Source: a virus
Strand: one strand, 5' to 3'
DNA: 63,013 bases
Virus record (IMG/VR): IMGVR_UViG_3300037961_003042
Location: 1 to 63,013 of that record
Each line of letters starts with the position of its first letter. The stretch's first letter is position 1. Made by a program: the position numbers and the translations under genes. A model generated the notes under the pieces. The model was not told where the DNA came from. It saw only the letters and a program-made list of their open reading frames with translations, and did not search any database. This document shows positions 1 to 63,013 of this stretch, one piece after another.

Positions 1-7
1 GTACTTA

Positions 8-2443
8 ATGGTAGATGTAAAAATTGATATAAACCCAGTGGGGTTTCCGGATTTATTTGTTTCTGATAGTGAAAAAGATACGGTAGAGTACGGACTACAA
101 ATCGGACAAGCAATTCAATACGAGTGGTTTCGTAAAGACAGTAGTACGTGTAGGTTTTATTCTCAGTGGAGAGATTATCACCGATTAAGACTGTATGCCA
201 GAGGTGAACAATCAGTTCAAAAATATAAAAATGAATTAGCAATAGACGGTGATTTAAGTTATTTAAACTTAGATTGGACGCCTGTTCCTATAATTCCAAA
301 GTTTGTAGACATAGTGGTTAATGGTATGTCTGATAGATTATTTAAGGTTCAGGCATATGCACAAGACGCTTTGTCTGCAGAAAATAGATCTTCATTTCAG
401 GACATGATAGAGGCAGACATGGTTGCTAAACCAATTCTTACTCAAATACAAAAAGGCTTTGGTGTAAATCCTTTTGCCACAGATCCAGATGAGCTCCCTA
501 ACAATGATGAAGAGCTTGCTCTTTACATGCAGTTAAATTACAAACCCGGCATTGAGATAGCGGAAGAAGAAGCTATTAATACTTTGTTTGAAGAAAATCA
601 TTATTCTCATATTAGAAAAAGAGTAGACTACGATATTACTGTATTAGGTGTTGGTATTACCAAACAATATTTTTTACCAGGTGAGGGTGTTAAAATAGAT
701 TATGTTGATCCTGCAAACGTGGTATATAGCTACACAGAGGATCCGTATTTTAAAGATTGTTTTTATTGGGGTGAAATAAAAACTGTTCCAATGACAGAAT
801 TGCCTAAAATAGATCCAACCCTAACAAATGAAGATTTAGAAGAAATATCAAAGTATAGTCAGGCGTGGTACGATTATTATAATGTAGCGCAGTTTTATGA
901 AAACAGTATTTTTTACAGAGACACTGCTACGCTGTTGTACTTTAATTATAAAACCACAAACTCAATTGTATATAAGAAAAAGAAATTAGATGGCGGTGGC
1001 GCTAGAGTAATTGAAAAAGACGATCAGTTTAATCCACCGGAAGAAATGATGGAGGAAGGAAACTTTGAAAAGGTTGAAAAGAAAATAGATGTATGGTATG
1101 AAGGTGTTATGGTGATGGGTACAAATATAATGCTTCAGTGGAAGAAAATGGAAAATATGGTTAGACCTCAGTCTGCTTCTCAGCATGCGATGCCTAACTA
1201 TATTGCCTGTGCCCCTAGAATGTATAAAGGTGTAATTGAATCATTAGTAAGAAGAATGATTACGTTTGCAGACTTGATACAAATGACACACTTAAAACTA
1301 CAACAAGTTATTGCAAGGACAGTGCCTGACGGTGTGTTTATAGATGCCGATGGATTAAATGAAGTTGATTTAGGAACTGGAAACGCATACAACCCTGAAG
1401 ACGCTTTGAGATTATATTTTCAAACCGGTAGTGTGGTAGGTAGAAGTTACACTCAAGATGGAGAGTTTAACAACGCAAGAGTACCTATCCAGCAACTTAC
1501 TTCAAGCAGTGGACAGGGTAAAATTAATAGTTTAGTGGGCACTTATAATCATTACATGGATATGCTTAGAAGTGTAACAGGATTAAATGAAGCCAGAGAT
1601 GGAACCAAACCAGATCCATATGCACTAGTAGGTGTTCAAAAGCTCGCAGCTTTAAACTCAAACACTGCTACACGCCACATCTTACAAGGAAGTCTTTATA
1701 TTACACAAACACTAGCAGAAGCTTTATCTATTAGAATTGCTGATATATTAGAGTATGCTGATTTCAAAGAAGAATTTAAAATGCAAATTGGCAAATACAA
1801 CGTAGGCATACTTGAGGAAATAAAAGACTTATATATGTATGACTTTGGGATTTTTATAGAGGTCGCTCCAGATGAAGAGGAAAAAGCTCAGCTTGAACAA
1901 AACATACAAATGGCTTTATCTAAAAATGATATTAACCTAGAGGATGCAATTGATATTAGAGAGTTAAAAAATATTAAGCTAGCTAATCAGTTATTAAAAG
2001 TAAAAAGACAAAAGAAACAAGAAAAAGATCAACAGTTTGCAATGACGCAAAAACAAATGGACGCTCAAACAAAAATGCAAGTACAGCAAATGCAATCTGA
2101 ACAAGAGATGAGAAAAATTCAAATGGAGGCTCAAGTTCAAATGCAAGCCAAACAAGCGGAAGTGGCTTTCGATATTGAGAGATTGAAAAACGAAGCCATG
2201 TTAAAACGTGAGTTAATGCAAGTAGAGTTTGATTTTAATATGCAGCTTAAAGGAAGAGAGGAACAAGCTATTAATAAAAGAGAAAAAGAAAGAGAAAAAG
2301 CTAAAAACAAACGCATTAGTCAGGCAAACACTGAGCAATCTCAGCTCATACAACAACGAAAAAACAACCTACCTCCGATTAGCTTTGAATCCAACGAGGA
2401 CACACTAGATGGTTTTGATTTAGCGGAATTTGAGCCAAGATAA
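8..2443 (+). CDS. Portal protein (P22/crAss-like podovirus portal)
   Basis: The 811-residue product is called the dodecameric portal at the DNA-packaging vertex. The call rests mainly on position: it directly follows the large terminase (whose other end is at 61192) and precedes scaffold and capsid genes. Length and architecture fit podovirus portals, with a mixed alpha/beta body and, from about residue 660 to 770, a Gln/Lys/Met-rich helical stretch with heptad-like spacing that would form the long C-terminal barrel. The C-terminus is acidic. The stop overlaps the next start as TAATG, so translation is probably coupled. A second, diverged copy of the first 607 codons lies at 61192-63013. Individual domains cannot be assigned from sequence alone, but the context is strong. 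Confidence 0.85.
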   Translation: MVDVKIDINPVGFPDLFVSDSEKDTVEYGLQIGQAIQYEWFRKDSSTCRFYSQWRDYHRLRLYARGEQSVQKYKNELAIDGDLSYLNLDWTPVPIIPKFVDIVVNGMSDRLFKVQAYAQDALSAENRSSFQDMIEADMVAKPILTQIQKGFGVNPFATDPDELPNNDEELALYMQLNYKPGIEIAEEEAINTLFEENHYSHIRKRVDYDITVLGVGITKQYFLPGEGVKIDYVDPANVVYSYTEDPYFKDCFYWGEIKTVPMTELPKIDPTLTNEDLEEISKYSQAWYDYYNVAQFYENSIFYRDTATLLYFNYKTTNSIVYKKKKLDGGGARVIEKDDQFNPPEEMMEEGNFEKVEKKIDVWYEGVMVMGTNIMLQWKKMENMVRPQSASQHAMPNYIACAPRMYKGVIESLVRRMITFADLIQMTHLKLQQVIARTVPDGVFIDADGLNEVDLGTGNAYNPEDALRLYFQTGSVVGRSYTQDGEFNNARVPIQQLTSSSGQGKINSLVGTYNHYMDMLRSVTGLNEARDGTKPDPYALVGVQKLAALNSNTATRHILQGSLYITQTLAEALSIRIADILEYADFKEEFKMQIGKYNVGILEEIKDLYMYDFGIFIEVAPDEEEKAQLEQNIQMALSKNDINLEDAIDIRELKNIKLANQLLKVKRQKKQEKDQQFAMTQKQMDAQTKMQVQQMQSEQEMRKIQMEAQVQMQAKQAEVAFDIERLKNEAMLKRELMQVEFDFNMQLKGREEQAINKREKEREKAKNKRISQANTEQSQLIQQRKNNLPPISFESNEDTLDGFDLAEFEPR

Positions 2444-2988
2444 TGTTTGAAGATTTTAATATTGAAAAATACAAGCAAATTTCTTTTCCTAAAGATAATT
2501 CTTTGAGAACATTGGGTGAAATAAAAAAATTAAAATTAATGCCATTAAACAAAATTTTGCCATTTAAATATGATGATATAACAAATGTTTTTCAAAATAT
2601 TTTTTCATATAGAGTAGAATCTTTTCCTTACAAGGTGGTAGAAAAATTAATAAATGAATCCGAGCCTGTAATCAAAAAAATTAAAAATTATCACAATAGG
2701 CCAAGGCCTAATGTAAATGCAAAAAAATTTAAAATAGATTTGGATTACTTGAAAATGAAAAGCGCTCAAACTCCAGCTTTTCCATCCGGACACTCGGCGC
2801 AATCAAAATTAGTGGCGTTAGCATTAACAGACATGTATCCTCATTTAAAAAAACATTTTGATAAAGCCGCTGAAAATATATCTAATAGCAGGATAGTTGC
2901 AAGAGTGCATTATGAATCAGATAAAATAGCTGGAGAAAAACTAGGACAAGATCTTTATAACCATATAAAGCATCTTAAATATATTTAG
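2443..2988 (+). CDS. Soluble PAP2-family phosphatase
   Basis: This 181-residue protein carries all three signature motifs of the PAP2/class A acid phosphatase/haloperoxidase superfamily: K-x6-RP at K81-R88-P89, PSGH at 114-117, and SR-x5-H-x3-D at S149, R150, H156, D160. In the family these bind phosphate and provide the catalytic histidines for phosphomonoester hydrolysis. There is no signal peptide and no obvious membrane helix, unlike lipid-phosphatase relatives, so a cytoplasmic or virion-associated soluble enzyme is expected. It is translationally coupled to the portal (TAATG) and followed by a promoter for the scaffold gene. The substrate is unknown; nucleotides, alarmones or phosphosugars are possible. 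The fold assignment is firm, the role is not. Confidence 0.85.
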   Translation: MFEDFNIEKYKQISFPKDNSLRTLGEIKKLKLMPLNKILPFKYDDITNVFQNIFSYRVESFPYKVVEKLINESEPVIKKIKNYHNRPRPNVNAKKFKIDLDYLKMKSAQTPAFPSGHSAQSKLVALALTDMYPHLKKHFDKAAENISNSRIVARVHYESDKIAGEKLGQDLYNHIKHLKYI

Positions 2989-2998
2989 AATAATTGTT

Positions 2999-3006
2999 TA
3001 ACTTTG
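2999..3006 (+). promoter_or_regulatory. Bacteroidota -7 promoter element before the scaffold gene
   Basis: TAACTTTG matches the TAnnTTTG -7 consensus of Bacteroidota housekeeping promoters and sits 17 bases before the ATG at 3023. No clear TTTG lies at -33, so it may be weak or phage-regulated. Confidence 0.45.
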
Positions 3007-3022
3007 TAAAAAATTAAATCAA

Positions 3023-4186
3023 ATGGAAATTAAAGTAAGAGATTTAGGTGAATTAGAATCTAAGTCAACCCAAGAAATTGAAAAAGAACTGCTTGAGAAA
3101 CACGAAGCCCAACAAGAAGCCGTGGATAATCCAGAGCCAAAAGATGAGGTGGAGCGTGTAAATCTTCAAGAAGCTCCGGCAGAAGAAGAAAAAGTAGTAG
3201 AAGAAAAAATAGTAGAAGAACCTGTTGTAGAAACCCCAGAGGCTACTACTCCAGAAATGTCAGAAAATGACGTTCTTTCTTATATTGAAAAAAAATATGG
3301 TGAAGAAGTATCTTCACTAGATGATTTCATTGATAAGCGAAACACAGCGGATGAACTTCCGGAAGATGTAAAAGCTTACTTTGAATACAAAAAAGAAACA
3401 GGGAGAAGTATAAATGATTTTGCAAAATTACAGCAAGATTATGATTCTATGAACCCTGATTCTTTAATTGCTAGTTATTATTCTGCAACCGAAGAAGGTT
3501 TAGATTCAGAAGATATTCAATATTTGATGGATGATAAATTTGGTTTTGATGAAGATTTGGATGATGAAAAAGAAAAAAAGAAAAAACAATTAGCAAAAAA
3601 AAGAGAACTATCTAAGGCTAAGAAATACTTTAAGGAGCAGAAAGAAAAATACAAGCTACCTCTTGAGTCAAGAGAAGCTGTTTCTGAAAGCGATAAAAAG
3701 GAAATCGAAGCATATAGAAAGTACATAGAGGACAATGCTGCATATGAAAAAGATGCGGCAATTAAGCTACAGTGGTTTAAAAAAGAAACTAATAAAGTCT
3801 TTAATAAAGATTTCAAAGGTTTTGAGTTTGTTATTAACGATAAGAAAATTTCTTATTTACCTGGATCTGTAGAGGATGTTAAATTAAGTCAGGCATCTAT
3901 TGACAACTTTATCCAAAGATATGTTGACGATAAAGGAATGGCCAAAAACATCCCTCAGTATCATAGGGCTTTATCTATGGCAATGAATCCTGATAAGTAT
4001 GCCAAGTTTTTTTATGAGCAAGGCAAGGCTGATGCAGTAGAAAATATATCCAAAAAAACTAAAAATATAAATATGGATGTAAGGTCTACGCCTCAAGTCA
4101 CAACAAAATCTGGATTTAAAGTAAGGTCTTTGAATCAAGACTCAGGTCGAGGTTTAAAGATTAGAAGTATAAAAAAGAGTAATTAA
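3023..4186 (+). CDS. Capsid assembly scaffold-like protein
   Basis: The 387-residue product is highly charged. Residues about 10-95 are Glu/Pro/Val-rich and low in complexity. The middle (about 150-240) is a Lys/Glu-rich predicted coiled region, and the tail is basic. There is no recognisable enzymatic domain. Lying immediately before the major capsid protein and after the portal, it occupies the position of scaffolding or assembly proteins, and its composition fits (acidic, helical, with a basic C-terminus that could bind the inner capsid surface). It has its own -7 element upstream and is separated from the capsid gene by 22 bases. The call is based on context and composition, not on a sequence match. 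Confidence 0.6.
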   Translation: MEIKVRDLGELESKSTQEIEKELLEKHEAQQEAVDNPEPKDEVERVNLQEAPAEEEKVVEEKIVEEPVVETPEATTPEMSENDVLSYIEKKYGEEVSSLDDFIDKRNTADELPEDVKAYFEYKKETGRSINDFAKLQQDYDSMNPDSLIASYYSATEEGLDSEDIQYLMDDKFGFDEDLDDEKEKKKKQLAKKRELSKAKKYFKEQKEKYKLPLESREAVSESDKKEIEAYRKYIEDNAAYEKDAAIKLQWFKKETNKVFNKDFKGFEFVINDKKISYLPGSVEDVKLSQASIDNFIQRYVDDKGMAKNIPQYHRALSMAMNPDKYAKFFYEQGKADAVENISKKTKNINMDVRSTPQVTTKSGFKVRSLNQDSGRGLKIRSIKKSN

Positions 4187-4208
4187 TAACAATTAAAAAT
4201 TTAAAATT

Positions 4209-5639
4209 ATGCCAGGTTCAGTTCAGGCCGCTCCTACATTTGCTTTACAGCCAAGTGCAGAAAGAGTAGCCGTTCAGTCAAACTACATAACTAACTTTAA
4301 CTTCTTAAATCAGTATCTACCTGATACTTATGAAAAGGAGTTTGAGAGATACGGGAACAGAACAGTAGCATCATTCTTAAGAATGGTAGGCGCTGAAATG
4401 CCTTCTAACTCTGACCTTATTAAATGGGCGGAGCAAGGAAGATTACACACTAAATACACTAACGTAACTTCAGGTGCAGCAGCAGCTCAAGATACAGCTA
4501 CATTAACTATCAATGACGTACTTGTACCAGGTACAGGCGGCATTGCTATTAGAGTAGGTCAAACATTCATGTTATCTGACAGCTCTATTGGTTCTACTAA
4601 CAGTAACAAAGGTATCGTTACTGATGTAAACTATGCAGCTGGTACTATTGACGTTGCATATTACGAAGCTGGTGGTCAGACAATGGCTGCGGGTGTACAG
4701 TGTTCATTATTTATTTATGGTTCTGAATTCCAAAAAGGTTCAGTTGCTATGGCAAATTCATTAGAAGCTGACGACGTTATCTTCCAGAATAGCCCAATCA
4801 TTATCAAAGATCTTTACGAAGTATCTGGTTCTGATATGGCTCAGATTGGATGGATCGAAGTTACTACTGAAAACGGAGCAACAGGATACTTATGGTATTT
4901 AAAATCAGAGCATGAAACAAGATTAAGATTCGAGGATTACCTAGAAACAGCTATGGTGGAAGCAGTTCCAGCAGAAGCAGGTTCTGGTGTGGCAGCTATC
5001 GCAGCTGGTGTAGCATCAGGTACAGGTAACAAAGGATCTGAAGGATTGTTCTATGTATTAGGTCAAAGAGGAAATGTTTGGGGCGGTGGAATTCCAGCGG
5101 CTTTAGCAGACTTTGACGCTATCATTCAAAGATTAGATAAGCAAGGTGCTATCGAGGAAAATGTATTATTCTTAAACAGAGAATTTTCTTTTGACGTTGA
5201 TGACATGTTAGCTGCACAAAATTCATATGGTGCAGGTGGTAGCTCTTACGGATTATTTGATAATGACGAAGAGATGGCATTAAATTTAGGATTCTCTGGA
5301 TTCAGAAGAGGTTATGATTTCTACAAAACAGATTGGAAATACCTTAACGATCCTACTATGAGAGGTGATATTGTTGGAGGAAAAATCAATGGTGTACTTG
5401 TACCTGCTGGTTCTACCTCAGTATACGATCAAATCTTAGGTAAGAACGCTAAGAGACCATTCTTACACGTAAGATATAGAGCCTCTGAAACTGAAGATAG
5501 AAGATACAAAACATGGATTACTGGTTCTGCTGGTGGCGCTGCTACTTCAGGTACTGACGTAATGCAAGTTAACTTCTTATCAGAAAGAGCGCTTTGTACT
5601 TTAGGTGCAAACAACTTCTTCTTATTCCAAGATGCATAA
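4209..5639 (+). CDS. Major capsid protein
   Basis: A 476-residue protein in the canonical capsid slot after the scaffold. Its size matches HK97-fold capsid proteins of crAss-like and marine podoviruses (about 450-500 residues). The sequence is rich in small residues (Gly, Ala, Thr). Residues about 95-165 look like an inserted beta-barrel domain, with alternating Thr/Val/Gly strands. The C-terminal part contains the aromatic and basic beta segments typical of the P and A domains. The gene is visibly more GC-rich and codon-optimised than its neighbours, as expected for the most abundant virion protein. An intrinsic terminator follows directly, so its message can be more abundant than that of the downstream genes. 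The HK97 fold is inferred from context. Confidence 0.85.
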   Translation: MPGSVQAAPTFALQPSAERVAVQSNYITNFNFLNQYLPDTYEKEFERYGNRTVASFLRMVGAEMPSNSDLIKWAEQGRLHTKYTNVTSGAAAAQDTATLTINDVLVPGTGGIAIRVGQTFMLSDSSIGSTNSNKGIVTDVNYAAGTIDVAYYEAGGQTMAAGVQCSLFIYGSEFQKGSVAMANSLEADDVIFQNSPIIIKDLYEVSGSDMAQIGWIEVTTENGATGYLWYLKSEHETRLRFEDYLETAMVEAVPAEAGSGVAAIAAGVASGTGNKGSEGLFYVLGQRGNVWGGGIPAALADFDAIIQRLDKQGAIEENVLFLNREFSFDVDDMLAAQNSYGAGGSSYGLFDNDEEMALNLGFSGFRRGYDFYKTDWKYLNDPTMRGDIVGGKINGVLVPAGSTSVYDQILGKNAKRPFLHVRYRASETEDRRYKTWITGSAGGAATSGTDVMQVNFLSERALCTLGANNFFLFQDA

Positions 5640-5653
5640 TAAGTAGTTTTATA

Positions 5654-5691
5654 ATATCAAGGGGGTGCAAGTCACCCCTAAGATATTTTTT
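5654..5691 (+). terminator. Intrinsic terminator after the capsid gene
   Basis: An outer ATATC/GATAT pairing (5654-5658 with 5682-5686) encloses a GGGGTG/CACCCC stem, followed by six T residues (5686-5691) and further T-rich sequence. It lies 15 bases past the capsid stop codon and probably limits read-through into the head and ring genes. Confidence 0.75.
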
Positions 5692-5712
5692 ATAAATTTT
5701 AAATTAAATCAA

Positions 5713-6465
5713 ATGAAAAAAAATAAAAAAGTATACGAGGATAAAGTATACAGACTTACCAGAGATGCAGCACCTCTTTCATATATGCTGTCATCAAAAC
5801 ACACAAAAAGAAAAGCCTTACTATATTTCGATGAAGACACAGGAATCAATAGAGCTTTACGGTATGCTAGAAATCAAAAATCAATCTTTGAAGATGAGCA
5901 GGATGGTAACGCAATATTAGAACCTATTATATTTGAAGAAGGAATGTTGAGAGTTCCAAGGCAAAATCAAATTTTACAAGAATTTTTAAAACTTCACCCA
6001 GGCAACGGTAATGTTTTTTATGAGGTAAACAATGAAAAAGATGCTTCAAAAGACATGGAAGTCATGAACTTTGAATTAGAGGCGCAGATAGCTGCACGCG
6101 ATTTAAGCCTCTCTAAGCTCGAAAGTATTTCCAGGGTAGTGTTAGGTGTGCGCGCAGATAAAATGACCACAGCAGAGCTTAAAAGAGATATAATGGTATT
6201 TGCCAGAAGAGATCCTCAAGAGTTTTTGGATTTAATCAATGATCCTATGGTTGAATTACAGGATGAGGTGGTTAAAATGTTTAGCGCTACTTTGCTTCAA
6301 ATGAGAAACAAAAATAGAGATGTGTATTTTAATTTGAAGAAAAACAGAACTAAAATGCTTACAGTCCCTCATGGTGAAGAGCCATCTTACATTGTGGCTT
6401 CTTATTTTCAAACAGACGAAGGTGTTGAGTCTTACAAGCTGTTAAAGAAAATGCTAGATAAATAA
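5713..6465 (+). CDS. Conserved head-operon protein of unknown function
   Basis: I place the start at the ATG at 5713 (250 residues). A longer reading from a GTG at 5665 would run through the terminator hairpin and is unlikely. The N-terminus is lysine-rich; the rest is mixed alpha/beta without a motif I recognise. Residues about 165-235 contain regularly spaced aspartates and leucines suggesting helices. Its position between capsid and ring proteins, where podoviruses carry head-completion or accessory structural genes, suggests an accessory head protein, but this is inference. The next gene has its own promoter element. Confidence 0.6.
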   Translation: MKKNKKVYEDKVYRLTRDAAPLSYMLSSKHTKRKALLYFDEDTGINRALRYARNQKSIFEDEQDGNAILEPIIFEEGMLRVPRQNQILQEFLKLHPGNGNVFYEVNNEKDASKDMEVMNFELEAQIAARDLSLSKLESISRVVLGVRADKMTTAELKRDIMVFARRDPQEFLDLINDPMVELQDEVVKMFSATLLQMRNKNRDVYFNLKKNRTKMLTVPHGEEPSYIVASYFQTDEGVESYKLLKKMLDK

Positions 6466-6507
6466 AGGGCTATAACCTCGAATAAATCAAAAGGTATTTT
6501 TTTTATG

Positions 6508-6515
6508 TATCTTTG
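6508..6515 (+). promoter_or_regulatory. Bacteroidota -7 element before the ring-protein operon
   Basis: TATCTTTG matches the TAnnTTTG consensus exactly and ends 17 bases before the ATG at 6533. The upstream 43 bases after the preceding stop are AT-rich and carry no clear -33 TTTG. Confidence 0.5.
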
Positions 6516-6532
6516 TATAAACACAAGATACG

Positions 6533-7480
6533 ATGATAAACGAAGTACGAAATGCGGTAATGGCTGTAATAAATAAAAACAACTATGGGTATATTTCCCC
6601 TAGTGATTTTAATTTATTTGCAGAGCAAGCGCAACTTGATATATTCGAGGATTATTTTTATTTATATAATAATCAGCTAAATGCTGAAGTTGTTCGTAAA
6701 TCTGGAACCGGCTATGCTAATATTACAAAAGGTATTGTCGAGGTAATTGATAGTTTTTCAGTAAATACTTTTTTAACTCAAGTAAATGCTAACACATATA
6801 GATTGCCTTCGGATTATTATTTAGTAGATAAAATATTTTACTACTCAAACTTATTAGACTCCGGAACAGCTACAGCTACTAGTGGTTCTTTATTGATTGA
6901 AGCAGGGCAAAATTTTTTAACTACCGTCACCCCTGGAAGTTTAGTAGTCAATACTACTATTTCACTACAAGCATTTGTGGTGTCTGTAGATAGTGATACT
7001 CAGTTAACTTTAAGTCAGCCTCTAATTGCAGCTGGACAAAACTATTCTATATATTCTAATACACATATTAGAGAGGTGGAAAGAGTAACACAAAACAAAA
7101 TATTTTACCTAACCAACTCTAACATTGCTGCTCCCAATACTATGTTCCCAGCATATGTATTAGATAGCGCGACTGGAACGGCATTAGGGAATACAGTTAC
7201 CGTTTACCCTACGACTATCACTGGAGCAGCCGATATACACGCCCAATATGTAAGGTATCCATTAACTCCAAAATGGACATTCAATACATTGGCGGGAGGA
7301 GAGCCTGTATTTAATGCGTCAGCAGCCGATTATCAAGATTTTGAATTACCCGTTTCAGACATGAATGGGCTAGTAAATAAAATATTACAGTACGCTGGCG
7401 TATCAGTAAGAGAAAATGATGTGGCTAAATTTGGACAATCCTTAGAAGCAGAAGATAGATTAACAGAAACTACAAGATAA
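6533..7480 (+). CDS. Head-tail connector/ring protein (first of pair)
   Basis: A 315-residue product. The first ~100 residues resemble the helical N-terminal part of podovirus head-tail adaptor (gp4/ring) proteins, with an aromatic motif YYLVDKIFYY after a conserved LPSDY. Residues about 105-170 form a Gly/Thr/Ser-rich beta insertion. LPSDY recurs as LPPDY in the next gene, so the two proteins look distantly paralogous. In crAss-like and related phages two or three such ring proteins lie between capsid and muzzle genes and form the neck below the portal. The next gene begins 5 bases after the stop. Function is assigned from gene order plus the weak family pattern. Confidence 0.6.
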   Translation: MINEVRNAVMAVINKNNYGYISPSDFNLFAEQAQLDIFEDYFYLYNNQLNAEVVRKSGTGYANITKGIVEVIDSFSVNTFLTQVNANTYRLPSDYYLVDKIFYYSNLLDSGTATATSGSLLIEAGQNFLTTVTPGSLVVNTTISLQAFVVSVDSDTQLTLSQPLIAAGQNYSIYSNTHIREVERVTQNKIFYLTNSNIAAPNTMFPAYVLDSATGTALGNTVTVYPTTITGAADIHAQYVRYPLTPKWTFNTLAGGEPVFNASAADYQDFELPVSDMNGLVNKILQYAGVSVRENDVAKFGQSLEAEDRLTETTR

Positions 7481-7484
7481 GATT

Positions 7485-8405
7485 ATGGCATACTTAACAG
7501 GTTATCAATATTACGAAAATTCAGGAAATATTCCGGAAGATGCAAACTGGGGTAGCTATCAATATGTTTCATTAGAAGATATAGTAAATAACTTTATGCT
7601 TATTTACAATGACAATCTGCAGTTAATAAACAATGTTAATAGATACCAGGTTCTATTCTTTGCTAAACGCGCTATACAAGAATTAAATTATGATGCGTTT
7701 AAAGAAATTAAAGTTTTAGAGCTTGATGTTTGTGATAGATTAAGATATGTATTACCACCCGACTATGTAAACTATGTTAGAATTTCTATGTATAAAGACG
7801 GGTTATTATCACCCTTGAGTGAAAACATACAGGTGAATTCAGCAAAAAGTTATTTGCAAGCACATGATTGTAAAATTCTATTTGATATAAATGGTAATAT
7901 ATTGGAGGCAGAATACTCTGCTTTAGATAGACAAAGAATTGCGGGAACAAAAAAATCTATTTATCTTGGCGAAGGTCAGTATAATGGAAGAATGGGTTAT
8001 TGTGTAGATGGTTGCTGGTATTTTGATTATCAAATCGGCGCAAGATTTGGATTGAATACTGAAACCGCCAACATAAACCCTACGTTTAGAATTGATAAAA
8101 AAGCAGGAGTAATCAATTTTAGCTCTGGTATGGCAAATCAACTATGTGTGCTAGAGTATGTTTCTGATGGAATGGAGAATGGAAATGATGCTGCGGTTAG
8201 TGTAAACAAATTATTTGAAGATTATATTTACTCCTATATAAAATATGCAATTCTAAATTCAAGACTAGGAGTACAAGAGTTTATAGTAAATAGAGCGAGA
8301 AAAGACAAATCAGCGCTTCTAAGAAATGCAAAAATTCGCCTAAGCGACATACATCCAGGTAGGCTTTTAATGAATCTTAGAGGCCGAGCAAAGTGGATTA
8401 AATGA
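7485..8405 (+). CDS. Head-tail connector/ring protein (second of pair)
   Basis: A 306-residue protein with an N-terminal helical region (residues ~25-80, including FFAKRAIQELNYD), an LPPDYVNYV motif near residue 93, and beta-rich central and C-terminal parts. This is the profile of the ring/adaptor proteins conserved beneath the portal in crAss-like podoviruses, and it shares the LPxDY motif with the preceding gene. Its TGA overlaps the ATG of the muzzle protein (ATGA at 8402-8405), so production of the two tail-stem components is probably coupled. It has no enzymatic signature. Confidence 0.65.
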   Translation: MAYLTGYQYYENSGNIPEDANWGSYQYVSLEDIVNNFMLIYNDNLQLINNVNRYQVLFFAKRAIQELNYDAFKEIKVLELDVCDRLRYVLPPDYVNYVRISMYKDGLLSPLSENIQVNSAKSYLQAHDCKILFDINGNILEAEYSALDRQRIAGTKKSIYLGEGQYNGRMGYCVDGCWYFDYQIGARFGLNTETANINPTFRIDKKAGVINFSSGMANQLCVLEYVSDGMENGNDAAVSVNKLFEDYIYSYIKYAILNSRLGVQEFIVNRARKDKSALLRNAKIRLSDIHPGRLLMNLRGRAKWIK

Positions 8406-11400
8406 CAGTAATACAAACTAATTTTATTAAAGGCCGAATGAATAAGTCGGTTGACGAGAGGCTACTTCCACCTGGTGAATATGTAGATGCTCAAAACGTA
8501 CGCCTTGGCTCCACGGAAGATACAGAAATAGGATCTGTAGAAAATTCAAAGGGTAATTCAATGATAGCTGAATTAAGCTATGATGGAGTTGTTTTAGATC
8601 CAGCAAGCACTAAATGCATTGGCGTGCTAGAAGATGGTGCAAACAACACTATATATTGGTTTGTAAATGACTCTAACAATGCTCAATCTGCAACAGGAAA
8701 AGTTGATATGATTGTGTCTTTTGATACTATAAACAACAACATAGTATACCATGTTATATCTACAAGTATATTAAACTTTAACGCATCTTACCTAATAAAC
8801 GGTGTAAATAAAATAGATGACTTATTGTTTTTTACTGATAATTTAAACCCCCCAAGATGTATCAATGTAACTAGAACTTACCTACCACCAACCGCCCTTG
8901 ATGTAGATCAAATTACTGATGCAGAATTAAATGTTATAAAAGCACCGCCTAAAGCGGCGCCCACAATAAATTTACTTCAATCAGGGCAGGAAGAAAACTT
9001 TTTGGTAAAAAACATAATTAGCTTTGCCTATAGATACAGGTATTTAGATGATGAATATTCCGCCATATCACCGTTTAGCGAAATAGCTTTTACCCCTGGT
9101 TTTTTTAGTTTAAACTCTAGCGATTTATCAAATGCAGGAATGGAAAACACTTTTAACACTGCGGAAGTTACTTTCCAAACCGGAAGTAAATTGGTAAAAG
9201 AAATTGATTTGTTATTCAAATATGCAAACCAACCTGGTGTATATGTAATTGAAAAATTTAATAAAGGAATACTAGGGTGGTCTAACAATATAAATAGAAC
9301 AGAAGTATTTAGACATAATCAAATATACACGGCACTTAGCGATAATCAACTTACAAGGCTGTTTGACAATGTTCCTAGAACTGCAAAATCTCAAACCATT
9401 ATGGCTAATAGATTAATGTATGGAAATTATGTTGATGGCTATAATGTAAACAATCAATTAAACTACACTGTTACAAGAACATCAGAACTAATAAACCTAC
9501 AAGAGTTTACAGGGGTATTATCGAGCGGAGATTATACCATAGATATTAGCAAAACAATTAGTAATGCTGTGGCGACATTTGATTTTACAAGCATTGACAA
9601 CGCAGCTTCATTAAAACAAGATACCCAAATTGGATTTAAATTAAACTTTATTAGTGCTGATTTTGACGCTCCCGGTGGTGGAGCTCCTCCAGGTACTCCT
9701 AGTCAAACTTTAACAATCATATCGTTTACTATTACTTTAAATCAAGATTATAACAGTATATATGATGTTTTTAGTAGTACGTTTATTAATGAAAGATTTG
9801 GAACTCCTGCAACCATAGTTGGTTCACCAACTGTTCCATTTACTACAACAAGTCCTTGCACCGGAACCACATTAACAGATATATTAAATTGTGATATTAG
9901 CGATCAAGGTACATTTCAACATTCGTATTCTGGAATTGATGCTAGAGACGAACCAATTAAAATTACTACAACCCCTGCTAGCTCCTCTGTAAGTTTTCAA
10001 TTAGTCGCTGCTGAATTTGATGATTCAACGTCAGGCGCAGCAACAACAGACATGTATGGTTATTATAAATTTACCGCAGCGCAAGCAGACTATACCTCAA
10101 ATGGGAACAGAAAAAGTTTGCACAGTAACAGAAATTATGATGTAGGTATTGTGTATATGGACGAGTATGCAAGAAGCACTACAGCGCTAACCTCTGGAGG
10201 CAACACAATATACATGCCGCCATCCAGCTCTATAACTGCTAATTCTATAAAAGTAACCATACCTATAACCATGGTGCCACCACCATGGGCTAAAAAATAT
10301 AAGTTTGTTATTAAGAGAGGTGAAGAGTCTTACGAAACAATTTACTCTGTAATTGCTTTTGATGATGATGCCACCAATTCGGTATGGATTAGGTTAGAGG
10401 GCGATAATCAAGTTAAAACTAAACAAGGTGATTTCTTAATTGTAAAAGCAGATATAAACGGCCCATTAAACACAATAGTAAAATCAAAAGTTTTAGCTAT
10501 TGAGTCAAAAGAAAATAATTTTTTAACACCCGAGGCATCTACCTCAAGTGATCCTTTTATTTCTGAACCAGCTGGCTTGTATATGAATTTAAAACCACAA
10601 GGCTTTACCATTACAGATGATGTAAACGGATTTTTTGATAGCGGGCTTTCAACTGACAGAAGTAGTAAAAGAGGAGGGCCGGTTGCAAAACTTTATGTAA
10701 ATTTATTTAGAACTATAAGTGATGGTACTGGAACGGATCAATATGAAAATGTAAGTATACCCGAGGGCTCCTTAGTTAATTTTGCAATACGAATTAATAG
10801 AAACGCATCTGATGGCGGGTTTTTAGTAGGAAGCTCGAATCAAGCCACGTATGATTATAATAGAACGGTAGAAGCATCTCAAGATTATAACACTCTCTAT
10901 GAATTTGTTATTGGCGAAGGAATAGATTTTACAGAAGGAGTAGCCTCTGGAACAGTAACCCCCGGTAATAATTTCAGCACTACGATAGGAGATAGAGATT
11001 TAGCGCCTTTCTTTCCATCTACTGGAGTAACATCTGACAATGAATATAAGTTTTTTACCGTTGGATCGGCCACGCCAGGGACAGGATTGCAAGCGGCTAC
11101 CGATGCAGGCGCCAAAGTTTCTTTAGGAATTAAAAGTGCAACAGGGGGAGACAGCGGTCAAAGAACTACTATATCGGCACAAATAACTATAAATATCGGA
11201 AGCGCATCCTTAATATTAGAAACTGAACCTTTAAATTCTGATATAGATTTATATTATGAAAATGACGAAGTGTTTACTATAACAGGAGGGTTTCATTTAT
11301 CAGGCAGCAAAACAGGAGATCAAAATCAAACAGCAGTTCAACCGGGTATTGTAAACCTAGGATTTTTTGATTGTTTTGCTTTTGGGAACGGAGCTGAAAG

Positions 11401-13354
11401 CTATAAGTATTTAGACGAGCTCGATGGTTCAAGTTTTGATTTAGGGCAAAGAACTACATCTGTGTCAGAAGAAGATTATAAAGAAGCTAACCGATACGCT
11501 AGTGTAACTTATAGTGGAATATATAACGCGGATACAAACATAAATAGATTTAATGAATTTAATTTAAGTGATGCAAACTTTAAAGATTTAGAAAAATCAT
11601 TTGGAGACATTAATATATTACATTCTTTTGAAACAAATTTATTAGTATTACAAGAAGATAAAATATCAAATGTATTATTAAGCAAACAAGCCTTGCAAGC
11701 AGCAGAAGGCGCGGGGGTAGTAGCTACCTCAACTGCGGTATTGGGAACTCAAGTAGCTAGAATTGAAGAGTATGGAATTAGCAATAACCCTGAAAGTTTT
11801 GCAGCGTACGGAGATAGCAGGTATTTTACAGACACAAGCAGAGGAGCTGTGATTCAGTTAAAAGGAACGGGCGGTATTCAGGATAAACTTACCTTAATTT
11901 CTGAATTAGGAATGAGAAGTTATTTTAGAGATAACTTTATTACCTACCCTGATACTCAAAAAATAGGGGCTTTCGATCCGTATATGAACGAATATGTATT
12001 AAGCTCTAACACTATTGGATTACCTAATGCTTATCAAGCAAGCACCGAAATACCTGTTGAATGTGGAGCTACATTTGGCCCTTACAATTATGACGATCCT
12101 ATAATATATAACGTAAATTTAGGAGAAGCTCAAGGAAATGTTGTTGTAACATATGTAATAACAGGTACAGTAGCCATAGATTACGAATGGAGTTCTACCA
12201 CTGGAAACATACCTGCCGCTACAGGATCTGGTAGTTTTAATTTTAATAAGAACACAGGCACTCCAACTAATTTAAAAATAACAATTACTCCTACTGGATC
12301 ATACACGGCTAAATTTAAAGTAAATTGCCCAACAGTAAATGAGCTAACAATTATAAATGTAGCACTTGGTTCAGTTTCTGATGACGGATTATTTATACAT
12401 GACGAGTTTTATTGGAGCGATGGTACAACTACTAGTCCGGTAGAAAGCGTACAAACAGCTTTTAGTTTTACACCATTTGACACCAATAGATTGGCTAGGT
12501 ACACTAGTATTACAGGTATCGAATCTGAAGGTATATTCCCTCCTAGCGGAGCAGCCGTGCGAATGGCTTCAAACAAAATAGAATTTGACACATTAGTGTT
12601 TAGTCCAGCATCTGGTTATCCAGGGCCTACTATTCCGCCGGCTGCAGATAAGTTTTCATTCTTAGTTTCTAATACACTTTACACATCTTCTCAAACGGAT
12701 ATTAATGCATTAGTAGCTGCGGCTACAGATATTACAACTGTAGCAAATCCATCAACCGGATACTATGAGGGCAGCTTTACATACAGTAATCCTACTAATC
12801 AAACGTATTTATACTTAATATACAACTATGCAGGGGTGGCTCCAATTACTTTAGAATTTGGAACTACATCGTTGCTTGCTTGTTGTTTAGGTTCGTCTTC
12901 TTCATACTACTTGAATACATCGAGCTTTAGCACAGCTACATCAGTTTATACAGATGCTAACCTTACTACATTAGCAACCGATGGATTTTACAAGGATTCA
13001 GGTGGAACCGTAAGAGAGCAATCAAGTGGATTGTTAATATCAAGCGCGGCTTGTTCCACGTGTAACTATATTTACATATCAGCTGTTAGGTCAAGCACTA
13101 CCGATTTATGTACCAATAATTATGTGATGTCTGTACAAGCACAAACTGTAAGTAACAATGCATTTGCTAGTGTGGCACCGGGTGATGTGTTAACTGTATT
13201 GCCAGCTGGATTACCAGGCTTTATAGCATATAGTGCAGTTCAAAATGAAGATACTGCAACAGGCACTACATATAGAATTGCACAGGTAAATGCTAGTGGA
13301 GAAATAATAACATTATATTATGGAGGAACAGGGGTTTGTGGCGCACCACTATAA
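8402..13354 (+). CDS. Muzzle / tail stabilization protein (P22 gp10-like)
   Basis: The 1650-residue product opens with the characteristic beginning of podovirus stabilization proteins: FxKGRMNKSVDERLLPPGEY, then DAQNVR and a glycine-rich SVENSKGN segment within the first 60 residues. In P22 and crAss-like phages this family closes the tail channel and forms the bulk of the tail tube or muzzle. The remainder is beta-rich, Ser/Thr/Gly-rich and consistent with an extended propeller plus immunoglobulin-like modules. The C-terminal ~200 residues contain unusual cysteine pairs (CCLG, CSTC). It is followed 10 bases later by a small gene that looks like a separated muzzle domain. Confidence 0.8.
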   Translation: MTVIQTNFIKGRMNKSVDERLLPPGEYVDAQNVRLGSTEDTEIGSVENSKGNSMIAELSYDGVVLDPASTKCIGVLEDGANNTIYWFVNDSNNAQSATGKVDMIVSFDTINNNIVYHVISTSILNFNASYLINGVNKIDDLLFFTDNLNPPRCINVTRTYLPPTALDVDQITDAELNVIKAPPKAAPTINLLQSGQEENFLVKNIISFAYRYRYLDDEYSAISPFSEIAFTPGFFSLNSSDLSNAGMENTFNTAEVTFQTGSKLVKEIDLLFKYANQPGVYVIEKFNKGILGWSNNINRTEVFRHNQIYTALSDNQLTRLFDNVPRTAKSQTIMANRLMYGNYVDGYNVNNQLNYTVTRTSELINLQEFTGVLSSGDYTIDISKTISNAVATFDFTSIDNAASLKQDTQIGFKLNFISADFDAPGGGAPPGTPSQTLTIISFTITLNQDYNSIYDVFSSTFINERFGTPATIVGSPTVPFTTTSPCTGTTLTDILNCDISDQGTFQHSYSGIDARDEPIKITTTPASSSVSFQLVAAEFDDSTSGAATTDMYGYYKFTAAQADYTSNGNRKSLHSNRNYDVGIVYMDEYARSTTALTSGGNTIYMPPSSSITANSIKVTIPITMVPPPWAKKYKFVIKRGEESYETIYSVIAFDDDATNSVWIRLEGDNQVKTKQGDFLIVKADINGPLNTIVKSKVLAIESKENNFLTPEASTSSDPFISEPAGLYMNLKPQGFTITDDVNGFFDSGLSTDRSSKRGGPVAKLYVNLFRTISDGTGTDQYENVSIPEGSLVNFAIRINRNASDGGFLVGSSNQATYDYNRTVEASQDYNTLYEFVIGEGIDFTEGVASGTVTPGNNFSTTIGDRDLAPFFPSTGVTSDNEYKFFTVGSATPGTGLQAATDAGAKVSLGIKSATGGDSGQRTTISAQITINIGSASLILETEPLNSDIDLYYENDEVFTITGGFHLSGSKTGDQNQTAVQPGIVNLGFFDCFAFGNGAESYKYLDELDGSSFDLGQRTTSVSEEDYKEANRYASVTYSGIYNADTNINRFNEFNLSDANFKDLEKSFGDINILHSFETNLLVLQEDKISNVLLSKQALQAAEGAGVVATSTAVLGTQVARIEEYGISNNPESFAAYGDSRYFTDTSRGAVIQLKGTGGIQDKLTLISELGMRSYFRDNFITYPDTQKIGAFDPYMNEYVLSSNTIGLPNAYQASTEIPVECGATFGPYNYDDPIIYNVNLGEAQGNVVVTYVITGTVAIDYEWSSTTGNIPAATGSGSFNFNKNTGTPTNLKITITPTGSYTAKFKVNCPTVNELTIINVALGSVSDDGLFIHDEFYWSDGTTTSPVESVQTAFSFTPFDTNRLARYTSITGIESEGIFPPSGAAVRMASNKIEFDTLVFSPASGYPGPTIPPAADKFSFLVSNTLYTSSQTDINALVAAATDITTVANPSTGYYEGSFTYSNPTNQTYLYLIYNYAGVAPITLEFGTTSLLACCLGSSSSYYLNTSSFSTATSVYTDANLTTLATDGFYKDSGGTVREQSSGLLISSAACSTCNYIYISAVRSSTTDLCTNNYVMSVQAQTVSNNAFASVAPGDVLTVLPAGLPGFIAYSAVQNEDTATGTTYRIAQVNASGEIITLYYGGTGVCGAPL

Positions 13355-13363
13355 AATAAAAAT

Positions 13364-14113
13364 ATGGCAGCAGTAACATTAACATATAGCGAAACTTCAA
13401 AAGGATGGCCATCATTCTATTCATTTATACCTGAAAAAATGATTGGCATGAATAATTATTTGTATTCATTTAAGGGAGGTAAGTTGTACAGACACAACAC
13501 AAATGCTTTACGAAACAACTATTATGGCGTGCAATACAACTCCACCATTTCAAGTATATTTAATATCAAGCCTTTAGAGGTTAAATTATTTAAAACTATA
13601 TCACTAGAATCAGATGCTGCTTGGGCAGCCACTTACAATTCAGACATGCATAATCCTGGTGGTAGTTTGCTATCCTCTTACTTTGTTCAAAAAGAAACGG
13701 ATTGGTTTTCTTTTTTAAGGGCAGATGAAAATACGGTTAACTTTAATTTAAGATCTGCGAATGGTATAGGAGATGTTGTATCAGTAGATTCTACGGATTT
13801 AGCGGCAGTGCTGTTGACTTTTGATGTAGAGGTTGGTTCAATTATATCTGATAGAGATACAGTTTATTTTGGAAACACACCTACATTAGGAGGTTCGGTG
13901 GCAGCACACGACTCCAAAACAGTGACAATTGACACCACTATAGCGGGTGGCGCTGTGCCTACAGTTGGCTCGTTTATTTGCTATATTAAAAACAGCGTAG
14001 CTGAATCACACGGGGTGAGAGGGCATTACTTAGAATTTACATTAACAAATACTGATACCACGCCTACAGAACTATTCGCCGTAAAAAGCAGTATGTTTAA
14101 AAGTTACCCTTAA
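13364..14113 (+). CDS. Muzzle-associated virion protein
   Basis: This 249-residue protein begins with TYSETSKGWPSFYSFIPE, a segment I associate with the C-terminal part of muzzle proteins or stand-alone tail proteins in marine Bacteroidota phages. The rest is beta-rich with aromatic residues and no catalytic motif. It probably decorates or completes the tail stem built by the preceding 1650-residue protein. It lies between that gene and a promoter that restarts transcription for the internal virion proteins. The family assignment is from memory of similar proteins and remains moderate. Confidence 0.55.
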   Translation: MAAVTLTYSETSKGWPSFYSFIPEKMIGMNNYLYSFKGGKLYRHNTNALRNNYYGVQYNSTISSIFNIKPLEVKLFKTISLESDAAWAATYNSDMHNPGGSLLSSYFVQKETDWFSFLRADENTVNFNLRSANGIGDVVSVDSTDLAAVLLTFDVEVGSIISDRDTVYFGNTPTLGGSVAAHDSKTVTIDTTIAGGAVPTVGSFICYIKNSVAESHGVRGHYLEFTLTNTDTTPTELFAVKSSMFKSYP

Positions 14114-14119
14114 AATTTG

Positions 14120-14127
14120 TATCTTTG
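14120..14127 (+). promoter_or_regulatory. Promoter for the internal virion protein operon
   Basis: TATCTTTG is a perfect -7 element. A near-consensus TTTA lies 20 bases upstream (14096-14099), the same spacing seen in the consensus promoters at 24677-24708 and 40237-40268. The ATG follows at 14153. Confidence 0.55.
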
Positions 14128-14152
14128 TTATTAATCTTTTAAATTTATTAAT

Positions 14153-15040
14153 ATGTCAGGAGTAGGAGCGGCAGGATCAGCAGCAGGATCCGCAGCAGGA
14201 TCAACAACAGCAACAGGATTATCCGCGGGAATGTCAACTGCACTTGGAGTAGTAGGAGCATTTGGAGCATTATTTGGAATAGCTGGCGCCATATCACAAG
14301 CTACAGCAGCAAGAAGAGCTATTGATAGGGCTAATGAAGAATCTGCTTTAGCCGTGGCTAAAGCTAGGGATAAATTAAGTAAAATTGAGTCTTTAGAATT
14401 AGAACTGCCTATGATTAAAGTAGATCAAATACAAAAAGACTCTTTAAGACAGAGAAAACAATTACTTGATGCGGTACGAGGCTCAGGGCAAAGAGCGGTA
14501 CTTGGAGGCGTGCCTGTTATAGGCGAACAGGTTTCAAAAGAAAAACAAGAAACAAGAGGTGTTTTAGAAAAAGAAATCAAGGATCGTCAAGATAAAATTT
14601 TAGTTGAAGAAGCGAAAAAAGATCAACTAGAATTAGACATGTTAACCGCAGAAGGAGTGGCTGCTAGACAAAGAGCAACGGCAGCTGCAAAAAATGAAGC
14701 AGCTGCAATAGCGGGAGCTGGTAAATCAGCTGCGGCATTAGGTGGAGAAGTTTTAGGTTTGACTAATTTATATGGCGGCGAAAATAGATTTCAAAGAAAT
14801 ATAGATAAATATTTAGAAGGAAAAGATCTTGGTGAAACTTTTGATAGAGATGCGTTTGCTTCGTTTGTAGAAGAAAGAGCAGGAATCGGTGTTGATTCAG
14901 CTGCTACTTATGGAGATGCAACTGATTTAATTAAGTCGGGAGTTACAACCGTAGATGGAACTGAGATGGATTTATATGAATTATATTTACAAGAAAATCC
15001 TTTTGGCCCTAAAAATATTTCACCAGTAGTAGAAGATTAA
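14153..15040 (+). CDS. Small internal virion protein with N-terminal hydrophobic segment
   Basis: A 295-residue product. The N-terminus is a Gly/Ala/Ser-rich tract (residues 1-25), followed by a glycine-rich hydrophobic helix (about 28-50) and then Ala/Lys/Glu-rich helices with coiled-coil character to about residue 200. This layout (hydrophobic N-terminal helix plus long alanine-rich helices) is typical of the smallest ejection protein of podoviruses (T7 gp14-like), which inserts into the outer membrane during DNA delivery. It is first in a three-gene block of internal proteins with its own promoter. Assignment is by architecture and gene order. Confidence 0.6.
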   Translation: MSGVGAAGSAAGSAAGSTTATGLSAGMSTALGVVGAFGALFGIAGAISQATAARRAIDRANEESALAVAKARDKLSKIESLELELPMIKVDQIQKDSLRQRKQLLDAVRGSGQRAVLGGVPVIGEQVSKEKQETRGVLEKEIKDRQDKILVEEAKKDQLELDMLTAEGVAARQRATAAAKNEAAAIAGAGKSAAALGGEVLGLTNLYGGENRFQRNIDKYLEGKDLGETFDRDAFASFVEERAGIGVDSAATYGDATDLIKSGVTTVDGTEMDLYELYLQENPFGPKNISPVVED

Positions 15041-15041
15041 A

Positions 15042-16877
15042 ATGGCACAAGACAATAGAACTTATTACAACCGTAGAGGAAACCAGTTTACAGGAATGTT
15101 TGATTCAGGCCCTGGAAGCGATTTTGTACCTGTAGATTGGGGGAAAATTACAGGGGATATTGTAAGCACGTTAAGATCTGTTGAGCAAGAAAGACAAGCT
15201 AAAAGGGATGATATACAAACCAAGACCGATGAGCTGCTTACAGACTTAAGAGATTATCAAGCTGGAGGCAACAATACATTTAATGGATATGTTTTAGACG
15301 GCTCCACTCAAGTAAAAGATTATTTGTTAATGCAAAACAAATTATTAAAACAAGGCAAGCTTGATCCAAATTCATACACAAGAAGCTCACAATTATTGCA
15401 AGACGATTGGAATTCCTTTCAAGAAGCAGCTGCAACTTTTAATGAAGATTATGCTAAAGCAATTGAAACTGTTAATTCAGGAGATGCTTCCAAATTAGCT
15501 TTGATGAGTTTTGAAGACATGCAAAATGCAACAGATATACAAAACAGTAGATTAGTAATTAATACTGACGGGCGATTGTATTCACAAACAGGTGATGGGA
15601 AGTTAGTGGGTTTTACAAATATGAATGCTAGACAAAAAGACTTACCAAAAGATTACGACATTATGGCTGGGACTAAAGTTTTTGCATCAACTTTAGGCAA
15701 ATATAAAAAAGCTTATCCAAAAATGACAGTTGAAGATATTACTAAGCAGCCAGATTTTGAAAAAGCAAGAGACACATTTATTGATGGCGTGCTTAATCAG
15801 GGAACAGGTAGAGACTTCTTAAGTATATTAACACAAAATGGATACGAGCTAACTCAAGATCCATCTAAGGCAGATGGCAACACCATACTGGTAAAAGCAG
15901 ATTCAAATGGATTACTGCAGCCAGATAAAAAGTCTCTAAAAAAACACAGAGATGCTGCTAAGAAAATATTAGAACAAGCAATTAGTGTTCAGCTTGACAG
16001 GATTGAATCACCAGGTGGTACAGTATCTGACGCCTTAACATTATATGATAGAAAACAAGGTGATGCATTAAAAAATAGTGGTGATGTGTATGCATTAGTA
16101 GCTGGACTTTCTTCGGGTGATGCCAGTGCAGTTGAAACCTCAGCCACACAATTAATGCAACAGTTCAGCGGAATAGATAGGATTAAGAATATTGTTGATA
16201 GTATTGGTAGAAATGTAGGAATTGAAGTATATACTAGTGGAAAGACACAACCAGTACCAGTTAACTTTACTGATCCAAATGGTAATCGTAAAACAAGGGA
16301 GCAAATTACCGCTGAATTATTCCCATTATTCTATGGAGATAAATTGAGCACACAGCAGTTTAGTGAAATAGTTTCTGGATATACAGGTGGATTAGAAGAA
16401 AATGCAAGAAACATGTTCCAAACAAGTGGTTATTCAAATCCATTAATTGATGATGCTTCAGATATATATAATTTAGATCAAGGCAGGCCTAAAGAAATCT
16501 CGAGAACAAACATTATTACAGAAGACATACTTACAGCAGCTGGTGACCATAGCGGTAAGATTAAAGAAATATTAAACGATGAAGATAAAGAAGAGTCGGT
16601 AAAAATGCAAGAAATAAAACAATTGAATAAAGTATATCAACAACAATTAGAACCGTTACTGAGATATACTGATAAAGAAGGCGCAACCAAGTCTCTTAAC
16701 TTAGAACAGGATAGCGGAGGCAATTTAGTTGTTGTTGAGGGAGGTAGAACATATACTATAGTTGACACCGTTACTGGAAATGTAAATATAAATCAATTAC
16801 AAGATCTTATAAATGCTAAGCAAGCACCTGAGGGGGCACGTACCGGAGGAGGCGAAGGGCGTATGTCACGTTTTTAA
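15042..16877 (+). CDS. Internal virion (ejection/cargo) protein
   Basis: This 611-residue protein is predominantly helical and charged, with no signal peptide and no enzymatic signature that I can identify. It starts one base after the preceding stop and is followed by the giant 2439-residue protein, so it is the middle member of the internal protein triplet. In podoviruses such triplets (gp14/15/16-like, or crAss cargo proteins) are packaged with the genome and ejected. The C-terminus is Gly/Arg-rich (residues ~598-611). The role is inferred from position. Confidence 0.55.
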   Translation: MAQDNRTYYNRRGNQFTGMFDSGPGSDFVPVDWGKITGDIVSTLRSVEQERQAKRDDIQTKTDELLTDLRDYQAGGNNTFNGYVLDGSTQVKDYLLMQNKLLKQGKLDPNSYTRSSQLLQDDWNSFQEAAATFNEDYAKAIETVNSGDASKLALMSFEDMQNATDIQNSRLVINTDGRLYSQTGDGKLVGFTNMNARQKDLPKDYDIMAGTKVFASTLGKYKKAYPKMTVEDITKQPDFEKARDTFIDGVLNQGTGRDFLSILTQNGYELTQDPSKADGNTILVKADSNGLLQPDKKSLKKHRDAAKKILEQAISVQLDRIESPGGTVSDALTLYDRKQGDALKNSGDVYALVAGLSSGDASAVETSATQLMQQFSGIDRIKNIVDSIGRNVGIEVYTSGKTQPVPVNFTDPNGNRKTREQITAELFPLFYGDKLSTQQFSEIVSGYTGGLEENARNMFQTSGYSNPLIDDASDIYNLDQGRPKEISRTNIITEDILTAAGDHSGKIKEILNDEDKEESVKMQEIKQLNKVYQQQLEPLLRYTDKEGATKSLNLEQDSGGNLVVVEGGRTYTIVDTVTGNVNINQLQDLINAKQAPEGARTGGGEGRMSRF

Positions 16878-16886
16878 TATTAAGAT

Positions 16887-19800
16887 ATGAATGAAGAAGC
16901 ATTACAGCAGATATATTCTTTAGCAGTTGAAGAAGGTTATACTGGAGATATGGCAGAATTTTACACGCTACTCCAAACAAACGGTGATGCTCTAAATACA
17001 GTTTATGATATTGCAAAAGATGAAGGATATAAAAACTCTCAAAAATCCTTTGAGGTATTACTAGGCTTAAAAAAAAAAGAAGAAAATTTTCCAGAGTTAT
17101 TTCCTTCCAAATATCAAAGTTCAAATTTACCTTCGGATTTAGATTTGAATATTAAAATTGATAATAAAGAAACATATTTCAAAATTAAGGATGATCCAGA
17201 GTTAAACCAAATAGCCATAAAAGATAATGCTTTCTTTGACAAAATAGATAAGGAGCTACAAAAAGATTACGGAAAAAAAGAAGAGTTAAAACCAGGTACT
17301 TTACTAATACCTCAAAGAGAAATTAATCCTGAGACGGGGCAAAAATTTTCAGATGCCACCCCTACATACATATCAAACTTAGTTTTACAAATGTCAGAGC
17401 TTCCGGAAAACGTAAAGCCTTTACTTAAAAAATATATAAACATAAGTCGAGATAAAAGTTATGATTCTCGAAAAGATGTCCCGGCAGTTCCAGGCAGCAC
17501 TCAACCTACTATGGTGGAAAGCCTTGTAGATCGAATTGAATTAATACGAAAGAATGCCCCTTATATGAATAAAGAGGAGCTTGCAAAGCTTATTAAAGAT
17601 AACCCCGAAGTAATAAAAGAATTTGATAGTATAGCAATGAGTGAGCTTGAAAAATTTACAGACATAACTCCGGAAACTTTTTACAAGTACAATAAGGATA
17701 ACCGCTCTGTTGAAACGCGTGAAAAGAAAGATGCTCCTCAAGAAAAATTAGAAATAGTTCAAGATTTATTTAGTGGTATCCAAGGGTTTGACTTAAATGA
17801 ACTAACTAATTACATTGATGAAGATGTGGTGTCTTATGAATCTGATCCACTAACTGATATACAGGAGGCGTTTATAGGCAGAAGTAGTGTGGAAATAGGA
17901 AAACGAAATCGAGTTATTCAGGCAATTCAAGATGGGAATTTAGATTTACTAGCAAAATATTCTAATCAAAATTATGAAGATGAAGATGATGCAGAAAGAA
18001 ATGCTTTGGCACTTGACATGGAAAAAGCAAGAGCTCTTGGAATGTATGTGGAAGACAAAGTACAGTTTATTAATGATCGCATTGCGACTCTTAAATTAAA
18101 TCCAGAAAAAAATAAAGAAGCGATTGATAAACTTACAGAAGATAGAAAAAATTTAGTAATAAATTTTGGTCAATTCAATCGTCAGAACTTACCGTTTTTA
18201 AACAACTATATGTATCAGAAAAAACAGAGACTTGCAGATGAATACGTTTCTGGAGATATGGGCTTGTATAATCCAGGTGATGTTTTGCACGGGGGATATG
18301 TGGGTGTTAGAGAAGTTTTAGAAGGCGGATATGGGGCGGCAGTAGATGTAACATCTATGGTTTTAGATAAGTTTGGGTTAGATCCCTTGGCAGAGGATTT
18401 ACGTATACATCGTAGTTTGAATAATTTATTGTGGACAGATAACTCTATATATTCGTACGCTTCGGGAAAGGTGGTGATGCATAATGGGAAAAAATATATA
18501 GTAACCCCAGAAGGTCAAGTGATAGATGAAGAACGAGAAGTGGACGTTGCTTTTTTTGGTGAGCAAGCAGGAATTGATATTAATGAAATACGAAATAAAG
18601 CTAGAACTTCTAAGAAAACAGAATCTACCGTAAGTTTGTATGGAACTTATGCCACAGGAGCAAATGTCCTGGGAAATTTGGTGGTTCAGATAGGAGGAAT
18701 GAAAGGAGTTGGAGCGGTTTTAAAAGGTGGGGGAAAGCTTGCGACTTCAATGGGCGTTAACACATTAAGCAAAACAGCAACCATGAGGGCTAATGCTATG
18801 ATTAGCACAGGGGCGGTAATTTATTCTACAACATACAACCAAGCGCTAGAAGAAGCTAGAAGTTTAGGTCTACCGGAACCAATGGCTCAAAAGTATGCTG
18901 ATGAAATAGCTACCACAACTAGTGTTGTAGGATCATTAGCCGCTGTAACTATTTCTCCGAACTTTGGCGCTCAACAATTATTCGCTAGAACATCACCAAA
19001 ACAAATAGCTAGATATTTAATTAAAAACAAAACCACCGACAACATCCCTGATAAAGTTTTACAGTTTTTAAAAGGCGCAGCCGTAGAGGGAACTTTTGAG
19101 GCTATACAGGAATCTACAGAATTATTTGCAGAAGATTATGCAAGAAGAAAAATTAATAAAGAACTGGGGGAAGAATTATTTAAACCTGTGTTTACTAAAA
19201 CAAGTGTTATAAACAACACTATTGCTGCTTTTGCCTCAGCCGGTTTACTTGGTGGAGCTGGCAGGGTAAATACATCTAGGGTTACTTTCTACAATAGACT
19301 AGGATCTAATCAAGAATTGTTTCAAAAATATATGAAGATGTATGTGGAGCAAGGATTAATTGATCAAATTGGTGCGGATAAAATTGTTAACGAAGTAAAG
19401 AACTATCATCAATACAAAAATAAATTACCAGAAAATTTAAGAAATAGTTCTGATGCCATCAAACTAACTAACTTGTTAGCAGAAAAAGCCAGATTACAAG
19501 ACTTATTGAAAACTCAAGATGAAGTTTTTAATAAAGATACTCGAACAAGAATAGAAGCGATTGACAACGAAGTCAAGCGTATATCAGATAAAGCTGCAGG
19601 TAAAAAGACATCACCTTCTCCAGAAATAAAAGAAGAACAAACCATTACAGATCAACAAGCCATTGACGCAATAGCAAAAGATAACGAAGGTAGAAAGGAA
19701 AGAGGTGAAGAATTAATAGGATTTACCGAGCAAGATATATCAAATAAAAAACAAGAACTTTTAAAACAACAACAAGATGCCAGTACGGAGCAGAGCGCAG

Positions 19801-22800
19801 TGGCGCAAACTAGCCAAGACCAATCCACAACTACTACGGAAGTGGCTGAAGGAGTACCCGGTCAAGTTCAGCAGCCTACCGGAGAGGCTGACACCCAAGC
19901 CGAAGGTACAGTCGACACGACAACGGAGACGGAAGTAACCCCTGAAGATGAATTAACTGCTGAAGTAGAAGCGGTGACCGAGCAAGAAGCCGAGCAAGAA
20001 CTAGATGAATTACTTAATGAAGCTGAAGCTAAAAATGAAAATGTTACGACTGTAGGCACACAAGGCAGAAATAAAAGTATATCCCGTAAGGCAAGCGCAC
20101 AAACAAAAGCTGAAGGACTCAATACTAAAACACCAGAGGGCAAAAGAAGATTCATGCAAATTAAAAGTGAAATCACACAGCTCTTCAATAAAAAAATGAG
20201 AACCCTTAAGAGAGCTGCTAATTTATTAGGTAAGATTTTACCGAATACTAAGATTGTTTTAGCAGAAACTAAAGCAGATTATGCCAGGTTAAGAGGTAAA
20301 AAAAGTAATTCAATAGGAGCTTTTAGAGTTACTAAAGATGGAAAGACTGCAATTTTTATTGATGTTAGCGATCTCAGCTATGACAAAGGCATAGAAACTC
20401 TTGTACACGAATTATTTCATGCAGTTTTATACAAAAAATTCGGCAGAAACAAAGAAAAAATTAGGAGAGTTACTGACAAGATGGTCAAAGAACTTCAAAA
20501 AACTTTAAAAAATTCTAAAGATCGAGAACTTGAGATTATAGGTGATCAATTGGTTAGGTTTTCTAAACAGTATTCAAGGGGGGAACAAACTGAAGAATTC
20601 TTGGCTGAAACTCTAGGTTTTCTTGCTGAAAGGTTTGATCGAGTTCGTAGAAATTCTAAAGCGTTGAAAGTTGTAGTTAATTTTGTAAACAAAATTAGTG
20701 ACCTTCTGGGTTTAGGTAAAGCAAAAAAAGAATTAGCCAAGGATCCTGACAGAGTATTAAGAGCTTTAGCTTTGGTCGCTAAAAAACTTCAGAGCGGTGA
20801 AGTATTACAGGATACAGACTTTGATATTATAAACGAGATAGAAGCAGAAGTAGATCAAGAAGGTACTGACGCCCCTATCGTTACAGGCGCAGTAGACTTT
20901 GTTACTGAAACAGATACAACTGCAGACGAAGATGTTACTGTTACAGTGCTTGAAGATGTTGAGGTAGATGAAGATGTTGAGGTAGATGAAACAACTACAC
21001 AGGATAGGGTTGTTGAAAAAAAGAAAAAGCCTACGACCACAGATGCTACATCAACTACGTTACTTAGAAAAATATCTACTGAAATTAAAAAAGCAATTCG
21101 AGAAGCAAAGAGTCAACAAAATAAAATAAAAAGAGAAGTTGCTTTAGCCATAAGGGAGGCAGCTAAACAAGGTACGCTGTCAGCAAAACAAGCGCTTGTG
21201 TTAGCAAAAAGAGCATTGACTTTAAATGTGGATAGTCCGTTAGCCGTTGAAAGATTTATTTTATACACAAAAAAAGCTCTTACAGATGCTGATAGTATTT
21301 TTAAATTAAAAACAGCTAACACATTCAGACAGCAATTAAAAAAGATTGGTAAAAGTAAAACCATAGATGCAGCTATTGCGGCAGCTGCAAAAAACTTTGC
21401 ACTCATAGATCCTATATATGTGGAAGATCTTGATTTGTATAATCAGTTAGCTCAAGAACTTGTAGATGGATCTAAATCAAGTAGGGTGTTAAAAGGTGAG
21501 TTGAAACAAAAACGAATTGCTGACCTTGCAAAGATAAATGCGTTTGCAGATAATCAATTGGAAAAAGAAAAAGCTGAAATACTCGCCACAATGAGAGATG
21601 AGTTTGAAGCCATGACCGGAATAGATCCAAAGGATATGACCTATGGTCAGATGATGGATTATTTAAACAAACAAGAAACCCCTAGCGTAAAAGACGAGTC
21701 AATTATTCGTAAAGCTGTAACAACCATGTTTAAAAAATATTCTGAAACCATTAAGCAAATGCTGTCAAGTGGTGTAGATGCAGCAACGGGAAACCCATTA
21801 GATTTAACTGCAGCTCAAAAATCTATTGTAAAAAGATTTATGGACATGGATTTGTCAGTAATGGGAATCAAAGATGTAATCAAAGCAGTTGATGCATTAA
21901 ATAGTTTTATTGTTAACAGAAACACTGGTGGCATGGAGACAGTAGTTAATAATAATACTGGAGCTTCTAACGTATCACAAATGGTAAAGGATAATAAAAC
22001 CGTAAAGCCGAGAAACAAATTCAAAGCATTATACGAAGGTGTAGTTATTCCTTATTTAAAACAAATTGCAACATTACCTATGACCTTGAAAACAATATTA
22101 GGTAGTTTAGATAATTATATAGATTTTCAAATTAAAAGTGGGCTTAGGGATTTTATTAGTGGTCAAGCAAAGGCTATAGTTAACACCAATAACATGGTAA
22201 AAGATTATGTAAAAAAGTTTGGAAAACTAAGACCAAACAATGAGGCATTTGATTCGACAAGAAATAATATAGAAAGAGGCTTATATGCTTTTTTAGTTAG
22301 AACTACTAGCGGAGATATAGATTCCAGTAAAAAAGAATTCAAAAGAAGATTAAGATTGGTTGAGCAGTCTATCGCAAAATACCAAAGAGGAAATAAAGAG
22401 CAGAAAGAAACAGCTGAAATTTTACAAAAGATATATGACAAGATTAAAAACGCTGAAAGCTCATCTGAAATAGAAAATGCTTTTGATCAGGTTAATAAAG
22501 ACGCAGTTGCATTCTGGCAAAATGAATGGGCTAAAGTATATCCAGAGCTTGCTCAAACAAGTTACAATATATATAACCAGATATTAGGCAATGATGTTAA
22601 CTATACACCGGATAAATTTTCAGTATTTGAAGCAGATGTAGAGGTTGATTTAGACAATGAAAGTGCGTTCGGATCTTTTTCAGGCACTTTGTTCAACAAG
22701 AAAGCCGGAGTGTTATTTGAATCTACTAAACCACAACAACTACCAGGCAACAGAGTAGTCAACTTTAATTTTGATTCTAATATGTCAAACTCTATGGAGG

Positions 22801-24206
22801 CTGCTCAAATGGACATACAAACATCTCCTGCTTATAATCAAATAAAAGGATTCGTTCAATCCCCAGAGCTTAATAAATTAATTCCAGATGAAAAGGTTAG
22901 AAAATTAGTTGTAGATAAAGTAGTAAGCTATATTAACAGCGCAAAAAAACAAAGATATTTACCTAAAGAAGAAGCAGGATTGGTGTCTAAAGGATTAGAT
23001 TTAATTGCAAACTTGGGTGTAGGTAGAGCTTTAATACAAATATTCCAGCCTGTAAAACAAGTATTGCCTGTTGCATTGAACACGATTATAAACTCGAAAG
23101 GAAATTTAGATATTACTTCTTTTACTAACATTCCTCTTCAAAAATGGATTGACTCTGTTGGCACATCTATAGCTATAAGAGGTGGTTTATCAAGCGCTGA
23201 TTTAGCAAAGCTTGAAAATTTTACAAACAGTGATCAATTTAATGAGTTAATTAAAGATCCCATAAGATTAATTAAAAAATTAAATACGTTAGGATTGGAA
23301 ATATTTTTAGTAAATCCCGATAAAGCAATTGCTAGAGTATCTTTTATTACATATTACAAACAAAAATTAAAAGAAAAAGGAGTTGATGTTAATGCTATTG
23401 ATTGGGAAACACATAAAGCAGACAAAGAAGCACTGGCATATGCTGAAGCTCAAGTTGATCTACAACAAAATATTTCTAGCGCTGATATGTTTGGTGAGTT
23501 TTTCAAGTCAGACAATGTATATAAAAAGAGATTCAGGCAATTAATACTTCCTTTTGCATCTTTTGCAATGAATTTAAAAACCAGGATATATACAGATGTA
23601 CCTGTGCTTTTTAGTAAGACCGCTAGTAAATCAGAAAAGCAAAGAGCTGCCCTGTCTATTGCCTCAGCAGGTGTAGAAATAGCTGCATTTCAAACTATCG
23701 GAGGATTAATAACCGCTATGATGTCTAAAATTGGATATGATGATGATGAGGAAAAAAGAAAAAAACGAATTAATAATATAATAAAAGGCAGAAAAGGAAA
23801 TATAGTTACTGAATTTTTAAATCCTGTTGCTCACCCAATTGTTGACCGCCTTATTTTAAAAGGCATTAATGAAACCATGAGCGCTATCACTGGAGATGAT
23901 GAGAAAATATTTTTTGATAGTGACACTAGTAAGCTACAAATTTCAGATGTTACCGGGCAGTTTGGTATTCCACTTACTCGAGGAAGTGAAATTATTGAAA
24001 TAGCTGAACTCGCATTTGGAGATGGAGTATTTACGGATCGTTTTGGAAATAAAAGAAGGATAAGCAAAGAGTCTCAAGAAAGATTAAAGACATCAGTAAT
24101 ACCTTCATTGTTATACAACCTAGGTTTATTACCAGCGGAACTTGGTACCCTGACAAGATACCAATTAAGAGAAGCTAAAAGCAAAAATACTAGGAAGGCT
24201 AATTAA
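16887..24206 (+). CDS. Giant ejected polyvalent protein with zincin peptidase motif
   Basis: A 2439-residue protein, the largest in the genome. The first 60 residues contain two tandem copies of an A/S-x-x-EGY...F..LL motif, common at the start of large internal proteins of marine Bacteroidota phages. Residues ~580-800 are glycine-rich and hydrophobic. A zinc-peptidase motif HELFH (H1174, E1175, H1178) is followed ~60 residues later by a TEEFLAE segment that could give the third ligand. An acidic, Thr-rich low-complexity stretch lies near residues 1330-1390. The C-terminal 300 residues contain a PFASFAMNLK segment like those in phage large polyvalent proteins. The protein is probably packaged and ejected; it could help in wall passage or act on host proteins. 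Confidence 0.7.
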   Translation: MNEEALQQIYSLAVEEGYTGDMAEFYTLLQTNGDALNTVYDIAKDEGYKNSQKSFEVLLGLKKKEENFPELFPSKYQSSNLPSDLDLNIKIDNKETYFKIKDDPELNQIAIKDNAFFDKIDKELQKDYGKKEELKPGTLLIPQREINPETGQKFSDATPTYISNLVLQMSELPENVKPLLKKYINISRDKSYDSRKDVPAVPGSTQPTMVESLVDRIELIRKNAPYMNKEELAKLIKDNPEVIKEFDSIAMSELEKFTDITPETFYKYNKDNRSVETREKKDAPQEKLEIVQDLFSGIQGFDLNELTNYIDEDVVSYESDPLTDIQEAFIGRSSVEIGKRNRVIQAIQDGNLDLLAKYSNQNYEDEDDAERNALALDMEKARALGMYVEDKVQFINDRIATLKLNPEKNKEAIDKLTEDRKNLVINFGQFNRQNLPFLNNYMYQKKQRLADEYVSGDMGLYNPGDVLHGGYVGVREVLEGGYGAAVDVTSMVLDKFGLDPLAEDLRIHRSLNNLLWTDNSIYSYASGKVVMHNGKKYIVTPEGQVIDEEREVDVAFFGEQAGIDINEIRNKARTSKKTESTVSLYGTYATGANVLGNLVVQIGGMKGVGAVLKGGGKLATSMGVNTLSKTATMRANAMISTGAVIYSTTYNQALEEARSLGLPEPMAQKYADEIATTTSVVGSLAAVTISPNFGAQQLFARTSPKQIARYLIKNKTTDNIPDKVLQFLKGAAVEGTFEAIQESTELFAEDYARRKINKELGEELFKPVFTKTSVINNTIAAFASAGLLGGAGRVNTSRVTFYNRLGSNQELFQKYMKMYVEQGLIDQIGADKIVNEVKNYHQYKNKLPENLRNSSDAIKLTNLLAEKARLQDLLKTQDEVFNKDTRTRIEAIDNEVKRISDKAAGKKTSPSPEIKEEQTITDQQAIDAIAKDNEGRKERGEELIGFTEQDISNKKQELLKQQQDASTEQSAVAQTSQDQSTTTTEVAEGVPGQVQQPTGEADTQAEGTVDTTTETEVTPEDELTAEVEAVTEQEAEQELDELLNEAEAKNENVTTVGTQGRNKSISRKASAQTKAEGLNTKTPEGKRRFMQIKSEITQLFNKKMRTLKRAANLLGKILPNTKIVLAETKADYARLRGKKSNSIGAFRVTKDGKTAIFIDVSDLSYDKGIETLVHELFHAVLYKKFGRNKEKIRRVTDKMVKELQKTLKNSKDRELEIIGDQLVRFSKQYSRGEQTEEFLAETLGFLAERFDRVRRNSKALKVVVNFVNKISDLLGLGKAKKELAKDPDRVLRALALVAKKLQSGEVLQDTDFDIINEIEAEVDQEGTDAPIVTGAVDFVTETDTTADEDVTVTVLEDVEVDEDVEVDETTTQDRVVEKKKKPTTTDATSTTLLRKISTEIKKAIREAKSQQNKIKREVALAIREAAKQGTLSAKQALVLAKRALTLNVDSPLAVERFILYTKKALTDADSIFKLKTANTFRQQLKKIGKSKTIDAAIAAAAKNFALIDPIYVEDLDLYNQLAQELVDGSKSSRVLKGELKQKRIADLAKINAFADNQLEKEKAEILATMRDEFEAMTGIDPKDMTYGQMMDYLNKQETPSVKDESIIRKAVTTMFKKYSETIKQMLSSGVDAATGNPLDLTAAQKSIVKRFMDMDLSVMGIKDVIKAVDALNSFIVNRNTGGMETVVNNNTGASNVSQMVKDNKTVKPRNKFKALYEGVVIPYLKQIATLPMTLKTILGSLDNYIDFQIKSGLRDFISGQAKAIVNTNNMVKDYVKKFGKLRPNNEAFDSTRNNIERGLYAFLVRTTSGDIDSSKKEFKRRLRLVEQSIAKYQRGNKEQKETAEILQKIYDKIKNAESSSEIENAFDQVNKDAVAFWQNEWAKVYPELAQTSYNIYNQILGNDVNYTPDKFSVFEADVEVDLDNESAFGSFSGTLFNKKAGVLFESTKPQQLPGNRVVNFNFDSNMSNSMEAAQMDIQTSPAYNQIKGFVQSPELNKLIPDEKVRKLVVDKVVSYINSAKKQRYLPKEEAGLVSKGLDLIANLGVGRALIQIFQPVKQVLPVALNTIINSKGNLDITSFTNIPLQKWIDSVGTSIAIRGGLSSADLAKLENFTNSDQFNELIKDPIRLIKKLNTLGLEIFLVNPDKAIARVSFITYYKQKLKEKGVDVNAIDWETHKADKEALAYAEAQVDLQQNISSADMFGEFFKSDNVYKKRFRQLILPFASFAMNLKTRIYTDVPVLFSKTASKSEKQRAALSIASAGVEIAAFQTIGGLITAMMSKIGYDDDEEKRKKRINNIIKGRKGNIVTEFLNPVAHPIVDRLILKGINETMSAITGDDEKIFFDSDTSKLQISDVTGQFGIPLTRGSEIIEIAELAFGDGVFTDRFGNKRRISKESQERLKTSVIPSLLYNLGLLPAELGTLTRYQLREAKSKNTRKAN

Positions 24207-24232
24207 AATAAAAACCCCCGCCGAAGCGAGGG
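24203..24232 (-). terminator. Terminator of the leftward early operon (cUUCGg hairpin)
   Basis: Read on the minus strand, a 7-bp stem (24226-24232 with 24215-24221, one U-G wobble) is capped by a UUCG tetraloop closed by C-G, then a T-rich tract TTTTTATTTT. It ends the 16-kb early operon just before the converging late operon. On the plus strand no T-run follows, so it is not an obvious terminator for the late genes. Confidence 0.85.
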
Positions 24233-24240
24233 TGGTTACA

Positions 24241-24645
24241 TTAACTAAACTGCTCATTAAAAATATAAGCAGCAGGCTTAATTAACTTTTCATTCAACTC
24301 ATCATTAGCATAATGCTTGAATTTATATTTCTCAAAGTTACTTAAAGCAGGAACTCTAATGTTGTAATTTTTCCAAACATTTGCTTTTGCTTTGTCAAAA
24401 GAATTGCTAATGCCAAAATAATATTTAGGCGAATTACCCCAGGGTTTTTTTACTACTCTAGGATCTCCATTCGCTTTCATATATATAAAAGTGATTCCTA
24501 TGTTTTTAGATCCTATGCCCACAAATGTTGATTTTAAAGGAGAGCAAGTCCCGTCTTTGTTGATACATTTCTTTGGATGATAAATTGTTGTGTTAACTAC
24601 TCGGCCATTTTTTTTACGACCAATTGTAAAGTCAATTGTTTTCAT
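24241..24645 (-). CDS. Hypothetical early protein
   Basis: A 134-residue basic protein with no recognised domain. It has regularly spaced beta-prone segments in the first half and a Lys/Tyr/Asn-rich helical end. It is the last gene of the leftward arm, has its own full-consensus promoter at 24677-24708 and ends 9 bases before the operon terminator hairpin. A private promoter plus terminator makes this a single-gene unit that could be expressed strongly, independently of the long operon. Confidence 0.6.
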   Translation of the reverse strand: MKTIDFTIGRKKNGRVVNTTIYHPKKCINKDGTCSPLKSTFVGIGSKNIGITFIYMKANGDPRVVKKPWGNSPKYYFGISNSFDKAKANVWKNYNIRVPALSNFEKYKFKHYANDELNEKLIKPAAYIFNEQFS

Positions 24646-24676
24646 AATATTTAATTTAAGTTAATAAAAGTTTCTA

Positions 24677-24708
24677 CAAAGATAAGTAATTATTTTGAAT
24701 TATGCAAA
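24677..24708 (-). promoter_or_regulatory. Consensus promoter TTTG-N20-TATCTTTG
   Basis: On the minus strand, TTTG (24705-24708) is followed by a 20-base spacer and a perfect -7 element TATCTTTG (24677-24684). The -33 box is part of TATTTGCATA, the same ten bases as at the main early promoter (40237-40268). It drives the gene at 24241-24645. Confidence 0.8.
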
Positions 24709-24736
24709 TACTCTGCAAAAACTTTACAATTAAATA

Positions 24737-25849
24737 TTAGAAAAAATGTGTAAGCCTGGCTACTTGGCCGTGGTTTATATGGTGAACAAATCCTTCCACG
24801 GCTTTTGGAACTCCAGTGTATCCTTTACGATTATGCCAGCTGTCAGATGATGATGGGCTTCTTAAATATTCAACGGTTACCCCTATGAAATCTTTGCCGT
24901 CTAACCATTTATGTTTTATTTTATGATGAAGATGATGCAAATACCAATATCTTCTTTTAGCTTTAGCCCACATAGATGGTTTTTCTTGAGCCATTAGTAA
25001 GGGTAGGTCTGAAAGCTTGGCGCCGTCACCATGCTCTAATCCTATTAAAGAGTTTCCGTATTGATAATATTTTCTATGGTTTACCGTAATATCAAAAGTT
25101 ATATCCTTGGCTTTTCTGAACCATGCTTGTAGTGTGTGAGCTAAATGAAATCCTGATTGATAGTCATGATTACTCATGCTGTGTACTACATCCACAGGCG
25201 CCACAACTCTAAGCATCTCAATGCACTTAACGTACAGTTTTAAAGCTATTTCGTAATGCTCCCACCATTTACCATCTGTGTCTTGTCTTGTCCCCTTGGT
25301 TGTAGTATTGTATACATTGTCTACATGCAACACATCATTGCCAATACAAAATAATATTTTATCTATATCAAACCCGATTGACTTAGCAAGCAAACCTTTT
25401 ATACCCTCAATTACTCTTTCGCACGCCACATCTGTATTATACTCCTCTCCTGTTTCTACCTCCTGTGCGTATTTGCCAATGTGTATGTCAGCTGGATTTA
25501 TTACCAGTAAATGCGGCTCTTTGCTTTTAGATCTTTTTATATTTTTATACGTAGGCGCGTGATCATGTATAAATTTATTTACATTCTTCATCATCTGCCC
25601 TTCGTCTAAACCATAATCTTCTTTAGTTACAATTGAAAATCTGTACTCACCTGAAGCGCTTTGCCAATGCTTCACACTTACAACAGAGTCAGGATGAATT
25701 CCTCTTTCATTTAAATGTTTACGTAGCTCTGAGTTTTCATTTTCATTTACATTAACAAATGCATTTGAGCGATACTCAAGTATTAGCTCTTCTTCCTGTG
25801 GAGATAGGCGTAGCCTTCTACCATAGGTTTTAGTAGGTTTAGATTTCAT
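24737..25849 (-). CDS. Calcineurin-like metallophosphoesterase
   Basis: The 370-residue protein has a basic N-terminal ~55 residues that look like a helical DNA-binding segment. It is followed by the metal-binding motifs of metallophosphoesterases in order: D121-x-H123, GND at 170-172, NHD at 227-229 and a GLEHGDG segment around 270-276. The family hydrolyses phosphodiesters or phosphomonoesters using two metal ions, and members such as SbcD/Mre11 are DNA nucleases. Position at the end of a replication-recombination operon favours a nucleic-acid substrate, but this is not proven. The start overlaps the preceding gene by 11 bases. Confidence 0.75.
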   Translation of the reverse strand: MKSKPTKTYGRRLRLSPQEEELILEYRSNAFVNVNENENSELRKHLNERGIHPDSVVSVKHWQSASGEYRFSIVTKEDYGLDEGQMMKNVNKFIHDHAPTYKNIKRSKSKEPHLLVINPADIHIGKYAQEVETGEEYNTDVACERVIEGIKGLLAKSIGFDIDKILFCIGNDVLHVDNVYNTTTKGTRQDTDGKWWEHYEIALKLYVKCIEMLRVVAPVDVVHSMSNHDYQSGFHLAHTLQAWFRKAKDITFDITVNHRKYYQYGNSLIGLEHGDGAKLSDLPLLMAQEKPSMWAKAKRRYWYLHHLHHKIKHKWLDGKDFIGVTVEYLRSPSSSDSWHNRKGYTGVPKAVEGFVHHINHGQVARLTHFF

Positions 25850-26027
25850 CCTGGTAATTTAATTGAGTTTGTTTAAGTAGATGGATTAGAGAGTTTATGC
25901 TGTGATCTAAGTTGGGATAATCTTGATCCGCTAGAGCTTCGTAAATTTCATCAGATCGGTCGTGAATCTCTTCCATCAATTTATTGATGTAAACAAAGTT
26001 GACGCCTGATGAATTTTTTACACTCAT
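25839..26027 (-). CDS. Hypothetical small early protein
   Basis: A 62-residue acidic, helical protein without a known motif. It overlaps the start of the metallophosphoesterase gene by 11 bases, which suggests translational coupling. The 94 bases upstream (26028-26121) are AT-rich and hold no gene that I can see. Confidence 0.5.
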   Translation of the reverse strand: MSVKNSSGVNFVYINKLMEEIHDRSDEIYEALADQDYPNLDHSINSLIHLLKQTQLNYQDEI

Positions 26028-26121
26028 TTACTTTATATCCATAATATAATATCGTATTCCCGTAAAGTGTAGTTAGTTTTACTGTAAGTTAATAAAATAT
26101 TTTAATAAATACACAAAAAAT

Positions 26122-26457
26122 TTAAAGAAATTTTGCAAATTCTTTAATACCTAAGTTAGATTGTAAATAAAATTTTTCTAATTGCGTAAATATTTCGTCC
26201 GAATAAACTACTTGTTGGTGGAGTTTGAATTTTTTTTCTTCACCATTTTCAGTAAAAAGATAAAAGGTATTATCATCACTAAAGCTTGGAGCCAAACATA
26301 CATCATAATATGAAACTAATTGAGTGTGATAGTCAGCAATAACACTTTTAACATAAAGTTCTGAACTATTAGTTATAGCGCCTATATCTTGAATAGGAGT
26401 CTTAGGATCTTCTTTATATATATCTAAAATCTTAAAACGCTTGGTTGCTTTTCTCAT
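26122..26457 (-). CDS. Hypothetical protein with helix-turn-helix-like N-terminus
   Basis: A 111-residue product. Residues ~10-45 have the spacing of a helix-turn-helix (a helix ending in DP, then IQDIGAITNSS, then a helix with VKSVIADY), so DNA binding is possible. The C-terminal half is alpha/beta without a motif. It overlaps the preceding gene (26432-26767) by 26 bases and lies among nuclease and helicase genes. Function unknown. Confidence 0.5.
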   Translation of the reverse strand: MRKATKRFKILDIYKEDPKTPIQDIGAITNSSELYVKSVIADYHTQLVSYYDVCLAPSFSDDNTFYLFTENGEEKKFKLHQQVVYSDEIFTQLEKFYLQSNLGIKEFAKFL

Positions 26458-26767
26458 ATATTAAATAGTGTCCTGCATTTATGTAATCTAAATAATCATT
26501 TGCGTCTATCTCACGAATGTCTATTAAAATTAATGAATTAGTTAGATATTTCAAAAATTCTACCTCAAAATAAATTACTTCTGATTTTATTTTTAACGCT
26601 CCTCCTATAATTTGCGCTTGCTCATCAATCTCAACCTGAGATATAAGTCCTTCTAAATACTTGGATATAGATATAGCTCTCTTGATTCCAAACCCTCTAA
26701 TGTTTTCAATGAATAAATCTTCTACCTCAACATTATTCTCCTCTATATATTTCGACTGTAAACCCAT
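26432..26767 (-). CDS. Hypothetical early protein
   Basis: A 111-residue acidic protein with alternating hydrophobic strands and no recognised domain. Its start overlaps the end of the VRR-NUC gene by 35 bases. It is one of the few genes here with a purine-rich AGGAG just before the ATG, although only a few bases away. It probably acts with the neighbouring nuclease and helicase, by context only. Confidence 0.5.
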   Translation of the reverse strand: MGLQSKYIEENNVEVEDLFIENIRGFGIKRAISISKYLEGLISQVEIDEQAQIIGGALKIKSEVIYFEVEFLKYLTNSLILIDIREIDANDYLDYINAGHYLIYEKSNQAF

Positions 26768-26975
26768 ACTCCTGCAATTCTTTTAATCTATACTCTTGTA
26801 GTTTTGATACTTTACCATTGGGTTTTTTTATTTCTGAAAAAACAACAGGCGCCCCAGGTGGTATTGCTATCACATCGGGTATGCCGTTTTTATTTGTCTT
26901 GATTAACTTGATTACGTAGTAACCAGCTGACTCCAACTGCTTAATTCTTTTTGCTTGAATCTGCTGTTCAGTCAT
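26733..26975 (-). CDS. VRR-NUC domain nuclease
   Basis: The proper start is the ATG at 26975 (80 residues), one base after the helicase stop; a longer reading would run into the helicase gene. The sequence is a minimal VRR-NUC domain of the PD-(D/E)XK superfamily: GIPD at 31-34, then SEIK at 47-50 (D34, E48, K50 as catalytic residues), and a downstream Q60 in KLQ. Stand-alone VRR-NUC proteins are frequent in phages next to SF2 helicases and may resolve branched DNA. The adjacency to the helicase suggests they work as a pair. Confidence 0.85.
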   Translation of the reverse strand: MTEQQIQAKRIKQLESAGYYVIKLIKTNKNGIPDVIAIPPGAPVVFSEIKKPNGKVSKLQEYRLKELQEYGFTVEIYRGE

Positions 26976-26976
26976 A

Positions 26977-28221
26977 CTATAAAGATAAGAAATCTGATTT
27001 GAAATGTTGCAAGGTGTAGTCTTTCTTTTTTGACACTGCATTATAAATTTGTCTTTCTATTCCGTCTTTGCTAAAGATCCAGTATATATCATTTTTTAAT
27101 CTGTCCTTCGTGGTCATCCTATCTCTTGATTGCCAGTAAGATGTGGCGCTAAAATCTATATTATAATAAACAAGACAGTCCGCTTGTTTTAAACTTATTC
27201 CTTCTCTACCGCTAACAATTTGAAGTGCAATATGCTTGTTTGTGTTTTGAAATTCTGTAAGGTCAGTGCAAAGCTCGTCGCCAAATTCTTCTTGCAATGC
27301 CCTCAACTCTGCAGTAAATTTGTAAAAGATTCCAATCTTTTTACCTTTAAATCTTCTTTTAATAAACTTAGCTTTACTAGAATCAAACACCATGGACTTA
27401 CCGCTTTCAAATTTAACTGTGCCGGAATACATTTGATGAAGTTTACTCATCAACTTTACACCGGTGTCAGCTAGAATAACCTGATCCTTACCTTGAATAA
27501 CTAAATCCTTTTTTAATCTTTTACACAGCTTATAGGTGTCCTTAGACATAGGTACAGTTAAAATTGTTTCAGTTGTTTTTACTTTGTACCCCGCCTGTCT
27601 TTGTGTATAGGAAATTGTGAAAGGCTTCATGGCGTGTATAATTCCTATGTTTCCATCAGAATAATCTTTAGTGTTAAACCCATGAAGATACCTTAAAGTA
27701 ATGTTTACATAGAGTCTAGCAAACTTATAAAAAGTATTATATTTTTTAAAAGGATTATCCGGATGCCCATAAACTTGGTGGTACATTTGGGAATATGACT
27801 CAGGTGTTGGGGTACCGGATAGCAATATATAATACGGATTATTAATCTGTATCAACTCTTTAACTTGTTTGGCGCGTTTACTTGGTTTAGGGTAAGCGCC
27901 CATACTATGCGCCTCATCACACACTATTACATCCCACCCTCTTTTTTTAATTTTATGTAAGCTTTCGTAATTAATTACTTCAAGCTCAAAGTTAGGTAAC
28001 AGCATACTGTAATCGCTCTCAATACTACTAATAGCTTTTTTCTTGGTAATAAATAATACATTGTTTACATACAGGTTGTTACAAATACCTAAGCTGGTAA
28101 GAGTTTTACCTGTTCTAACCTCCATGGCTAAATACAAAAGCTTGTTGCGAAGCAATATACCCGTGCCTTGGTTTATTATTTTCTTTTGATAGTCTCTGTA
28201 TTCAAATGGTTTTAACCTCAT
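26977..28221 (-). CDS. SF2 DNA helicase (SNF2-like)
   Basis: A 414-residue two-lobed helicase/translocase. Visible motifs are Walker A RTGKT (36-40), DEAH (102-105), motif III SGTP (135-138), a motif V region with VSGREGISL (about residues 335-345) and motif VI-like WQSRDRM (about 365). This combination matches the short SNF2-like helicases of phages that are paired with a VRR-NUC nuclease, as here. It probably unwinds or remodels replication and recombination intermediates. The C-terminal end overlaps nothing; the start overlaps the preceding gene by 20 bases. Confidence 0.9.
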   Translation of the reverse strand: MRLKPFEYRDYQKKIINQGTGILLRNKLLYLAMEVRTGKTLTSLGICNNLYVNNVLFITKKKAISSIESDYSMLLPNFELEVINYESLHKIKKRGWDVIVCDEAHSMGAYPKPSKRAKQVKELIQINNPYYILLSGTPTPESYSQMYHQVYGHPDNPFKKYNTFYKFARLYVNITLRYLHGFNTKDYSDGNIGIIHAMKPFTISYTQRQAGYKVKTTETILTVPMSKDTYKLCKRLKKDLVIQGKDQVILADTGVKLMSKLHQMYSGTVKFESGKSMVFDSSKAKFIKRRFKGKKIGIFYKFTAELRALQEEFGDELCTDLTEFQNTNKHIALQIVSGREGISLKQADCLVYYNIDFSATSYWQSRDRMTTKDRLKNDIYWIFSKDGIERQIYNAVSKKKDYTLQHFKSDFLSL

Positions 28222-28483
28222 ATTTTTTTCTTAGTTGACTGTAAACATTTTTAAGCCCTTCCATTGCATCCTTTTGTGTCTTATAAGTTTTACTGCCAAC
28301 AATTTCACTGCTATAATATTCTGCTCCATATATATCTCTATAATAATCCTTGCCGTGCGCTGATATACCACCCTTACGGATTGCAATGCGGTGATCTTTA
28401 TAAGTACCTGGTACAATATATACTTGCCAATCATTATCTACACACCAATTAAAATCAGAAATCCAACTCGGATTTTGCCTCAT
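28202..28483 (-). CDS. Hypothetical early protein
   Basis: A 93-residue protein rich in Tyr and Trp with a beta-strand pattern and no domain that I recognise. It is wedged between the primase-helicase and SF2 helicase genes, overlapping both (29 and 20 bases). The tight coupling suggests a role in the same replication complex, but nothing in the sequence shows it. Confidence 0.55.
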   Translation of the reverse strand: MRQNPSWISDFNWCVDNDWQVYIVPGTYKDHRIAIRKGGISAHGKDYYRDIYGAEYYSSEIVGSKTYKTQKDAMEGLKNVYSQLRKKYEVKTI

Positions 28484-30884
28484 CTGTTATCTGTTTATTT
28501 TCATCGTTAAACATTATCCATCTGCTCTTATTGTCCCTACCCTCGTCAGGGTTTGTGCCTGTCGCATATATACCGTAAGACACTAGCCACTGATAAAACT
28601 TTACTCTTGAAACTGTCATCTTTGCTTTTGGAGCAAAGTCAGGATTGTCTTGTATAAAATCTAAATACAACTCATGCTTATATAACTTCTCATTAAATTT
28701 AAGTTTATCAGATCCAGGTGTTCCTTTCAATAAACCACACCACTCTATAAATTCATGGCATGTTTCAGCTGACAACTTTCGTATTTTTAAATTAACAAAT
28801 TCACTTTTGATTAATCCACTTTGTAGGTATAACTGCAAAGATTCAATCATATAATTGTCAAACGCACACCACTCTTGCTCACTCCAATCTCCAAAAAATA
28901 ATTTACCAAACTCCATAAACGGAGTGTGTGTAGTGGTGTAATGTTGTTTAAATTCAAGCTCCCATTTTCTTCTTTCAAAACTTTGACCAGCTCCTTTTAC
29001 TGCATAGTTTGTTGTCAATATTAGTTTTGGGGATTTTTCAAATGGAATCTTAATTGCATCTTTGTTTTTCTTTTCTAATGTGATACCCTCAGTAACTACA
29101 CTAAACAATCTTTCAAACTCAAAATGTTTTTTTATATCATCAAAGCAAAGCAGTTGTGTATCAGCTGACACAAGTTGGTAAGCAAAGGATCTTTCAAAAG
29201 CAAACGCCTTGCCATCAATAATCACAAGCTTTTTCATTTGACCTAAAGCATTGACCAACAAGGACTTACCAGTGCCACCGTTAGGCTGATCAGATATTAC
29301 TTCGTCATTCAATATAACAGCTGGTGAATATGATAAATTCTTGTGGGCGTGTAAGAGGTAACCCAAGGTACTTTCCATAGACTTCACCCTAACTTTATCC
29401 TTGTTGCAAACATTAAATATAAATGTTTTAAAATCACAATGCGTATCTTCACACTCTTGATATACCCTATGAATTACATGGTCTTTCCATACAAACCCCT
29501 CCAAGTCTAAGTAATCTATTATAGTGGTGTCATTCTTTGTAATTTTTACAGCACAGTTTTGAAAATATAAATAAGCTGTATCTCTTGTGTCTGCAATAAA
29601 ATAAACATCAACAGATTTCAACATAGATAAAAAGTCGTCTTTGAAATACCTAGTCTTATCAGCAAAAAAATTGTATATAGATTTATCTTCTAATGAATCT
29701 AAATATTGAAGCACGAAATCTTTTATTTCATCTTCGCTTGTATGATCAATAAGATTGTTTTCAACCCTTACAAATATAGAACTCTTACTCCCTTCAGGTG
29801 TATATTTATAGAACCCGTTTAGATGTAGAAAATCTCTAAATAAATTATGTATGATTGTGATCTTACCTTTCTCGCTTTTGTGCCAAAATATTTTATTGGA
29901 ACTTTGAGTATCAAAGTCATAAATGATTTGATCTATTGCTTCACTGCTTACGTTTTGGGTTTTCAGGTATTGTCTTACCTGTTGTTTTGATTCGCCGGTT
30001 TTTAATTTTTTTTTTATGTCGTTTATCTTCGACTCATCTTCATAAAATTTTGTACCAAAGTTTCCTACATTTCTGTATGCCGAGTCTATTGTTGTTTGGA
30101 TTTCTAAAGCTGTGAATGATTGGCTTTCAAAATCTTTCATAATATATTCAGCTAAATTTTTGTTTATACCAAAGTCATTGAAAGCAGAAGCCAAAATATA
30201 AACATTGTTATTGCGCTCCCCTTCAACCAATCCATATTTTTTAGTCCACCACTTCATTAGGATTTCTACAATTTTATTTTCATTTGTTATTGGAAAGACA
30301 GGAACACTGGTGTGTGTATTTTTTTCCTCAAATTCTTCCTCAATTATTTCATCAAAGACTTTGCTTTCATCATTTATATATATAAATGGATCATAGGATT
30401 CGTAGCACACTCTACTTATATTTTTACTAGTCGAATCAAAATATTCATTGTTAAATTGTTTTGATAATGCTTTAAAATAACTTGAATGGTTGTCAGGATC
30501 AACTGGTACTCTGACCAATACCTTTAGTCCATAACCACTAGGGGAGTGAAATGCAGAATGTACTATATCGTTATCCATTAAAGACAGTTTATAATCCTCT
30601 ACATCTTTTTTAGTTTTGAATCCGTCAAAGTCCAAGCATATGATACCGCTGTACTCAACCAACGAATCATCATTTCTTTTTTGAAACTTGCCAGAAAAAC
30701 AAATGGCTGGCAGTTCTTGTTTTAATAAATTTCTTTTTGTTTTGTCTTTTTCTTTACGAATCTTTTGAATCAATTCTTTTGACTTACCCGCCTCTATACG
30801 TTGAAGAATAAAAGATAGTGGTCGGTAAAAAGGAGTTGAGGTGTCCTTTATATTTTTAAATATTGTAATTTCTTTTTGATTCAA
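28455..30884 (-). CDS. BT4734-like primase / D5-type helicase
   Basis: The 809-residue fusion has an N-terminal BT4734/VirE-N domain (residues ~5-190, with CLDFDGF near 83 and the HSPSGYGLK segment near 112), a hallmark of Bacteroidota primase-helicases. It has a C-terminal AAA+ helicase with GGTGKS at 536-541 (K540) and a Walker B CFDD near 577, then a sensor-like LTTNYAV segment. It should lay primers and unwind DNA, and is the main replication protein here since no DNA polymerase is visible. The start is a TTG at 30884: an in-frame TAA lies two codons upstream and no ATG is near. A hairpin terminator lies just upstream, so expression may be limited. Confidence 0.85.
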   Translation of the reverse strand: MNQKEITIFKNIKDTSTPFYRPLSFILQRIEAGKSKELIQKIRKEKDKTKRNLLKQELPAICFSGKFQKRNDDSLVEYSGIICLDFDGFKTKKDVEDYKLSLMDNDIVHSAFHSPSGYGLKVLVRVPVDPDNHSSYFKALSKQFNNEYFDSTSKNISRVCYESYDPFIYINDESKVFDEIIEEEFEEKNTHTSVPVFPITNENKIVEILMKWWTKKYGLVEGERNNNVYILASAFNDFGINKNLAEYIMKDFESQSFTALEIQTTIDSAYRNVGNFGTKFYEDESKINDIKKKLKTGESKQQVRQYLKTQNVSSEAIDQIIYDFDTQSSNKIFWHKSEKGKITIIHNLFRDFLHLNGFYKYTPEGSKSSIFVRVENNLIDHTSEDEIKDFVLQYLDSLEDKSIYNFFADKTRYFKDDFLSMLKSVDVYFIADTRDTAYLYFQNCAVKITKNDTTIIDYLDLEGFVWKDHVIHRVYQECEDTHCDFKTFIFNVCNKDKVRVKSMESTLGYLLHAHKNLSYSPAVILNDEVISDQPNGGTGKSLLVNALGQMKKLVIIDGKAFAFERSFAYQLVSADTQLLCFDDIKKHFEFERLFSVVTEGITLEKKNKDAIKIPFEKSPKLILTTNYAVKGAGQSFERRKWELEFKQHYTTTHTPFMEFGKLFFGDWSEQEWCAFDNYMIESLQLYLQSGLIKSEFVNLKIRKLSAETCHEFIEWCGLLKGTPGSDKLKFNEKLYKHELYLDFIQDNPDFAPKAKMTVSRVKFYQWLVSYGIYATGTNPDEGRDNKSRWIMFNDENKQITDEAKSELDF

Positions 30885-30896
30885 TTGTTAATGTAA

Positions 30897-30955
30897 ATTA
30901 AAAAGAGATAGGGTGCTGATAGAAGTGCAATCTTAAACTTTCGCACCCATTCTCT
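30897..30955 (-). terminator. Hairpin terminator/attenuator upstream of the primase gene
   Basis: On the minus strand a 13-position stem (30943-30955 with 30904-30916, 11 paired) with a 26-base loop is followed by TTTTT. It lies between the SSB-like gene and the primase-helicase, so it would let recombination genes be expressed in excess over the primase. Confidence 0.65.
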
Positions 30956-30967
30956 GTTAACTAAATT

Positions 30968-31222
30968 TTAGAAGTTGATTGATAAATCATCTTCCTGTGT
31001 GCCTACACTCGTAGTTTCTTCTTTTGCTTTAGGTGTTTCAAAGTTCATACTTAAATAACTTTTCTTTCCGTCCTTTGATTTATTAACCCAAGCAGAAATT
31101 TTCCAATCAACCCCGTTTGGATCTTTACATCCGCCAGTGTAATGAGGTTGGTTGTTTTCGTCTGTTCTGTTTTCATTCACAAACAAACTCCCCTTTCCTT
31201 CTTTGTGTACGTAATTACTCAT
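30968..31222 (-). CDS. SSB-like single-strand DNA-binding candidate
   Basis: An 84-residue protein. Its start (KEGKGSLFVNENR) and the W-containing strands up to KSYLSMNFE suggest a small beta-barrel. The C-terminus DDLSINF is an acidic tail ending in a hydrophobic residue, comparable to the DDDIPF tip by which bacterial SSB recruits partners. It lies between the exonuclease/annealing genes and the primase, where a single-strand binding protein is expected. Its start overlaps the upstream stop (ATGA). The OB fold is inferred, not proven. Confidence 0.5.
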   Translation of the reverse strand: MSNYVHKEGKGSLFVNENRTDENNQPHYTGGCKDPNGVDWKISAWVNKSKDGKKSYLSMNFETPKAKEETTSVGTQEDDLSINF

Positions 31223-31371
31223 GGTTTTACTTTTATGTTTCGCTCCAATAAATCTATTAAGTTCAAGATAATTTCAGTCTTATCTTCTTTTGATTTGCAA
31301 GTCATTGGAACTTTAACCCACAATTCAAATTCTTTGGTTTTAATAAACCAATTATAAATCTTTTTCAACAT
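31219..31371 (-). CDS. Small hypothetical protein between exonuclease and SSB-like gene
   Basis: A 50-residue basic protein. It starts inside the 3' end of the exonuclease gene (20-base overlap) and its TGA overlaps the ATG of the SSB-like gene (31219-31222). Such coupled packing on both sides supports a real gene. No motif is recognised. Confidence 0.55.
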   Translation of the reverse strand: MLKKIYNWFIKTKEFELWVKVPMTCKSKEDKTEIILNLIDLLERNIKVKP

Positions 31372-32083
31372 AGAATTGTTCATCGCCTATGATATATTTA
31401 TTATAATATTCTATTGCCTTCAACACATTATCTTCGCCATGTTGTTTTGCCCAGTCCGAAGTAACTTGATATTTGCCTAACACTTTTGTTTTTTTACAAG
31501 CCACAAAAAATACCACTGGCTTTCCAAACATTTTTTCATACAGCCAAGCTTGACAAGAGTAATAGTAGTCCTTAAAACTATATTCAAACCTTTGTATGTT
31601 ACTACTTGTCTTTATGTCAATTACAGAATGTGGTGTTACAACATCAGCTTTTCCTTTCCAAATAGTATTTTGAATTTTAATTAGGCCAGGAGTTTCATAT
31701 GTGTTTAGATCATCATATATATATGGAGCAAACTCATCATTGCTTTGCATTATATTTGCCAACTCCATTGCGAGTTGGTGTTCCTCTACCGTAAGAACCA
31801 TTTTGTTTTCTTTCCAAGCCTCTTTAAATTTATTTGTTCTTCTTGACTTAACATCAATAAAATCATAAAGCTCTGCCTTATATGGCTCTAACATCAATGC
31901 ATGAAAGTAAGTACCAAATTCTAAATTTGCAATACTTAAATGATCGTAAACCTCATCATTATAAAAATCGTAAGGAGCATTTATTATAGTGTCAATTTTG
32001 GATTGAGATAAAAATTGTTTACCATATTCCCCATAGTAATCCTCATCATTATTTAATCTTTCAAGTATTTCTTTTTCGCTCAT
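31352..32083 (-). CDS. PD-(D/E)XK exonuclease (phage recombination exonuclease)
   Basis: A 243-residue protein of the RecB/Cas4-like phage exonuclease group. It has an N-terminal SQSKIDTIINAPYDFY helix, a GTYFHALML segment (H61 region), then the catalytic KGKADVV...VIDIKTS segment (D and DIK as metal ligands) and YSCQAWLYEK (motif with Q and Y). These enzymes resect one strand for annealing. Its neighbour upstream is a Sak/DUF1071-like annealing protein, so the two form a two-component recombinase comparable to lambda Exo/Beta. Confidence 0.85.
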   Translation of the reverse strand: MSEKEILERLNNDEDYYGEYGKQFLSQSKIDTIINAPYDFYNDEVYDHLSIANLEFGTYFHALMLEPYKAELYDFIDVKSRRTNKFKEAWKENKMVLTVEEHQLAMELANIMQSNDEFAPYIYDDLNTYETPGLIKIQNTIWKGKADVVTPHSVIDIKTSSNIQRFEYSFKDYYYSCQAWLYEKMFGKPVVFFVACKKTKVLGKYQVTSDWAKQHGEDNVLKAIEYYNKYIIGDEQFYVEKDL

Positions 32084-32130
32084 TTGAATTAAGTATTAGA
32101 TTAATATTTGATTGCATTATCCAGTCCGTA

Positions 32131-32790
32131 CTATTTTCTAGTTTGCTTAACAGACTTTGTATTTCCTTTAGTTTTTTCTTGTTCATCTTTTATTTTGTTG
32201 AGTTCTTCTTTTAGTTTTTGTAATGTTTTTGGATCAGGATTGTGTTTGTTTTTTACTGATTTTAATACAGCTTCAACACTATGACCTAAATTTTTTCTAT
32301 AAACATCAAGTGTGTTTTGAAATTTTGCAGATCCATATATGTAGGCATCTTCTATTTTTTCTATAACAACAGGCTCGATTACCTTTTCGCTTACATCTAC
32401 CAAATCTTCTCCAGCCCACAATGAAAGCCCCAATCCATGCATTGCTATTGCCTTAACTGTGCTTCTTTGAATAGCTTTTTGGACATGTTTTGAACTGATA
32501 CGATCAATAGTAAGTGATTCATTTTTGTTTGTATAAATAGGCAGATAATCTATATGCTCTAATCCGTTGATTGTAACACCAACTTTTACATATCCTGTTT
32601 TGCCATCAGTAAAATAATTTAAACCTGTGTGTTCACTTTCGTAAACTGTTCTAACAGAATCAGGATATTTGTCTTTGACTATTGCCCAAGCATAAGCCCA
32701 AGATAAATAATCAAATTGTGTTTTCTTTTGCACCTTATCACGTATGTCAATAGATGCAAGCTCTTTAAATGTTGATTTCATTTTTCCCAT
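32131..32790 (-). CDS. DUF1071/Sak-like single-strand annealing protein
   Basis: The 219-residue protein matches the DUF1071 group of phage annealing proteins: FDYLSWAYAW near residue 26, then KDKYPDS, a beta region and the IQRSTVKAIAMHGLGL segment (about 108-123). These proteins anneal complementary single strands during phage recombination. The C-terminal ~60 residues are Lys-rich and flexible. An ATG at 32781 could also be the start. It is coupled to the exonuclease gene downstream and overlaps the preceding gene. Confidence 0.8.
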   Translation of the reverse strand: MGKMKSTFKELASIDIRDKVQKKTQFDYLSWAYAWAIVKDKYPDSVRTVYESEHTGLNYFTDGKTGYVKVGVTINGLEHIDYLPIYTNKNESLTIDRISSKHVQKAIQRSTVKAIAMHGLGLSLWAGEDLVDVSEKVIEPVVIEKIEDAYIYGSAKFQNTLDVYRKNLGHSVEAVLKSVKNKHNPDPKTLQKLKEELNKIKDEQEKTKGNTKSVKQTRK

Positions 32791-33184
32791 TATTAATTAA
32801 TTTTTCTTTATAATTTTTTGCTTCAAGAAACTTTTTTAAAACTTTACCCCTCATGTCTTTCAATGAATTGTAATGCCTAGTATTGTTTCTTATGTTTATT
32901 TCTAGTTGAATTTTATTTGCTATCCTGTCCAAACTATTTTGCAGATTGTCAGTCATTACATTATATACTCCATATTCAAACCCATGTTCTTCAAACATTT
33001 TGTATTGATCTTCTGTAATCTCTTGATAAAAATCGCCTTTCATTTTGGTATTAAAAATCCTAAACACACCATTGCATTTCATAATCTTTACACCTTTATA
33101 TATATATGAATCACACTCCTTATCAAACAAAGATGCTACTCCATGTTGTTTTTGCGCTTGTTTCCAAACCTCTTCTCTAGTCAT
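32765..33184 (-). CDS. Hypothetical early protein
   Basis: A 139-residue protein with an alpha/beta N-terminal half containing several Phe/Tyr residues and a lysine-rich helical C-terminus. No domain is recognised. It overlaps both neighbours (8 and 26 bases) in the recombination module and is probably co-translated with the annealing protein. Confidence 0.55.
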   Translation of the reverse strand: MTREEVWKQAQKQHGVASLFDKECDSYIYKGVKIMKCNGVFRIFNTKMKGDFYQEITEDQYKMFEEHGFEYGVYNVMTDNLQNSLDRIANKIQLEINIRNNTRHYNSLKDMRGKVLKKFLEAKNYKEKLINNGKNEINI

Positions 33185-33470
33185 TTATAATCTTGTTGAT
33201 TAGTTGTTTCCAGTCAGGATCTGTATTGATTAAGTCCTCGACTTTTGCTTTACCTCTAGTGATCTGACTATCATCAAGTTCAAGTCCATTTTCTTTACAC
33301 CTTTCAAGAATAAAGTTACCCCTCATGTTTCTTTGAGCGCATAAATAAAACAATAAATCTCGTGCTTCAACATTCTCTCTCTTTCGAGTTTTAGTAAAAA
33401 TGTCATCTTTGGAAATTTCAAGTACATCTTCCACTACTTCGACATACTTATCAAATATTTTTCTTTTCAT
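33177..33470 (-). CDS. Hypothetical protein with possible DnaA-like helix-turn-helix
   Basis: A 97-residue helical, charged protein. The middle (TRKRENVEARDLLFYLCAQ) is like the helix-turn-helix of DnaA C-terminal domains, in which a (K/R)RR.EIV.AR.ia.YL pattern reads DNA. This suggests an origin- or operator-binding protein. It is the first gene after a promoter-like sequence at 33491-33520, so it could regulate the recombination module. It is too short to be a complete initiator. Confidence 0.5.
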   Translation of the reverse strand: MKRKIFDKYVEVVEDVLEISKDDIFTKTRKRENVEARDLLFYLCAQRNMRGNFILERCKENGLELDDSQITRGKAKVEDLINTDPDWKQLINKIIND

Positions 33471-33490
33471 TAAATTAAATTTTAGTCAAG

Positions 33491-33520
33491 CAAAATACAA
33501 AAATTTTGCAATAGTTCAAA
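33491..33520 (-). promoter_or_regulatory. Probable promoter of the recombination module
   Basis: On the minus strand TTTG (33517-33520), a 19-base spacer and TATTTTG (33491-33497, one base short of the TAnnTTTG consensus) lie 21 bases before the ATG at 33470, in the 57-base gap after the preceding gene. Confidence 0.45.
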
Positions 33521-33527
33521 ATAAATT

Positions 33528-33671
33528 TTACATTAAATCTGCTCGAAAGCAATCATCAGAGCAGTAACCTTCTTTGGCAATAGGTTTTTCACAATGCATA
33601 CATGTATAGTCGGGATCATTCCACCCTCTATATTCATGCTCTTGCCACACTAACCAACTATCGTAGTCCAT
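33528..33671 (-). CDS. Small zinc-finger-like protein
   Basis: A 47-residue product. Four cysteines in a CMHC...YCSDDC arrangement (C-x2-C, then C-x3-C) can bind one zinc. The rest is acidic with two tryptophan-containing turns. The gene overlaps the preceding one by 22 bases. Small zinc proteins are frequent early phage products that contact host factors; the role here is unknown. Confidence 0.6.
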   Translation of the reverse strand: MDYDSWLVWQEHEYRGWNDPDYTCMHCEKPIAKEGYCSDDCFRADLM

Positions 33672-33877
33672 AATTTATATATCATCGTTAATAAAATTAA
33701 GATTAAAATTCCAAAAAAACTAATCGCACAACCAATCGTGTCCTTTTGTCTTTCAACCTTTCTCTCTGTTCTGATTCGGATTGTTTTTAGATCTCTAATA
33801 ATTCTTTGCAGTTTGTTTCTGTCTTTTGTATCAACAAAGTCCAGTGTCTGTTGTAATGTCTGTATTATTTTTTTCAT
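33650..33877 (-). CDS. Small membrane protein
   Basis: A 75-residue protein with a charged helical N-terminal part (residues ~1-45) and a single C-terminal hydrophobic helix (about 48-68) ending in a short tail. It is a probable inner-membrane anchor protein. Overlapping starts and stops with both neighbours support expression. Function unknown; host takeover or exclusion is possible. Confidence 0.55.
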   Translation of the reverse strand: MKKIIQTLQQTLDFVDTKDRNKLQRIIRDLKTIRIRTERKVERQKDTIGCAISFFGILILILLTMIYKLWTTIVG

Positions 33878-34052
33878 ATAATTTTACTTTAGTGTGAGTT
33901 TCGTTATAATAATATAAATCAAGTTCTTCGTTGTCATCATACTCTACAACAACGACATCACCAGTGTCGTGATTAAAAGCATAGTCATAAAGTTTTATTT
34001 CACCTTCTTGAACTATCCAGAAATCCCCAAAGTTATCAATCAGCTTTCTCAT
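33831..34052 (-). CDS. Hypothetical acidic early protein
   Basis: I choose the ATG at 34052 (73 residues), 17 bases inside the end of the preceding gene. Longer readings would overlap that gene deeply with an unrelated basic extension. The product is beta-prone and acidic with several Tyr residues and no known motif. Confidence 0.5.
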   Translation of the reverse strand: MRKLIDNFGDFWIVQEGEIKLYDYAFNHDTGDVVVVEYDDNEELDLYYYNETHTKVKLYEKNNTDITTDTGLC

Positions 34053-34251
34053 CTTGCATTTCATCTTGTATCGTTTCTTCCATATAATCCGCATGAACAC
34101 ACGCTTCATTATATATGTTGGTCGATTGTTGTTGTACATAGTCAACGAAATCATTGTACCAATCTAATCGTTGCTTTAAGTTTTTGTTCTCTGTTTGCAA
34201 TGCCTCAATCATTTGTCTGTATTGTTGCATTAAATCTTCTTTACTTGTCAT
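34036..34251 (-). CDS. Hypothetical coiled-coil early protein
   Basis: A 71-residue acidic, helical protein. Residues ~5-45 have heptad-like hydrophobic spacing. The start overlaps the upstream stop by 4 bases (ATGA type). No family is recognised. Confidence 0.5.
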   Translation of the reverse strand: MTSKEDLMQQYRQMIEALQTENKNLKQRLDWYNDFVDYVQQQSTNIYNEACVHADYMEETIQDEMQDEKAD

Positions 34252-34469
34252 TGGTTTGTTTTTAAAATTTGTTGTGCATGTTCATCAGTAATTCTTGTAC
34301 TTGTTATATCATACACAAATGAATAATATTCTTTTCCTCTGTTGCCACAATCATTGCACTCATACGGGTAATATCCGTAATCGCCCTCAAACACAAAGGT
34401 ATCATAATTTATGTCATGGCTTTTACATACGGGGCATTGCCCCTTTGATTTACTCATATAGTTTTCCAT
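34248..34469 (-). CDS. Zinc-ribbon protein
   Basis: A 73-residue protein with two knuckles, CPVC (about 12-15) and CNDC (about 38-41), separated by beta strands: a classic zinc ribbon. Such small ribbons in phages often touch nucleic acids or host RNA polymerase. The start at 34469 overlaps the upstream stop as TAATG; an ATG at 34457 is an alternative. Confidence 0.65.
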   Translation of the reverse strand: MENYMSKSKGQCPVCKSHDINYDTFVFEGDYGYYPYECNDCGNRGKEYYSFVYDITSTRITDEHAQQILKTNQ

Positions 34470-34732
34470 TATAAATGCCCCCCCGTTTTTAGATCCTCAC
34501 ATTCAAATCGCCATTCAGATTCTGATCCATATTCTTCCATTCCGTTATTACATTCTATTCCAAATCCATATTCTATCTCTGCTTTCAGCATTGCTTCATC
34601 TATCTTGGTGTCAATATCTTGTCTTGTGTCTAGGTAATCGTGTATTGTTTCTGTTGTTAGTGTATCTGGCACATCAATTTCTATCTCTGCAAATTTATGA
34701 TACACACTTCGTTGTTGAATTTTTACTTTCAT
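34469..34732 (-). CDS. Hypothetical early protein
   Basis: An 87-residue acidic protein. The first half looks like beta-strand, turn, helix (VKIQQRSVYHKFAEIEIDVP); the second half contains two cysteines and Glu-rich stretches. I recognise no domain. It is preceded by an AAAATAAATAAAATG leader. Confidence 0.55.
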   Translation of the reverse strand: MKVKIQQRSVYHKFAEIEIDVPDTLTTETIHDYLDTRQDIDTKIDEAMLKAEIEYGFGIECNNGMEEYGSESEWRFECEDLKTGGHL

Positions 34733-34742
34733 TTTATTTATT

Positions 34743-34904
34743 TTAAATTATTGATTCTGTTACTATTAATGAGTGTTCTTTAGCCACTTCTTTTAATACA
34801 TCTAAACATTGTAAATACACTTCTTCATCTTCAAATGTTGCCACCTTTTCACTATAATATGAATCAGAAGAAAGATTGGGTGTTTCAAAATATACTACGA
34901 CCAT
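34743..34904 (-). CDS. Small hypothetical early protein
   Basis: A 53-residue acidic protein preceded by an A/T-only leader. It overlaps the end of the next upstream gene by 10 bases. It consists of a short beta start and one amphipathic helix. Nothing points to a function. Confidence 0.5.
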   Translation of the reverse strand: MVVVYFETPNLSSDSYYSEKVATFEDEEVYLQCLDVLKEVAKEHSLIVTESII

Positions 34905-35122
34905 TTTATTTTTAAATTTAAATCGGTTATTAATAAGTGTTCTATTTCATCATATTTATTGTTGAAATATTCTTGTGCTTCAGGCGAATATTCAAAATAT
35001 TCAAGTACCGCCTGATCATCTTGTTTGGCTATCCAAGTATTTTCCCCAAACCTTTCTGTCGTTATTTGACAAGCGACTTCGGTTACTACTTGTTTAAATG
35101 TTTCGTTATCTATTTTATTCAT
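34895..35122 (-). CDS. Hypothetical early protein
   Basis: A 75-residue acidic helical protein. Its leader (AACCCAACAACC before ATG) belongs to the second variant of the start-associated repeat found before several genes here. The stop lies within the next gene. No motif is seen. Confidence 0.5.
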   Translation of the reverse strand: MNKIDNETFKQVVTEVACQITTERFGENTWIAKQDDQAVLEYFEYSPEAQEYFNNKYDEIEHLLITDLNLKIKWS

Positions 35123-35364
35123 GGTTGTTGGGTTTTTTTAATTTTATGTAATTCAAATTTATGTAAAGAATTTATTGTTATTTCTTTTACATTTTCAAAT
35201 ATTTTTTCTAATCTTTCCAATTCTTCTTCTTCTAATATATCGTGCCAATGTATTAAAGCCCATAATTGATCAAGATTGGTATCACTTTCTTCGTTAAAAA
35301 ATTTTTTTAGAGTGTCAATTATAAATTCTCTTTCTTTAAAGGTATATATTTCAAATGTTCTCAT
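35119..35364 (-). CDS. Hypothetical early protein
   Basis: An 81-residue helical, acidic protein with a Glu/Leu-rich run in the middle. It shares the AACCCAACAACC leader with the gene at 34895-35122 and overlaps that gene's start by 4 bases. The upstream gap (35365-35489) holds no open frame that I trust; it contains a GTTGTTG/CAACAAC hairpin. Confidence 0.5.
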   Translation of the reverse strand: MRTFEIYTFKEREFIIDTLKKFFNEESDTNLDQLWALIHWHDILEEEELERLEKIFENVKEITINSLHKFELHKIKKTQQP

Positions 35365-35489
35365 AGGTTGTTGGGTTTTAAGAGATTTAGAGAAAGAAAC
35401 ACGCCAAACAGAATCTTATTACGTTGTTGATTTAGCCGAACAACAACTCCTTATCTCAATTAACAATTAAACTAAACTTATCATGAAAA

Positions 35490-35642
35490 TCACAATAATA
35501 TTTTAATTTCTTGAACAGATACATCATCATATCCGTTTACTTTGTACTCAAAAGCTAAATTTTTTGCTTTCTTATGAGTGAGCAGATAATCGTTTACTTC
35601 TGTACCGCCCACCCATACAGAATATTTTTTAATATCTTTCAT
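35490..35642 (-). CDS. Small hypothetical early protein
   Basis: A 50-residue protein with beta-alpha-beta spacing (KYSVWVGGTEVNDYLL, then a Lys-rich helix, then a YDDVSVQEI strand). Its ATG overlaps the stop of the upstream gene (ATGA), and the leader is of the AACAACC type. This pattern recurs in short phage proteins of unknown role. Confidence 0.55.
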   Translation of the reverse strand: MKDIKKYSVWVGGTEVNDYLLTHKKAKNLAFEYKVNGYDDVSVQEIKILL

Positions 35643-35797
35643 AGGTTGTTTTGTTTAAATTTTAAATATTTAGATCTAATTTCTTCTTTAATTTCTTTTT
35701 GAGTTTTCCACCCATGCGGTATTCCGTTTTCATCATATTTCTGATACTCAATATCACAGAAAAAAAAGTCGCCTATAATTAAGTTTGTGTTTCCCAT
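35639..35797 (-). CDS. Small hypothetical early protein
   Basis: A 52-residue protein with a hydrophobic start (LIIGDFFF) and a lysine-rich helical end. The leader CCGAACAACT before ATG is a member of the start-associated repeats. It is coupled to the next gene through an ATGA overlap. Confidence 0.5.
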   Translation of the reverse strand: MGNTNLIIGDFFFCDIEYQKYDENGIPHGWKTQKEIKEEIRSKYLKFKQNNL

Positions 35798-35814
35798 AGT
35801 TGTTCGGTTTTATA

Positions 35815-36288
35815 CTACCAGCTTGACTGATAATAATATTCTTCATCTTTACTTAAATCTTTTAACTGCTCAATAGTGCTTTCAATGTCAGTCATATATT
35901 CCTCTGCATATTCATAGTTGAGGATTGATACGGAAATGAAGAAGTTAGGTAAAACTTCTTTAGCTAGTTTTTCAAATTCTTCTGAAGCCCCATATTGTTC
36001 AAACAATTCTTTTACTCCAACACATATTTTATATAGTTCGACAAGTTGCTGATAATCTACATAGTATTGCGCGCAATTATCAACGCCCTCTTGCACATTT
36101 TCAATAAACCATTGATGAATCATATTTGCATTGCGCCAATACGCCACCTCTAATTCTACATGCTTTGCTTTTTTTGTGTCAATTTTTTTACCACCTATTT
36201 TAAGTGATAGTTTAGATCTATATTCTTTTGAGGTGTGTTCCCAATTTTTTATATAAATCTTTTTAGTTAAGTACATATCTAGTCCCAT
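35815..36288 (-). CDS. Conserved phage protein, MGLDMYL family
   Basis: The 157-residue protein begins MGLDMYLTKK and contains YWRNANMIHQWF near residue 50. Both features mark a family that I have seen in many unrelated phages and some bacteria, always without known function. The rest is helical and acidic. It has a TAAATAACT leader, and the preceding gene ends 2 bases before its ATG. Its wide distribution in early regions suggests a general host-interaction role. Confidence 0.6.
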   Translation of the reverse strand: MGLDMYLTKKIYIKNWEHTSKEYRSKLSLKIGGKKIDTKKAKHVELEVAYWRNANMIHQWFIENVQEGVDNCAQYYVDYQQLVELYKICVGVKELFEQYGASEEFEKLAKEVLPNFFISVSILNYEYAEEYMTDIESTIEQLKDLSKDEEYYYQSSW

Positions 36289-36290
36289 AG

Positions 36291-36524
36291 TTATTTAGTT
36301 TTGGTTAAAATTTTTAATAATGTAATTAAATCTATCGAGTAGAAATTTTTATAATCTTCTGGTTCTTCTTGTTGATAGCATTTAAGTCCGTTGTATTGTA
36401 TATATATATGTAGTAGTTTTTCAAATGCAATATCTTCATAGTAACATTCAATTTCTTTTTCTGTTCCTACTTCACAAGCCATATCAACTTGCATACAATA
36501 TTTTTTCATAGAATTTAAATCCAT
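36291..36524 (-). CDS. Hypothetical early protein
   Basis: A 77-residue acidic protein with three cysteines and a Tyr-rich C-terminal half. Its TAA lies 2 bases before the next ATG (TAACTATG junction). No family is known. Confidence 0.5.
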   Translation of the reverse strand: MDLNSMKKYCMQVDMACEVGTEKEIECYYEDIAFEKLLHIYIQYNGLKCYQQEEPEDYKNFYSIDLITLLKILTKTK

Positions 36525-36526
36525 AG

Positions 36527-36655
36527 TTATTTGATTTCTTTAATTACACTTCCGCCATACCACGAGGCATATTCTTTTGCTTCATCTAAATTGTGTGCGT
36601 GAATGTAGAATATTTCGTTGTGTTCTATACATTGATAAGTTTTTTGTTTTTCCAT
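36527..36655 (-). CDS. Small hypothetical early protein
   Basis: A 42-residue protein with a compact beta-alpha-beta pattern (QCIEHNEIFYIHAHNLDEAK, then WYGGSV). It ends in the TAACTATG junction of the next gene and is the first gene after the promoter at 36675-36706. Confidence 0.5.
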   Translation of the reverse strand: MEKQKTYQCIEHNEIFYIHAHNLDEAKEYASWYGGSVIKEIK

Positions 36656-36674
36656 AGTTTTAAGTTTTGAATTT

Positions 36675-36706
36675 TAAATGTAATACTTTTGTATTTAATT
36701 TGCAAG
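36675..36706 (-). promoter_or_regulatory. Internal early promoter CTTG-N20-TACATTTA
   Basis: On the minus strand CTTG (36703-36706), a 20-base spacer and TACATTTA (36675-36682) fit the Bacteroidota consensus with one mismatch in each box. The same TTGCA context occurs at the two consensus promoters. It lies in the 62-base gap between 36655 and 36718 and would re-initiate transcription in the small-gene array. Confidence 0.5.
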
Positions 36707-36717
36707 TTTTTTATTAT

Positions 36718-36900
36718 TTATTTATAATGTTCTCTGTATAAATCTGCTCGATAGGAAACCTCACTACCGCTCACTAAAACATGAGTGTCATCATTCACTT
36801 CAACATATACACTTGTTTGATCGCTATCCGCCCATGCTATTATGTCGTTCATTTCAAACCATTTTAAAGCATCTTTTGTTTCTTTTATATATTTTTCCAT
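36718..36900 (-). CDS. Small hypothetical early protein
   Basis: A 60-residue acidic protein with a helix followed by two beta strands. The ATG follows a TAAATAACT leader. It is the last gene before an internal promoter. No domain is recognised. Confidence 0.5.
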   Translation of the reverse strand: MEKYIKETKDALKWFEMNDIIAWADSDQTSVYVEVNDDTHVLVSGSEVSYRADLYREHYK

Positions 36901-36906
36901 AGTTAT

Positions 36907-37077
36907 TTAATTTTTAGTTATTGATAATCTTATTTCGTTTTGAGTTGGGTTTATTGCTACACAATCAATATGAAATTCGTATAAATCCTCATAAGCAGTC
37001 ATATCAAAAACCTCAACACATACTACATCATTGTTATTAAATTGTTTTAATTGTTTTATTAATTCTTTTACTTTCAT
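36907..37077 (-). CDS. Small hypothetical early protein
   Basis: A 56-residue protein. The opening MKVKELIKQL followed by an acidic beta region resembles a small alpha/beta fold shared by many phage early proteins that start KVKELI..L. The gene at 37553-37822 has a similar start (MKVKDYL). It has a TAAATAACT leader. Confidence 0.55.
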   Translation of the reverse strand: MKVKELIKQLKQFNNNDVVCVEVFDMTAYEDLYEFHIDCVAINPTQNEIRLSITKN

Positions 37078-37079
37078 AG

Positions 37080-37535
37080 TTATTTATTTTTATAATGTTC
37101 TAATATTCCTCTATCCATAGTTTCAAATCCTTTGAAAATTACTTTTCCATTATCATAATCTTCATAATATTTATTTAAATCATAAGGAAAGTTTTTGTTT
37201 GATGAGCAAGAGCAACAAAATCCTAACTCATTTCCTGTTTCCCCAATTACAAAATCATTTCCACACATTATACATATATCTGTTTGTTCACAATCATATA
37301 CCTCCTCCTCATTTGTTATTTTTCCCTCATCATAAAATCTTATTCTTGTGTCATAATCATCTTCAACTTCATATAAAGCAACACAAGTAGTTTTATCCTC
37401 TTTTACGCTTTCTACACAATCCATAAATCCTTGTAATGCATCTTCTTTATCATCATAATTCCCATAAGGAATACAATGTACCTCTGGATATTCTATTTTT
37501 TCTATCCAATATGTTTTCGTTTTATTTACTTCCAT
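37080..37535 (-). CDS. Zinc-binding early protein
   Basis: A 151-residue acidic protein. Around residues 90-113 it has CIMC followed ~18 residues later by CCSC, a probable zinc site. The N-terminal half contains a Trp/Tyr-rich alpha/beta domain. Its TAA lies 2 bases before the next ATG and its own leader is TAAATAACT. Function unknown. Confidence 0.55.
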   Translation of the reverse strand: MEVNKTKTYWIEKIEYPEVHCIPYGNYDDKEDALQGFMDCVESVKEDKTTCVALYEVEDDYDTRIRFYDEGKITNEEEVYDCEQTDICIMCGNDFVIGETGNELGFCCSCSSNKNFPYDLNKYYEDYDNGKVIFKGFETMDRGILEHYKNK

Positions 37536-37552
37536 AGTTATTTAGTTTTTAG

Positions 37553-37822
37553 TTAATGTTTTATTAATTGACTTATTATTTCCATAGCTTTATATTTTTT
37601 TACATAATCAATATAGTAATCCTTGTAGTTTTTATTATTTAACCAATAATTGACACTACATTTTAATAAATCATTCGATTGAAAACAATTAGAAACTTCT
37701 TTTTCTTTATGTTTTTTCAAATAGTTATACTTATTTTTAAAATATTGAATTGTTTCCTTATCCAAATTGTAATAAGTATATCTATTTGCTTTTACTTTTG
37801 GTAGATAATCTTTTACTTTCAT
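37553..37822 (-). CDS. Hypothetical early protein
   Basis: An 89-residue basic, Lys/Tyr/Asn-rich helical protein. It has a TAAATAACT leader, and the upstream stop lies 2 bases before its ATG. No domain is seen. Confidence 0.5.
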   Translation of the reverse strand: MKVKDYLPKVKANRYTYYNLDKETIQYFKNKYNYLKKHKEKEVSNCFQSNDLLKCSVNYWLNNKNYKDYYIDYVKKYKAMEIISQLIKH

Positions 37823-37824
37823 AG

Positions 37825-38064
37825 TTATTTAGTTATCTGATTTATTATTATTTGTTTTAATTCGTAAGGCAAATCATTTACTTGCACTACTTCTTCGTTT
37901 CCATAACAATCCTCTATTGCCTCATTTTTATCTGCAAACAAAACTATATCGCCATTACTCCATTTATAACAAGTATTGTTTGCCCTATCGTAAAGCACAT
38001 AATCATTAATTTTTAATAATTCTCTTTGCCTTTTCTTTTGTTCTACTCCTAAAAATCTTCTCAT
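37825..38064 (-). CDS. Hypothetical early protein
   Basis: A 79-residue protein with a basic N-terminus (RRFLGVEQKKRQRELL) and an acidic beta-rich remainder. It is linked to both neighbours through TAACTATG junctions. Function unknown. Confidence 0.5.
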   Translation of the reverse strand: MRRFLGVEQKKRQRELLKINDYVLYDRANNTCYKWSNGDIVLFADKNEAIEDCYGNEEVVQVNDLPYELKQIIINQITK

Positions 38065-38066
38065 AG

Positions 38067-38333
38067 TTATTTGTTTAAATAATATTTTCCGTTTGTTTGA
38101 ATTAGATCTTGAACGAATAGATCTTTTTCTTTTGCTCTATCACAACACAACCAACAAGAGAATTTACATACATCACCATATTCATAAGGTGGTATTATTG
38201 CATGTAGATTTGTTAGTAGCCAATTTGATAAACTCATATCATAATTAATATTGTGTGTTGAGAATCTGACAAAATCTTGTTCCCTATCATCATGGTAGGT
38301 AACAATGATTTCTAAAAAATTTTCTTTTTCCAT
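38067..38333 (-). CDS. Hypothetical early protein
   Basis: An 88-residue acidic protein with three cysteines clustered as C-x3-C-x2-C around residues 57-64, which might bind a metal. It is flanked by TAACTATG and TAATTATG junctions. No family is recognised. Confidence 0.5.
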   Translation of the reverse strand: MEKENFLEIIVTYHDDREQDFVRFSTHNINYDMSLSNWLLTNLHAIIPPYEYGDVCKFSCWLCCDRAKEKDLFVQDLIQTNGKYYLNK

Positions 38334-38335
38334 AA

Positions 38336-38629
38336 TTATTTAGTTTTAGTTAATATTTTATTTAACACTTTTATCTCATTTTTCCAATTATCCCCATATT
38401 GTTCATTTTCTTCTAAAAAGACAATAATATTTTTGATTATATTTTTATCTACTTCGTTTTTATTTTTACTATTTGACTCTAATTTTTCTATATAAAACAT
38501 CAAGGCATTTATATAATATTGATCATCTTCTTTTAATTCTTCTAAACGAAAGCCATTGAAATAGTTAAAGGCATCATCTACTCTATCTATTAGAGCAGAT
38601 TTTTTTAATTTACTTAAATTTTCTTTCAT
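38336..38629 (-). CDS. Hypothetical helical early protein
   Basis: A 97-residue charged, Lys/Glu/Asn-rich all-helical protein. Its stop is 2 bases before the next start. The leader of this gene (ACAATAGAT before ATG) departs from the start-associated repeat, marking the edge of the repeated block. Confidence 0.5.
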   Translation of the reverse strand: MKENLSKLKKSALIDRVDDAFNYFNGFRLEELKEDDQYYINALMFYIEKLESNSKNKNEVDKNIIKNIIVFLEENEQYGDNWKNEIKVLNKILTKTK

Positions 38630-38640
38630 ATCTATTGTAT

Positions 38641-38844
38641 TTAATTATTAAATTCTTTTTTATAGTAGTTATATAATTCTTTTTTGGTTTTAATTCTATT
38701 GGTATATTGAGAATCTTGTGTGGTATAATATCCATCTTTTGTTTTATGGACATTCCCACCTTTTAACCACTCTTCAAATTTTTTAATTCTATTAAGATGA
38801 ATACTTAAAAGAGTTTTACCTTTAATCATAAGTTTATTGTTCAT
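38641..38844 (-). CDS. Small basic early protein
   Basis: I place the start at the ATG at 38844 (67 residues), 4 bases after the upstream stop within a GATAACTATATG leader; a longer reading would overlap the upstream gene by about 50 bases. The product is Lys/Tyr-rich with a WLKGG turn and might bind nucleic acid. Confidence 0.5.
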   Translation of the reverse strand: MNNKLMIKGKTLLSIHLNRIKKFEEWLKGGNVHKTKDGYYTTQDSQYTNRIKTKKELYNYYKKEFNN

Positions 38845-38848
38845 ATAG

Positions 38849-38998
38849 TTATCTATTTTGATTTTTAATTTTTTGGATTGCATATTCAACTGCATTACAA
38901 TAAATTGAATAATGGTTATCTCTTACATAGTTGTAAAAATGTTCATAATAAATTACATCTTCCTGTAATTCTTTTTTTGTTGGTTTTTTTAAATACAT
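38849..38998 (-). CDS. Small hypothetical early protein
   Basis: A 49-residue Tyr/Asn-rich helical protein. It ends in a TAACTATATG junction with the next gene. It lies just downstream of the minihelix-like element at 39022-39063. Confidence 0.5.
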   Translation of the reverse strand: MYLKKPTKKELQEDVIYYEHFYNYVRDNHYSIYCNAVEYAIQKIKNQNR

Positions 38999-39021
38999 AA
39001 TTTAATTGTTTTAAAGTTAGT

Positions 39022-39063
39022 TGATAAGGGGGGAGTCGAACCCCCCAGAAAACCATTTTATCA
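39022..39063 (-). ncRNA. tRNA minihelix-like element (acceptor plus T arm)
   Basis: On the minus strand TGATAA (39058-39063), 11 unpaired bases, GGGGGG, a seven-base loop TTCGACT, CCCCCC and TTATCA (39022-39027) follow each other. The 6-bp T-arm carries the canonical T-loop (TTCRANN, closed by G-C) and stacks directly on a second 6-bp stem, giving the 12 bp of a tRNA acceptor/T-arm coaxial stack. D and anticodon arms are absent, as is CCA. The element starts one base after a stop codon and ends before the next gene's leader. It may be an RNase P/Z processing site or an RNA end-protecting element; a tRNA-derived remnant is also possible. There is no T-run, so a simple terminator is less likely. 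Confidence 0.5.
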
Positions 39064-39064
39064 T

Positions 39065-39205
39065 TTAGAACATTAAGGCTATGTCTGAAGCAGTTAAATT
39101 GGTTAATAAATGATGAACTAGTAAAAGCCAAGTAAACACAACAAGTGAAGCAAGAGCGATTAAAAATCCGTTAATAATTCCGTTTAAAAGTTGTCGAGTT
39201 TTCAT
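39065..39205 (-). CDS. Small membrane protein
   Basis: A 46-residue protein with a positively charged N-terminus (MKTRQLL) and one long hydrophobic helix (about residues 9-35). It is probably a single-pass inner-membrane peptide, N-in. It is expressed early, so it could act in membrane takeover or superinfection exclusion rather than lysis. It is followed immediately by the tRNA-like hairpin. Confidence 0.55.
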   Translation of the reverse strand: MKTRQLLNGIINGFLIALASLVVFTWLLLVHHLLTNLTASDIALMF

Positions 39206-39217
39206 ATTGATTTAATT

Positions 39218-39646
39218 TTAAAGGTTATTATATTCTTTTAATCTTTTAGAGTAATTCGCCTCTTTATAACTTCTGTGTAAGTTATTAAAGAGCGTATATT
39301 GAGCGTGAAATAGCATATCCATTCCACAACCGCCAATGCGCCCATTTTCAGAAACTCCCGCAAGGGATAAAATATATTTATCTCTTATTACGCGTAGTTT
39401 ATTTTTATAAGTGTAGGCAAGTTTTATATTTCTACTCATTCCAGAACGCGAAACACTTAAAACGCCTGTGTAATAATTCCCCTTAATTAATGCGTTTTTA
39501 ATGCGAGTTAATTCGTTAGCATAATAATTGATATTGTCCTCCTTGTACTGCTCATCAGTATCAGAATAAATACCTCGTTTTTTAAAATCTTTAGTTCTTG
39601 CCTTGTTTATTTGTTCGGCAAGTTGTTGAATGTGTTTAGTAATCAT
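39218..39646 (-). CDS. Conserved phage protein of unknown function
   Basis: The 142-residue protein contains a VSRSGMSRNIKLAY segment (~64-77) and, later, GRIGGCGMDMLFHAQYTLF (~102-120). This pair of motifs belongs to a small-protein family common in marine phages, without known role. The rest is helical. The third gene of the early operon, it is preceded by a TTAATTTAAAA-type AT-rich leader. Confidence 0.6.
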   Translation of the reverse strand: MITKHIQQLAEQINKARTKDFKKRGIYSDTDEQYKEDNINYYANELTRIKNALIKGNYYTGVLSVSRSGMSRNIKLAYTYKNKLRVIRDKYILSLAGVSENGRIGGCGMDMLFHAQYTLFNNLHRSYKEANYSKRLKEYNNL

Positions 39647-39674
39647 AATAATAAATTTTAATTGTTTTTGTTAT

Positions 39675-39890
39675 TTATCTTCTTCCAATTCTGTCGCTAT
39701 ATTTAAAGCTTAATAATAATAGTAATTGATTGTGCATTTCTTCAAGTTCGTCTTTAGAATTGATTGCATAATATTTTACATCTAACATCATTTTAACTCT
39801 TTCTAGCATTGCTTTCAATGATTCAACTGAAACATTTTTATACTTTTTTAAAATTGCTTTTCTCATTTGATTTGTAAATTGATTTTTCAT
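39675..39890 (-). CDS. Hypothetical early protein
   Basis: A 71-residue basic helical protein (MKNQFTNQMRKAILKKYKN start), possibly nucleic-acid binding by charge. It overlaps the previous stop by an ATGA junction and is second in the early operon. Confidence 0.5.
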   Translation of the reverse strand: MKNQFTNQMRKAILKKYKNVSVESLKAMLERVKMMLDVKYYAINSKDELEEMHNQLLLLLSFKYSDRIGRR

Positions 39891-40114
39891 GATCTTATTA
39901 TATTAAATTTAAAATGTGAGTTATTAAAAAAGCTATCATCTTTTAATCTTCTTTCTTTTTCTTCTGCCTTTTTGTAATCTTCTTTATACTCTTTGTTTGT
40001 TATTTCGTGCCTTGTAGTTTCTGAAGATTCAAACCTATGAGGCGATAAAGTAGAGGAAAAATAAACCCCTCTTTGTTTTTGCTCTTTTAAAAGCGGTAAA
40101 TAAATTTTTTTCAT
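39887..40114 (-). CDS. First protein of the early operon
   Basis: A 75-residue, strongly charged protein (Lys, Glu, Arg) with no fold that I recognise. It is the first gene after the main early promoter, separated from it by a ~115-base structured leader, so it is probably among the first products after infection. An anti-host or regulatory role is a guess from position only. Confidence 0.55.
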   Translation of the reverse strand: MKKIYLPLLKEQKQRGVYFSSTLSPHRFESSETTRHEITNKEYKEDYKKAEEKERRLKDDSFFNNSHFKFNIIRS

Positions 40115-40140
40115 TTTAATAAATTTTAATTGTTATTATT

Positions 40141-40221
40141 GAGAGGGTTAAAACCAATCTGTTCTGTCTGCTGTCGGTTTATACTTTTTGCCCTCTCTCA
40201 TTTTTCAACCTCTTTTGAGGG
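40141..40221 (-). promoter_or_regulatory. Structured 5' leader of the early operon
   Basis: Between the promoter (40237-40268) and the first ATG (40114), the transcript can form a small CCTC/GAGG hairpin (40209-40220) and a large one. In the large hairpin GAGAGGG pairs with CCCTCTC (40191-40197 with 40141-40147) and GGTTT pairs with AAACC inside it. The first CCCTC can alternatively pair with the GAGAGGG, so the two structures exclude each other. This is attenuator-like, but no T-run follows. Confidence 0.45.
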
Positions 40222-40236
40222 TTTAATTGTTGCTGA

Positions 40237-40268
40237 CAAAACTAAGTTATATTTATTTAGTATGCAAA
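40237..40268 (-). promoter_or_regulatory. Main early promoter TTTG-N20-TAGTTTTG
   Basis: On the minus strand TTTG (40265-40268), a 20-base spacer and TAGTTTTG (40237-40244) match the Bacteroidota consensus. The -33 region TATTTGCATA is identical to that at 24701-24710. It would start a transcript near 40231 running through the 16-kb leftward operon. Confidence 0.8.
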
Positions 40269-40308
40269 TAAAATGCAAATAAAATGCATTTAACAGATTA
40301 AAAAAAGT

Positions 40309-40341
40309 TTTGTTTTACCCCCAATTTTGTTTATGCTTTTG
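40309..40341 (+). promoter_or_regulatory. Near-consensus promoter for the GC-rich ncRNA
   Basis: TTTG (40309-40312), a 21-base spacer and TGCTTTTG (40334-40341; one mismatch to TAnnTTTG) lie just before the GC-rich segment. Transcription would begin near 40347, the first base of its closing stem. Confidence 0.4.
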
Positions 40342-40346
40342 GTTTT

Positions 40347-40469
40347 GGTGGGGGGTGTAACGCGAGGGAAGGGCAAGAGCGCACAAAGTCGGAAACTTTG
40401 CAGAACGTAGAACGTAACGAGGGGAAACCCCCACAGGAACGAGGGAAACCAACAGAGGCAACCCCTACC
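40347..40469 (+). ncRNA. Candidate structured ncRNA (GC-rich island)
   Basis: This ~120-base segment is markedly richer in G and C than the surrounding AT-rich DNA and contains no open frame. GGTGGGGG (40347-40354) can pair with CCCCTACC (40462-40469) to close the structure. Inside are hairpins CAAAGT/ACTTTG (40384-40400) and GGGG-AAA-CCCC (40421-40431). A GGAAAC string recurs three times (in and near these loops and at 40443-40449), and AGAACGTA/GAACGTAA is repeated. Together with the promoter-like element upstream, this suggests a stable RNA transcribed rightwards. It could also be part of an origin or packaging site, since it lies beside the iterons at 40928. Confidence 0.5.
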
Positions 40470-40634
40470 CCCTAGAAAAAAGCTAAAAAATCCACAAAAA
40501 AATTAATTTTTAGAGGCAAAACGGCTAAAAAAAATCGGTTTTAATTTTGGACTGCACATGCTGTAATATATATATAACCCGTTACCTCCACATATCTAAT
40601 ATTTTTTCGTATCTTTACAATAAATAAATACGTT
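40470..40634 (+). promoter_or_regulatory. AT-rich leader with -7 element
   Basis: This stretch holds no gene. It is AT-rich with A-runs, and TATCTTTA (40610-40617) matches TAnnTTTG with one mismatch, 17 bases before the ATG at 40635. It is probably the promoter of the 60-residue gene. Confidence 0.4.
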
Positions 40635-40817
40635 ATGGACGGATTAACAATTAAAAACGGAAGACTAATCAACATGAGACCGGACGGTATGTCTGGAATA
40701 GAACAAGCTTCTCTATATAGACAACAAATGAAGAAGCAATACAAGATTGACATGATCGCAGACGGTATCGAAAGAGCTAAAATGCGTGAAGAAGGCCGAA
40801 GTTATTTCGGTATGTAA
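40635..40817 (+). CDS. Small hypothetical protein of the central hub
   Basis: A 60-residue, Arg/Lys/Met-rich protein with a predicted helix in the second half (QQMKKQYKIDMIADGIERAK). It stands alone between a promoter element and a strong terminator, right beside the presumed origin, so it is expressed as a unit and separate from both main operons. There is no recognised domain; a small regulator is conceivable. Its composition is less AT-rich than neighbouring early genes. Confidence 0.6.
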   Translation: MDGLTIKNGRLINMRPDGMSGIEQASLYRQQMKKQYKIDMIADGIERAKMREEGRSYFGM

Positions 40818-40846
40818 AATACTTTCCCAAGTTAGTTGAGTTTTGG

Positions 40847-40884
40847 AAAAAGAGTAGTGAAAAAAGTAGCTGCTCTTTTTTTTT
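40847..40884 (+). terminator. Intrinsic terminator of the hub gene
   Basis: A stem of 11 pairs (40847-40857 with 40870-40880, one U-G wobble) ends in a run of nine T residues (40876-40884). It closes the transcript of the small gene at 40635-40817. Confidence 0.8.
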
Positions 40885-40927
40885 CGAGAAAACACATGTA
40901 AAATTTTTGCGTAAACTATAGTGATTC

Positions 40928-41127
40928 GTGTCGACTTTTTCAATTCGTGTCGACTTGGTGTCAACTTTTTTTAGCCTTGACACTCTCTAACTACTTGATT
41001 ACTAATAAGTTATATTAATTAGTGTCGAAGTGTCGACTTTAACCTCAGTTTCTAGTAAAAAAAAAATAATATAAATAGAAAAAAAAATAAAAAGAAAGAT
41101 AGGGAGTGAAACTTGACACTGTGACAC
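40928..41127. repeat. Iteron-like GTGTCGACTT repeat cluster (candidate origin/operator)
   Basis: Perfect copies of GTGTCGACTT start at 40928, 40947 and 41030. Degenerate direct copies start at 40958 (GTGTCAACTT) and 41022 (GTGTCGAAG). Inverted GACAC cores lie at 40979-40983, 41115-41119 and 41123-41127. The intervening DNA is A/T-only in places (41050-41100). This lies in the 367-base gene-free gap 40818-41184 at the divergence point of the two genome arms, where a replication origin or a master operator is expected. Confidence 0.55.
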
Positions 41128-41150
41128 TTTTTAATTTGAAAGTAATTGTA

Positions 41151-41158
41151 TATATTTG
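41151..41158 (+). promoter_or_regulatory. -7 element before groEL
   Basis: TATATTTG matches the TAnnTTTG consensus and lies 27 bases before the groEL ATG. The -33 region is occupied by the last inverted GACAC repeats, so the iteron-binding protein could repress or activate this promoter. Confidence 0.5.
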
Positions 41159-41184
41159 TATATAATCAAATTTAATTTATTGTT

Positions 41185-42780
41185 ATGGAACAAGGATACA
41201 CGCCAAGGGAGTTACACTTTGACTCTGAGGGCAGAAACAAACTCATAAGCGGAATCGCTAAAATATCAAGAGCGGTTAAGTCAACTCTTGGCCCTAGAGG
41301 GCAGACAGTCTTAATAGAATCACGCACACATACACACGGAATCACAGTAACTAAGGACGGAGTTACGGTTGCCAAGTCAATTGACTTGTTAGATCCTGTG
41401 GAGAACTTAGCGGTGAAGATGATGAAGGAAGCTGCAGACCGTACAGCCACGTCAGCCGGAGACGGTACAACTACCGCCATAGTATTGACGGAAGCGTTAG
41501 TTGAAGCGGGTGAAAAATACCTAAATAAGTCGGTAAATCCGACGGTTGTGATACGTGAAATCAATAAACACACTTCACACGTAATAAAAAAGCTGGAGAA
41601 ACAAGCGAAAAAATTATCCAAGAAAAGATTGTTGGACGTTGCGACTATATCGTCGAACAATGACAAAGAGATTGGGAAAATAATATACGATACCTATAAT
41701 AAAGTAGGGCAAGACGGACTAGTCACGGTTGAGAACTCACAGAGTCATAATACATATAGTGAGGTTACAAAGGGGATACGCGTTGAAAGAGGATATACAT
41801 CGAACTTATTTGTGAACAATCAAAAGAAAGACGAGTGTGTGCTTGAAAACGTAAAGATACTTGTAGTTGATCAGGAGATAAATAACATTCTCAGTATTGA
41901 GAAGGTTTTGAAACCTATTATCAGTAACGGCGACAAACTGCTGATAATTGGAAATTGCCATAACAATGTCGTCAATACCCTAGCTGCAAATGTCGTTCGT
42001 AATGGCCTTAAGATATGTAATATCATGCCACCTCAGTTTGGTTACAAACAACATGAGTTGATGAGCGACATAGCACTAGCGGTTGGTGCCAAGTATTTCA
42101 GTGAGAAAACCGGTGATGATCTGTCATTGATTTCCACGGAGGATCTTGGGCACGCAGCCAAAGTAATTGTTGGTAGAGACAGTACGATCATTATAAGAGA
42201 TGATAAAGAGATTGAAGAGATACCACAAAGAGTTGATGAACTTTGGGAGCAACATAAGAATACGAAAATAAAATCGGAGAAAGATTTTATACTTCAACGT
42301 ATCGCTAGCCTCAGCGGAGGAATCGGAGTGATATACGTCGGCGGTAATTCAGATGTTGAACAAAAAGAAAAATTTGACCGCGTCGATGACGCGGTATGTG
42401 CAGTAAGATCTGCACTTGAAGAAGGAATTGTAGCAGGCGGAGGAGTGCCACTACTTAGAATATCTAAGGAAATTAATGAAGATGTTGAAAATGCAGAGGA
42501 AAAAGTTGCACTTCAAATATTAAAAGACGCATTAGCAGTTCCATGCAAACAGATATTGTTAAACGCAGGTGAGGAAGATGAAAGTATTACTTTACATATT
42601 CTTGATGATAAAAAAGGTTATGATGTAAAGAATCAAAAATTTGGTGATATGTATAAGTTGGGAGTGATTGATCCACTAAAGGTAACAAAAAATGCCTTGA
42701 TCAATGCAGTTTCTGTTGCAACAACCATACTTAGTACGAACGCTATCGTAACTCTGGCTAGAACATACGATAGTAAATAA
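41185..42780 (+). CDS. groL: Phage-encoded GroEL-type chaperonin
   Basis: A 531-residue group I chaperonin of near full length (E. coli GroEL: 548). Nucleotide-site motifs are intact: LGPRG at 35-39, KDG at 57-59 (D58 equals D52), GDGTTT at 92-97 (D93 equals the hydrolysis-supporting D87) and VDDA with D402 (equals D398), followed by EEGIVAGGG. The GGM-rich C-terminal tail of cellular GroEL is missing. It should form ring cavities that fold virion proteins in an ATP-dependent way, together with the GroES gene just downstream. GC content is about 45-55% in sampled 5' windows but falls to about 25-35% towards the 3' end, unlike the rest of the genome. Confidence 0.95.
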   Translation: MEQGYTPRELHFDSEGRNKLISGIAKISRAVKSTLGPRGQTVLIESRTHTHGITVTKDGVTVAKSIDLLDPVENLAVKMMKEAADRTATSAGDGTTTAIVLTEALVEAGEKYLNKSVNPTVVIREINKHTSHVIKKLEKQAKKLSKKRLLDVATISSNNDKEIGKIIYDTYNKVGQDGLVTVENSQSHNTYSEVTKGIRVERGYTSNLFVNNQKKDECVLENVKILVVDQEINNILSIEKVLKPIISNGDKLLIIGNCHNNVVNTLAANVVRNGLKICNIMPPQFGYKQHELMSDIALAVGAKYFSEKTGDDLSLISTEDLGHAAKVIVGRDSTIIIRDDKEIEEIPQRVDELWEQHKNTKIKSEKDFILQRIASLSGGIGVIYVGGNSDVEQKEKFDRVDDAVCAVRSALEEGIVAGGGVPLLRISKEINEDVENAEEKVALQILKDALAVPCKQILLNAGEEDESITLHILDDKKGYDVKNQKFGDMYKLGVIDPLKVTKNALINAVSVATTILSTNAIVTLARTYDSK

Positions 42781-42798
42781 TAACTTAAAACCAAGAAT

Positions 42799-42930
42799 AT
42801 GCCAATTTATAACGAAATATTTGAGTCTTTTAGAGCAAATAATAAAAAGCTAGAAGAAGCAATAAAGCTTTTGGAAGAAAACGGATTTATTGTTTACGAT
42901 AAAGAAAAGAAATATGTATCCAGTAAATAA
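42799..42930 (+). CDS. Small hypothetical protein between groEL and groES
   Basis: A 43-residue Lys/Glu-rich, helical product. It starts 18 bases after groEL and ends 16 bases inside groES in another frame, which suggests that translation of groES is coupled to it. Reading through it also explains the short spacing. No motif is recognised; it could be a real micro-protein or a leader frame. Confidence 0.45.
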   Translation: MPIYNEIFESFRANNKKLEEAIKLLEENGFIVYDKEKKYVSSK

Positions 42931-43171
42931 ATATATTGTTGTTAGAGAAATAGTAGAAGAACACAAGACTGATTCAGGACTTCTATTATCATCGCAGGAC
43001 GTTGACACCTATAGGTACAAGAAAGGATTAGTGTTGAAAGTAGGTAACAATGCAGAGGTGATTAAAGAAAACGACTCTATATACTATGACAAAGCAGCAG
43101 GACATAAAATATTACTACAAGATGAACAGCTCACAATTATTCAGGAGCGTGATGTTGTAGTTGTTTTGTAG
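42914..43171 (+). CDS. groS: GroES-type co-chaperonin
   Basis: The 85-residue reading from the ATG at 42914 fits the family; a longer one from TTG at 42890 is unlikely. It begins YPVNKYIVVRE, followed by a mobile-loop region EEHKTDSGLLLSS that ends in the hydrophobic triplet which docks on GroEL (IVL in E. coli, LLL here). It then has GLVLKVGNN, NDSIYYDKAAGHKI and the C-terminal strand VVVVL. It would cap the phage GroEL ring encoded 130 bases upstream. The 3' end overlaps the convergent gene at 43137. Confidence 0.85.
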   Translation: MYPVNKYIVVREIVEEHKTDSGLLLSSQDVDTYRYKKGLVLKVGNNAEVIKENDSIYYDKAAGHKILLQDEQLTIIQERDVVVVL

Positions 43172-43610
43172 CTTCGTTTATTTTTTTTATTGCATTCCTA
43201 TACACCTTGTCGGTGTATGACACATTTTTATTGAACAAAGGGTTTCGCTCAGAAATCTCTTCTCCGTTCAGTTTTTTGTAGATAGTATCTATGATACGTC
43301 TCGTTTTGTAAGTGAGCTCATATAGTGTCGCTTGTTTCCCACTGCGCTTTCTCCATACATGTATCCAACCATCTCTCAGCATTCTGTCAAACCTATTAAC
43401 ATCCCAAGACATTAGTTCTTCATACTCCTTGAAGTCGGTTTTTTTAAATAGCTGTTCGCTATAAAGGAATAATAACATCTCAAGATCTGGAGTTGTTAAT
43501 CCGTATTTTGCTTTTACCCAATATCGAATTACCCTCCAGTATTTTAAATAATCGTTTGTTGGCTCTTTTCTATCGTAGTTGTTTCTGATTGTTGATTTAA
43601 TAGTTGTCAA
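43137..43610 (-). CDS. Winged-helix DNA-binding protein
   Basis: The 157-residue protein has a MarR-like winged-helix layout at residues ~28-115: helix YWVKAKYGLT, TPDLEMLLFLY, a second helix SEQLFKKTDFKEYEE, recognition-type helix VNRFDRMLRDGWI and a wing KRSGKQATLYELT, then a C-terminal helix. Similar proteins occur in other Bacteroidota phages. It is probably a transcription regulator of the phage. It runs against groES and overlaps its 3' end by 35 bases, so the two transcripts can interfere. Confidence 0.65.
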   Translation of the reverse strand: MTTIKSTIRNNYDRKEPTNDYLKYWRVIRYWVKAKYGLTTPDLEMLLFLYSEQLFKKTDFKEYEELMSWDVNRFDRMLRDGWIHVWRKRSGKQATLYELTYKTRRIIDTIYKKLNGEEISERNPLFNKNVSYTDKVYRNAIKKINEATKQLQHHAPE

Positions 43611-43845
43611 GATTTATATTAGATTTAAAATTTTTTAAGAACGCGCATTTTTCATATTCTTCTTTTTCTTCAAAATAACTAATCATATGATCAATATCTT
43701 CTACATCAATATATTTTTCGGTAGGATCGAAAGGTAATATAACTCCATCTAGGAAAAAAGCCACGTCTTCTATTGTATGTTGACCTATTAACAAAGCATA
43801 CCCCACACACATTCCGTCGTCGTATGTTTGTAAAAAATCATCCAT
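43597..43845 (-). CDS. Hypothetical protein with UVR-like motif
   Basis: An 82-residue acidic protein whose second half contains ISYFEEKEEYEKCAFLKN, which resembles the UVR helix-turn-helix of UvrB/UvrC (E.YE.AA.L+). The family tie is weak. It is co-transcribed with the winged-helix gene (14-base overlap) from the divergent promoter at 43857-43872. Confidence 0.5.
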   Translation of the reverse strand: MDDFLQTYDDGMCVGYALLIGQHTIEDVAFFLDGVILPFDPTEKYIDVEDIDHMISYFEEKEEYEKCAFLKNFKSNINLDNY

Positions 43846-43856
43846 AAAATAATTGT

Positions 43857-43872
43857 TATCTTTGTAAAGATA
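43857..43872. promoter_or_regulatory. Divergent palindromic promoter
   Basis: TATCTTTG (43857-43864, plus) and TATCTTTA (43865-43872, minus) form an almost perfect palindrome that gives a -7 element in each direction. One would serve the genes at 43137-43845 and the other the gene at 43896. A single protein bound here could switch both. Confidence 0.55.
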
Positions 43873-43895
43873 TTAATAATTTTAAAATCTTAAAA

Positions 43896-44117
43896 ATGAA
43901 ACAAGGTTACAACGATAGACTTGACGAGTCACTAGGAGGAAGACACAAAGGGCCACACTCTCAATCAATGAAAGATCGTAGAGACGAGAGTAAAGCAATG
44001 TCTAAAAAAATGTACGGACACGCGTATGGAGCAGACAAAGGAATGTCTTACAGACATCACCACCCGGCTCACGTACACAATGTAAAAGGACATTTATCTT
44101 CTTTAATTAAAAAGTAA
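43896..44117 (+). CDS. Small basic His-rich phage protein
   Basis: A 73-residue hydrophilic, Gly/Arg/Lys/His-rich protein with GGRHKGPHSQ and HHHPAHVHN runs. Similar short proteins occur in marine phages close to structural genes. It is probably virion-associated or metal-binding, as judged only from composition. It is translationally coupled to the next gene (TAATG). Confidence 0.55.
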   Translation: MKQGYNDRLDESLGGRHKGPHSQSMKDRRDESKAMSKKMYGHAYGADKGMSYRHHHPAHVHNVKGHLSSLIKK

Positions 44118-44275
44118 TGGCTGGAGGATTTATTCAAAAGGCTTTTGCTAGAGCAAAGAAAAAAGGAACATTAGGAAAATGTTCGGGAAAAAAATTAGGT
44201 AGCAAGTCATGCCCGAAAGGCTCAAAGGCATATAATTTTGCTATGACATTAAAGAAACTTAGAAAAAGAAAATAG
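44117..44275 (+). CDS. Small Lys-rich protein
   Basis: A 52-residue, very basic protein with two cysteines (KCSG, SCPKGSKAY) and a C-terminal KKLRKRK. This composition and the CPKGSKAYNFA segment are shared with the gene at 51810-51968, so they may be distant paralogues. It probably binds DNA or the capsid interior. Confidence 0.6.
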   Translation: MAGGFIQKAFARAKKKGTLGKCSGKKLGSKSCPKGSKAYNFAMTLKKLRKRK

Positions 44276-44277
44276 TT

Positions 44278-44415
44278 ATGGGTAAATTATTTGTAAAATT
44301 AGGAATGTGGATTCAGCTAATGTGGTGTAAACTACTATGTAGTTGGAACGCCCTAATGGTAAAATTAACAGTAAATGTTGATAGTTGCCCTAACGAAATG
44401 TGTAAGTGTAAATAA
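44278..44415 (+). CDS. Small hydrophobic Cys-rich peptide
   Basis: A 45-residue product. The first 30 residues are hydrophobic and Trp/Cys-rich (LGMWIQLMWCKLLCSW), possibly a short membrane segment, followed by a Cys-containing tail (CPNEMCKC). It is coupled to the next gene by TAATG. Function unknown. Confidence 0.5.
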   Translation: MGKLFVKLGMWIQLMWCKLLCSWNALMVKLTVNVDSCPNEMCKCK

Positions 44416-44567
44416 TGAGATCAAGAGGATTAGGTGATACTGTTTACAAGGCAGCTAAATTAATTGGTGCCGACAAGGTTGCGAAAGCTTATGAAAAAGT
44501 TACAGGCAAACCTTGTGGTTGTGAAGAAAGACGCGACACTCTGAACAGAATACATCCTTATAAATAA
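44415..44567 (+). CDS. Small Cys-motif phage protein
   Basis: A 50-residue product ending in KPCGCEERRDTLNRIHPYK, a C-terminal motif common in short proteins of Bacteroidota and marine phages. The N-terminal part is a basic helix (KAAKLIGADKVAKAYEK). The CGC pair may bind a metal. No known function. Confidence 0.6.
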   Translation: MRSRGLGDTVYKAAKLIGADKVAKAYEKVTGKPCGCEERRDTLNRIHPYK

Positions 44568-44583
44568 TATAAATAAATAAAAA

Positions 44584-44847
44584 ATGGCGTATCAAAAACT
44601 ACAAGCATATAGAGCGGCAGCGGTCACACCAAGTGACACGATAGATATTCCTTCAGTTTCAACTGCTACAGGAAAAAACTTTGGCTGTGTATTATATGTT
44701 GGAACAGCAGGTGATATTAGAGTATTAACCGTAGGTGGAGACACCGTGACATTCGTGGGGATTAACACCGGAGCATTTATTCCGGTTCAAGTTAAAAGAG
44801 TGTATAGTACCGGAACTTCTGCTTCTAACATATTAGCACTCTGGTAA
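44584..44847 (+). CDS. Small beta-sandwich virion protein
   Basis: An 87-residue protein with the pattern QKLQAYRA..VTPSDTIDIPS, VLYVGTAGDIRVLTVGGDTVTF, and PVQVKRVYSTGTSASNILALW. I know this as a very common small beta-sandwich in phage virions, found before fibre genes; it is probably a decoration or fibre-base protein. It is followed within 2 bases by another small gene and then the 971-residue fibre. Confidence 0.65.
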   Translation: MAYQKLQAYRAAAVTPSDTIDIPSVSTATGKNFGCVLYVGTAGDIRVLTVGGDTVTFVGINTGAFIPVQVKRVYSTGTSASNILALW

Positions 44848-44848
44848 G

Positions 44849-44992
44849 ATGCCTATACAAATTTGCATAGGTAACTATATTGGAAGAAATATCCCGGCAG
44901 GCTTTCCTCCCCCAGGAAGTGACGAGATTGTATCAGAGGTTATGGTTCAAATGGTTGATGAAGCGGCTAGTAACGATTTAATAACAGAATAA
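44849..44992 (+). CDS. Small hypothetical protein in the fibre operon
   Basis: A 47-residue protein with a GFPPPGSDE turn and an acidic C-terminal helix. It fits exactly between its neighbours, 1 base from each, which supports expression. Probably a small structural linker; unknown. Confidence 0.5.
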   Translation: MPIQICIGNYIGRNIPAGFPPPGSDEIVSEVMVQMVDEAASNDLITE

Positions 44993-44993
44993 G

Positions 44994-47909
44994 ATGGCAA
45001 TAAAATTTTCACAATTTGTAGTAAAAACAATTCAAAGCGATGTAGATTATATCGTTGGATATAAAGGGGCTGATAATGTTCAAATTACCCCATCAGATTT
45101 TATCTCCGCATCTCTCGGTGCATACCTACCTCTAGCCGGTGGTACTATGACTGGTAATGTTATTTTTAATGATGGTGTAAAAGCTTTATTTGGTACAGGT
45201 TCAGATATGGAAGTATTCCATAATGGTAGCCAAGCGTATATAGAAAATTATACTGGTGAAATGAACTTTACACAGCATCTTAATGATGGAGACATGAGAT
45301 TTAAGGCTGATGATGGTTCTGGTGGAACAGCTACGTATTTCTTTTTAGACGGTAGTGATGAAAAAGTTAATTTTAATAAAAACACAGAACACCAAGATGG
45401 TGTAAAAGCGCAGTTTGGTGATAGTGGAGATGGAAATATTTATCATAATGGTAGTGATTTTAGAATAGAAAATGATACAGGAGATATATTAATACAAAAC
45501 TTTGTTGATGACAGAGATATTAAGTTTTTGTGTGATGATGGAGGTGGTGGAACAGCTACATATATTACTATTGATGGTAGTGGTACAAGAACTTTATTTT
45601 CTCAAAATATAAGATTAGCAGATGATGTACAATTAAATATTGGTAGTTCTGATGATTTAAGATTAGTACATAGCCCTGATAATAGTTTTATACAAAACTT
45701 TACAGGAGATTTACAAATACAAAACAATGCTGATGATAAAGATATTTTATTTAGATGTGATGATGGTTCAGGAGGATTAACAACATATTTTTATTTAGAT
45801 GGTTCACAAACAAATGTAAACTTTCAAAAAGACGCTATATTTGCTGATAATGTAAAAGCAATGTTTGGTGGCTCTGGTGATTTACAAATATATCACGATG
45901 GTAGCGATTCCTATGTTCAAGATACCGGAACAGGAGATTTAAAACTGCAAGGAACTAATTTAAGGTTAAAAAATGGAAATGGGACTAGCACTTTTTTAGA
46001 AGCTCTTTCAGGTTCTGCTGTTTCTATATATCATAATGGAAGTAAAAAGTTTCAAACTACAAGCACAGGAATAGATGTAACAGGGACAACAGATACAGAC
46101 AATTTAACAATAGCAGGAGCGCAAGGATCAAGTGGTGATGTATTAACCTCTACCGGTAGCGGAGTTGCTTGGCAAGCCGGCGGCGGCGGAGGTGCTACTG
46201 ATTTAAATGGTCTTTCAGACTGTTTAGTTGATACTAGTGCTACTTCAGTATATCTTGCAAATATTCCAGCTAGCTTAAGTGGTAGCCCAAATGCTAATTT
46301 AGTTATCGGTTTGAATGCTGGTAACGCTATAACCACTGGTGGTAATAATACGCTTGTTGGTATTGCCTCCGGTCTTACAGGTTCAGTTATAGAGAAATGT
46401 ACATACATAGGAAAAAGCGCAGGCTCTGGATCTACAATATGTGCGGACAATGTTATTATTGGTTATCAATCAGGACTTTATAATAATAATAACAACTTTA
46501 ATGTTTATATAGGTAGTGATTCAGGTTATTTAAGAGGTGATAGGAATGTTGGTATAGGCTATAAATCATTTAACACTTTTGTCGCTGATATAAATGATAG
46601 TGTGGCAATTGGTTACCAAGCCGGGTTAACCGCAACTAGTGCCGCTGATGATATTGTAGTTATAGGTAAAGAAGCGGGTAAAACTGTTCAATCAATAGGA
46701 ACTGTTGCAATCGGTTATGAGGCTGGTTATTCACATACTACCGCTACAGGTTCTACTTATTTAGGTTATCAAGCTGGATATGGAGTAACTACTGCGTGGC
46801 GGAATACACTTATTGGGTATCAAGCTGGTGCAGATGCTAGTATGGTTGCTGGTGGTGTTACCGCTATAGGCTATCAAGCAGGTTACGAATTTGAAATCGG
46901 TGATGGTGCGGTACTTGTAGGGAGACTTGCAGGTGGTAGCAATGGCTCAGCAAAACAAGAAACAGTATTTGTTGGAGATGAAGCAGGTAGATATATTTCA
47001 TCAGCTTATAATACAGCAGTCGGCGCAAGAGCTTTACAAGGCGGAACTTCAGGTGGTTCTTCAGCATCTTATAATACTGCTATTGGTCGAATATCAATGT
47101 ATCAAATTACAACAGGAGATTTTAATGTTGCGGTTGGTGCAAATTCAGGTGCAGCTACCACTACAGCTGACAACAATACACTTATAGGTTATGAGGCGGG
47201 AGAATCAATTACCGAAAGTCCAGATAATACATTTATTGGTTATCAATCTGGTATAGTCTTTAATAATACGAGTGGTGATGGTAGAAATGTAGGTGTAGGT
47301 AGTACATCTGCTGGAGCTTTAACTACCGGTATTTATAATACATTTGTAGGTTATGGCGCAGGAAATGGAGGCGGTGGTACAAGTGCCACAGTTACAACGG
47401 GTAATTTTAATACTATGGTTGGCTATCAAGCCAAAGGAAGTGCTACTAGCGCATCAAATCAAAACAGCTTTGGATATAATGCTGCTTGTAGCGGGGATAA
47501 TCAAATAACACTAGGTAACACGTCTATTGGAACTATAAGAGCGCAAGTTACTTCTATTACCGCTATATCTGATGAAAGAGATAAAACAGATATTGAAACA
47601 TTACCTTACGGATTAGATTTTGTAAATTCTTTACAGCCGAGAAAATTTGTGTGGGACAACAGAGCAGAAACTGATGGAGATGGTAATGAATTTTTTAGTG
47701 CTAATAAAGGTAAAAAAGACATCGGGTTTATTGCTCAAGAATTACAATCAGTAGATGATGAATACTTAAATTTAGTTTATGATGCAGATCCAAATAAATT
47801 AGAAGCTACATATGGTAGGCTAATACCCGTACTTGTTAAAGCAATACAAGATTTATCCGCAGAAGTAAAAGAATTAAAAGTAGAAGTTGATGCGTTAAAA
47901 GCATCTTAA
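44994..47909 (+). CDS. Tail fibre/spike with repeat modules and S74 chaperone domain
   Basis: A 971-residue adhesin. It opens with a fibre-type N-terminus (FSQFVVKTIQSDVDYIVGY). Residues ~55-350 carry four or five repeats of a ~65-residue DGVKALFG...IYHNGS module. Residues ~420-850 are a long array of AIGYQAGY-type repeats, which form a beta-helix in similar fibres. The C-terminus is a peptidase S74 intramolecular chaperone beginning around ISDERDKTD (S859-D860, the expected self-cleavage pair). The trimer would bind the host surface. The neighbour at 54467 has the same repeat type and chaperone, so two related adhesins exist. Confidence 0.85.
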   Translation: MAIKFSQFVVKTIQSDVDYIVGYKGADNVQITPSDFISASLGAYLPLAGGTMTGNVIFNDGVKALFGTGSDMEVFHNGSQAYIENYTGEMNFTQHLNDGDMRFKADDGSGGTATYFFLDGSDEKVNFNKNTEHQDGVKAQFGDSGDGNIYHNGSDFRIENDTGDILIQNFVDDRDIKFLCDDGGGGTATYITIDGSGTRTLFSQNIRLADDVQLNIGSSDDLRLVHSPDNSFIQNFTGDLQIQNNADDKDILFRCDDGSGGLTTYFYLDGSQTNVNFQKDAIFADNVKAMFGGSGDLQIYHDGSDSYVQDTGTGDLKLQGTNLRLKNGNGTSTFLEALSGSAVSIYHNGSKKFQTTSTGIDVTGTTDTDNLTIAGAQGSSGDVLTSTGSGVAWQAGGGGGATDLNGLSDCLVDTSATSVYLANIPASLSGSPNANLVIGLNAGNAITTGGNNTLVGIASGLTGSVIEKCTYIGKSAGSGSTICADNVIIGYQSGLYNNNNNFNVYIGSDSGYLRGDRNVGIGYKSFNTFVADINDSVAIGYQAGLTATSAADDIVVIGKEAGKTVQSIGTVAIGYEAGYSHTTATGSTYLGYQAGYGVTTAWRNTLIGYQAGADASMVAGGVTAIGYQAGYEFEIGDGAVLVGRLAGGSNGSAKQETVFVGDEAGRYISSAYNTAVGARALQGGTSGGSSASYNTAIGRISMYQITTGDFNVAVGANSGAATTTADNNTLIGYEAGESITESPDNTFIGYQSGIVFNNTSGDGRNVGVGSTSAGALTTGIYNTFVGYGAGNGGGGTSATVTTGNFNTMVGYQAKGSATSASNQNSFGYNAACSGDNQITLGNTSIGTIRAQVTSITAISDERDKTDIETLPYGLDFVNSLQPRKFVWDNRAETDGDGNEFFSANKGKKDIGFIAQELQSVDDEYLNLVYDADPNKLEATYGRLIPVLVKAIQDLSAEVKELKVEVDALKAS

Positions 47910-47927
47910 TAATTTAAAAATAAAAAA

Positions 47928-48173
47928 ATGTATAAAAACACAATAACATCAGATAACACTCCTAATTCACACAAAGCAGTAATTGCAGGGCAGATTGATC
48001 AGCAGTTAGCACAAGCAGCAGCAGGTGAAAATTTAGATGGTATAAAACAGCATTTTAAATGGGTTTTATCTAACGACTTCTACAAGAATGAGTTAAGCGC
48101 AGATAAAATTAGTTCTATGGAATCTTATTTGCCTGCTAATTATGCAGACGATTACGAAGATTTGCCAAGTTAA
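47928..48173 (+). CDS. Hypothetical protein after the fibre gene
   Basis: An 81-residue acidic protein with a Gln/Ala-rich helix in the middle. Small proteins right after a fibre gene are sometimes assembly helpers, but nothing in this sequence shows it. The next promoter element follows 8 bases after its stop. Confidence 0.5.
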   Translation: MYKNTITSDNTPNSHKAVIAGQIDQQLAQAAAGENLDGIKQHFKWVLSNDFYKNELSADKISSMESYLPANYADDYEDLPS

Positions 48174-48180
48174 AATTACT

Positions 48181-48188
48181 TATATTTG
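48181..48188 (+). promoter_or_regulatory. -7 element of the envelope/lysis cassette
   Basis: TATATTTG matches the TAnnTTTG consensus directly before the small gene at 48194 and the cassette from 48267. A TTTG 16 bases upstream has short spacing. Confidence 0.45.
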
Positions 48189-48193
48189 CATTT

Positions 48194-48265
48194 ATGAAAT
48201 ACATAACAACAACTACTTGGCATCCCGACTTAATCGTCGAATATAAATATGTAGATACTAAGTAA
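48194..48265 (+). CDS. Micro-protein at the start of the lysis cassette
   Basis: A 23-residue frame that ends 1 base before the next start. It begins only 6 bases after the -7 element, so it would be leaderless or nearly so. It could be a leader peptide; it may not encode a functional product. Confidence 0.3.
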   Translation: MKYITTTTWHPDLIVEYKYVDTK

Positions 48266-48266
48266 A

Positions 48267-48584
48267 ATGGCTCAAAAAATTAGCGAAGACACAAACGTAA
48301 CATTAGACCTAAAAACAATAGGAATAATTATGGGGGGTGTCATAGCTATAGCCACTACTTATTTTACTATCTCTAGCGGTGTAGCTGCTAACACAGAAGA
48401 TATAAATGCCTTAAAAAACAACAGCGTTAACCCTGTAGAATTTCAGTATAAAGATGAGCTGGTGCGCTCGAGCATTCTTCGTATAGAAGAAAAAACTGAC
48501 GTATTGAATGAGGATGTGCAAGAGGTAAAAGATCAGCTTCAGAAAATAGACGAAAGGCTCTACCAAATTAGTAAACAAAGATGA
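48267..48584 (+). CDS. Membrane-anchored coiled-coil protein
   Basis: A 105-residue protein with one transmembrane helix (about residues 16-36, IIMGGVIAIATTYFTI) and a following coiled coil (residues ~60-100). This layout fits an inner-membrane spanin-like or holin-accessory protein. It opens the envelope cassette and overlaps the next gene by 4 bases (ATGA). The function is inferred from neighbours. Confidence 0.55.
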   Translation: MAQKISEDTNVTLDLKTIGIIMGGVIAIATTYFTISSGVAANTEDINALKNNSVNPVEFQYKDELVRSSILRIEEKTDVLNEDVQEVKDQLQKIDERLYQISKQR

Positions 48585-48904
48585 GATGTGCGATAATTGC
48601 CTTTTTCCTGACATGTGCAAGTTTTGCTCAAACTGATATAGAGGTTATACAGTTTAGCGCTTCTTTTGTAAAAGATAAAGAAATATCTATGAAGGGTTTT
48701 AAATACGAAACTAAAACTTTGTATATGTCTCAAAACCCTGATATGTTTACCGATCATGATGTCAAATACATTCCCACTTTAATTTTATTATATAACGGCG
48801 AGGAATATTTTAGGATAGAATCAGGAATTTCTTTGACTTTGCCTGAAGACTCCAAAGCTCAATTAGAAGAAAAAATAGATGAAATTATAGCTAGTAAATT
48901 TTAA
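48581..48904 (+). CDS. Secreted thioredoxin-fold protein lacking the CxxC
   Basis: A 107-residue protein with a short signal peptide (residues 1-16, FFLTCASFAQ). The rest follows the thioredoxin fold: IEVIQFSASFVKD at the position of the WCGPC helix, a second strand TKTLYMSQNPD, KYIPTLILLYNGEE with the cis-Pro, and a C-terminal helix. The catalytic cysteines are absent, so it is not a disulfide oxidoreductase and more likely a periplasmic binding or scaffolding protein. Similar proteins occur in Flavobacteria phages next to lysis genes. Confidence 0.65.
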   Translation: MRCAIIAFFLTCASFAQTDIEVIQFSASFVKDKEISMKGFKYETKTLYMSQNPDMFTDHDVKYIPTLILLYNGEEYFRIESGISLTLPEDSKAQLEEKIDEIIASKF

Positions 48905-48914
48905 ACACTTAAGA

Positions 48915-50099
48915 ATGAAAAAATTAATCACATTTTTATTGGTACTATGCGCTACATTAAACGTAAGCGCTCAAGAAAAAGACAACTTATTCAAAAAAAT
49001 ATACAAAGAACTATTTAAGTATAGCACTGTATATATTGCGGGTGACATTGACAATCCAAAGGAAAACCCAAAAGATTATTTTGTAAGAACAAATCCTAAT
49101 GGTAATTTGTATTCTGCGCCTGTTGTAGTTGACGGAACAGAATACTATGACTTTGATTACAGGTATGGCTTTGGAATACGCAAACTTGCAAGATTCGATT
49201 ATGAAATAAAAGGCAAGCATTACTATGATGGAACCGAAAACAACATTGGCCTGTCCGCTACAAACTCACCGGTTAATGGATTGGAGTATACGTTTCATTT
49301 TGAAAAAGAAAGATCAAGAGATGAGGTGTTTACTAACCACAGATATTTTCTAAAACACAGTGGGCAGTATCACGTTGTAAAGCTCGAAAGCCGCGAACAA
49401 GGAAGGGTGGATTTTAACTATAAATCTGCAGAGGTTAGAGCAAAACTACCAATTGGTAAAAAATTTAGTGTATCAGCCGGCGCAATCTTTCGTACGCATG
49501 AGCGCCCATACGGATATAATCCTGTTGAAATATGGCTAAACGAAACTAATTCTGATGGTCAGATTATTAACCCTTGGTACACATTAGGCTTTCAATATGG
49601 ATATGATGATATTTATTACACTCAAGAAGATCAGTTTGGAAATGAAATATCTGATTGGTACTGGATAAATCCTGAAGGAGAAGTTGTTGCCCATACGGAT
49701 TTAGAATTTAGAGACACGGTTTTTGCTGACCTCATGAACAGATATAATCATGAAATTTGGGATGATTTAGATGCATTTGGTGTGGTAAGCCCAATTGTCG
49801 GTTTTGACTTCTATCATTACAAGCGTAACTTTTGGCTTCATGCTTTTGGATCTTATCTGCTTCCCTATCACAAATATGTAAGAGGCGATGAAGATTTTAG
49901 TTATTTAAATAGAAATAATTGGGGTTTAGGGGGATTAAGACAAAACGCTGAATTAGAACAATGGGAAGATTGGCAAGCCGGAATTTCATTTGGATGGAAA
50001 ATATCAAAAAGCATTGGGGTGTTTGTTGAAGGCGAGTACACAAGGTTTTGGGATTCTGAAATATATCAATCATCAATCGGTCTTAACTTTAGATTGTAA
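48915..50099 (+). CDS. Phage-encoded outer-membrane beta-barrel-like protein
   Basis: A 394-residue protein with a clear signal peptide (MKKLITFLLVLCATLNVSAQ). The rest is full of alternating aromatic and polar residues (Trp and Tyr girdles) with many short strands, ending in a C-terminal beta signal-like SSIGLNFRL. The overall picture is an outer-membrane barrel of ~14-16 strands. It sits between a secreted thioredoxin-fold protein and the holin/endolysin genes. It might alter the outer membrane for lysis or block superinfection by masking a receptor. I know of similar frames in marine phages, but not of a tested function. Confidence 0.65.
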   Translation: MKKLITFLLVLCATLNVSAQEKDNLFKKIYKELFKYSTVYIAGDIDNPKENPKDYFVRTNPNGNLYSAPVVVDGTEYYDFDYRYGFGIRKLARFDYEIKGKHYYDGTENNIGLSATNSPVNGLEYTFHFEKERSRDEVFTNHRYFLKHSGQYHVVKLESREQGRVDFNYKSAEVRAKLPIGKKFSVSAGAIFRTHERPYGYNPVEIWLNETNSDGQIINPWYTLGFQYGYDDIYYTQEDQFGNEISDWYWINPEGEVVAHTDLEFRDTVFADLMNRYNHEIWDDLDAFGVVSPIVGFDFYHYKRNFWLHAFGSYLLPYHKYVRGDEDFSYLNRNNWGLGGLRQNAELEQWEDWQAGISFGWKISKSIGVFVEGEYTRFWDSEIYQSSIGLNFRL

Positions 50100-50329
50100 T
50101 GCACAATATTCCTAATGATAAGCTGTTGCACTTCTTTTGGGGTGGCGTCACAGCATTCCCTTTAATATATTTATTCTCAATTTACGGATTTATTTTTTCC
50201 GTAACTTTGTATGGATTAAAGGAAATTATTTACGATTGGTGGATGGGTAAAGGAAATCCGGAGTTTATGGATTTTATTTACTCTAGTATACCAGCTGTAT
50301 TTTATATAATATTAAAATTAAATTTATGA
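50099..50329 (+). CDS. Small membrane protein (holin candidate)
   Basis: A 76-residue hydrophobic protein with two or three membrane segments (about residues 12-28, 30-45 and 60-74). It begins MHNIPNDKLLHFFWGG, a start found in bacterial YfiM-like membrane proteins. It overlaps the M15 endolysin gene by 4 bases, the classical position of a holin. The 3-TM protein at 51218 is the other holin candidate. Confidence 0.5.
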   Translation: MHNIPNDKLLHFFWGGVTAFPLIYLFSIYGFIFSVTLYGLKEIIYDWWMGKGNPEFMDFIYSSIPAVFYIILKLNL

Positions 50330-50787
50330 ATAGAATCAGTGATCACATAACATACGCAGAAGCTATACACTCAAATACTGCTAAAAGAAAAAAAATTGAC
50401 AACACGCCAAATCCTACTCAAATAGCCGCAATGGCAACAGTAGCGGAAATGGTGTTTGAGCCTTTAAGATCTTGGGCTGGTGGGCCTATAAAAGTAAATT
50501 CTTTTTTTAGGTCGCCATCTTTGAATGAGGCTATTGGCGGGGTAAGTTCCAGCCAGCATTGTAAAGGTCAAGCAATGGATTTGGATGATGTATATGGATA
50601 TAAGTCTAACGCAGAGATGTTTATGTATATACGTGAAAACTTAGATTTTGACCAATTAATATGGGAGTTTGGAACGGATATGAATCCCAATTGGATTCAC
50701 GTGTCATACGTTTCCAAAGATGAAAACAGAAACAGATGCTTAAAGGCATATAAAGAGGATGGTAAAACAAAGTATAAAGTAATATAA
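50326..50787 (+). CDS. M15 peptidase endolysin
   Basis: A 153-residue peptidase M15A-type protein. Zinc ligands are visible: H78 and D85 in SSQHCKGQAMDLDD, and H125 in WIHVSY, with the catalytic E114 in WEFG. Family members cleave peptide cross-links of peptidoglycan (D-Ala-D-Ala or L-Ala-D-Glu). There is no signal peptide, so access to the wall needs a holin, consistent with the two membrane proteins on either side. It is the lysis enzyme of the phage. Confidence 0.9.
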   Translation: MNRISDHITYAEAIHSNTAKRKKIDNTPNPTQIAAMATVAEMVFEPLRSWAGGPIKVNSFFRSPSLNEAIGGVSSSQHCKGQAMDLDDVYGYKSNAEMFMYIRENLDFDQLIWEFGTDMNPNWIHVSYVSKDENRNRCLKAYKEDGKTKYKVI

Positions 50788-51216
50788 ATGAAAGTAATTA
50801 AGGGGATAATATGTGTCTTGTTTTTTTGGTTATTGGCTGGTTGTAAATCGTACACTCCCGCCCCTAAAAACACTATTAAAGTTTTAGCAGTTACTCATGA
50901 AGGTGATACCATTCAGCTTGATGTTAACTCACTAAGGCCTAGAGTATATCAAAATATTTACCACACTTATCCTTACTATCATAGTTACTGGAGACCATCT
51001 CCTTATTATGGAACATGGGGTTGGGGTAATTATTATTATACAAGGCCAAGGCCAGCGGTAACTGTACCTAATATACCAAATGTAACATTACCAAACACTA
51101 AACCTACAGGCACATATAATAAACCAGCTGATGTAGGAACAGGATCCTCATTGAGTCCTAGCTTGGCTAGACCATCAAGTAACAACAGTAGTAATAGTAA
51201 TAAAAAAATAAATTAA
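50788..51216 (+). CDS. Envelope lipoprotein (outer spanin candidate)
   Basis: The 142-residue product has a lipoprotein signal peptide with lipobox LLAGC (C18) and no surface-export signal after the cysteine. The mature part has a Tyr/Trp/Pro-rich central segment and a Ser/Asn-rich tail. Immediately following the endolysin, it resembles outer-membrane spanin subunits by position and type. The 105-residue TM/coiled-coil protein at 48267 could be its partner. Confidence 0.6.
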   Translation: MKVIKGIICVLFFWLLAGCKSYTPAPKNTIKVLAVTHEGDTIQLDVNSLRPRVYQNIYHTYPYYHSYWRPSPYYGTWGWGNYYYTRPRPAVTVPNIPNVTLPNTKPTGTYNKPADVGTGSSLSPSLARPSSNNSSNSNKKIN

Positions 51217-51217
51217 T

Positions 51218-51676
51218 ATGAGCTCAAAAAAACCATTCAAAGACACAACTGTTGGGCAGCTTTTATTTGGCGCAGCTTCTGTAATTAATCCAACACTAGG
51301 AAATGTATTACAAGGGGTTACATCGCCAAAAGAAGCAATAGAGGCTATAACTAAATCTGAAGCCCCGGCTGACGATAAAATTAAATTACAACAATTAATC
51401 TTCGATCAGCAGAATAAAGAAATAGAAGCAATAACTTCAAGGTGGAAAGCAGACTCGATGTCTGATTCATGGATGTCGAAAAATGTACGACCACTAGTAT
51501 TAATATGGTGTATAGTAGTTTTTTCATTTGCTGGAATATTAGACAGTGTTGAAACTATACCATTTACAATACATGATAATTGGAATTCAACATTTGAGAA
51601 TGTGATGATGGCGGTCGTCTTAGCCTATTTCGGAGGAAGGTCGAGCGAAAAAGCAATGAGTATATTTAAAAAGTAA
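51218..51676 (+). CDS. 3-TM holin-like protein
   Basis: The 152-residue protein contains the signature RWKADSMSDSWMSKNVRPL (residues ~79-97) followed by a hydrophobic helix VLIWCIVVFSFAGIL and a second one near 126-141 (MMAVVLAYFGG). This is the GTA_holin_3TM (DUF3154) arrangement. It would form or regulate the inner-membrane lesion that lets the M15 endolysin reach the wall. It is coupled to the next gene by TAATG. Confidence 0.75.
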   Translation: MSSKKPFKDTTVGQLLFGAASVINPTLGNVLQGVTSPKEAIEAITKSEAPADDKIKLQQLIFDQQNKEIEAITSRWKADSMSDSWMSKNVRPLVLIWCIVVFSFAGILDSVETIPFTIHDNWNSTFENVMMAVVLAYFGGRSSEKAMSIFKK

Positions 51677-51810
51677 TGGCAAGAAAAATAATAAATCCAA
51701 TTGAGTATAAGAAAGCTAGAAAAAAAAGACCTGGCATACACGCTAAGACTAAAACTAGTAAATTAAAAAGTAGTAAATTGTATAAGAAATTATATACAGG
51801 ACAAGGATAA
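51676..51810 (+). CDS. Small Lys/Arg-rich protein
   Basis: A 44-residue protein consisting of basic and short polar residues, repeated SKLKSSKLYKKLY. It starts on the previous stop and ends on the next start (TAATG on both sides). It probably binds DNA or the capsid interior; unknown. Confidence 0.55.
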   Translation: MARKIINPIEYKKARKKRPGIHAKTKTSKLKSSKLYKKLYTGQG

Positions 51811-51968
51811 TGGCAAAAAAAGGAAGAACAAAAGGAAACAAAATATGTCCAGCTGGAATTGCCTGGGCAAAAAGAACATTCGATAGATACCCTTCAGCAT
51901 ACGCAAACATGGCTGCAAGTAAATATTGTAAAGATCCTAATTATGCTAAGAAAACAAAAAGAAAATAA
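51810..51968 (+). CDS. Small basic Cys protein
   Basis: A 52-residue protein with ICPAGIAWAKRTFDRYPSAY and two cysteines; highly basic. It resembles the product of 44117-44275. Small basic DUF-type proteins of this kind occur in clusters in marine phages, where they may be packaged with DNA. Role unproven. Confidence 0.6.
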   Translation: MAKKGRTKGNKICPAGIAWAKRTFDRYPSAYANMAASKYCKDPNYAKKTKRK

Positions 51969-51989
51969 ATAAACAACAACAGTGAAATT

Positions 51990-52256
51990 ATGAAAAAATT
52001 AAAATTAAGCGCTATAGAAAAACCTAAACTATTTTACAAAAAACCTAAAGATGTAAAAGAATATTTAGCGGCAATGAAAAAACAAAACGATAGTCTGAGG
52101 AGTTTACCCGTAAATGATCCATATCATTTACCAACTTTTGAAGATTCGCCAGAGGGTAGAAAAAAAAGAGATAAATTTTATACCCCTTCACCAGATAATA
52201 AAAAGCTTAAAAATATTCAGCAGCTAGGAAAAAAATTAAGAAAAAAATATTTATAA
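51990..52256 (+). CDS. Small basic hypothetical protein
   Basis: An 88-residue Lys/Pro-rich protein ending in KKLRKKYL, without a recognised fold. It belongs to the same run of small basic genes. Confidence 0.5.
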   Translation: MKKLKLSAIEKPKLFYKKPKDVKEYLAAMKKQNDSLRSLPVNDPYHLPTFEDSPEGRKKRDKFYTPSPDNKKLKNIQQLGKKLRKKYL

Positions 52257-52275
52257 CAATTAAAAATTAGAAATC

Positions 52276-52458
52276 ATGATGAGACCACCGATGCTTAATG
52301 CAATCCAAAAAGTAAAACTGGCAATGGGTAAAAAATTGCCTAAATTGTCTATGGAATATCCTAAATTAAATAAAGGGTTTGAGGCTTTGCCTGTAAAAGC
52401 TCAAGAAAACATAATGAAAAATAAACAACCTAAATTGGGTGGTAGAAGAAAGAGGTAA
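52276..52458 (+). CDS. Small basic hypothetical protein
   Basis: A 60-residue Lys/Pro/Met-rich protein; C-terminal KLGGRRKR. It ends on the first base of the next start codon (TAATG). No motif is recognised. Confidence 0.5.
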   Translation: MMRPPMLNAIQKVKLAMGKKLPKLSMEYPKLNKGFEALPVKAQENIMKNKQPKLGGRRKR

Positions 52459-52823
52459 TGGGTTTTAGCTTAAAAAACATTTATGAAGTTTTCGGACACA
52501 ATAAAGAGTTCTCCAATGGGGATAGAATTGTTGTGGAAAAAAAAATGTCTAAAAATGTTTTAGGACAAATAAATCCTAACGGCGTTATTGAAATTAACAA
52601 AGATGCAACGCCAGCAAATAAACGTAGAGCTGTAAAGCACGAGCAAGTACACCTTGACCAAATTAGATTGGGGTTGCTTCATTTCGATCATAATAATTAT
52701 TATTATAGAGAAAGCATCACGTCTCCAATACAGCGTATACCAAGTAGTAAAATTAATACCTATGACAGAACTCTGCCATGGGAAATACAAGCGCATAATG
52801 GGGGAATTAAAAAAATGGGTTAA
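52458..52823 (+). CDS. Small zincin metallopeptidase-like protein
   Basis: A 121-residue protein with HEQVH at 61-65 (HExxH) in AVKHEQVHLDQI, preceded by a beta strand (GVIEINKD) and followed by PWEIQA near 110, which may provide the third zinc ligand. This is a minimal zincin. It may process virion or host proteins, or be a non-catalytic relative. It overlaps the DUF5872-like gene by 26 bases. Confidence 0.65.
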   Translation: MGFSLKNIYEVFGHNKEFSNGDRIVVEKKMSKNVLGQINPNGVIEINKDATPANKRRAVKHEQVHLDQIRLGLLHFDHNNYYYRESITSPIQRIPSSKINTYDRTLPWEIQAHNGGIKKMG

Positions 52824-53037
52824 ACAAAAATGGGTTCGTATTGGCACTGATGGTAAAATCAAGGGGCCTTGCGGTACGTCTAAAAATAAAAAGAACCCGG
52901 ATAGATGTTTGCCATTAGCGAAAGCAAGAAGATTAAGTAAAAAACAATTAGCAGCAACAGCTAAGAAAAAAAAGAGACAAGGCAAAAAACGTCAGTTTGT
53001 TTCTAATACTAGAGCTGCAAGAGTAAGAAACGCATAA
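52798..53037 (+). CDS. DUF5872-like basic protein
   Basis: The right start is the ATG at 52798 (79 residues); an upstream reading would overlap the zincin heavily. The product has the pattern KWVKQKWVRIGTDGKIKGPC, then NKKNPDRCLPLAKARRLSKK and a Lys/Arg tail, which I associate with the DUF5872 family of phage proteins. The cysteines in GPCG and DRC may bind a metal. Confidence 0.7.
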   Translation: MGELKKWVKQKWVRIGTDGKIKGPCGTSKNKKNPDRCLPLAKARRLSKKQLAATAKKKKRQGKKRQFVSNTRAARVRNA

Positions 53038-53038
53038 T

Positions 53039-53329
53039 ATGGCTAGTAAAAAAAACATGCCCTGCAATAAAGTAAGGCCGTCGACAAGACCAGGTAAAAA
53101 GAAAATGGTAAAAGCGTGTGAGGGTGGTAGAGAAAAACTAATTCACTTTGGAGCCAAAGGTTATGGACATAACTATTCTGCAGCAGCAAGAAAAAGCTTC
53201 AGGGCTAGACATAAATGCGGAACAGCAAAGTCAAAACTAACAGCTAGATACTGGGCGTGTAAAAAATTATGGGCCGGAAAAGGCGGTAGCACCAAGTCAA
53301 GCCCTAAAAGCAGACAAGGAAAATATTAG
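53039..53329 (+). CDS. Small basic Cys-rich protein
   Basis: A 96-residue protein with four cysteines (about 8, 27, 61 and 74) and Lys/Arg/Gly-rich linkers (ARKSFRARHKC, ARYWACKKLW). It starts 1 base after the DUF5872-like gene. It is a probable DNA- or metal-binding protein of the virion; unknown. Confidence 0.65.
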   Translation: MASKKNMPCNKVRPSTRPGKKKMVKACEGGREKLIHFGAKGYGHNYSAAARKSFRARHKCGTAKSKLTARYWACKKLWAGKGGSTKSSPKSRQGKY

Positions 53330-53337
53330 TATATTTG
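53330..53337 (+). promoter_or_regulatory. -7 element before the fibre gene set
   Basis: TATATTTG matches the TAnnTTTG consensus exactly, directly after the previous stop and 33 bases before the ATG at 53371. Confidence 0.5.
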
Positions 53338-53370
53338 TAAAATATTTAATAACATTTTAAAAAATAAATT

Positions 53371-53910
53371 ATGGCGATTATACCTAACTCACAAAAATTA
53401 CATACAGTATCATCTACCGTGGATACGACTGATAGGGGATCAGCAGAATTTCAATCTCAAAGAGAAGTCTATACAATGCAAGACGTTATTGATACTGTTT
53501 CTGCAGGCAGCAGTTCAACAGATTTAAAAAATTTGACAGTGACACTCTCAGCGGCTCAACTGCTCAGCTTAAATGGAGGTGCAGAAATTCAGCTTATTCC
53601 GGCACCAGGTGCAAATAAAGTAATAGTAGTGGAAAATGTTGTTCGGTTTTTAGATTTTAATTCAGTAGCATATAATTTTGCAGGAGCTTTAGGTCAAATT
53701 GTTCGATTAAAACAAGGCGCTAATACGGGAACTAATTTACCTAACAATTATTTAAATGCAGCAGCGGATAATTTGGCATCAGGTAGCGGTGGGTTAAACC
53801 CTTCAGTTAATACAAGTGTTAGTATAGAATCAACTTCTGGAATAACAGTATCGCAAGGAGATTCTCCTCTAAAGTTTTTCTTTTTGTACAGAGAGGTAAG
53901 TTTAACGTAA
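53371..53910 (+). CDS. Fibre-type protein A (shared N-terminal module)
   Basis: A 179-residue protein. Its N-terminal ~48 residues (AIIPNSQKLHTVSSTVDTT..., ending in VYTMQDVIDTV) are nearly identical to those of the next gene and similar to the 407-residue fibre, so they probably anchor all three to the same site. The C-terminal ~120 residues have a TLSAAQLL...PAPGANK beta-sandwich pattern, often seen in phage head or tail appendages. Probably a receptor-binding or decoration protein. Confidence 0.65.
   Translation: MAIIPNSQKLHTVSSTVDTTDRGSAEFQSQREVYTMQDVIDTVSAGSSSTDLKNLTVTLSAAQLLSLNGGAEIQLIPAPGANKVIVVENVVRFLDFNSVAYNFAGALGQIVRLKQGANTGTNLPNNYLNAAADNLASGSGGLNPSVNTSVSIESTSGITVSQGDSPLKFFFLYREVSLT
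53451..53495 (+). repeat. 45-base perfect repeat (copy 1; copy 2 at 54009-54053)
   Basis: The 45 bases encoding the end of the shared N-terminal module are identical in both paralogous genes, including synonymous positions, while flanking sequence has diverged. This indicates recent duplication or gene conversion. Confidence 0.85.
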
Positions 53911-53928
53911 TATAAAAATAAATAAATC

Positions 53929-54456
53929 ATGGCAGTAATACCAAACGGACAGAAATTTCATACAGTATCATCTACTGTAGACACAACTGACAGAGGATCT
54001 TCAGAGCTTCAATCTCAAAGAGAAGTCTATACAATGCAAGACGTTATTGATACAGTTGGTGGAACAGACTTAAAACAGACAACAGTAACATTATCAGCTG
54101 CTCAGATGCTTACTTTTAATGGAGGTGGAGAAGTTGAGATTCTTCCGGCACCAGGTGCCAATAAAATGTATGCTAGTGTTGAAGCTATGATGTTTGTAGA
54201 TTTCAATTCGGTAGTATATGATTTTGCAGGAGCTTTAGGTCAAGTTGTTCAATGGAAACAAGGGGCTTCTACAGGTTTTAGTTTAAACTTCGGAGTTTTA
54301 AATAGTGGAGCAGATGCTTTGCAAGATTTTAAATCAATAAATACAACAGCTTCATTTAATTCAAGTATTAGTATACAATCAACTGCTGGAGTTACAGTAA
54401 CGCAAGGAGATTCTCCTGTAAAGTTTTCAATTATTTATAGAGAAATAACATTTTAA
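53929..54456 (+). CDS. Fibre-type protein B (paralogue of protein A)
   Basis: A 175-residue product with the same N-terminal anchor and the same C-terminal beta-sandwich type as protein A, the latter less similar (PAPGANKM, QGDSPVKFSIIYRE). It is a tandem duplicate whose receptor-binding half has diverged. Confidence 0.65.
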   Translation: MAVIPNGQKFHTVSSTVDTTDRGSSELQSQREVYTMQDVIDTVGGTDLKQTTVTLSAAQMLTFNGGGEVEILPAPGANKMYASVEAMMFVDFNSVVYDFAGALGQVVQWKQGASTGFSLNFGVLNSGADALQDFKSINTTASFNSSISIQSTAGVTVTQGDSPVKFSIIYREITF

Positions 54457-54466
54457 AAAATAAATT

Positions 54467-55690
54467 ATGGCTATTATTCCAGTTGGACAAAAATTTCATA
54501 CATTAACTTCATCAACAGTTACTTCAGATTTAGGATCTGCAAGAGCAAATAGCGGTAGAGAAATCTACACTATGCAGGACATTATTAATACCGTATCTGC
54601 AACCGGCGGATCAATTGATGGTTCAGGTGTACAATATGCACTACCGGTGTTTACAGATACTAACACTATAACTAACCTACCACTTGGTACAGCTGGGCAA
54701 TTTCTACAATCCCAAGGGAGCGGAGCAAATCCTACTTGGGCAGCCGTAGATTTAGCTTCTGTTGGAATAAAAACAGGTACTGCAAACACAGGTATTGGTT
54801 CAAGTGCAATGTCAGTAATTGAAGCAGGTGCAGAGCAAAACACCGCATTTGGATTTGAAGCTTTAAAATTAATTACCACTGGAGATCGAAACGTAGCGAT
54901 AGGGGCGAATGCAGGAGCAGCTATTACCACCAGCTTTAACAATATTTTAATAGGAAAAAACGCTGGGACGGCTTTTACTTCTAGTAACCTTACGGCTATA
55001 GGAACTGATGCGGCTAAAGCCCTTACCACATCTAGTCCTAACACTGCTTTAGGGTATTTTTCCATGGGCAACTCTACAAGCGGTTCTAATAACACTTGCC
55101 TAGGACATCAAACAGGGGTAAACTTATCGGGAGATCATAATATATTTATAGGCACTAGTTCAGGATATGACACCACGGGGAGTCAAAATGTTTATGTAGG
55201 TAGTTTTACTTTTGACGCTAGTAGTGGAAGTAATAATATAGTTATCGGTTATGATGCACAGCCATCAAGTGCAACCGTTTCTAATGAAATAACTTTAGGA
55301 GATGCTAATATTACAACGCTGAGATGTGCTGTTAACACTATTACGTTAATATCCGACGAAAGAGATAAAACAGATGTTGTTGATATTTCTTATGGTTTAG
55401 AGTATGTAACGTCGTTAAAACCAAGACAATGGACATGGAGCCAAAGACCTAGAACACGTGTAGTAGATCCAGTAACTAAAGAAACTGAAGTAGTAACTAG
55501 TGCTAAAAATGGAAGTAAAGACGTGGGATTTGTGGCGCAAGAATTACAGAGTGTAGATAACGAATTTTTAAGATTAGTTAACGATTCTAATCCAGAACAT
55601 TTACAGGCCTCATGGGTACAATTAATTCCAGTGTTAGTAAAAGCTATTCAAGAATTAAAAGAACAACTAGACAATAAACAAGATAAATAA
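54467..55690 (+). CDS. S74-type tail fibre sharing the N-terminal module
   Basis: A 407-residue fibre. The N-terminus (AIIPVGQKFHTL...REIYTMQDIINTV) is the shared anchor. The middle carries repeats like AIGANAGAAITT of the beta-helix type also found in the 971-residue fibre. The end is a peptidase S74 chaperone domain with S296-D297 in ISDERDKTD. The protein probably trimerises, cleaves off its chaperone and binds the host. Confidence 0.8.
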   Translation: MAIIPVGQKFHTLTSSTVTSDLGSARANSGREIYTMQDIINTVSATGGSIDGSGVQYALPVFTDTNTITNLPLGTAGQFLQSQGSGANPTWAAVDLASVGIKTGTANTGIGSSAMSVIEAGAEQNTAFGFEALKLITTGDRNVAIGANAGAAITTSFNNILIGKNAGTAFTSSNLTAIGTDAAKALTTSSPNTALGYFSMGNSTSGSNNTCLGHQTGVNLSGDHNIFIGTSSGYDTTGSQNVYVGSFTFDASSGSNNIVIGYDAQPSSATVSNEITLGDANITTLRCAVNTITLISDERDKTDVVDISYGLEYVTSLKPRQWTWSQRPRTRVVDPVTKETEVVTSAKNGSKDVGFVAQELQSVDNEFLRLVNDSNPEHLQASWVQLIPVLVKAIQELKEQLDNKQDK

Positions 55691-55708
55691 TAATTAAATA
55701 CAATCAAA

Positions 55709-55966
55709 ATGAGTGAACAAGTAAAAAAAGTAAGCGAAGAACATTTAAGTAAACTTCAAGAATTAAACCAAAATTTTGCCAATCTTCACAAGCAAGTAGG
55801 AGATTTAGAGGTAAGAAAACATCAAGTGCTAGTCGCTATAGATGGTCTTAGATCTGAATTCAAGTCTTTTGAAGCTGAGTTAATTAAAGAATACGGTGAC
55901 AACGTAGTTATTAATTTGGAGAGCGGCGAAATAAAAGACAAACCAGAAGATGGCGAAGATAAGTAA
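55709..55966 (+). CDS. Small coiled-coil protein, fibre assembly candidate
   Basis: An 85-residue acidic protein with a long coiled coil (residues ~5-65). It lies between two fibre genes and overlaps the next one by 17 bases, as small fibre-assembly factors do. No direct evidence of this function. Confidence 0.55.
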   Translation: MSEQVKKVSEEHLSKLQELNQNFANLHKQVGDLEVRKHQVLVAIDGLRSEFKSFEAELIKEYGDNVVINLESGEIKDKPEDGEDK

Positions 55967-57878
55967 TTTAATAGCCTACCCTACAGTTGCGGCGCAACTA
56001 GGAGATTATGTAATAGGCACAGATACATCCAACAGCAACGAGACTGTAAACTTTACGTTGCAGTCTATTGCTGACATAATTCCAGCAGACACTCTTGCAG
56101 AGGTTTTGGCTGCAGGAAACACTGCTACTAACAACATAAATTTAACAGGCAACATTACTTTAACAGGAAATCTTTCCACATCGGGCACAATAGCTGATAG
56201 CAGTGGTGACGTAGGTGTGGCGGGACAGGTTTTATCTTCAACAGGAACAGGAACAAATTGGGTTAACAATGTTGACGGTGCGGGTACTTTAAACACTTTA
56301 GCTAAATGGACTCCTGACGGAAACACGCTTGGCGATAGTTCTATAACTGATGATGGCACAAGTGTTATTGTAGCCAACGACATATATTTACAAGGAAGCA
56401 CGATTCATATTGGTAATGCAGTAACAGATTCGGCTATTGTAAACGGGACAATGACTTTTTTACAAAATGCTAGAATTAACTCTACATTACAAGATGGAGG
56501 TGGAAACGCTGGTGGAAACGGCCAAGTGTTATCTTCTACAGTAACCGGAGTTACCTGGATAGATCAATTACCATCCGGATTAAATTTTCAAGGATCATGG
56601 GATGCAAATGCAAATAGTCCAGCTTTAGCATCAGGAGTAGGGGTTCAAGGGTATTATTACATTGTAGGAACTCCAGGAACCACAAACTTAGATGGAAATA
56701 ACAGTTGGCAAACAGGCGACTGGGCTATATTCAATGGTACAGCTTGGCAAGAAATAGATAATCAAAATATATTTTCTGGTTCAGGTACCGCAAACACTGT
56801 GACTAAATGGACTGGTGCTCAATCATTAGGAAATAGCTCCATTACAGATGACGGTACAAGTGTTGTTGTTGCTAATGATACGTATCTACAAGGAAGCACA
56901 ATTCATATAGGAAACGCTCCAACTGACTCAGCTGTTGTAAACGGGACAATGACTTTTCAACAAAACGCCAGATTTAATTCTACAATGCAAGATGTTGGTG
57001 GACAACCTGGAACCTCTGGTCAAGTATTATCTAGCACAGGAACTTCAGTTTTATGGAAAAGTGTAGTAGATGGTAGCGGAACAACACATAAAATTCCTAA
57101 GTGGGCAGATTCTGATACATTAACTGATAGCGCTTTATCTGATAATGCGGGAGCAGTTGCTCTTTCAGGAACAAGTTTTACCTCCACTACTAGTGCGAAT
57201 CAAACATTAACTTCTAATACGGGGGCAATAACTCTTTCTTCTTCTTCTGATTTGAGTATTGATAGCGCAACAGTATTGCATTTAAATCAATCAAACCCAA
57301 CTATTTCAATAAAAAACTGGGGGCCGGCAGTATTTGAAGAAAGTGCTTACTTCAAAAAAACAATATTAGACTCAACTGCAGCAGCGGGTACAGCAGGACA
57401 AATACTATCTTCTACTGGAACCGCTACTCAATGGATTAACAATTCATCGGCTTTACCGCTAGCAGATGGAACCAGAGTAGTTCAAGGCACTGTCACGTCA
57501 GCACAAATATTAAATATGTTTACTTCTCCAGTGGTTTTAATTTCTGATCCTGGAGGGAGTAAAATAATTGTAGTAGATTCGGTAGTAGTAAAATATAATT
57601 TTGTAACCTCTGATTATTCAAATATAGGATTTCCTAGTATTAAATACCGTGTAGTATCTAGCGGGCTTTTAGGAAACGGTGTAACAGGTACACTGCCAAT
57701 GTCAGGATCTCAAGATAATTGGAAAATATTTACTGACACTAATACATCAACAGTTCCAGGTTCAGAAATAGTTGTTAGTACCGCACCACAAAACCCAACA
57801 GGAGGAGACAGTACATTGTTTTATAATATTAAATACAGAATTTTAAATTCTTCTGATTTAACAATAGACTTAACCTAG
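55950..57878 (+). CDS. Tail fibre with internal duplication
   Basis: A 642-residue fibre. It starts with a typical fibre N-terminus (AKISNLIAYPTVAAQLGDYV). A ~90-residue module containing SITDDGTSV, YLQGSTIHIGNA and NGTMTF is duplicated (around residues 125-200 and 290-365), with similar linkers. The C-terminal ~140 residues (TVTSAQILNMF...SKIIVVDSVVVKYNF) are of the same beta-sandwich type as in proteins A and B. It may be a further receptor-binding protein. Confidence 0.7.
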   Translation: MAKISNLIAYPTVAAQLGDYVIGTDTSNSNETVNFTLQSIADIIPADTLAEVLAAGNTATNNINLTGNITLTGNLSTSGTIADSSGDVGVAGQVLSSTGTGTNWVNNVDGAGTLNTLAKWTPDGNTLGDSSITDDGTSVIVANDIYLQGSTIHIGNAVTDSAIVNGTMTFLQNARINSTLQDGGGNAGGNGQVLSSTVTGVTWIDQLPSGLNFQGSWDANANSPALASGVGVQGYYYIVGTPGTTNLDGNNSWQTGDWAIFNGTAWQEIDNQNIFSGSGTANTVTKWTGAQSLGNSSITDDGTSVVVANDTYLQGSTIHIGNAPTDSAVVNGTMTFQQNARFNSTMQDVGGQPGTSGQVLSSTGTSVLWKSVVDGSGTTHKIPKWADSDTLTDSALSDNAGAVALSGTSFTSTTSANQTLTSNTGAITLSSSSDLSIDSATVLHLNQSNPTISIKNWGPAVFEESAYFKKTILDSTAAAGTAGQILSSTGTATQWINNSSALPLADGTRVVQGTVTSAQILNMFTSPVVLISDPGGSKIIVVDSVVVKYNFVTSDYSNIGFPSIKYRVVSSGLLGNGVTGTLPMSGSQDNWKIFTDTNTSTVPGSEIVVSTAPQNPTGGDSTLFYNIKYRILNSSDLTIDLT

Positions 57879-57905
57879 GGATAGTTAAATAAAATTTAAT
57901 TTATT

Positions 57906-58130
57906 ATGGATATTAGAAAAATCTCCATAGGCGCTGACTATAAGTCAAGCTCTATGCATTACTTAGTAGGTCAGTCTATATTAAACGGAAGCTACACAAT
58001 ACATTTAATTCAACAAGACTTATCGAATAATTCAATAAAAATTTGGATTGAAAAAAATAATGAGGTATTATTATGGAAGGAATTTAATTCCAATATGCCA
58101 ATGGCTATTGAATATAATATAAACTTTTAA
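57906..58130 (+). CDS. Conserved small phage protein
   Basis: A 74-residue protein beginning RKISIGADYKSSSMHYLVGQ and ending in NMPMAIEYNINF, a combination that I remember in marine phages upstream of the terminase. Its function is unknown. It is coupled to the next gene by TAATG. Confidence 0.55.
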   Translation: MDIRKISIGADYKSSSMHYLVGQSILNGSYTIHLIQQDLSNNSIKIWIEKNNEVLLWKEFNSNMPMAIEYNINF

Positions 58131-58693
58131 TGAAGTCTCCACACTATTTTATTGTAAAACCTGTTAAGGGTAGAAGATATGATAATATAAAAAACATAGG
58201 AGGAATTGATTTTTACACAAGTGTTTCTCAAGAAGATCATACCGCATCCAATAGATTTGCAGAGGTTGTCAGTTGTCCTCTAAATTACATTGGTGAAATA
58301 CAAGCCGGAGACATATTGCTAGTACACCATAATGTATTTAAAATATATTATGACATGAAAGGTCGAGAAAAAAGCGGTAGAAGTTTTTTTAAAGATGACT
58401 TATTCTTTATTGATTACGATCAATTTTACATGTACTATCATAAGGGTAAATGGCAAACACACTCTAAGTATTGCTTTATAAAACCGGTTCCAGTAAGAAA
58501 ATCAATTATTATGAAACCTGTTGAGGAAGAGCCCCTTGTTGGTATAGTAAAATACACCAATCCAAAACTAACCGAACTAGGTGTAAAAGAAAATGACGAG
58601 GTGGTTTTTGAGCCTGAATGTGAATATCCATTTTATATAAATGGAGAAAAGCTTTACAGAATGTTTTGGAATAACATAACAATGGTATTATGA
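58130..58693 (+). CDS. Double GroES-like (gp31-type) co-chaperonin candidate
   Basis: The 187-residue protein has two parts that resemble a GroES barrel. The first (residues ~5-115) contains a loop-like IGGIDFYTSVSQED region, then AEVVS, GEIQAGDILLVHH and FIDYDQFYMYY. The second (~115-187) has GIVKYTNPKLTELGVKENDEVVF, YINGEKLYRM and a terminal strand ITMVL. T4 gp31 is a phage co-chaperonin required to fold the capsid protein; this one, encoded just upstream of the terminase genes, may do the same. It is not adjacent to the phage GroEL. The match is by pattern only. Confidence 0.5.
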   Translation: MKSPHYFIVKPVKGRRYDNIKNIGGIDFYTSVSQEDHTASNRFAEVVSCPLNYIGEIQAGDILLVHHNVFKIYYDMKGREKSGRSFFKDDLFFIDYDQFYMYYHKGKWQTHSKYCFIKPVPVRKSIIMKPVEEEPLVGIVKYTNPKLTELGVKENDEVVFEPECEYPFYINGEKLYRMFWNNITMVL

Positions 58694-58968
58694 AATCTTC
58701 AAAAGATTTAAAGATAGAAATAATTAGCGCAGGTAGAGAAGCTGTAGCGCAACTAATAAAAGTTGCAAAGGAAGATATTATCAAGTATGACAAAGATGAT
58801 GAGTTGGCGGCAGACAGATTAAAAAATGCAGCGGCTACAAAAAAGCTAGCTATATTTGATGCGTTTGAAATACTGACAAGAATAGAATTAGAAAAAGATT
58901 TGTTAAACGGAGTTGAAAAAGTAGAAGAAAAATCAAGACAAGGATTTGCAGAAAGACGATCAAAATAA
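58690..58968 (+). CDS. Probable small terminase subunit
   Basis: A 92-residue, mostly helical protein (LKIEIISAGREAVAQLIKVA, then ADRLKNAAATKKLAIFDAFEIL). It lies directly before the large terminase, where DNA-recognising small subunits are found, and overlaps the candidate TTG start of that gene. The helical, charged composition agrees, but there is no firm motif. Confidence 0.55.
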   Translation: MKSSKDLKIEIISAGREAVAQLIKVAKEDIIKYDKDDELAADRLKNAAATKKLAIFDAFEILTRIELEKDLLNGVEKVEEKSRQGFAERRSK

Positions 58969-61192
58969 ATTATATAGTGTTGTAAAAAACCATGTGTCAA
59001 AACAATCTATGCTGAAAATGAATCAGCATAAGTCTTGGCAATATGGCTATAACCCCAACCATGATTTAGTGGTGATAAGTAAAGACGGAACAGTAGGAGA
59101 AATATATAATATCAATGGCTTACTCATAGGCTTGCCTAAAGCTCCTAAAACAATACACAAAAATTCTAAAAAAACAACAGATCAATATTGGGTGGCTTCG
59201 GAATATCCCAAAGCTTTGTCAAGAATTAGTTCGATATTTCAATGGCATGAAATGACTACAGAGTTTAAAAATGAATGGGTTGATTACATTGAAACAGAAT
59301 TTGATAGAAGAGAGGAAGGCTATTGGTTTTATAATAACGGAACACCTATTTATATAACCGGGACTCATTACATGTATTTGCAGTGGACTAAAATAGATGT
59401 GGGTAAACCCGAGTTTAGAGAAGCCAATAGGATATTTTATATTTTTTGGGAAGCATGCAAAGCTGATAAAAGAAGTTTTGGTATGTGTTATTTAAAGATT
59501 AGACGTTCAGGTTTTTCGTTTATGGGTTCTTGCGAAGCCGTTAACACTGCTACAATTAGCAAGGATGCAAGAATAGGTATACTTTCTAAAACTGGATCCG
59601 ATGCTAAAAAAATGTTTACTGATAAAGTTGTGCCAATATCAAACAACTATCCTTTCTTTTTTAAACCCATACAAGACGGTATGGATAGACCAAAAACAGA
59701 GTTAGCCTATAGGGTGCCAGCTTCCAAGATTACAAAAAAAAACATGTTTGAAACTGAAGAAGAAGAGCTAGAAGGATTAGATACAACTATAGATTGGAAG
59801 AACACCGCTGACAATAGCTATGATGGTGAAAAATTAAAATTATTAATACATGACGAATCTGGTAAATGGTTGAAGCCTGACAACATTATCAACAACTGGA
59901 ATGTAACGAAAACATGTTTGAGGTTAGGTAGTAAGATTATTGGAAAATGTATGATGGGTTCTACGTCAAATGCTTTAGATAAGGGTGGTGAAAATTTTAA
60001 AAAATTATTTTATGATTCTGATGTAAAAAATAGAAATCAAAACGGTCAAACAAAAAGCGGATTGTACAATCTGTTTATTCCTATGGAGTGGAATTTTGAG
60101 GGGTACATAGACAAGTATGGAATGCCTGTTTTTAAAACACCAACCAAAGCAGTGGAAGGATCTGATGGTGAGTTTATATATCAGGGAGCTATTAATTACT
60201 GGGAAAACGAAGTAGATTCGTTAAAGAAAGACGCAGATGTTTTAAATGAATTTTACAGACAATTTCCTAGAACTGACTCGCATGCATTTAGAGATGAAAG
60301 TAAGCAATCGTTATTTAACTTAACTAAAATTTATCAGCAAATAGACTATAATGATTCTTTAATTAAAGAACATTATTTAACTAAAGGTAGGTTTAGTTGG
60401 AAAGACGGCATTAAGGATTCAAAAGTAATATGGTCACCTGACACAAGAGGTAGATTTTTAGTTTCCTGGATACCAGAAAAAAACTTACAAAATTGTAGGT
60501 TAAATCAAAATGGAAAGTATGCGCCGGGTAATGAGCATTTAGGTAGTTTTGGTTGTGACTCATATGACATATCTGGAACAGTAGGGGGTGGGGGATCAAA
60601 TGGTGCATTACACGGATTAACTAAATTTAATATGGACAACGCGCCTAGTAATGAATTCTTTTTGGAATATGTGGCAAGACCGCAGACTGCAGAATTATTT
60701 TTTGAAGATGTATTAATGGCCTGTGTTTTCTATGGAATGCCTATATTAGTAGAAAACAATAAACCTAGATTATTGTATCATTTTAAAAATAGAGGATACA
60801 GAAAGTATTGCATGAATCGACCAGACAAAGTGTACAATAAACTTTCTAAATCTGAAAGAGAAATAGGAGGTATACCTAATTCTTCAGAAGAAGTAAAACA
60901 AGCGCATGCAAGTGCTATTGAAAGTTATATTGAAAAATATGTAGGCATGGATATGGATGGGACATTTAGAGATAAATTAGACATGGGCACTATGTATTTT
61001 AACAGGACATTAGAGGACTGGGCTCGATTTAATATTAACAATAGAACTAAGTTTGATGCAACTATAAGCTCTGGTTTAGCTATTATGGCTAATCAAAAGC
61101 ACTTATATACACCGCAAAAAAAAGAGTCAAAAATAAAGATTAACTTTGCAAGATATAATAATAAGGGATTATATAGCGAAATACGTACTTAA
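58946..61192 (+). CDS. terL: Large terminase subunit
   Basis: A packaging motor of up to 748 residues. The ATPase N-terminal domain shows a deviant Walker A (IRRSGFSF, residues ~185-192) and Walker B-like LLIHDES. The nuclease part contains GCDSYD with acidic residues for RNase H-type catalysis. The frame begins with a TTG at 58946 (overlapping the small terminase by 23 bases); an ATG at 59009 (residue 22) is the alternative. The stop overlaps the portal start (TAATG), as in related phages. Confidence 0.85.
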   Translation: MQKDDQNKLYSVVKNHVSKQSMLKMNQHKSWQYGYNPNHDLVVISKDGTVGEIYNINGLLIGLPKAPKTIHKNSKKTTDQYWVASEYPKALSRISSIFQWHEMTTEFKNEWVDYIETEFDRREEGYWFYNNGTPIYITGTHYMYLQWTKIDVGKPEFREANRIFYIFWEACKADKRSFGMCYLKIRRSGFSFMGSCEAVNTATISKDARIGILSKTGSDAKKMFTDKVVPISNNYPFFFKPIQDGMDRPKTELAYRVPASKITKKNMFETEEEELEGLDTTIDWKNTADNSYDGEKLKLLIHDESGKWLKPDNIINNWNVTKTCLRLGSKIIGKCMMGSTSNALDKGGENFKKLFYDSDVKNRNQNGQTKSGLYNLFIPMEWNFEGYIDKYGMPVFKTPTKAVEGSDGEFIYQGAINYWENEVDSLKKDADVLNEFYRQFPRTDSHAFRDESKQSLFNLTKIYQQIDYNDSLIKEHYLTKGRFSWKDGIKDSKVIWSPDTRGRFLVSWIPEKNLQNCRLNQNGKYAPGNEHLGSFGCDSYDISGTVGGGGSNGALHGLTKFNMDNAPSNEFFLEYVARPQTAELFFEDVLMACVFYGMPILVENNKPRLLYHFKNRGYRKYCMNRPDKVYNKLSKSEREIGGIPNSSEEVKQAHASAIESYIEKYVGMDMDGTFRDKLDMGTMYFNRTLEDWARFNINNRTKFDATISSGLAIMANQKHLYTPQKKESKIKINFARYNNKGLYSEIRT

Positions 61193-63013
61193 TGGTAGAT
61201 GTAAAAATTGATATAAACCCAGTGGGGTTTCCGGATTTATTTGTTTCTGATAGTGAAAAAGATACAGTAGAGTACGGACTACAAATCGGTCAAGCAATTC
61301 AATACGAATGGTTTCGTAAAGATAGTAGCACGTGTAGGTTTTATTCTCAGTGGAGAGATTACCACAGATTAAGACTGTATGCAAGAGGAGAGCAGTCAGT
61401 TCAAAAATATAAAAATGAATTAGCAATAGACGGTGATTTGAGTTATTTAAACTTAGATTGGACGCCTGTGCCTATCATTCCAAAATTTGTAGACATTGTC
61501 GTTAATGGCATGTCAGACAGATTATTTAAAGTTCAAGCATACGCACAAGATGCTTTGTCTGCAGAAAAGAGATCTTCATTTCAGGACATGATAGAGGCGG
61601 ACATGGTTGCTAAACCTATTCTTACTCAAATTCAAAAAGGCTTTGGTGTAAATCCTTTTGCTACAGATCCAGATGAGCTCCCTAATAATGATGAAGAGCT
61701 TGCTCTTTATATGCAGTTAAATTACAAACCTGGTATTGAGATAGCGGAAGAAGAAGCTATCAACACTCTGTTTGAAGAAAATCATTACTCTCATATTAGA
61801 AAAAGAGTAGACTACGATATTACTGTATTAGGCATCGGTATTACTAAACAATATTTTTTACCAGGTGAGGGTGTTAAAATTGATTATGTTGATCCTGCAA
61901 ACGTGGTTTATAGCTACACAGAAGATCCGTATTTTAAAGATTGTTTTTATTGGGGTGAAATAAAAACTGTTCCAATGACAGAGTTACCCAAAATAGATCC
62001 TACATTAACTAATGAAGATTTAGAAGAAATAGCTAAGTATAGTCAAGCTTGGTATGATTATTATAATGTGGCTCAGTTTTATGAAAATAGTATGTTTTAT
62101 AGAGACACTGCAACATTATTATATTTTAACTACAAAACCACAAACTCAATTGTATATAAGAAAAAGAAATTAGATGGAGGGGGTGCAAGGGTAATTGAAA
62201 AAGACGATCAATTTAACCCACCGGAAGAAATGATGGAGGAAGGAAACTTTGAAAAAGTTGAAAAGAAAATAGACGTGTGGTATGAAGGTGTTATGGTGAT
62301 GGGTACAAACATAATGCTTCAGTGGAAGAAAATGGAAAATATGGTTAGACCTCAGTCTGCCTCTCAGCATGCTATGCCTAACTATATTGCCTGTGCCCCT
62401 AGAATGTACAAGGGTGTAATTGAATCGTTAGTTAGAAGAATGATTACGTTTGCTGATTTAATACAAATGACGCATTTAAAATTGCAGCAAGTAATTGCAA
62501 GAACAGTGCCAGATGGTGTGTTTATAGACGCGGACGGATTAAATGAAGTTGATTTAGGCACTGGAAATGCATACAATCCTGAAGATGCATTGAGGTTATA
62601 TTTTCAAACTGGTAGTGTTGTAGGTAGAAGTTATACGCAAGATGGTGAATTTAATAACGCTAGAGTTCCAATTCAACAACTAACATCGAGCAGCGGTCAA
62701 GGTAAAATCAATAGCTTGGTAGGAACCTACAATCATTATATGGATATGCTAAGAAGCGTAACAGGATTGAACGAGGCTAGAGACGGAACTAAACCGGATC
62801 CGTATGCATTAGTTGGTGTACAAAAATTAGCGGCTCTTAATTCAAATACAGCTACCAGACATATTCTTCAGGGAAGCCTATATATAACTCAAACATTAGC
62901 AGAAGCTTTATCTATTAGAATTGCAGATATTTTAGAGTATGCAGATTTCAAGGAAGAGTTTAAAATGCAGATTGGAAAATACAACGTAGGAATTCTTGAA
63001 GAAATAAATGATT
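61185..63013 (+). repeat. Diverged second copy of the window start (1-1829)
   Basis: The last 1829 bases align with 1-1829 at a constant offset of 61184 and no indels. The first 80 bases are identical; after that differences accumulate (14 in the first 300, about one in six near 1560-1620), mostly at third codon positions. This marks the circular closure of a ~61.2-kb genome, but from a different allele. Confidence 0.9.
61192..63013 (+). CDS. Portal protein, second allele (truncated by window end)
   Basis: The first 607 codons of the portal, cut by the window end. The frame is open throughout, and the coded protein differs from the copy at 8-2443 by only a handful of conservative changes (for example V to I in the ITVLGxGITK segment and N to K in AENRSS). 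It shares the TAATG junction with the large terminase. The purifying pattern shows both alleles come from functional phages. Confidence 0.9.
   Translation, partial: MVDVKIDINPVGFPDLFVSDSEKDTVEYGLQIGQAIQYEWFRKDSSTCRFYSQWRDYHRLRLYARGEQSVQKYKNELAIDGDLSYLNLDWTPVPIIPKFVDIVVNGMSDRLFKVQAYAQDALSAEKRSSFQDMIEADMVAKPILTQIQKGFGVNPFATDPDELPNNDEELALYMQLNYKPGIEIAEEEAINTLFEENHYSHIRKRVDYDITVLGIGITKQYFLPGEGVKIDYVDPANVVYSYTEDPYFKDCFYWGEIKTVPMTELPKIDPTLTNEDLEEIAKYSQAWYDYYNVAQFYENSMFYRDTATLLYFNYKTTNSIVYKKKKLDGGGARVIEKDDQFNPPEEMMEEGNFEKVEKKIDVWYEGVMVMGTNIMLQWKKMENMVRPQSASQHAMPNYIACAPRMYKGVIESLVRRMITFADLIQMTHLKLQQVIARTVPDGVFIDADGLNEVDLGTGNAYNPEDALRLYFQTGSVVGRSYTQDGEFNNARVPIQQLTSSSGQGKINSLVGTYNHYMDMLRSVTGLNEARDGTKPDPYALVGVQKLAALNSNTATRHILQGSLYITQTLAEALSIRIADILEYADFKEEFKMQIGKYNVGILEEIND

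Follow-up and report, generated by a model that had tools for sequence, protein, structure and literature searches.

A conserved single-copy DNA element and a fast-changing GC-rich island at the divergent hub of a crAss-related podovirus

The hub of a crAss-related podovirus carries a conserved DNA element of 145 bp, which begins where a GC-rich island ends and occurs once per phage in more than 100 relatives. The window, that is, the whole stretch analysed (63,013 nucleotides of IMGVR_UViG_3300037961_003042), had been read from its letters alone as holding a candidate structured non-coding RNA (ncRNA) in the island. However, the island is fast-changing phage DNA, the least conserved part of the region, and not a conserved folded RNA. 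The element probably serves either the cutting and packaging of the genome or the switching-on of late genes; the favoured reading, with a probability of about 0.4, is the first, a DNA packaging or terminus site with the island as its variable transcribed flank. In function the element most likely belongs to a known type of phage cis-element. Lacking annotation in the annotated phages examined, it provides a sequence landmark for the crAss-related phages of aquatic habitats, a large clade, and is kept across very different marine and freshwater members. Its role can be tested directly in cultured carriers (the Flavobacterium elemo phages and Cellulophaga phi38:1, Calle and phi13:2). The case also illustrates that structured RNA is not the only thing that a GC-rich island free of genes can be when it lies in an AT-rich genome.

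Anatomy and distribution of the conserved element

The window belongs to a crAss-related podovirus, with a portal (phrog_6547), a terminase (phrog_6681) and a crAss muzzle domain (PF25729). Recombination and replication genes lie in a leftward block that runs from 40114 down to 24241. The rightward block, from 40635 on, has a 60-aa gene and groEL at its start and carries tail, lysis, terminase, portal and capsid genes. The blocks are presumed to be early and late, respectively, judging by gene content and by crAss001. The GC island lies between them, at the divergent hub, and the cumulative GC-skew minimum of the window falls at 40212, in agreement with the hub position proposed earlier; GC skew also tracks gene orientation. 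On the minus strand, 40237-40244 matches TAnnTTTG, a motif that on its own is not enriched in the window. The coordinates of the features are collected in Table 1.

Table 1. Features of the divergent hub (positions in the window)
Feature	Position	Strand	Basis or remark
Candidate leftward early promoter, TTTG-N20-TAGTTTTG, Bacteroidetes type	40237..40268	-	inference from sequence
Rightward promoter-like element, TTTG-N21-TGCTTTTG, overlapping TTTTGTTTATG	40309..40341	+	sequence and motif in relatives
GC-rich hypervariable island	40347..40474	+	GC ranking, relatives' sequences
TAA-CG-CGAGGGAAGG motif	40358..40372	+	hairpin after TAA in many relatives
Conserved single-copy DNA element (E1, E2, E3, -7 box)	40476..40620	+	nhmmer profile, sequence model R1, fixed spacing, no RNA pairs
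E1, GAAAAAAGCTAAAAAATCC	40475..40493	+	
E2, A8-TCG-GTTTT	40525..40550	+	
E3, ATAACCC..TACCT..ACATATCTAA	40574..40599	+	
Candidate -7 box for the 60-aa gene, TATCTTTA	40610..40617	+	replaced in freshwater relatives
60-aa conserved gene, first of rightward block	40635..40817	+	

Across phages the motifs of the element read AAAAAGCyAAAAAA (E1), A8-TCG-TTTT (E2), ATAACCC...TCTAA (E3) and TATCTTT (the -7 box). An nhmmer profile places the element once in nearly every locus (L002-L170), on the plus strand and at the same hub. Contigs gathered via the gene before the terminase gave it once each in six cases, and the remaining ones probably do not extend over the hub. E1 and TATCTTT are 133-135 bp apart in nearly all divergent phages, and the stretch from E3 to the -7 box is strongly conserved. 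When clusters were left out in turn and 400 bp were scanned, the best match lay at most 1 bp from the expected place in 48/54 cases for E1, 39/54 for E2 and 44/54 for E3. RNAalifold predicted zero pairs on 40 diverse sequences of the element. Two runs near E2, a C/G run on its left side and a G run some 32 bp further to the right, exclude one another: 46 phages have just the left run, 21 just the right one, 3 have both and 12 have neither (p = 2e-8, ignoring phylogeny), as if one arm of a two-fold DNA site had to be strong; the window has neither run.

The element reaches well beyond the close family. The terminases of the phages compared are identical to that of the window at 72% (MW202828), 45% (Flavobacterium elemo phages), 40% (Cellulophaga phi13:2), 37% (Cellulophaga phi38:1 and Calle) and 33% (Tenacibaculum Gundel). 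A sequence model trained without elemoF, MW202828, phi38:1, Calle and phi13:2 has its best match at the divergent hub in elemoF (3.5e-7), MW202828 (4e-6), phi38:1 (3e-5), Calle (5e-5) and, weakly, phi13:2 (0.007). In freshwater relatives, which retain E1, the run and E2, TAnCTCATCCC stands in place of TATCTTT; the -7 box is unmatched in elemoF, phi38:1, phi13:2 and MW202828, where E1 and E2 persist. E1-E2 occupy 18672-18783 in elemoF and 34307-34383 in phi38:1. Since both the TATCTTT box and the island can be lost while E1 and E2 stay, the element is more than a promoter and can do without the island. The window shares terminase and portal genes with all these phages, and most capsid genes with most of them; the early genes tested gave no match in phi38:1 or Calle, one in phi13:2 and one partial match in elemoF. 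The element is present in phages whose terminases are at least 37% identical and whose replication modules are largely unrelated, and it follows the late/packaging module rather than the replication module.

Neither model detects the element in Gundel or crAss001, where it is too diverged or absent. An E1-like string seen by eye inside the Gundel repeat was scored by no model and was therefore set aside. The divergent hub of crAss001 (L180/L179) has a G-rich stretch, A12TTA12 and TATCTTTG in the order of the window; the sequence models give no match there. No description of a hub element or ncRNA was found in open-licence papers on these phages, and the annotated phage records that carry the element list no noncoding feature at it.

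The GC-rich island

Most of what the sequence-only reading had described in the island is present. Positions 40347-40469 have a GC content of 0.577 against 0.340 for the window, and 40350-40472 ties for the highest-GC segment of 123 nt, just 0.02% of such segments being as high. The stretch holds no ORF of at least 60 aa, and it contains two internal hairpins (CAAAG-TCGGAAA-CTTTG and GGGG-AAA-CCCC) and three GGAAAC strings. The promoter-like TTTG (40309-40312)-N21-TGCTTTTG (40334-40341) ends 5 bases ahead of an 8-bp closing stem (40347-40354 with 40462-40469), which can indeed pair, with one G-U. However, this stem is not kept in close relatives and was rejected as a conserved structure.

Compared with dinucleotide shuffles, the island folds no more than chance (z -0.33 on the plus strand, -1.58 on the minus strand). 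A GC-rich stretch stands at the same place in close relatives (groEL 89-98% identical), with a weak consensus structure of -5.6 kcal/mol whose covariation term is unfavourable (+1.92). Several of these relatives have disrupted inner pairs in helix 1, which L002 lacks altogether; helix 3 is paired in 61% of cells, and the named stems do not beat shuffles in the close family. In distant relatives the centre of the island consists of unrelated low-complexity sequence (CACGCACACA, GGAGAGGAGA, GTGCGTGTGC or CGTTTAAACG repeats), and freshwater relatives keep the neighbouring element while the GC island is weak or absent in most. A conserved structured ncRNA is therefore rejected, because the fold is no better than shuffles, the stems are not kept and the centre is replaced. 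Searches of the island for tRNA and tmRNA returned nothing, Rfam gave no match at the gathering score nor at E<=5, and blastn of the hub against GenBank phages gave none. An exact 18-mer, CGGAAACTTTGCAGAACG, has four matches in viral contigs, which lie in unrelated, coding-looking sequence and were judged to be chance. The alternative that the sequence-only reading had itself named, conservation better explained by a protein-binding DNA site, largely applies, to the adjacent element.

In 78 of 83 non-redundant phages, the 125 bp that precede the conserved element exceed their own locus in GC (0.495 vs 0.348; Wilcoxon p 1e-14), and GC climbs over the same 83 phages from about 0.26 at -350 to 0.54 just ahead of the element. 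The plus strand of the island is purine-rich in 76/83 phages and its GC skew is positive in 65/83, with L050 and others being C-rich. The islands of a subgroup of four loci (L022, L032, L034 and L041) carry repeated CGTTTAAACG palindromes.

Rightward transcription through the island, the other part of the earlier claim, is likely, to judge by several sequence signals in relatives: a promoter-like motif followed by a hairpin at a set distance, GGGAAGG on one strand only, and a switch in purine content. The motif TTTTGTTT occurs at -258 to -125 in 33/86 relatives, against 1-8% in three controls. With TTTTGTTT as an anchor picked without reference to folding, 34-nt windows in the relatives show a single peak of excess stability at +34 nt (z -1.05±0.22, vs about -0.25 elsewhere); hand-placed anchors give -1.23±0.17. 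The stems of these hairpins differ in sequence between phages while complementarity stays, which looks like compensatory change in sequences too diverged to align. The plus-strand density of GGGAAGG here is about 240-fold that found elsewhere and 15-fold that of the minus strand (3.2 vs 0.21 per kb), and purine content in the relatives switches to the level of the rightward genes. The window's own hairpin is not significant (z 0.08).

Packaging site or rival functions

If the element is a packaging or terminus site, the terminase shared by these phages would recognize and cut it, generating the ends of a linear virion genome, probably with short direct terminal repeats. The terminal repeat would contain the island or adjoin it, and the promoter at 40309-40341 would transcribe rightward through it, with a short 5' hairpin that many relatives share and that does not reach significance here. 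Transcription, terminase recognition, end positions and the role of the GC content are presumed in this model, and the GC content of the island is perhaps only that of a low-complexity spacer. This reading is favoured because ends are predicted at related hubs and because the element is co-conserved with the terminase. A packaging site would be expected in a single copy per genome, and one strong match is found per locus or contig; it would also be expected to be conserved with the terminase, as the element is, an association that a late-control site would show equally. Gundel has a predicted 322-bp direct terminal repeat between divergent genes (PMC8776804), and crAss001 a 576-bp repeat, its linear map having the late genes on the left and the early genes on the right (PMC6235969, PMC8375218), both sets of termini being PhageTerm predictions. 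Gundel_1 (Tenacibaculum) and PhicrAss001 resemble the window in having a related terminase (33% identity for Gundel) and a podoviral, crAss-type character, and their predicted repeat or linear ends fall at a divergent hub, as does the element of the window. Unlike the window, both are without a detectable element. Also against the packaging reading, crAss002 is predicted to use headful pac packaging; the terminase gene lies some 18 kb from the hub; and the rigid distance from the element to the promoter box in marine relatives is compatible with late control as well. Contig breaks at the hub were rejected as a record of the genome ends: one near-complete contig has an end overlap of about 98 bp, and another, although full length, is interrupted within the island, and so the breaks look like assembly trouble.

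The main rival is late-gene control, a tentative alternative in which the element is an extended promoter or activator site for the rightward block and, no less tentatively, the island serves as leader to a transcript that comes from upstream and continues into the element (antitermination or attenuation). In its favour are an E1-TATCTTT distance that in marine relatives varies by only about 1 bp, the strong conservation from E3 to the -7 box, the promoter-like motif and 5' hairpin upstream, and the tracking of the late module. However, the promoter box is not everywhere that the element is, being replaced in freshwater relatives and unmatched in elemoF, phi38:1, phi13:2 and MW202828 despite their E1 and E2, and the window has just one copy of the element, although several promoters are usual in late blocks. 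Phage late operons can begin with leader RNAs and regulatory regions, as in the lambda pR' leader. By its sequence the hub would resemble these in its promoter, its short leader with a 5' hairpin in relatives and its position directly before the late block. In contrast to the lambda pR' leader, no intrinsic terminator was found on the plus strand, the sequence of the island is hypervariable, a second promoter-like box lies downstream in the window, and no antitermination factor was identified. It is rather unlikely that a fast-diversifying, GC-rich transcribed leader and a rigid DNA element together form a combined terminus, packaging and early/late switch, and equally so that, in such a switch, selection keeps the composition and position of the leader and not its sequence or fold.

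Transcription can also prime replication, as at the ColE1 origin, T4 ori and mitochondrial CSB II, and the window likewise has a promoter and a GC-rich, purine-rich putative transcript followed by A-tracts. A transcription-primed origin, at which a G- and A-rich rightward RNA would form an R-loop over the island and prime at the A-tracts of E1 and E2, is nevertheless quite unlikely. It draws on the promoter-like motif in relatives, the purine-rich plus strand in 76/83 phages, the A-tracts that come after the GC-rich stretch and the GC-skew minimum at the hub, but the skew also follows gene orientation and the purine excess is no greater than that of the rightward genes. Furthermore, an initiator site should follow its initiator, whereas the element follows the late/packaging module and, unlike the origins named above, persists in phages whose replication genes are largely unrelated, with no cognate replication module conserved. 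The R-loop itself is made less likely by islands that are C-rich and G-poor (L050), so that a G-rich transcript strand is not universal, and freshwater relatives have little or no GC island. Finally, a discrete rightward ncRNA starting at about 40345, in which the 5' hairpin and GGGAAGG are functional and the rest is free to vary, is improbable. The unbiased hairpin peak at +34 nt from TTTTGTTT, the stems that vary between phages yet remain complementary and the strand asymmetry of GGGAAGG are as such an RNA would have them; the z of 0.08 for the window's hairpin, a close family that conserves no structure, an island centre replaced in other phages, the failure to find an intrinsic terminator on the plus strand and the absence of an Rfam match all speak against it.

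Neighbouring genes and a tRNA-like stretch

The 60-aa gene that opens the rightward block (40635-40817, plus strand) is conserved in hundreds of viral contigs and has no Pfam or PHROG match. The predicted structure of its product (pLDDT 82) is a beta-hairpin and then a single long helix, a fold for which a search gave no PDB match. Immediately before the terminase large subunit, a 187-aa protein (58130-58693, plus strand) carries the label 'co-chaperonin GroES' in PHROGs and in relatives and has no Pfam match; the position of its gene suggests a small terminase subunit. A lone leftward gene (43137-43610, minus strand) lies right after groES, shows a weak match to a transcriptional-regulator PHROG and is also present in elemoF, phi38:1 and Calle; its product could act at the hub. 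In a gene-poor stretch on the minus strand (39006-39066), gataaggggggagtcgaaccccccagaaaaccattttatc, flanked by GGTTTT and CCCCCC, resembles the 3' half of a tRNA-like structure. ARAGORN finds no tRNA at this stretch, and a sequence similar to gataaggggggagtcgaaccccccagaaaaccattttatc forms the end of contig G005 (L190).
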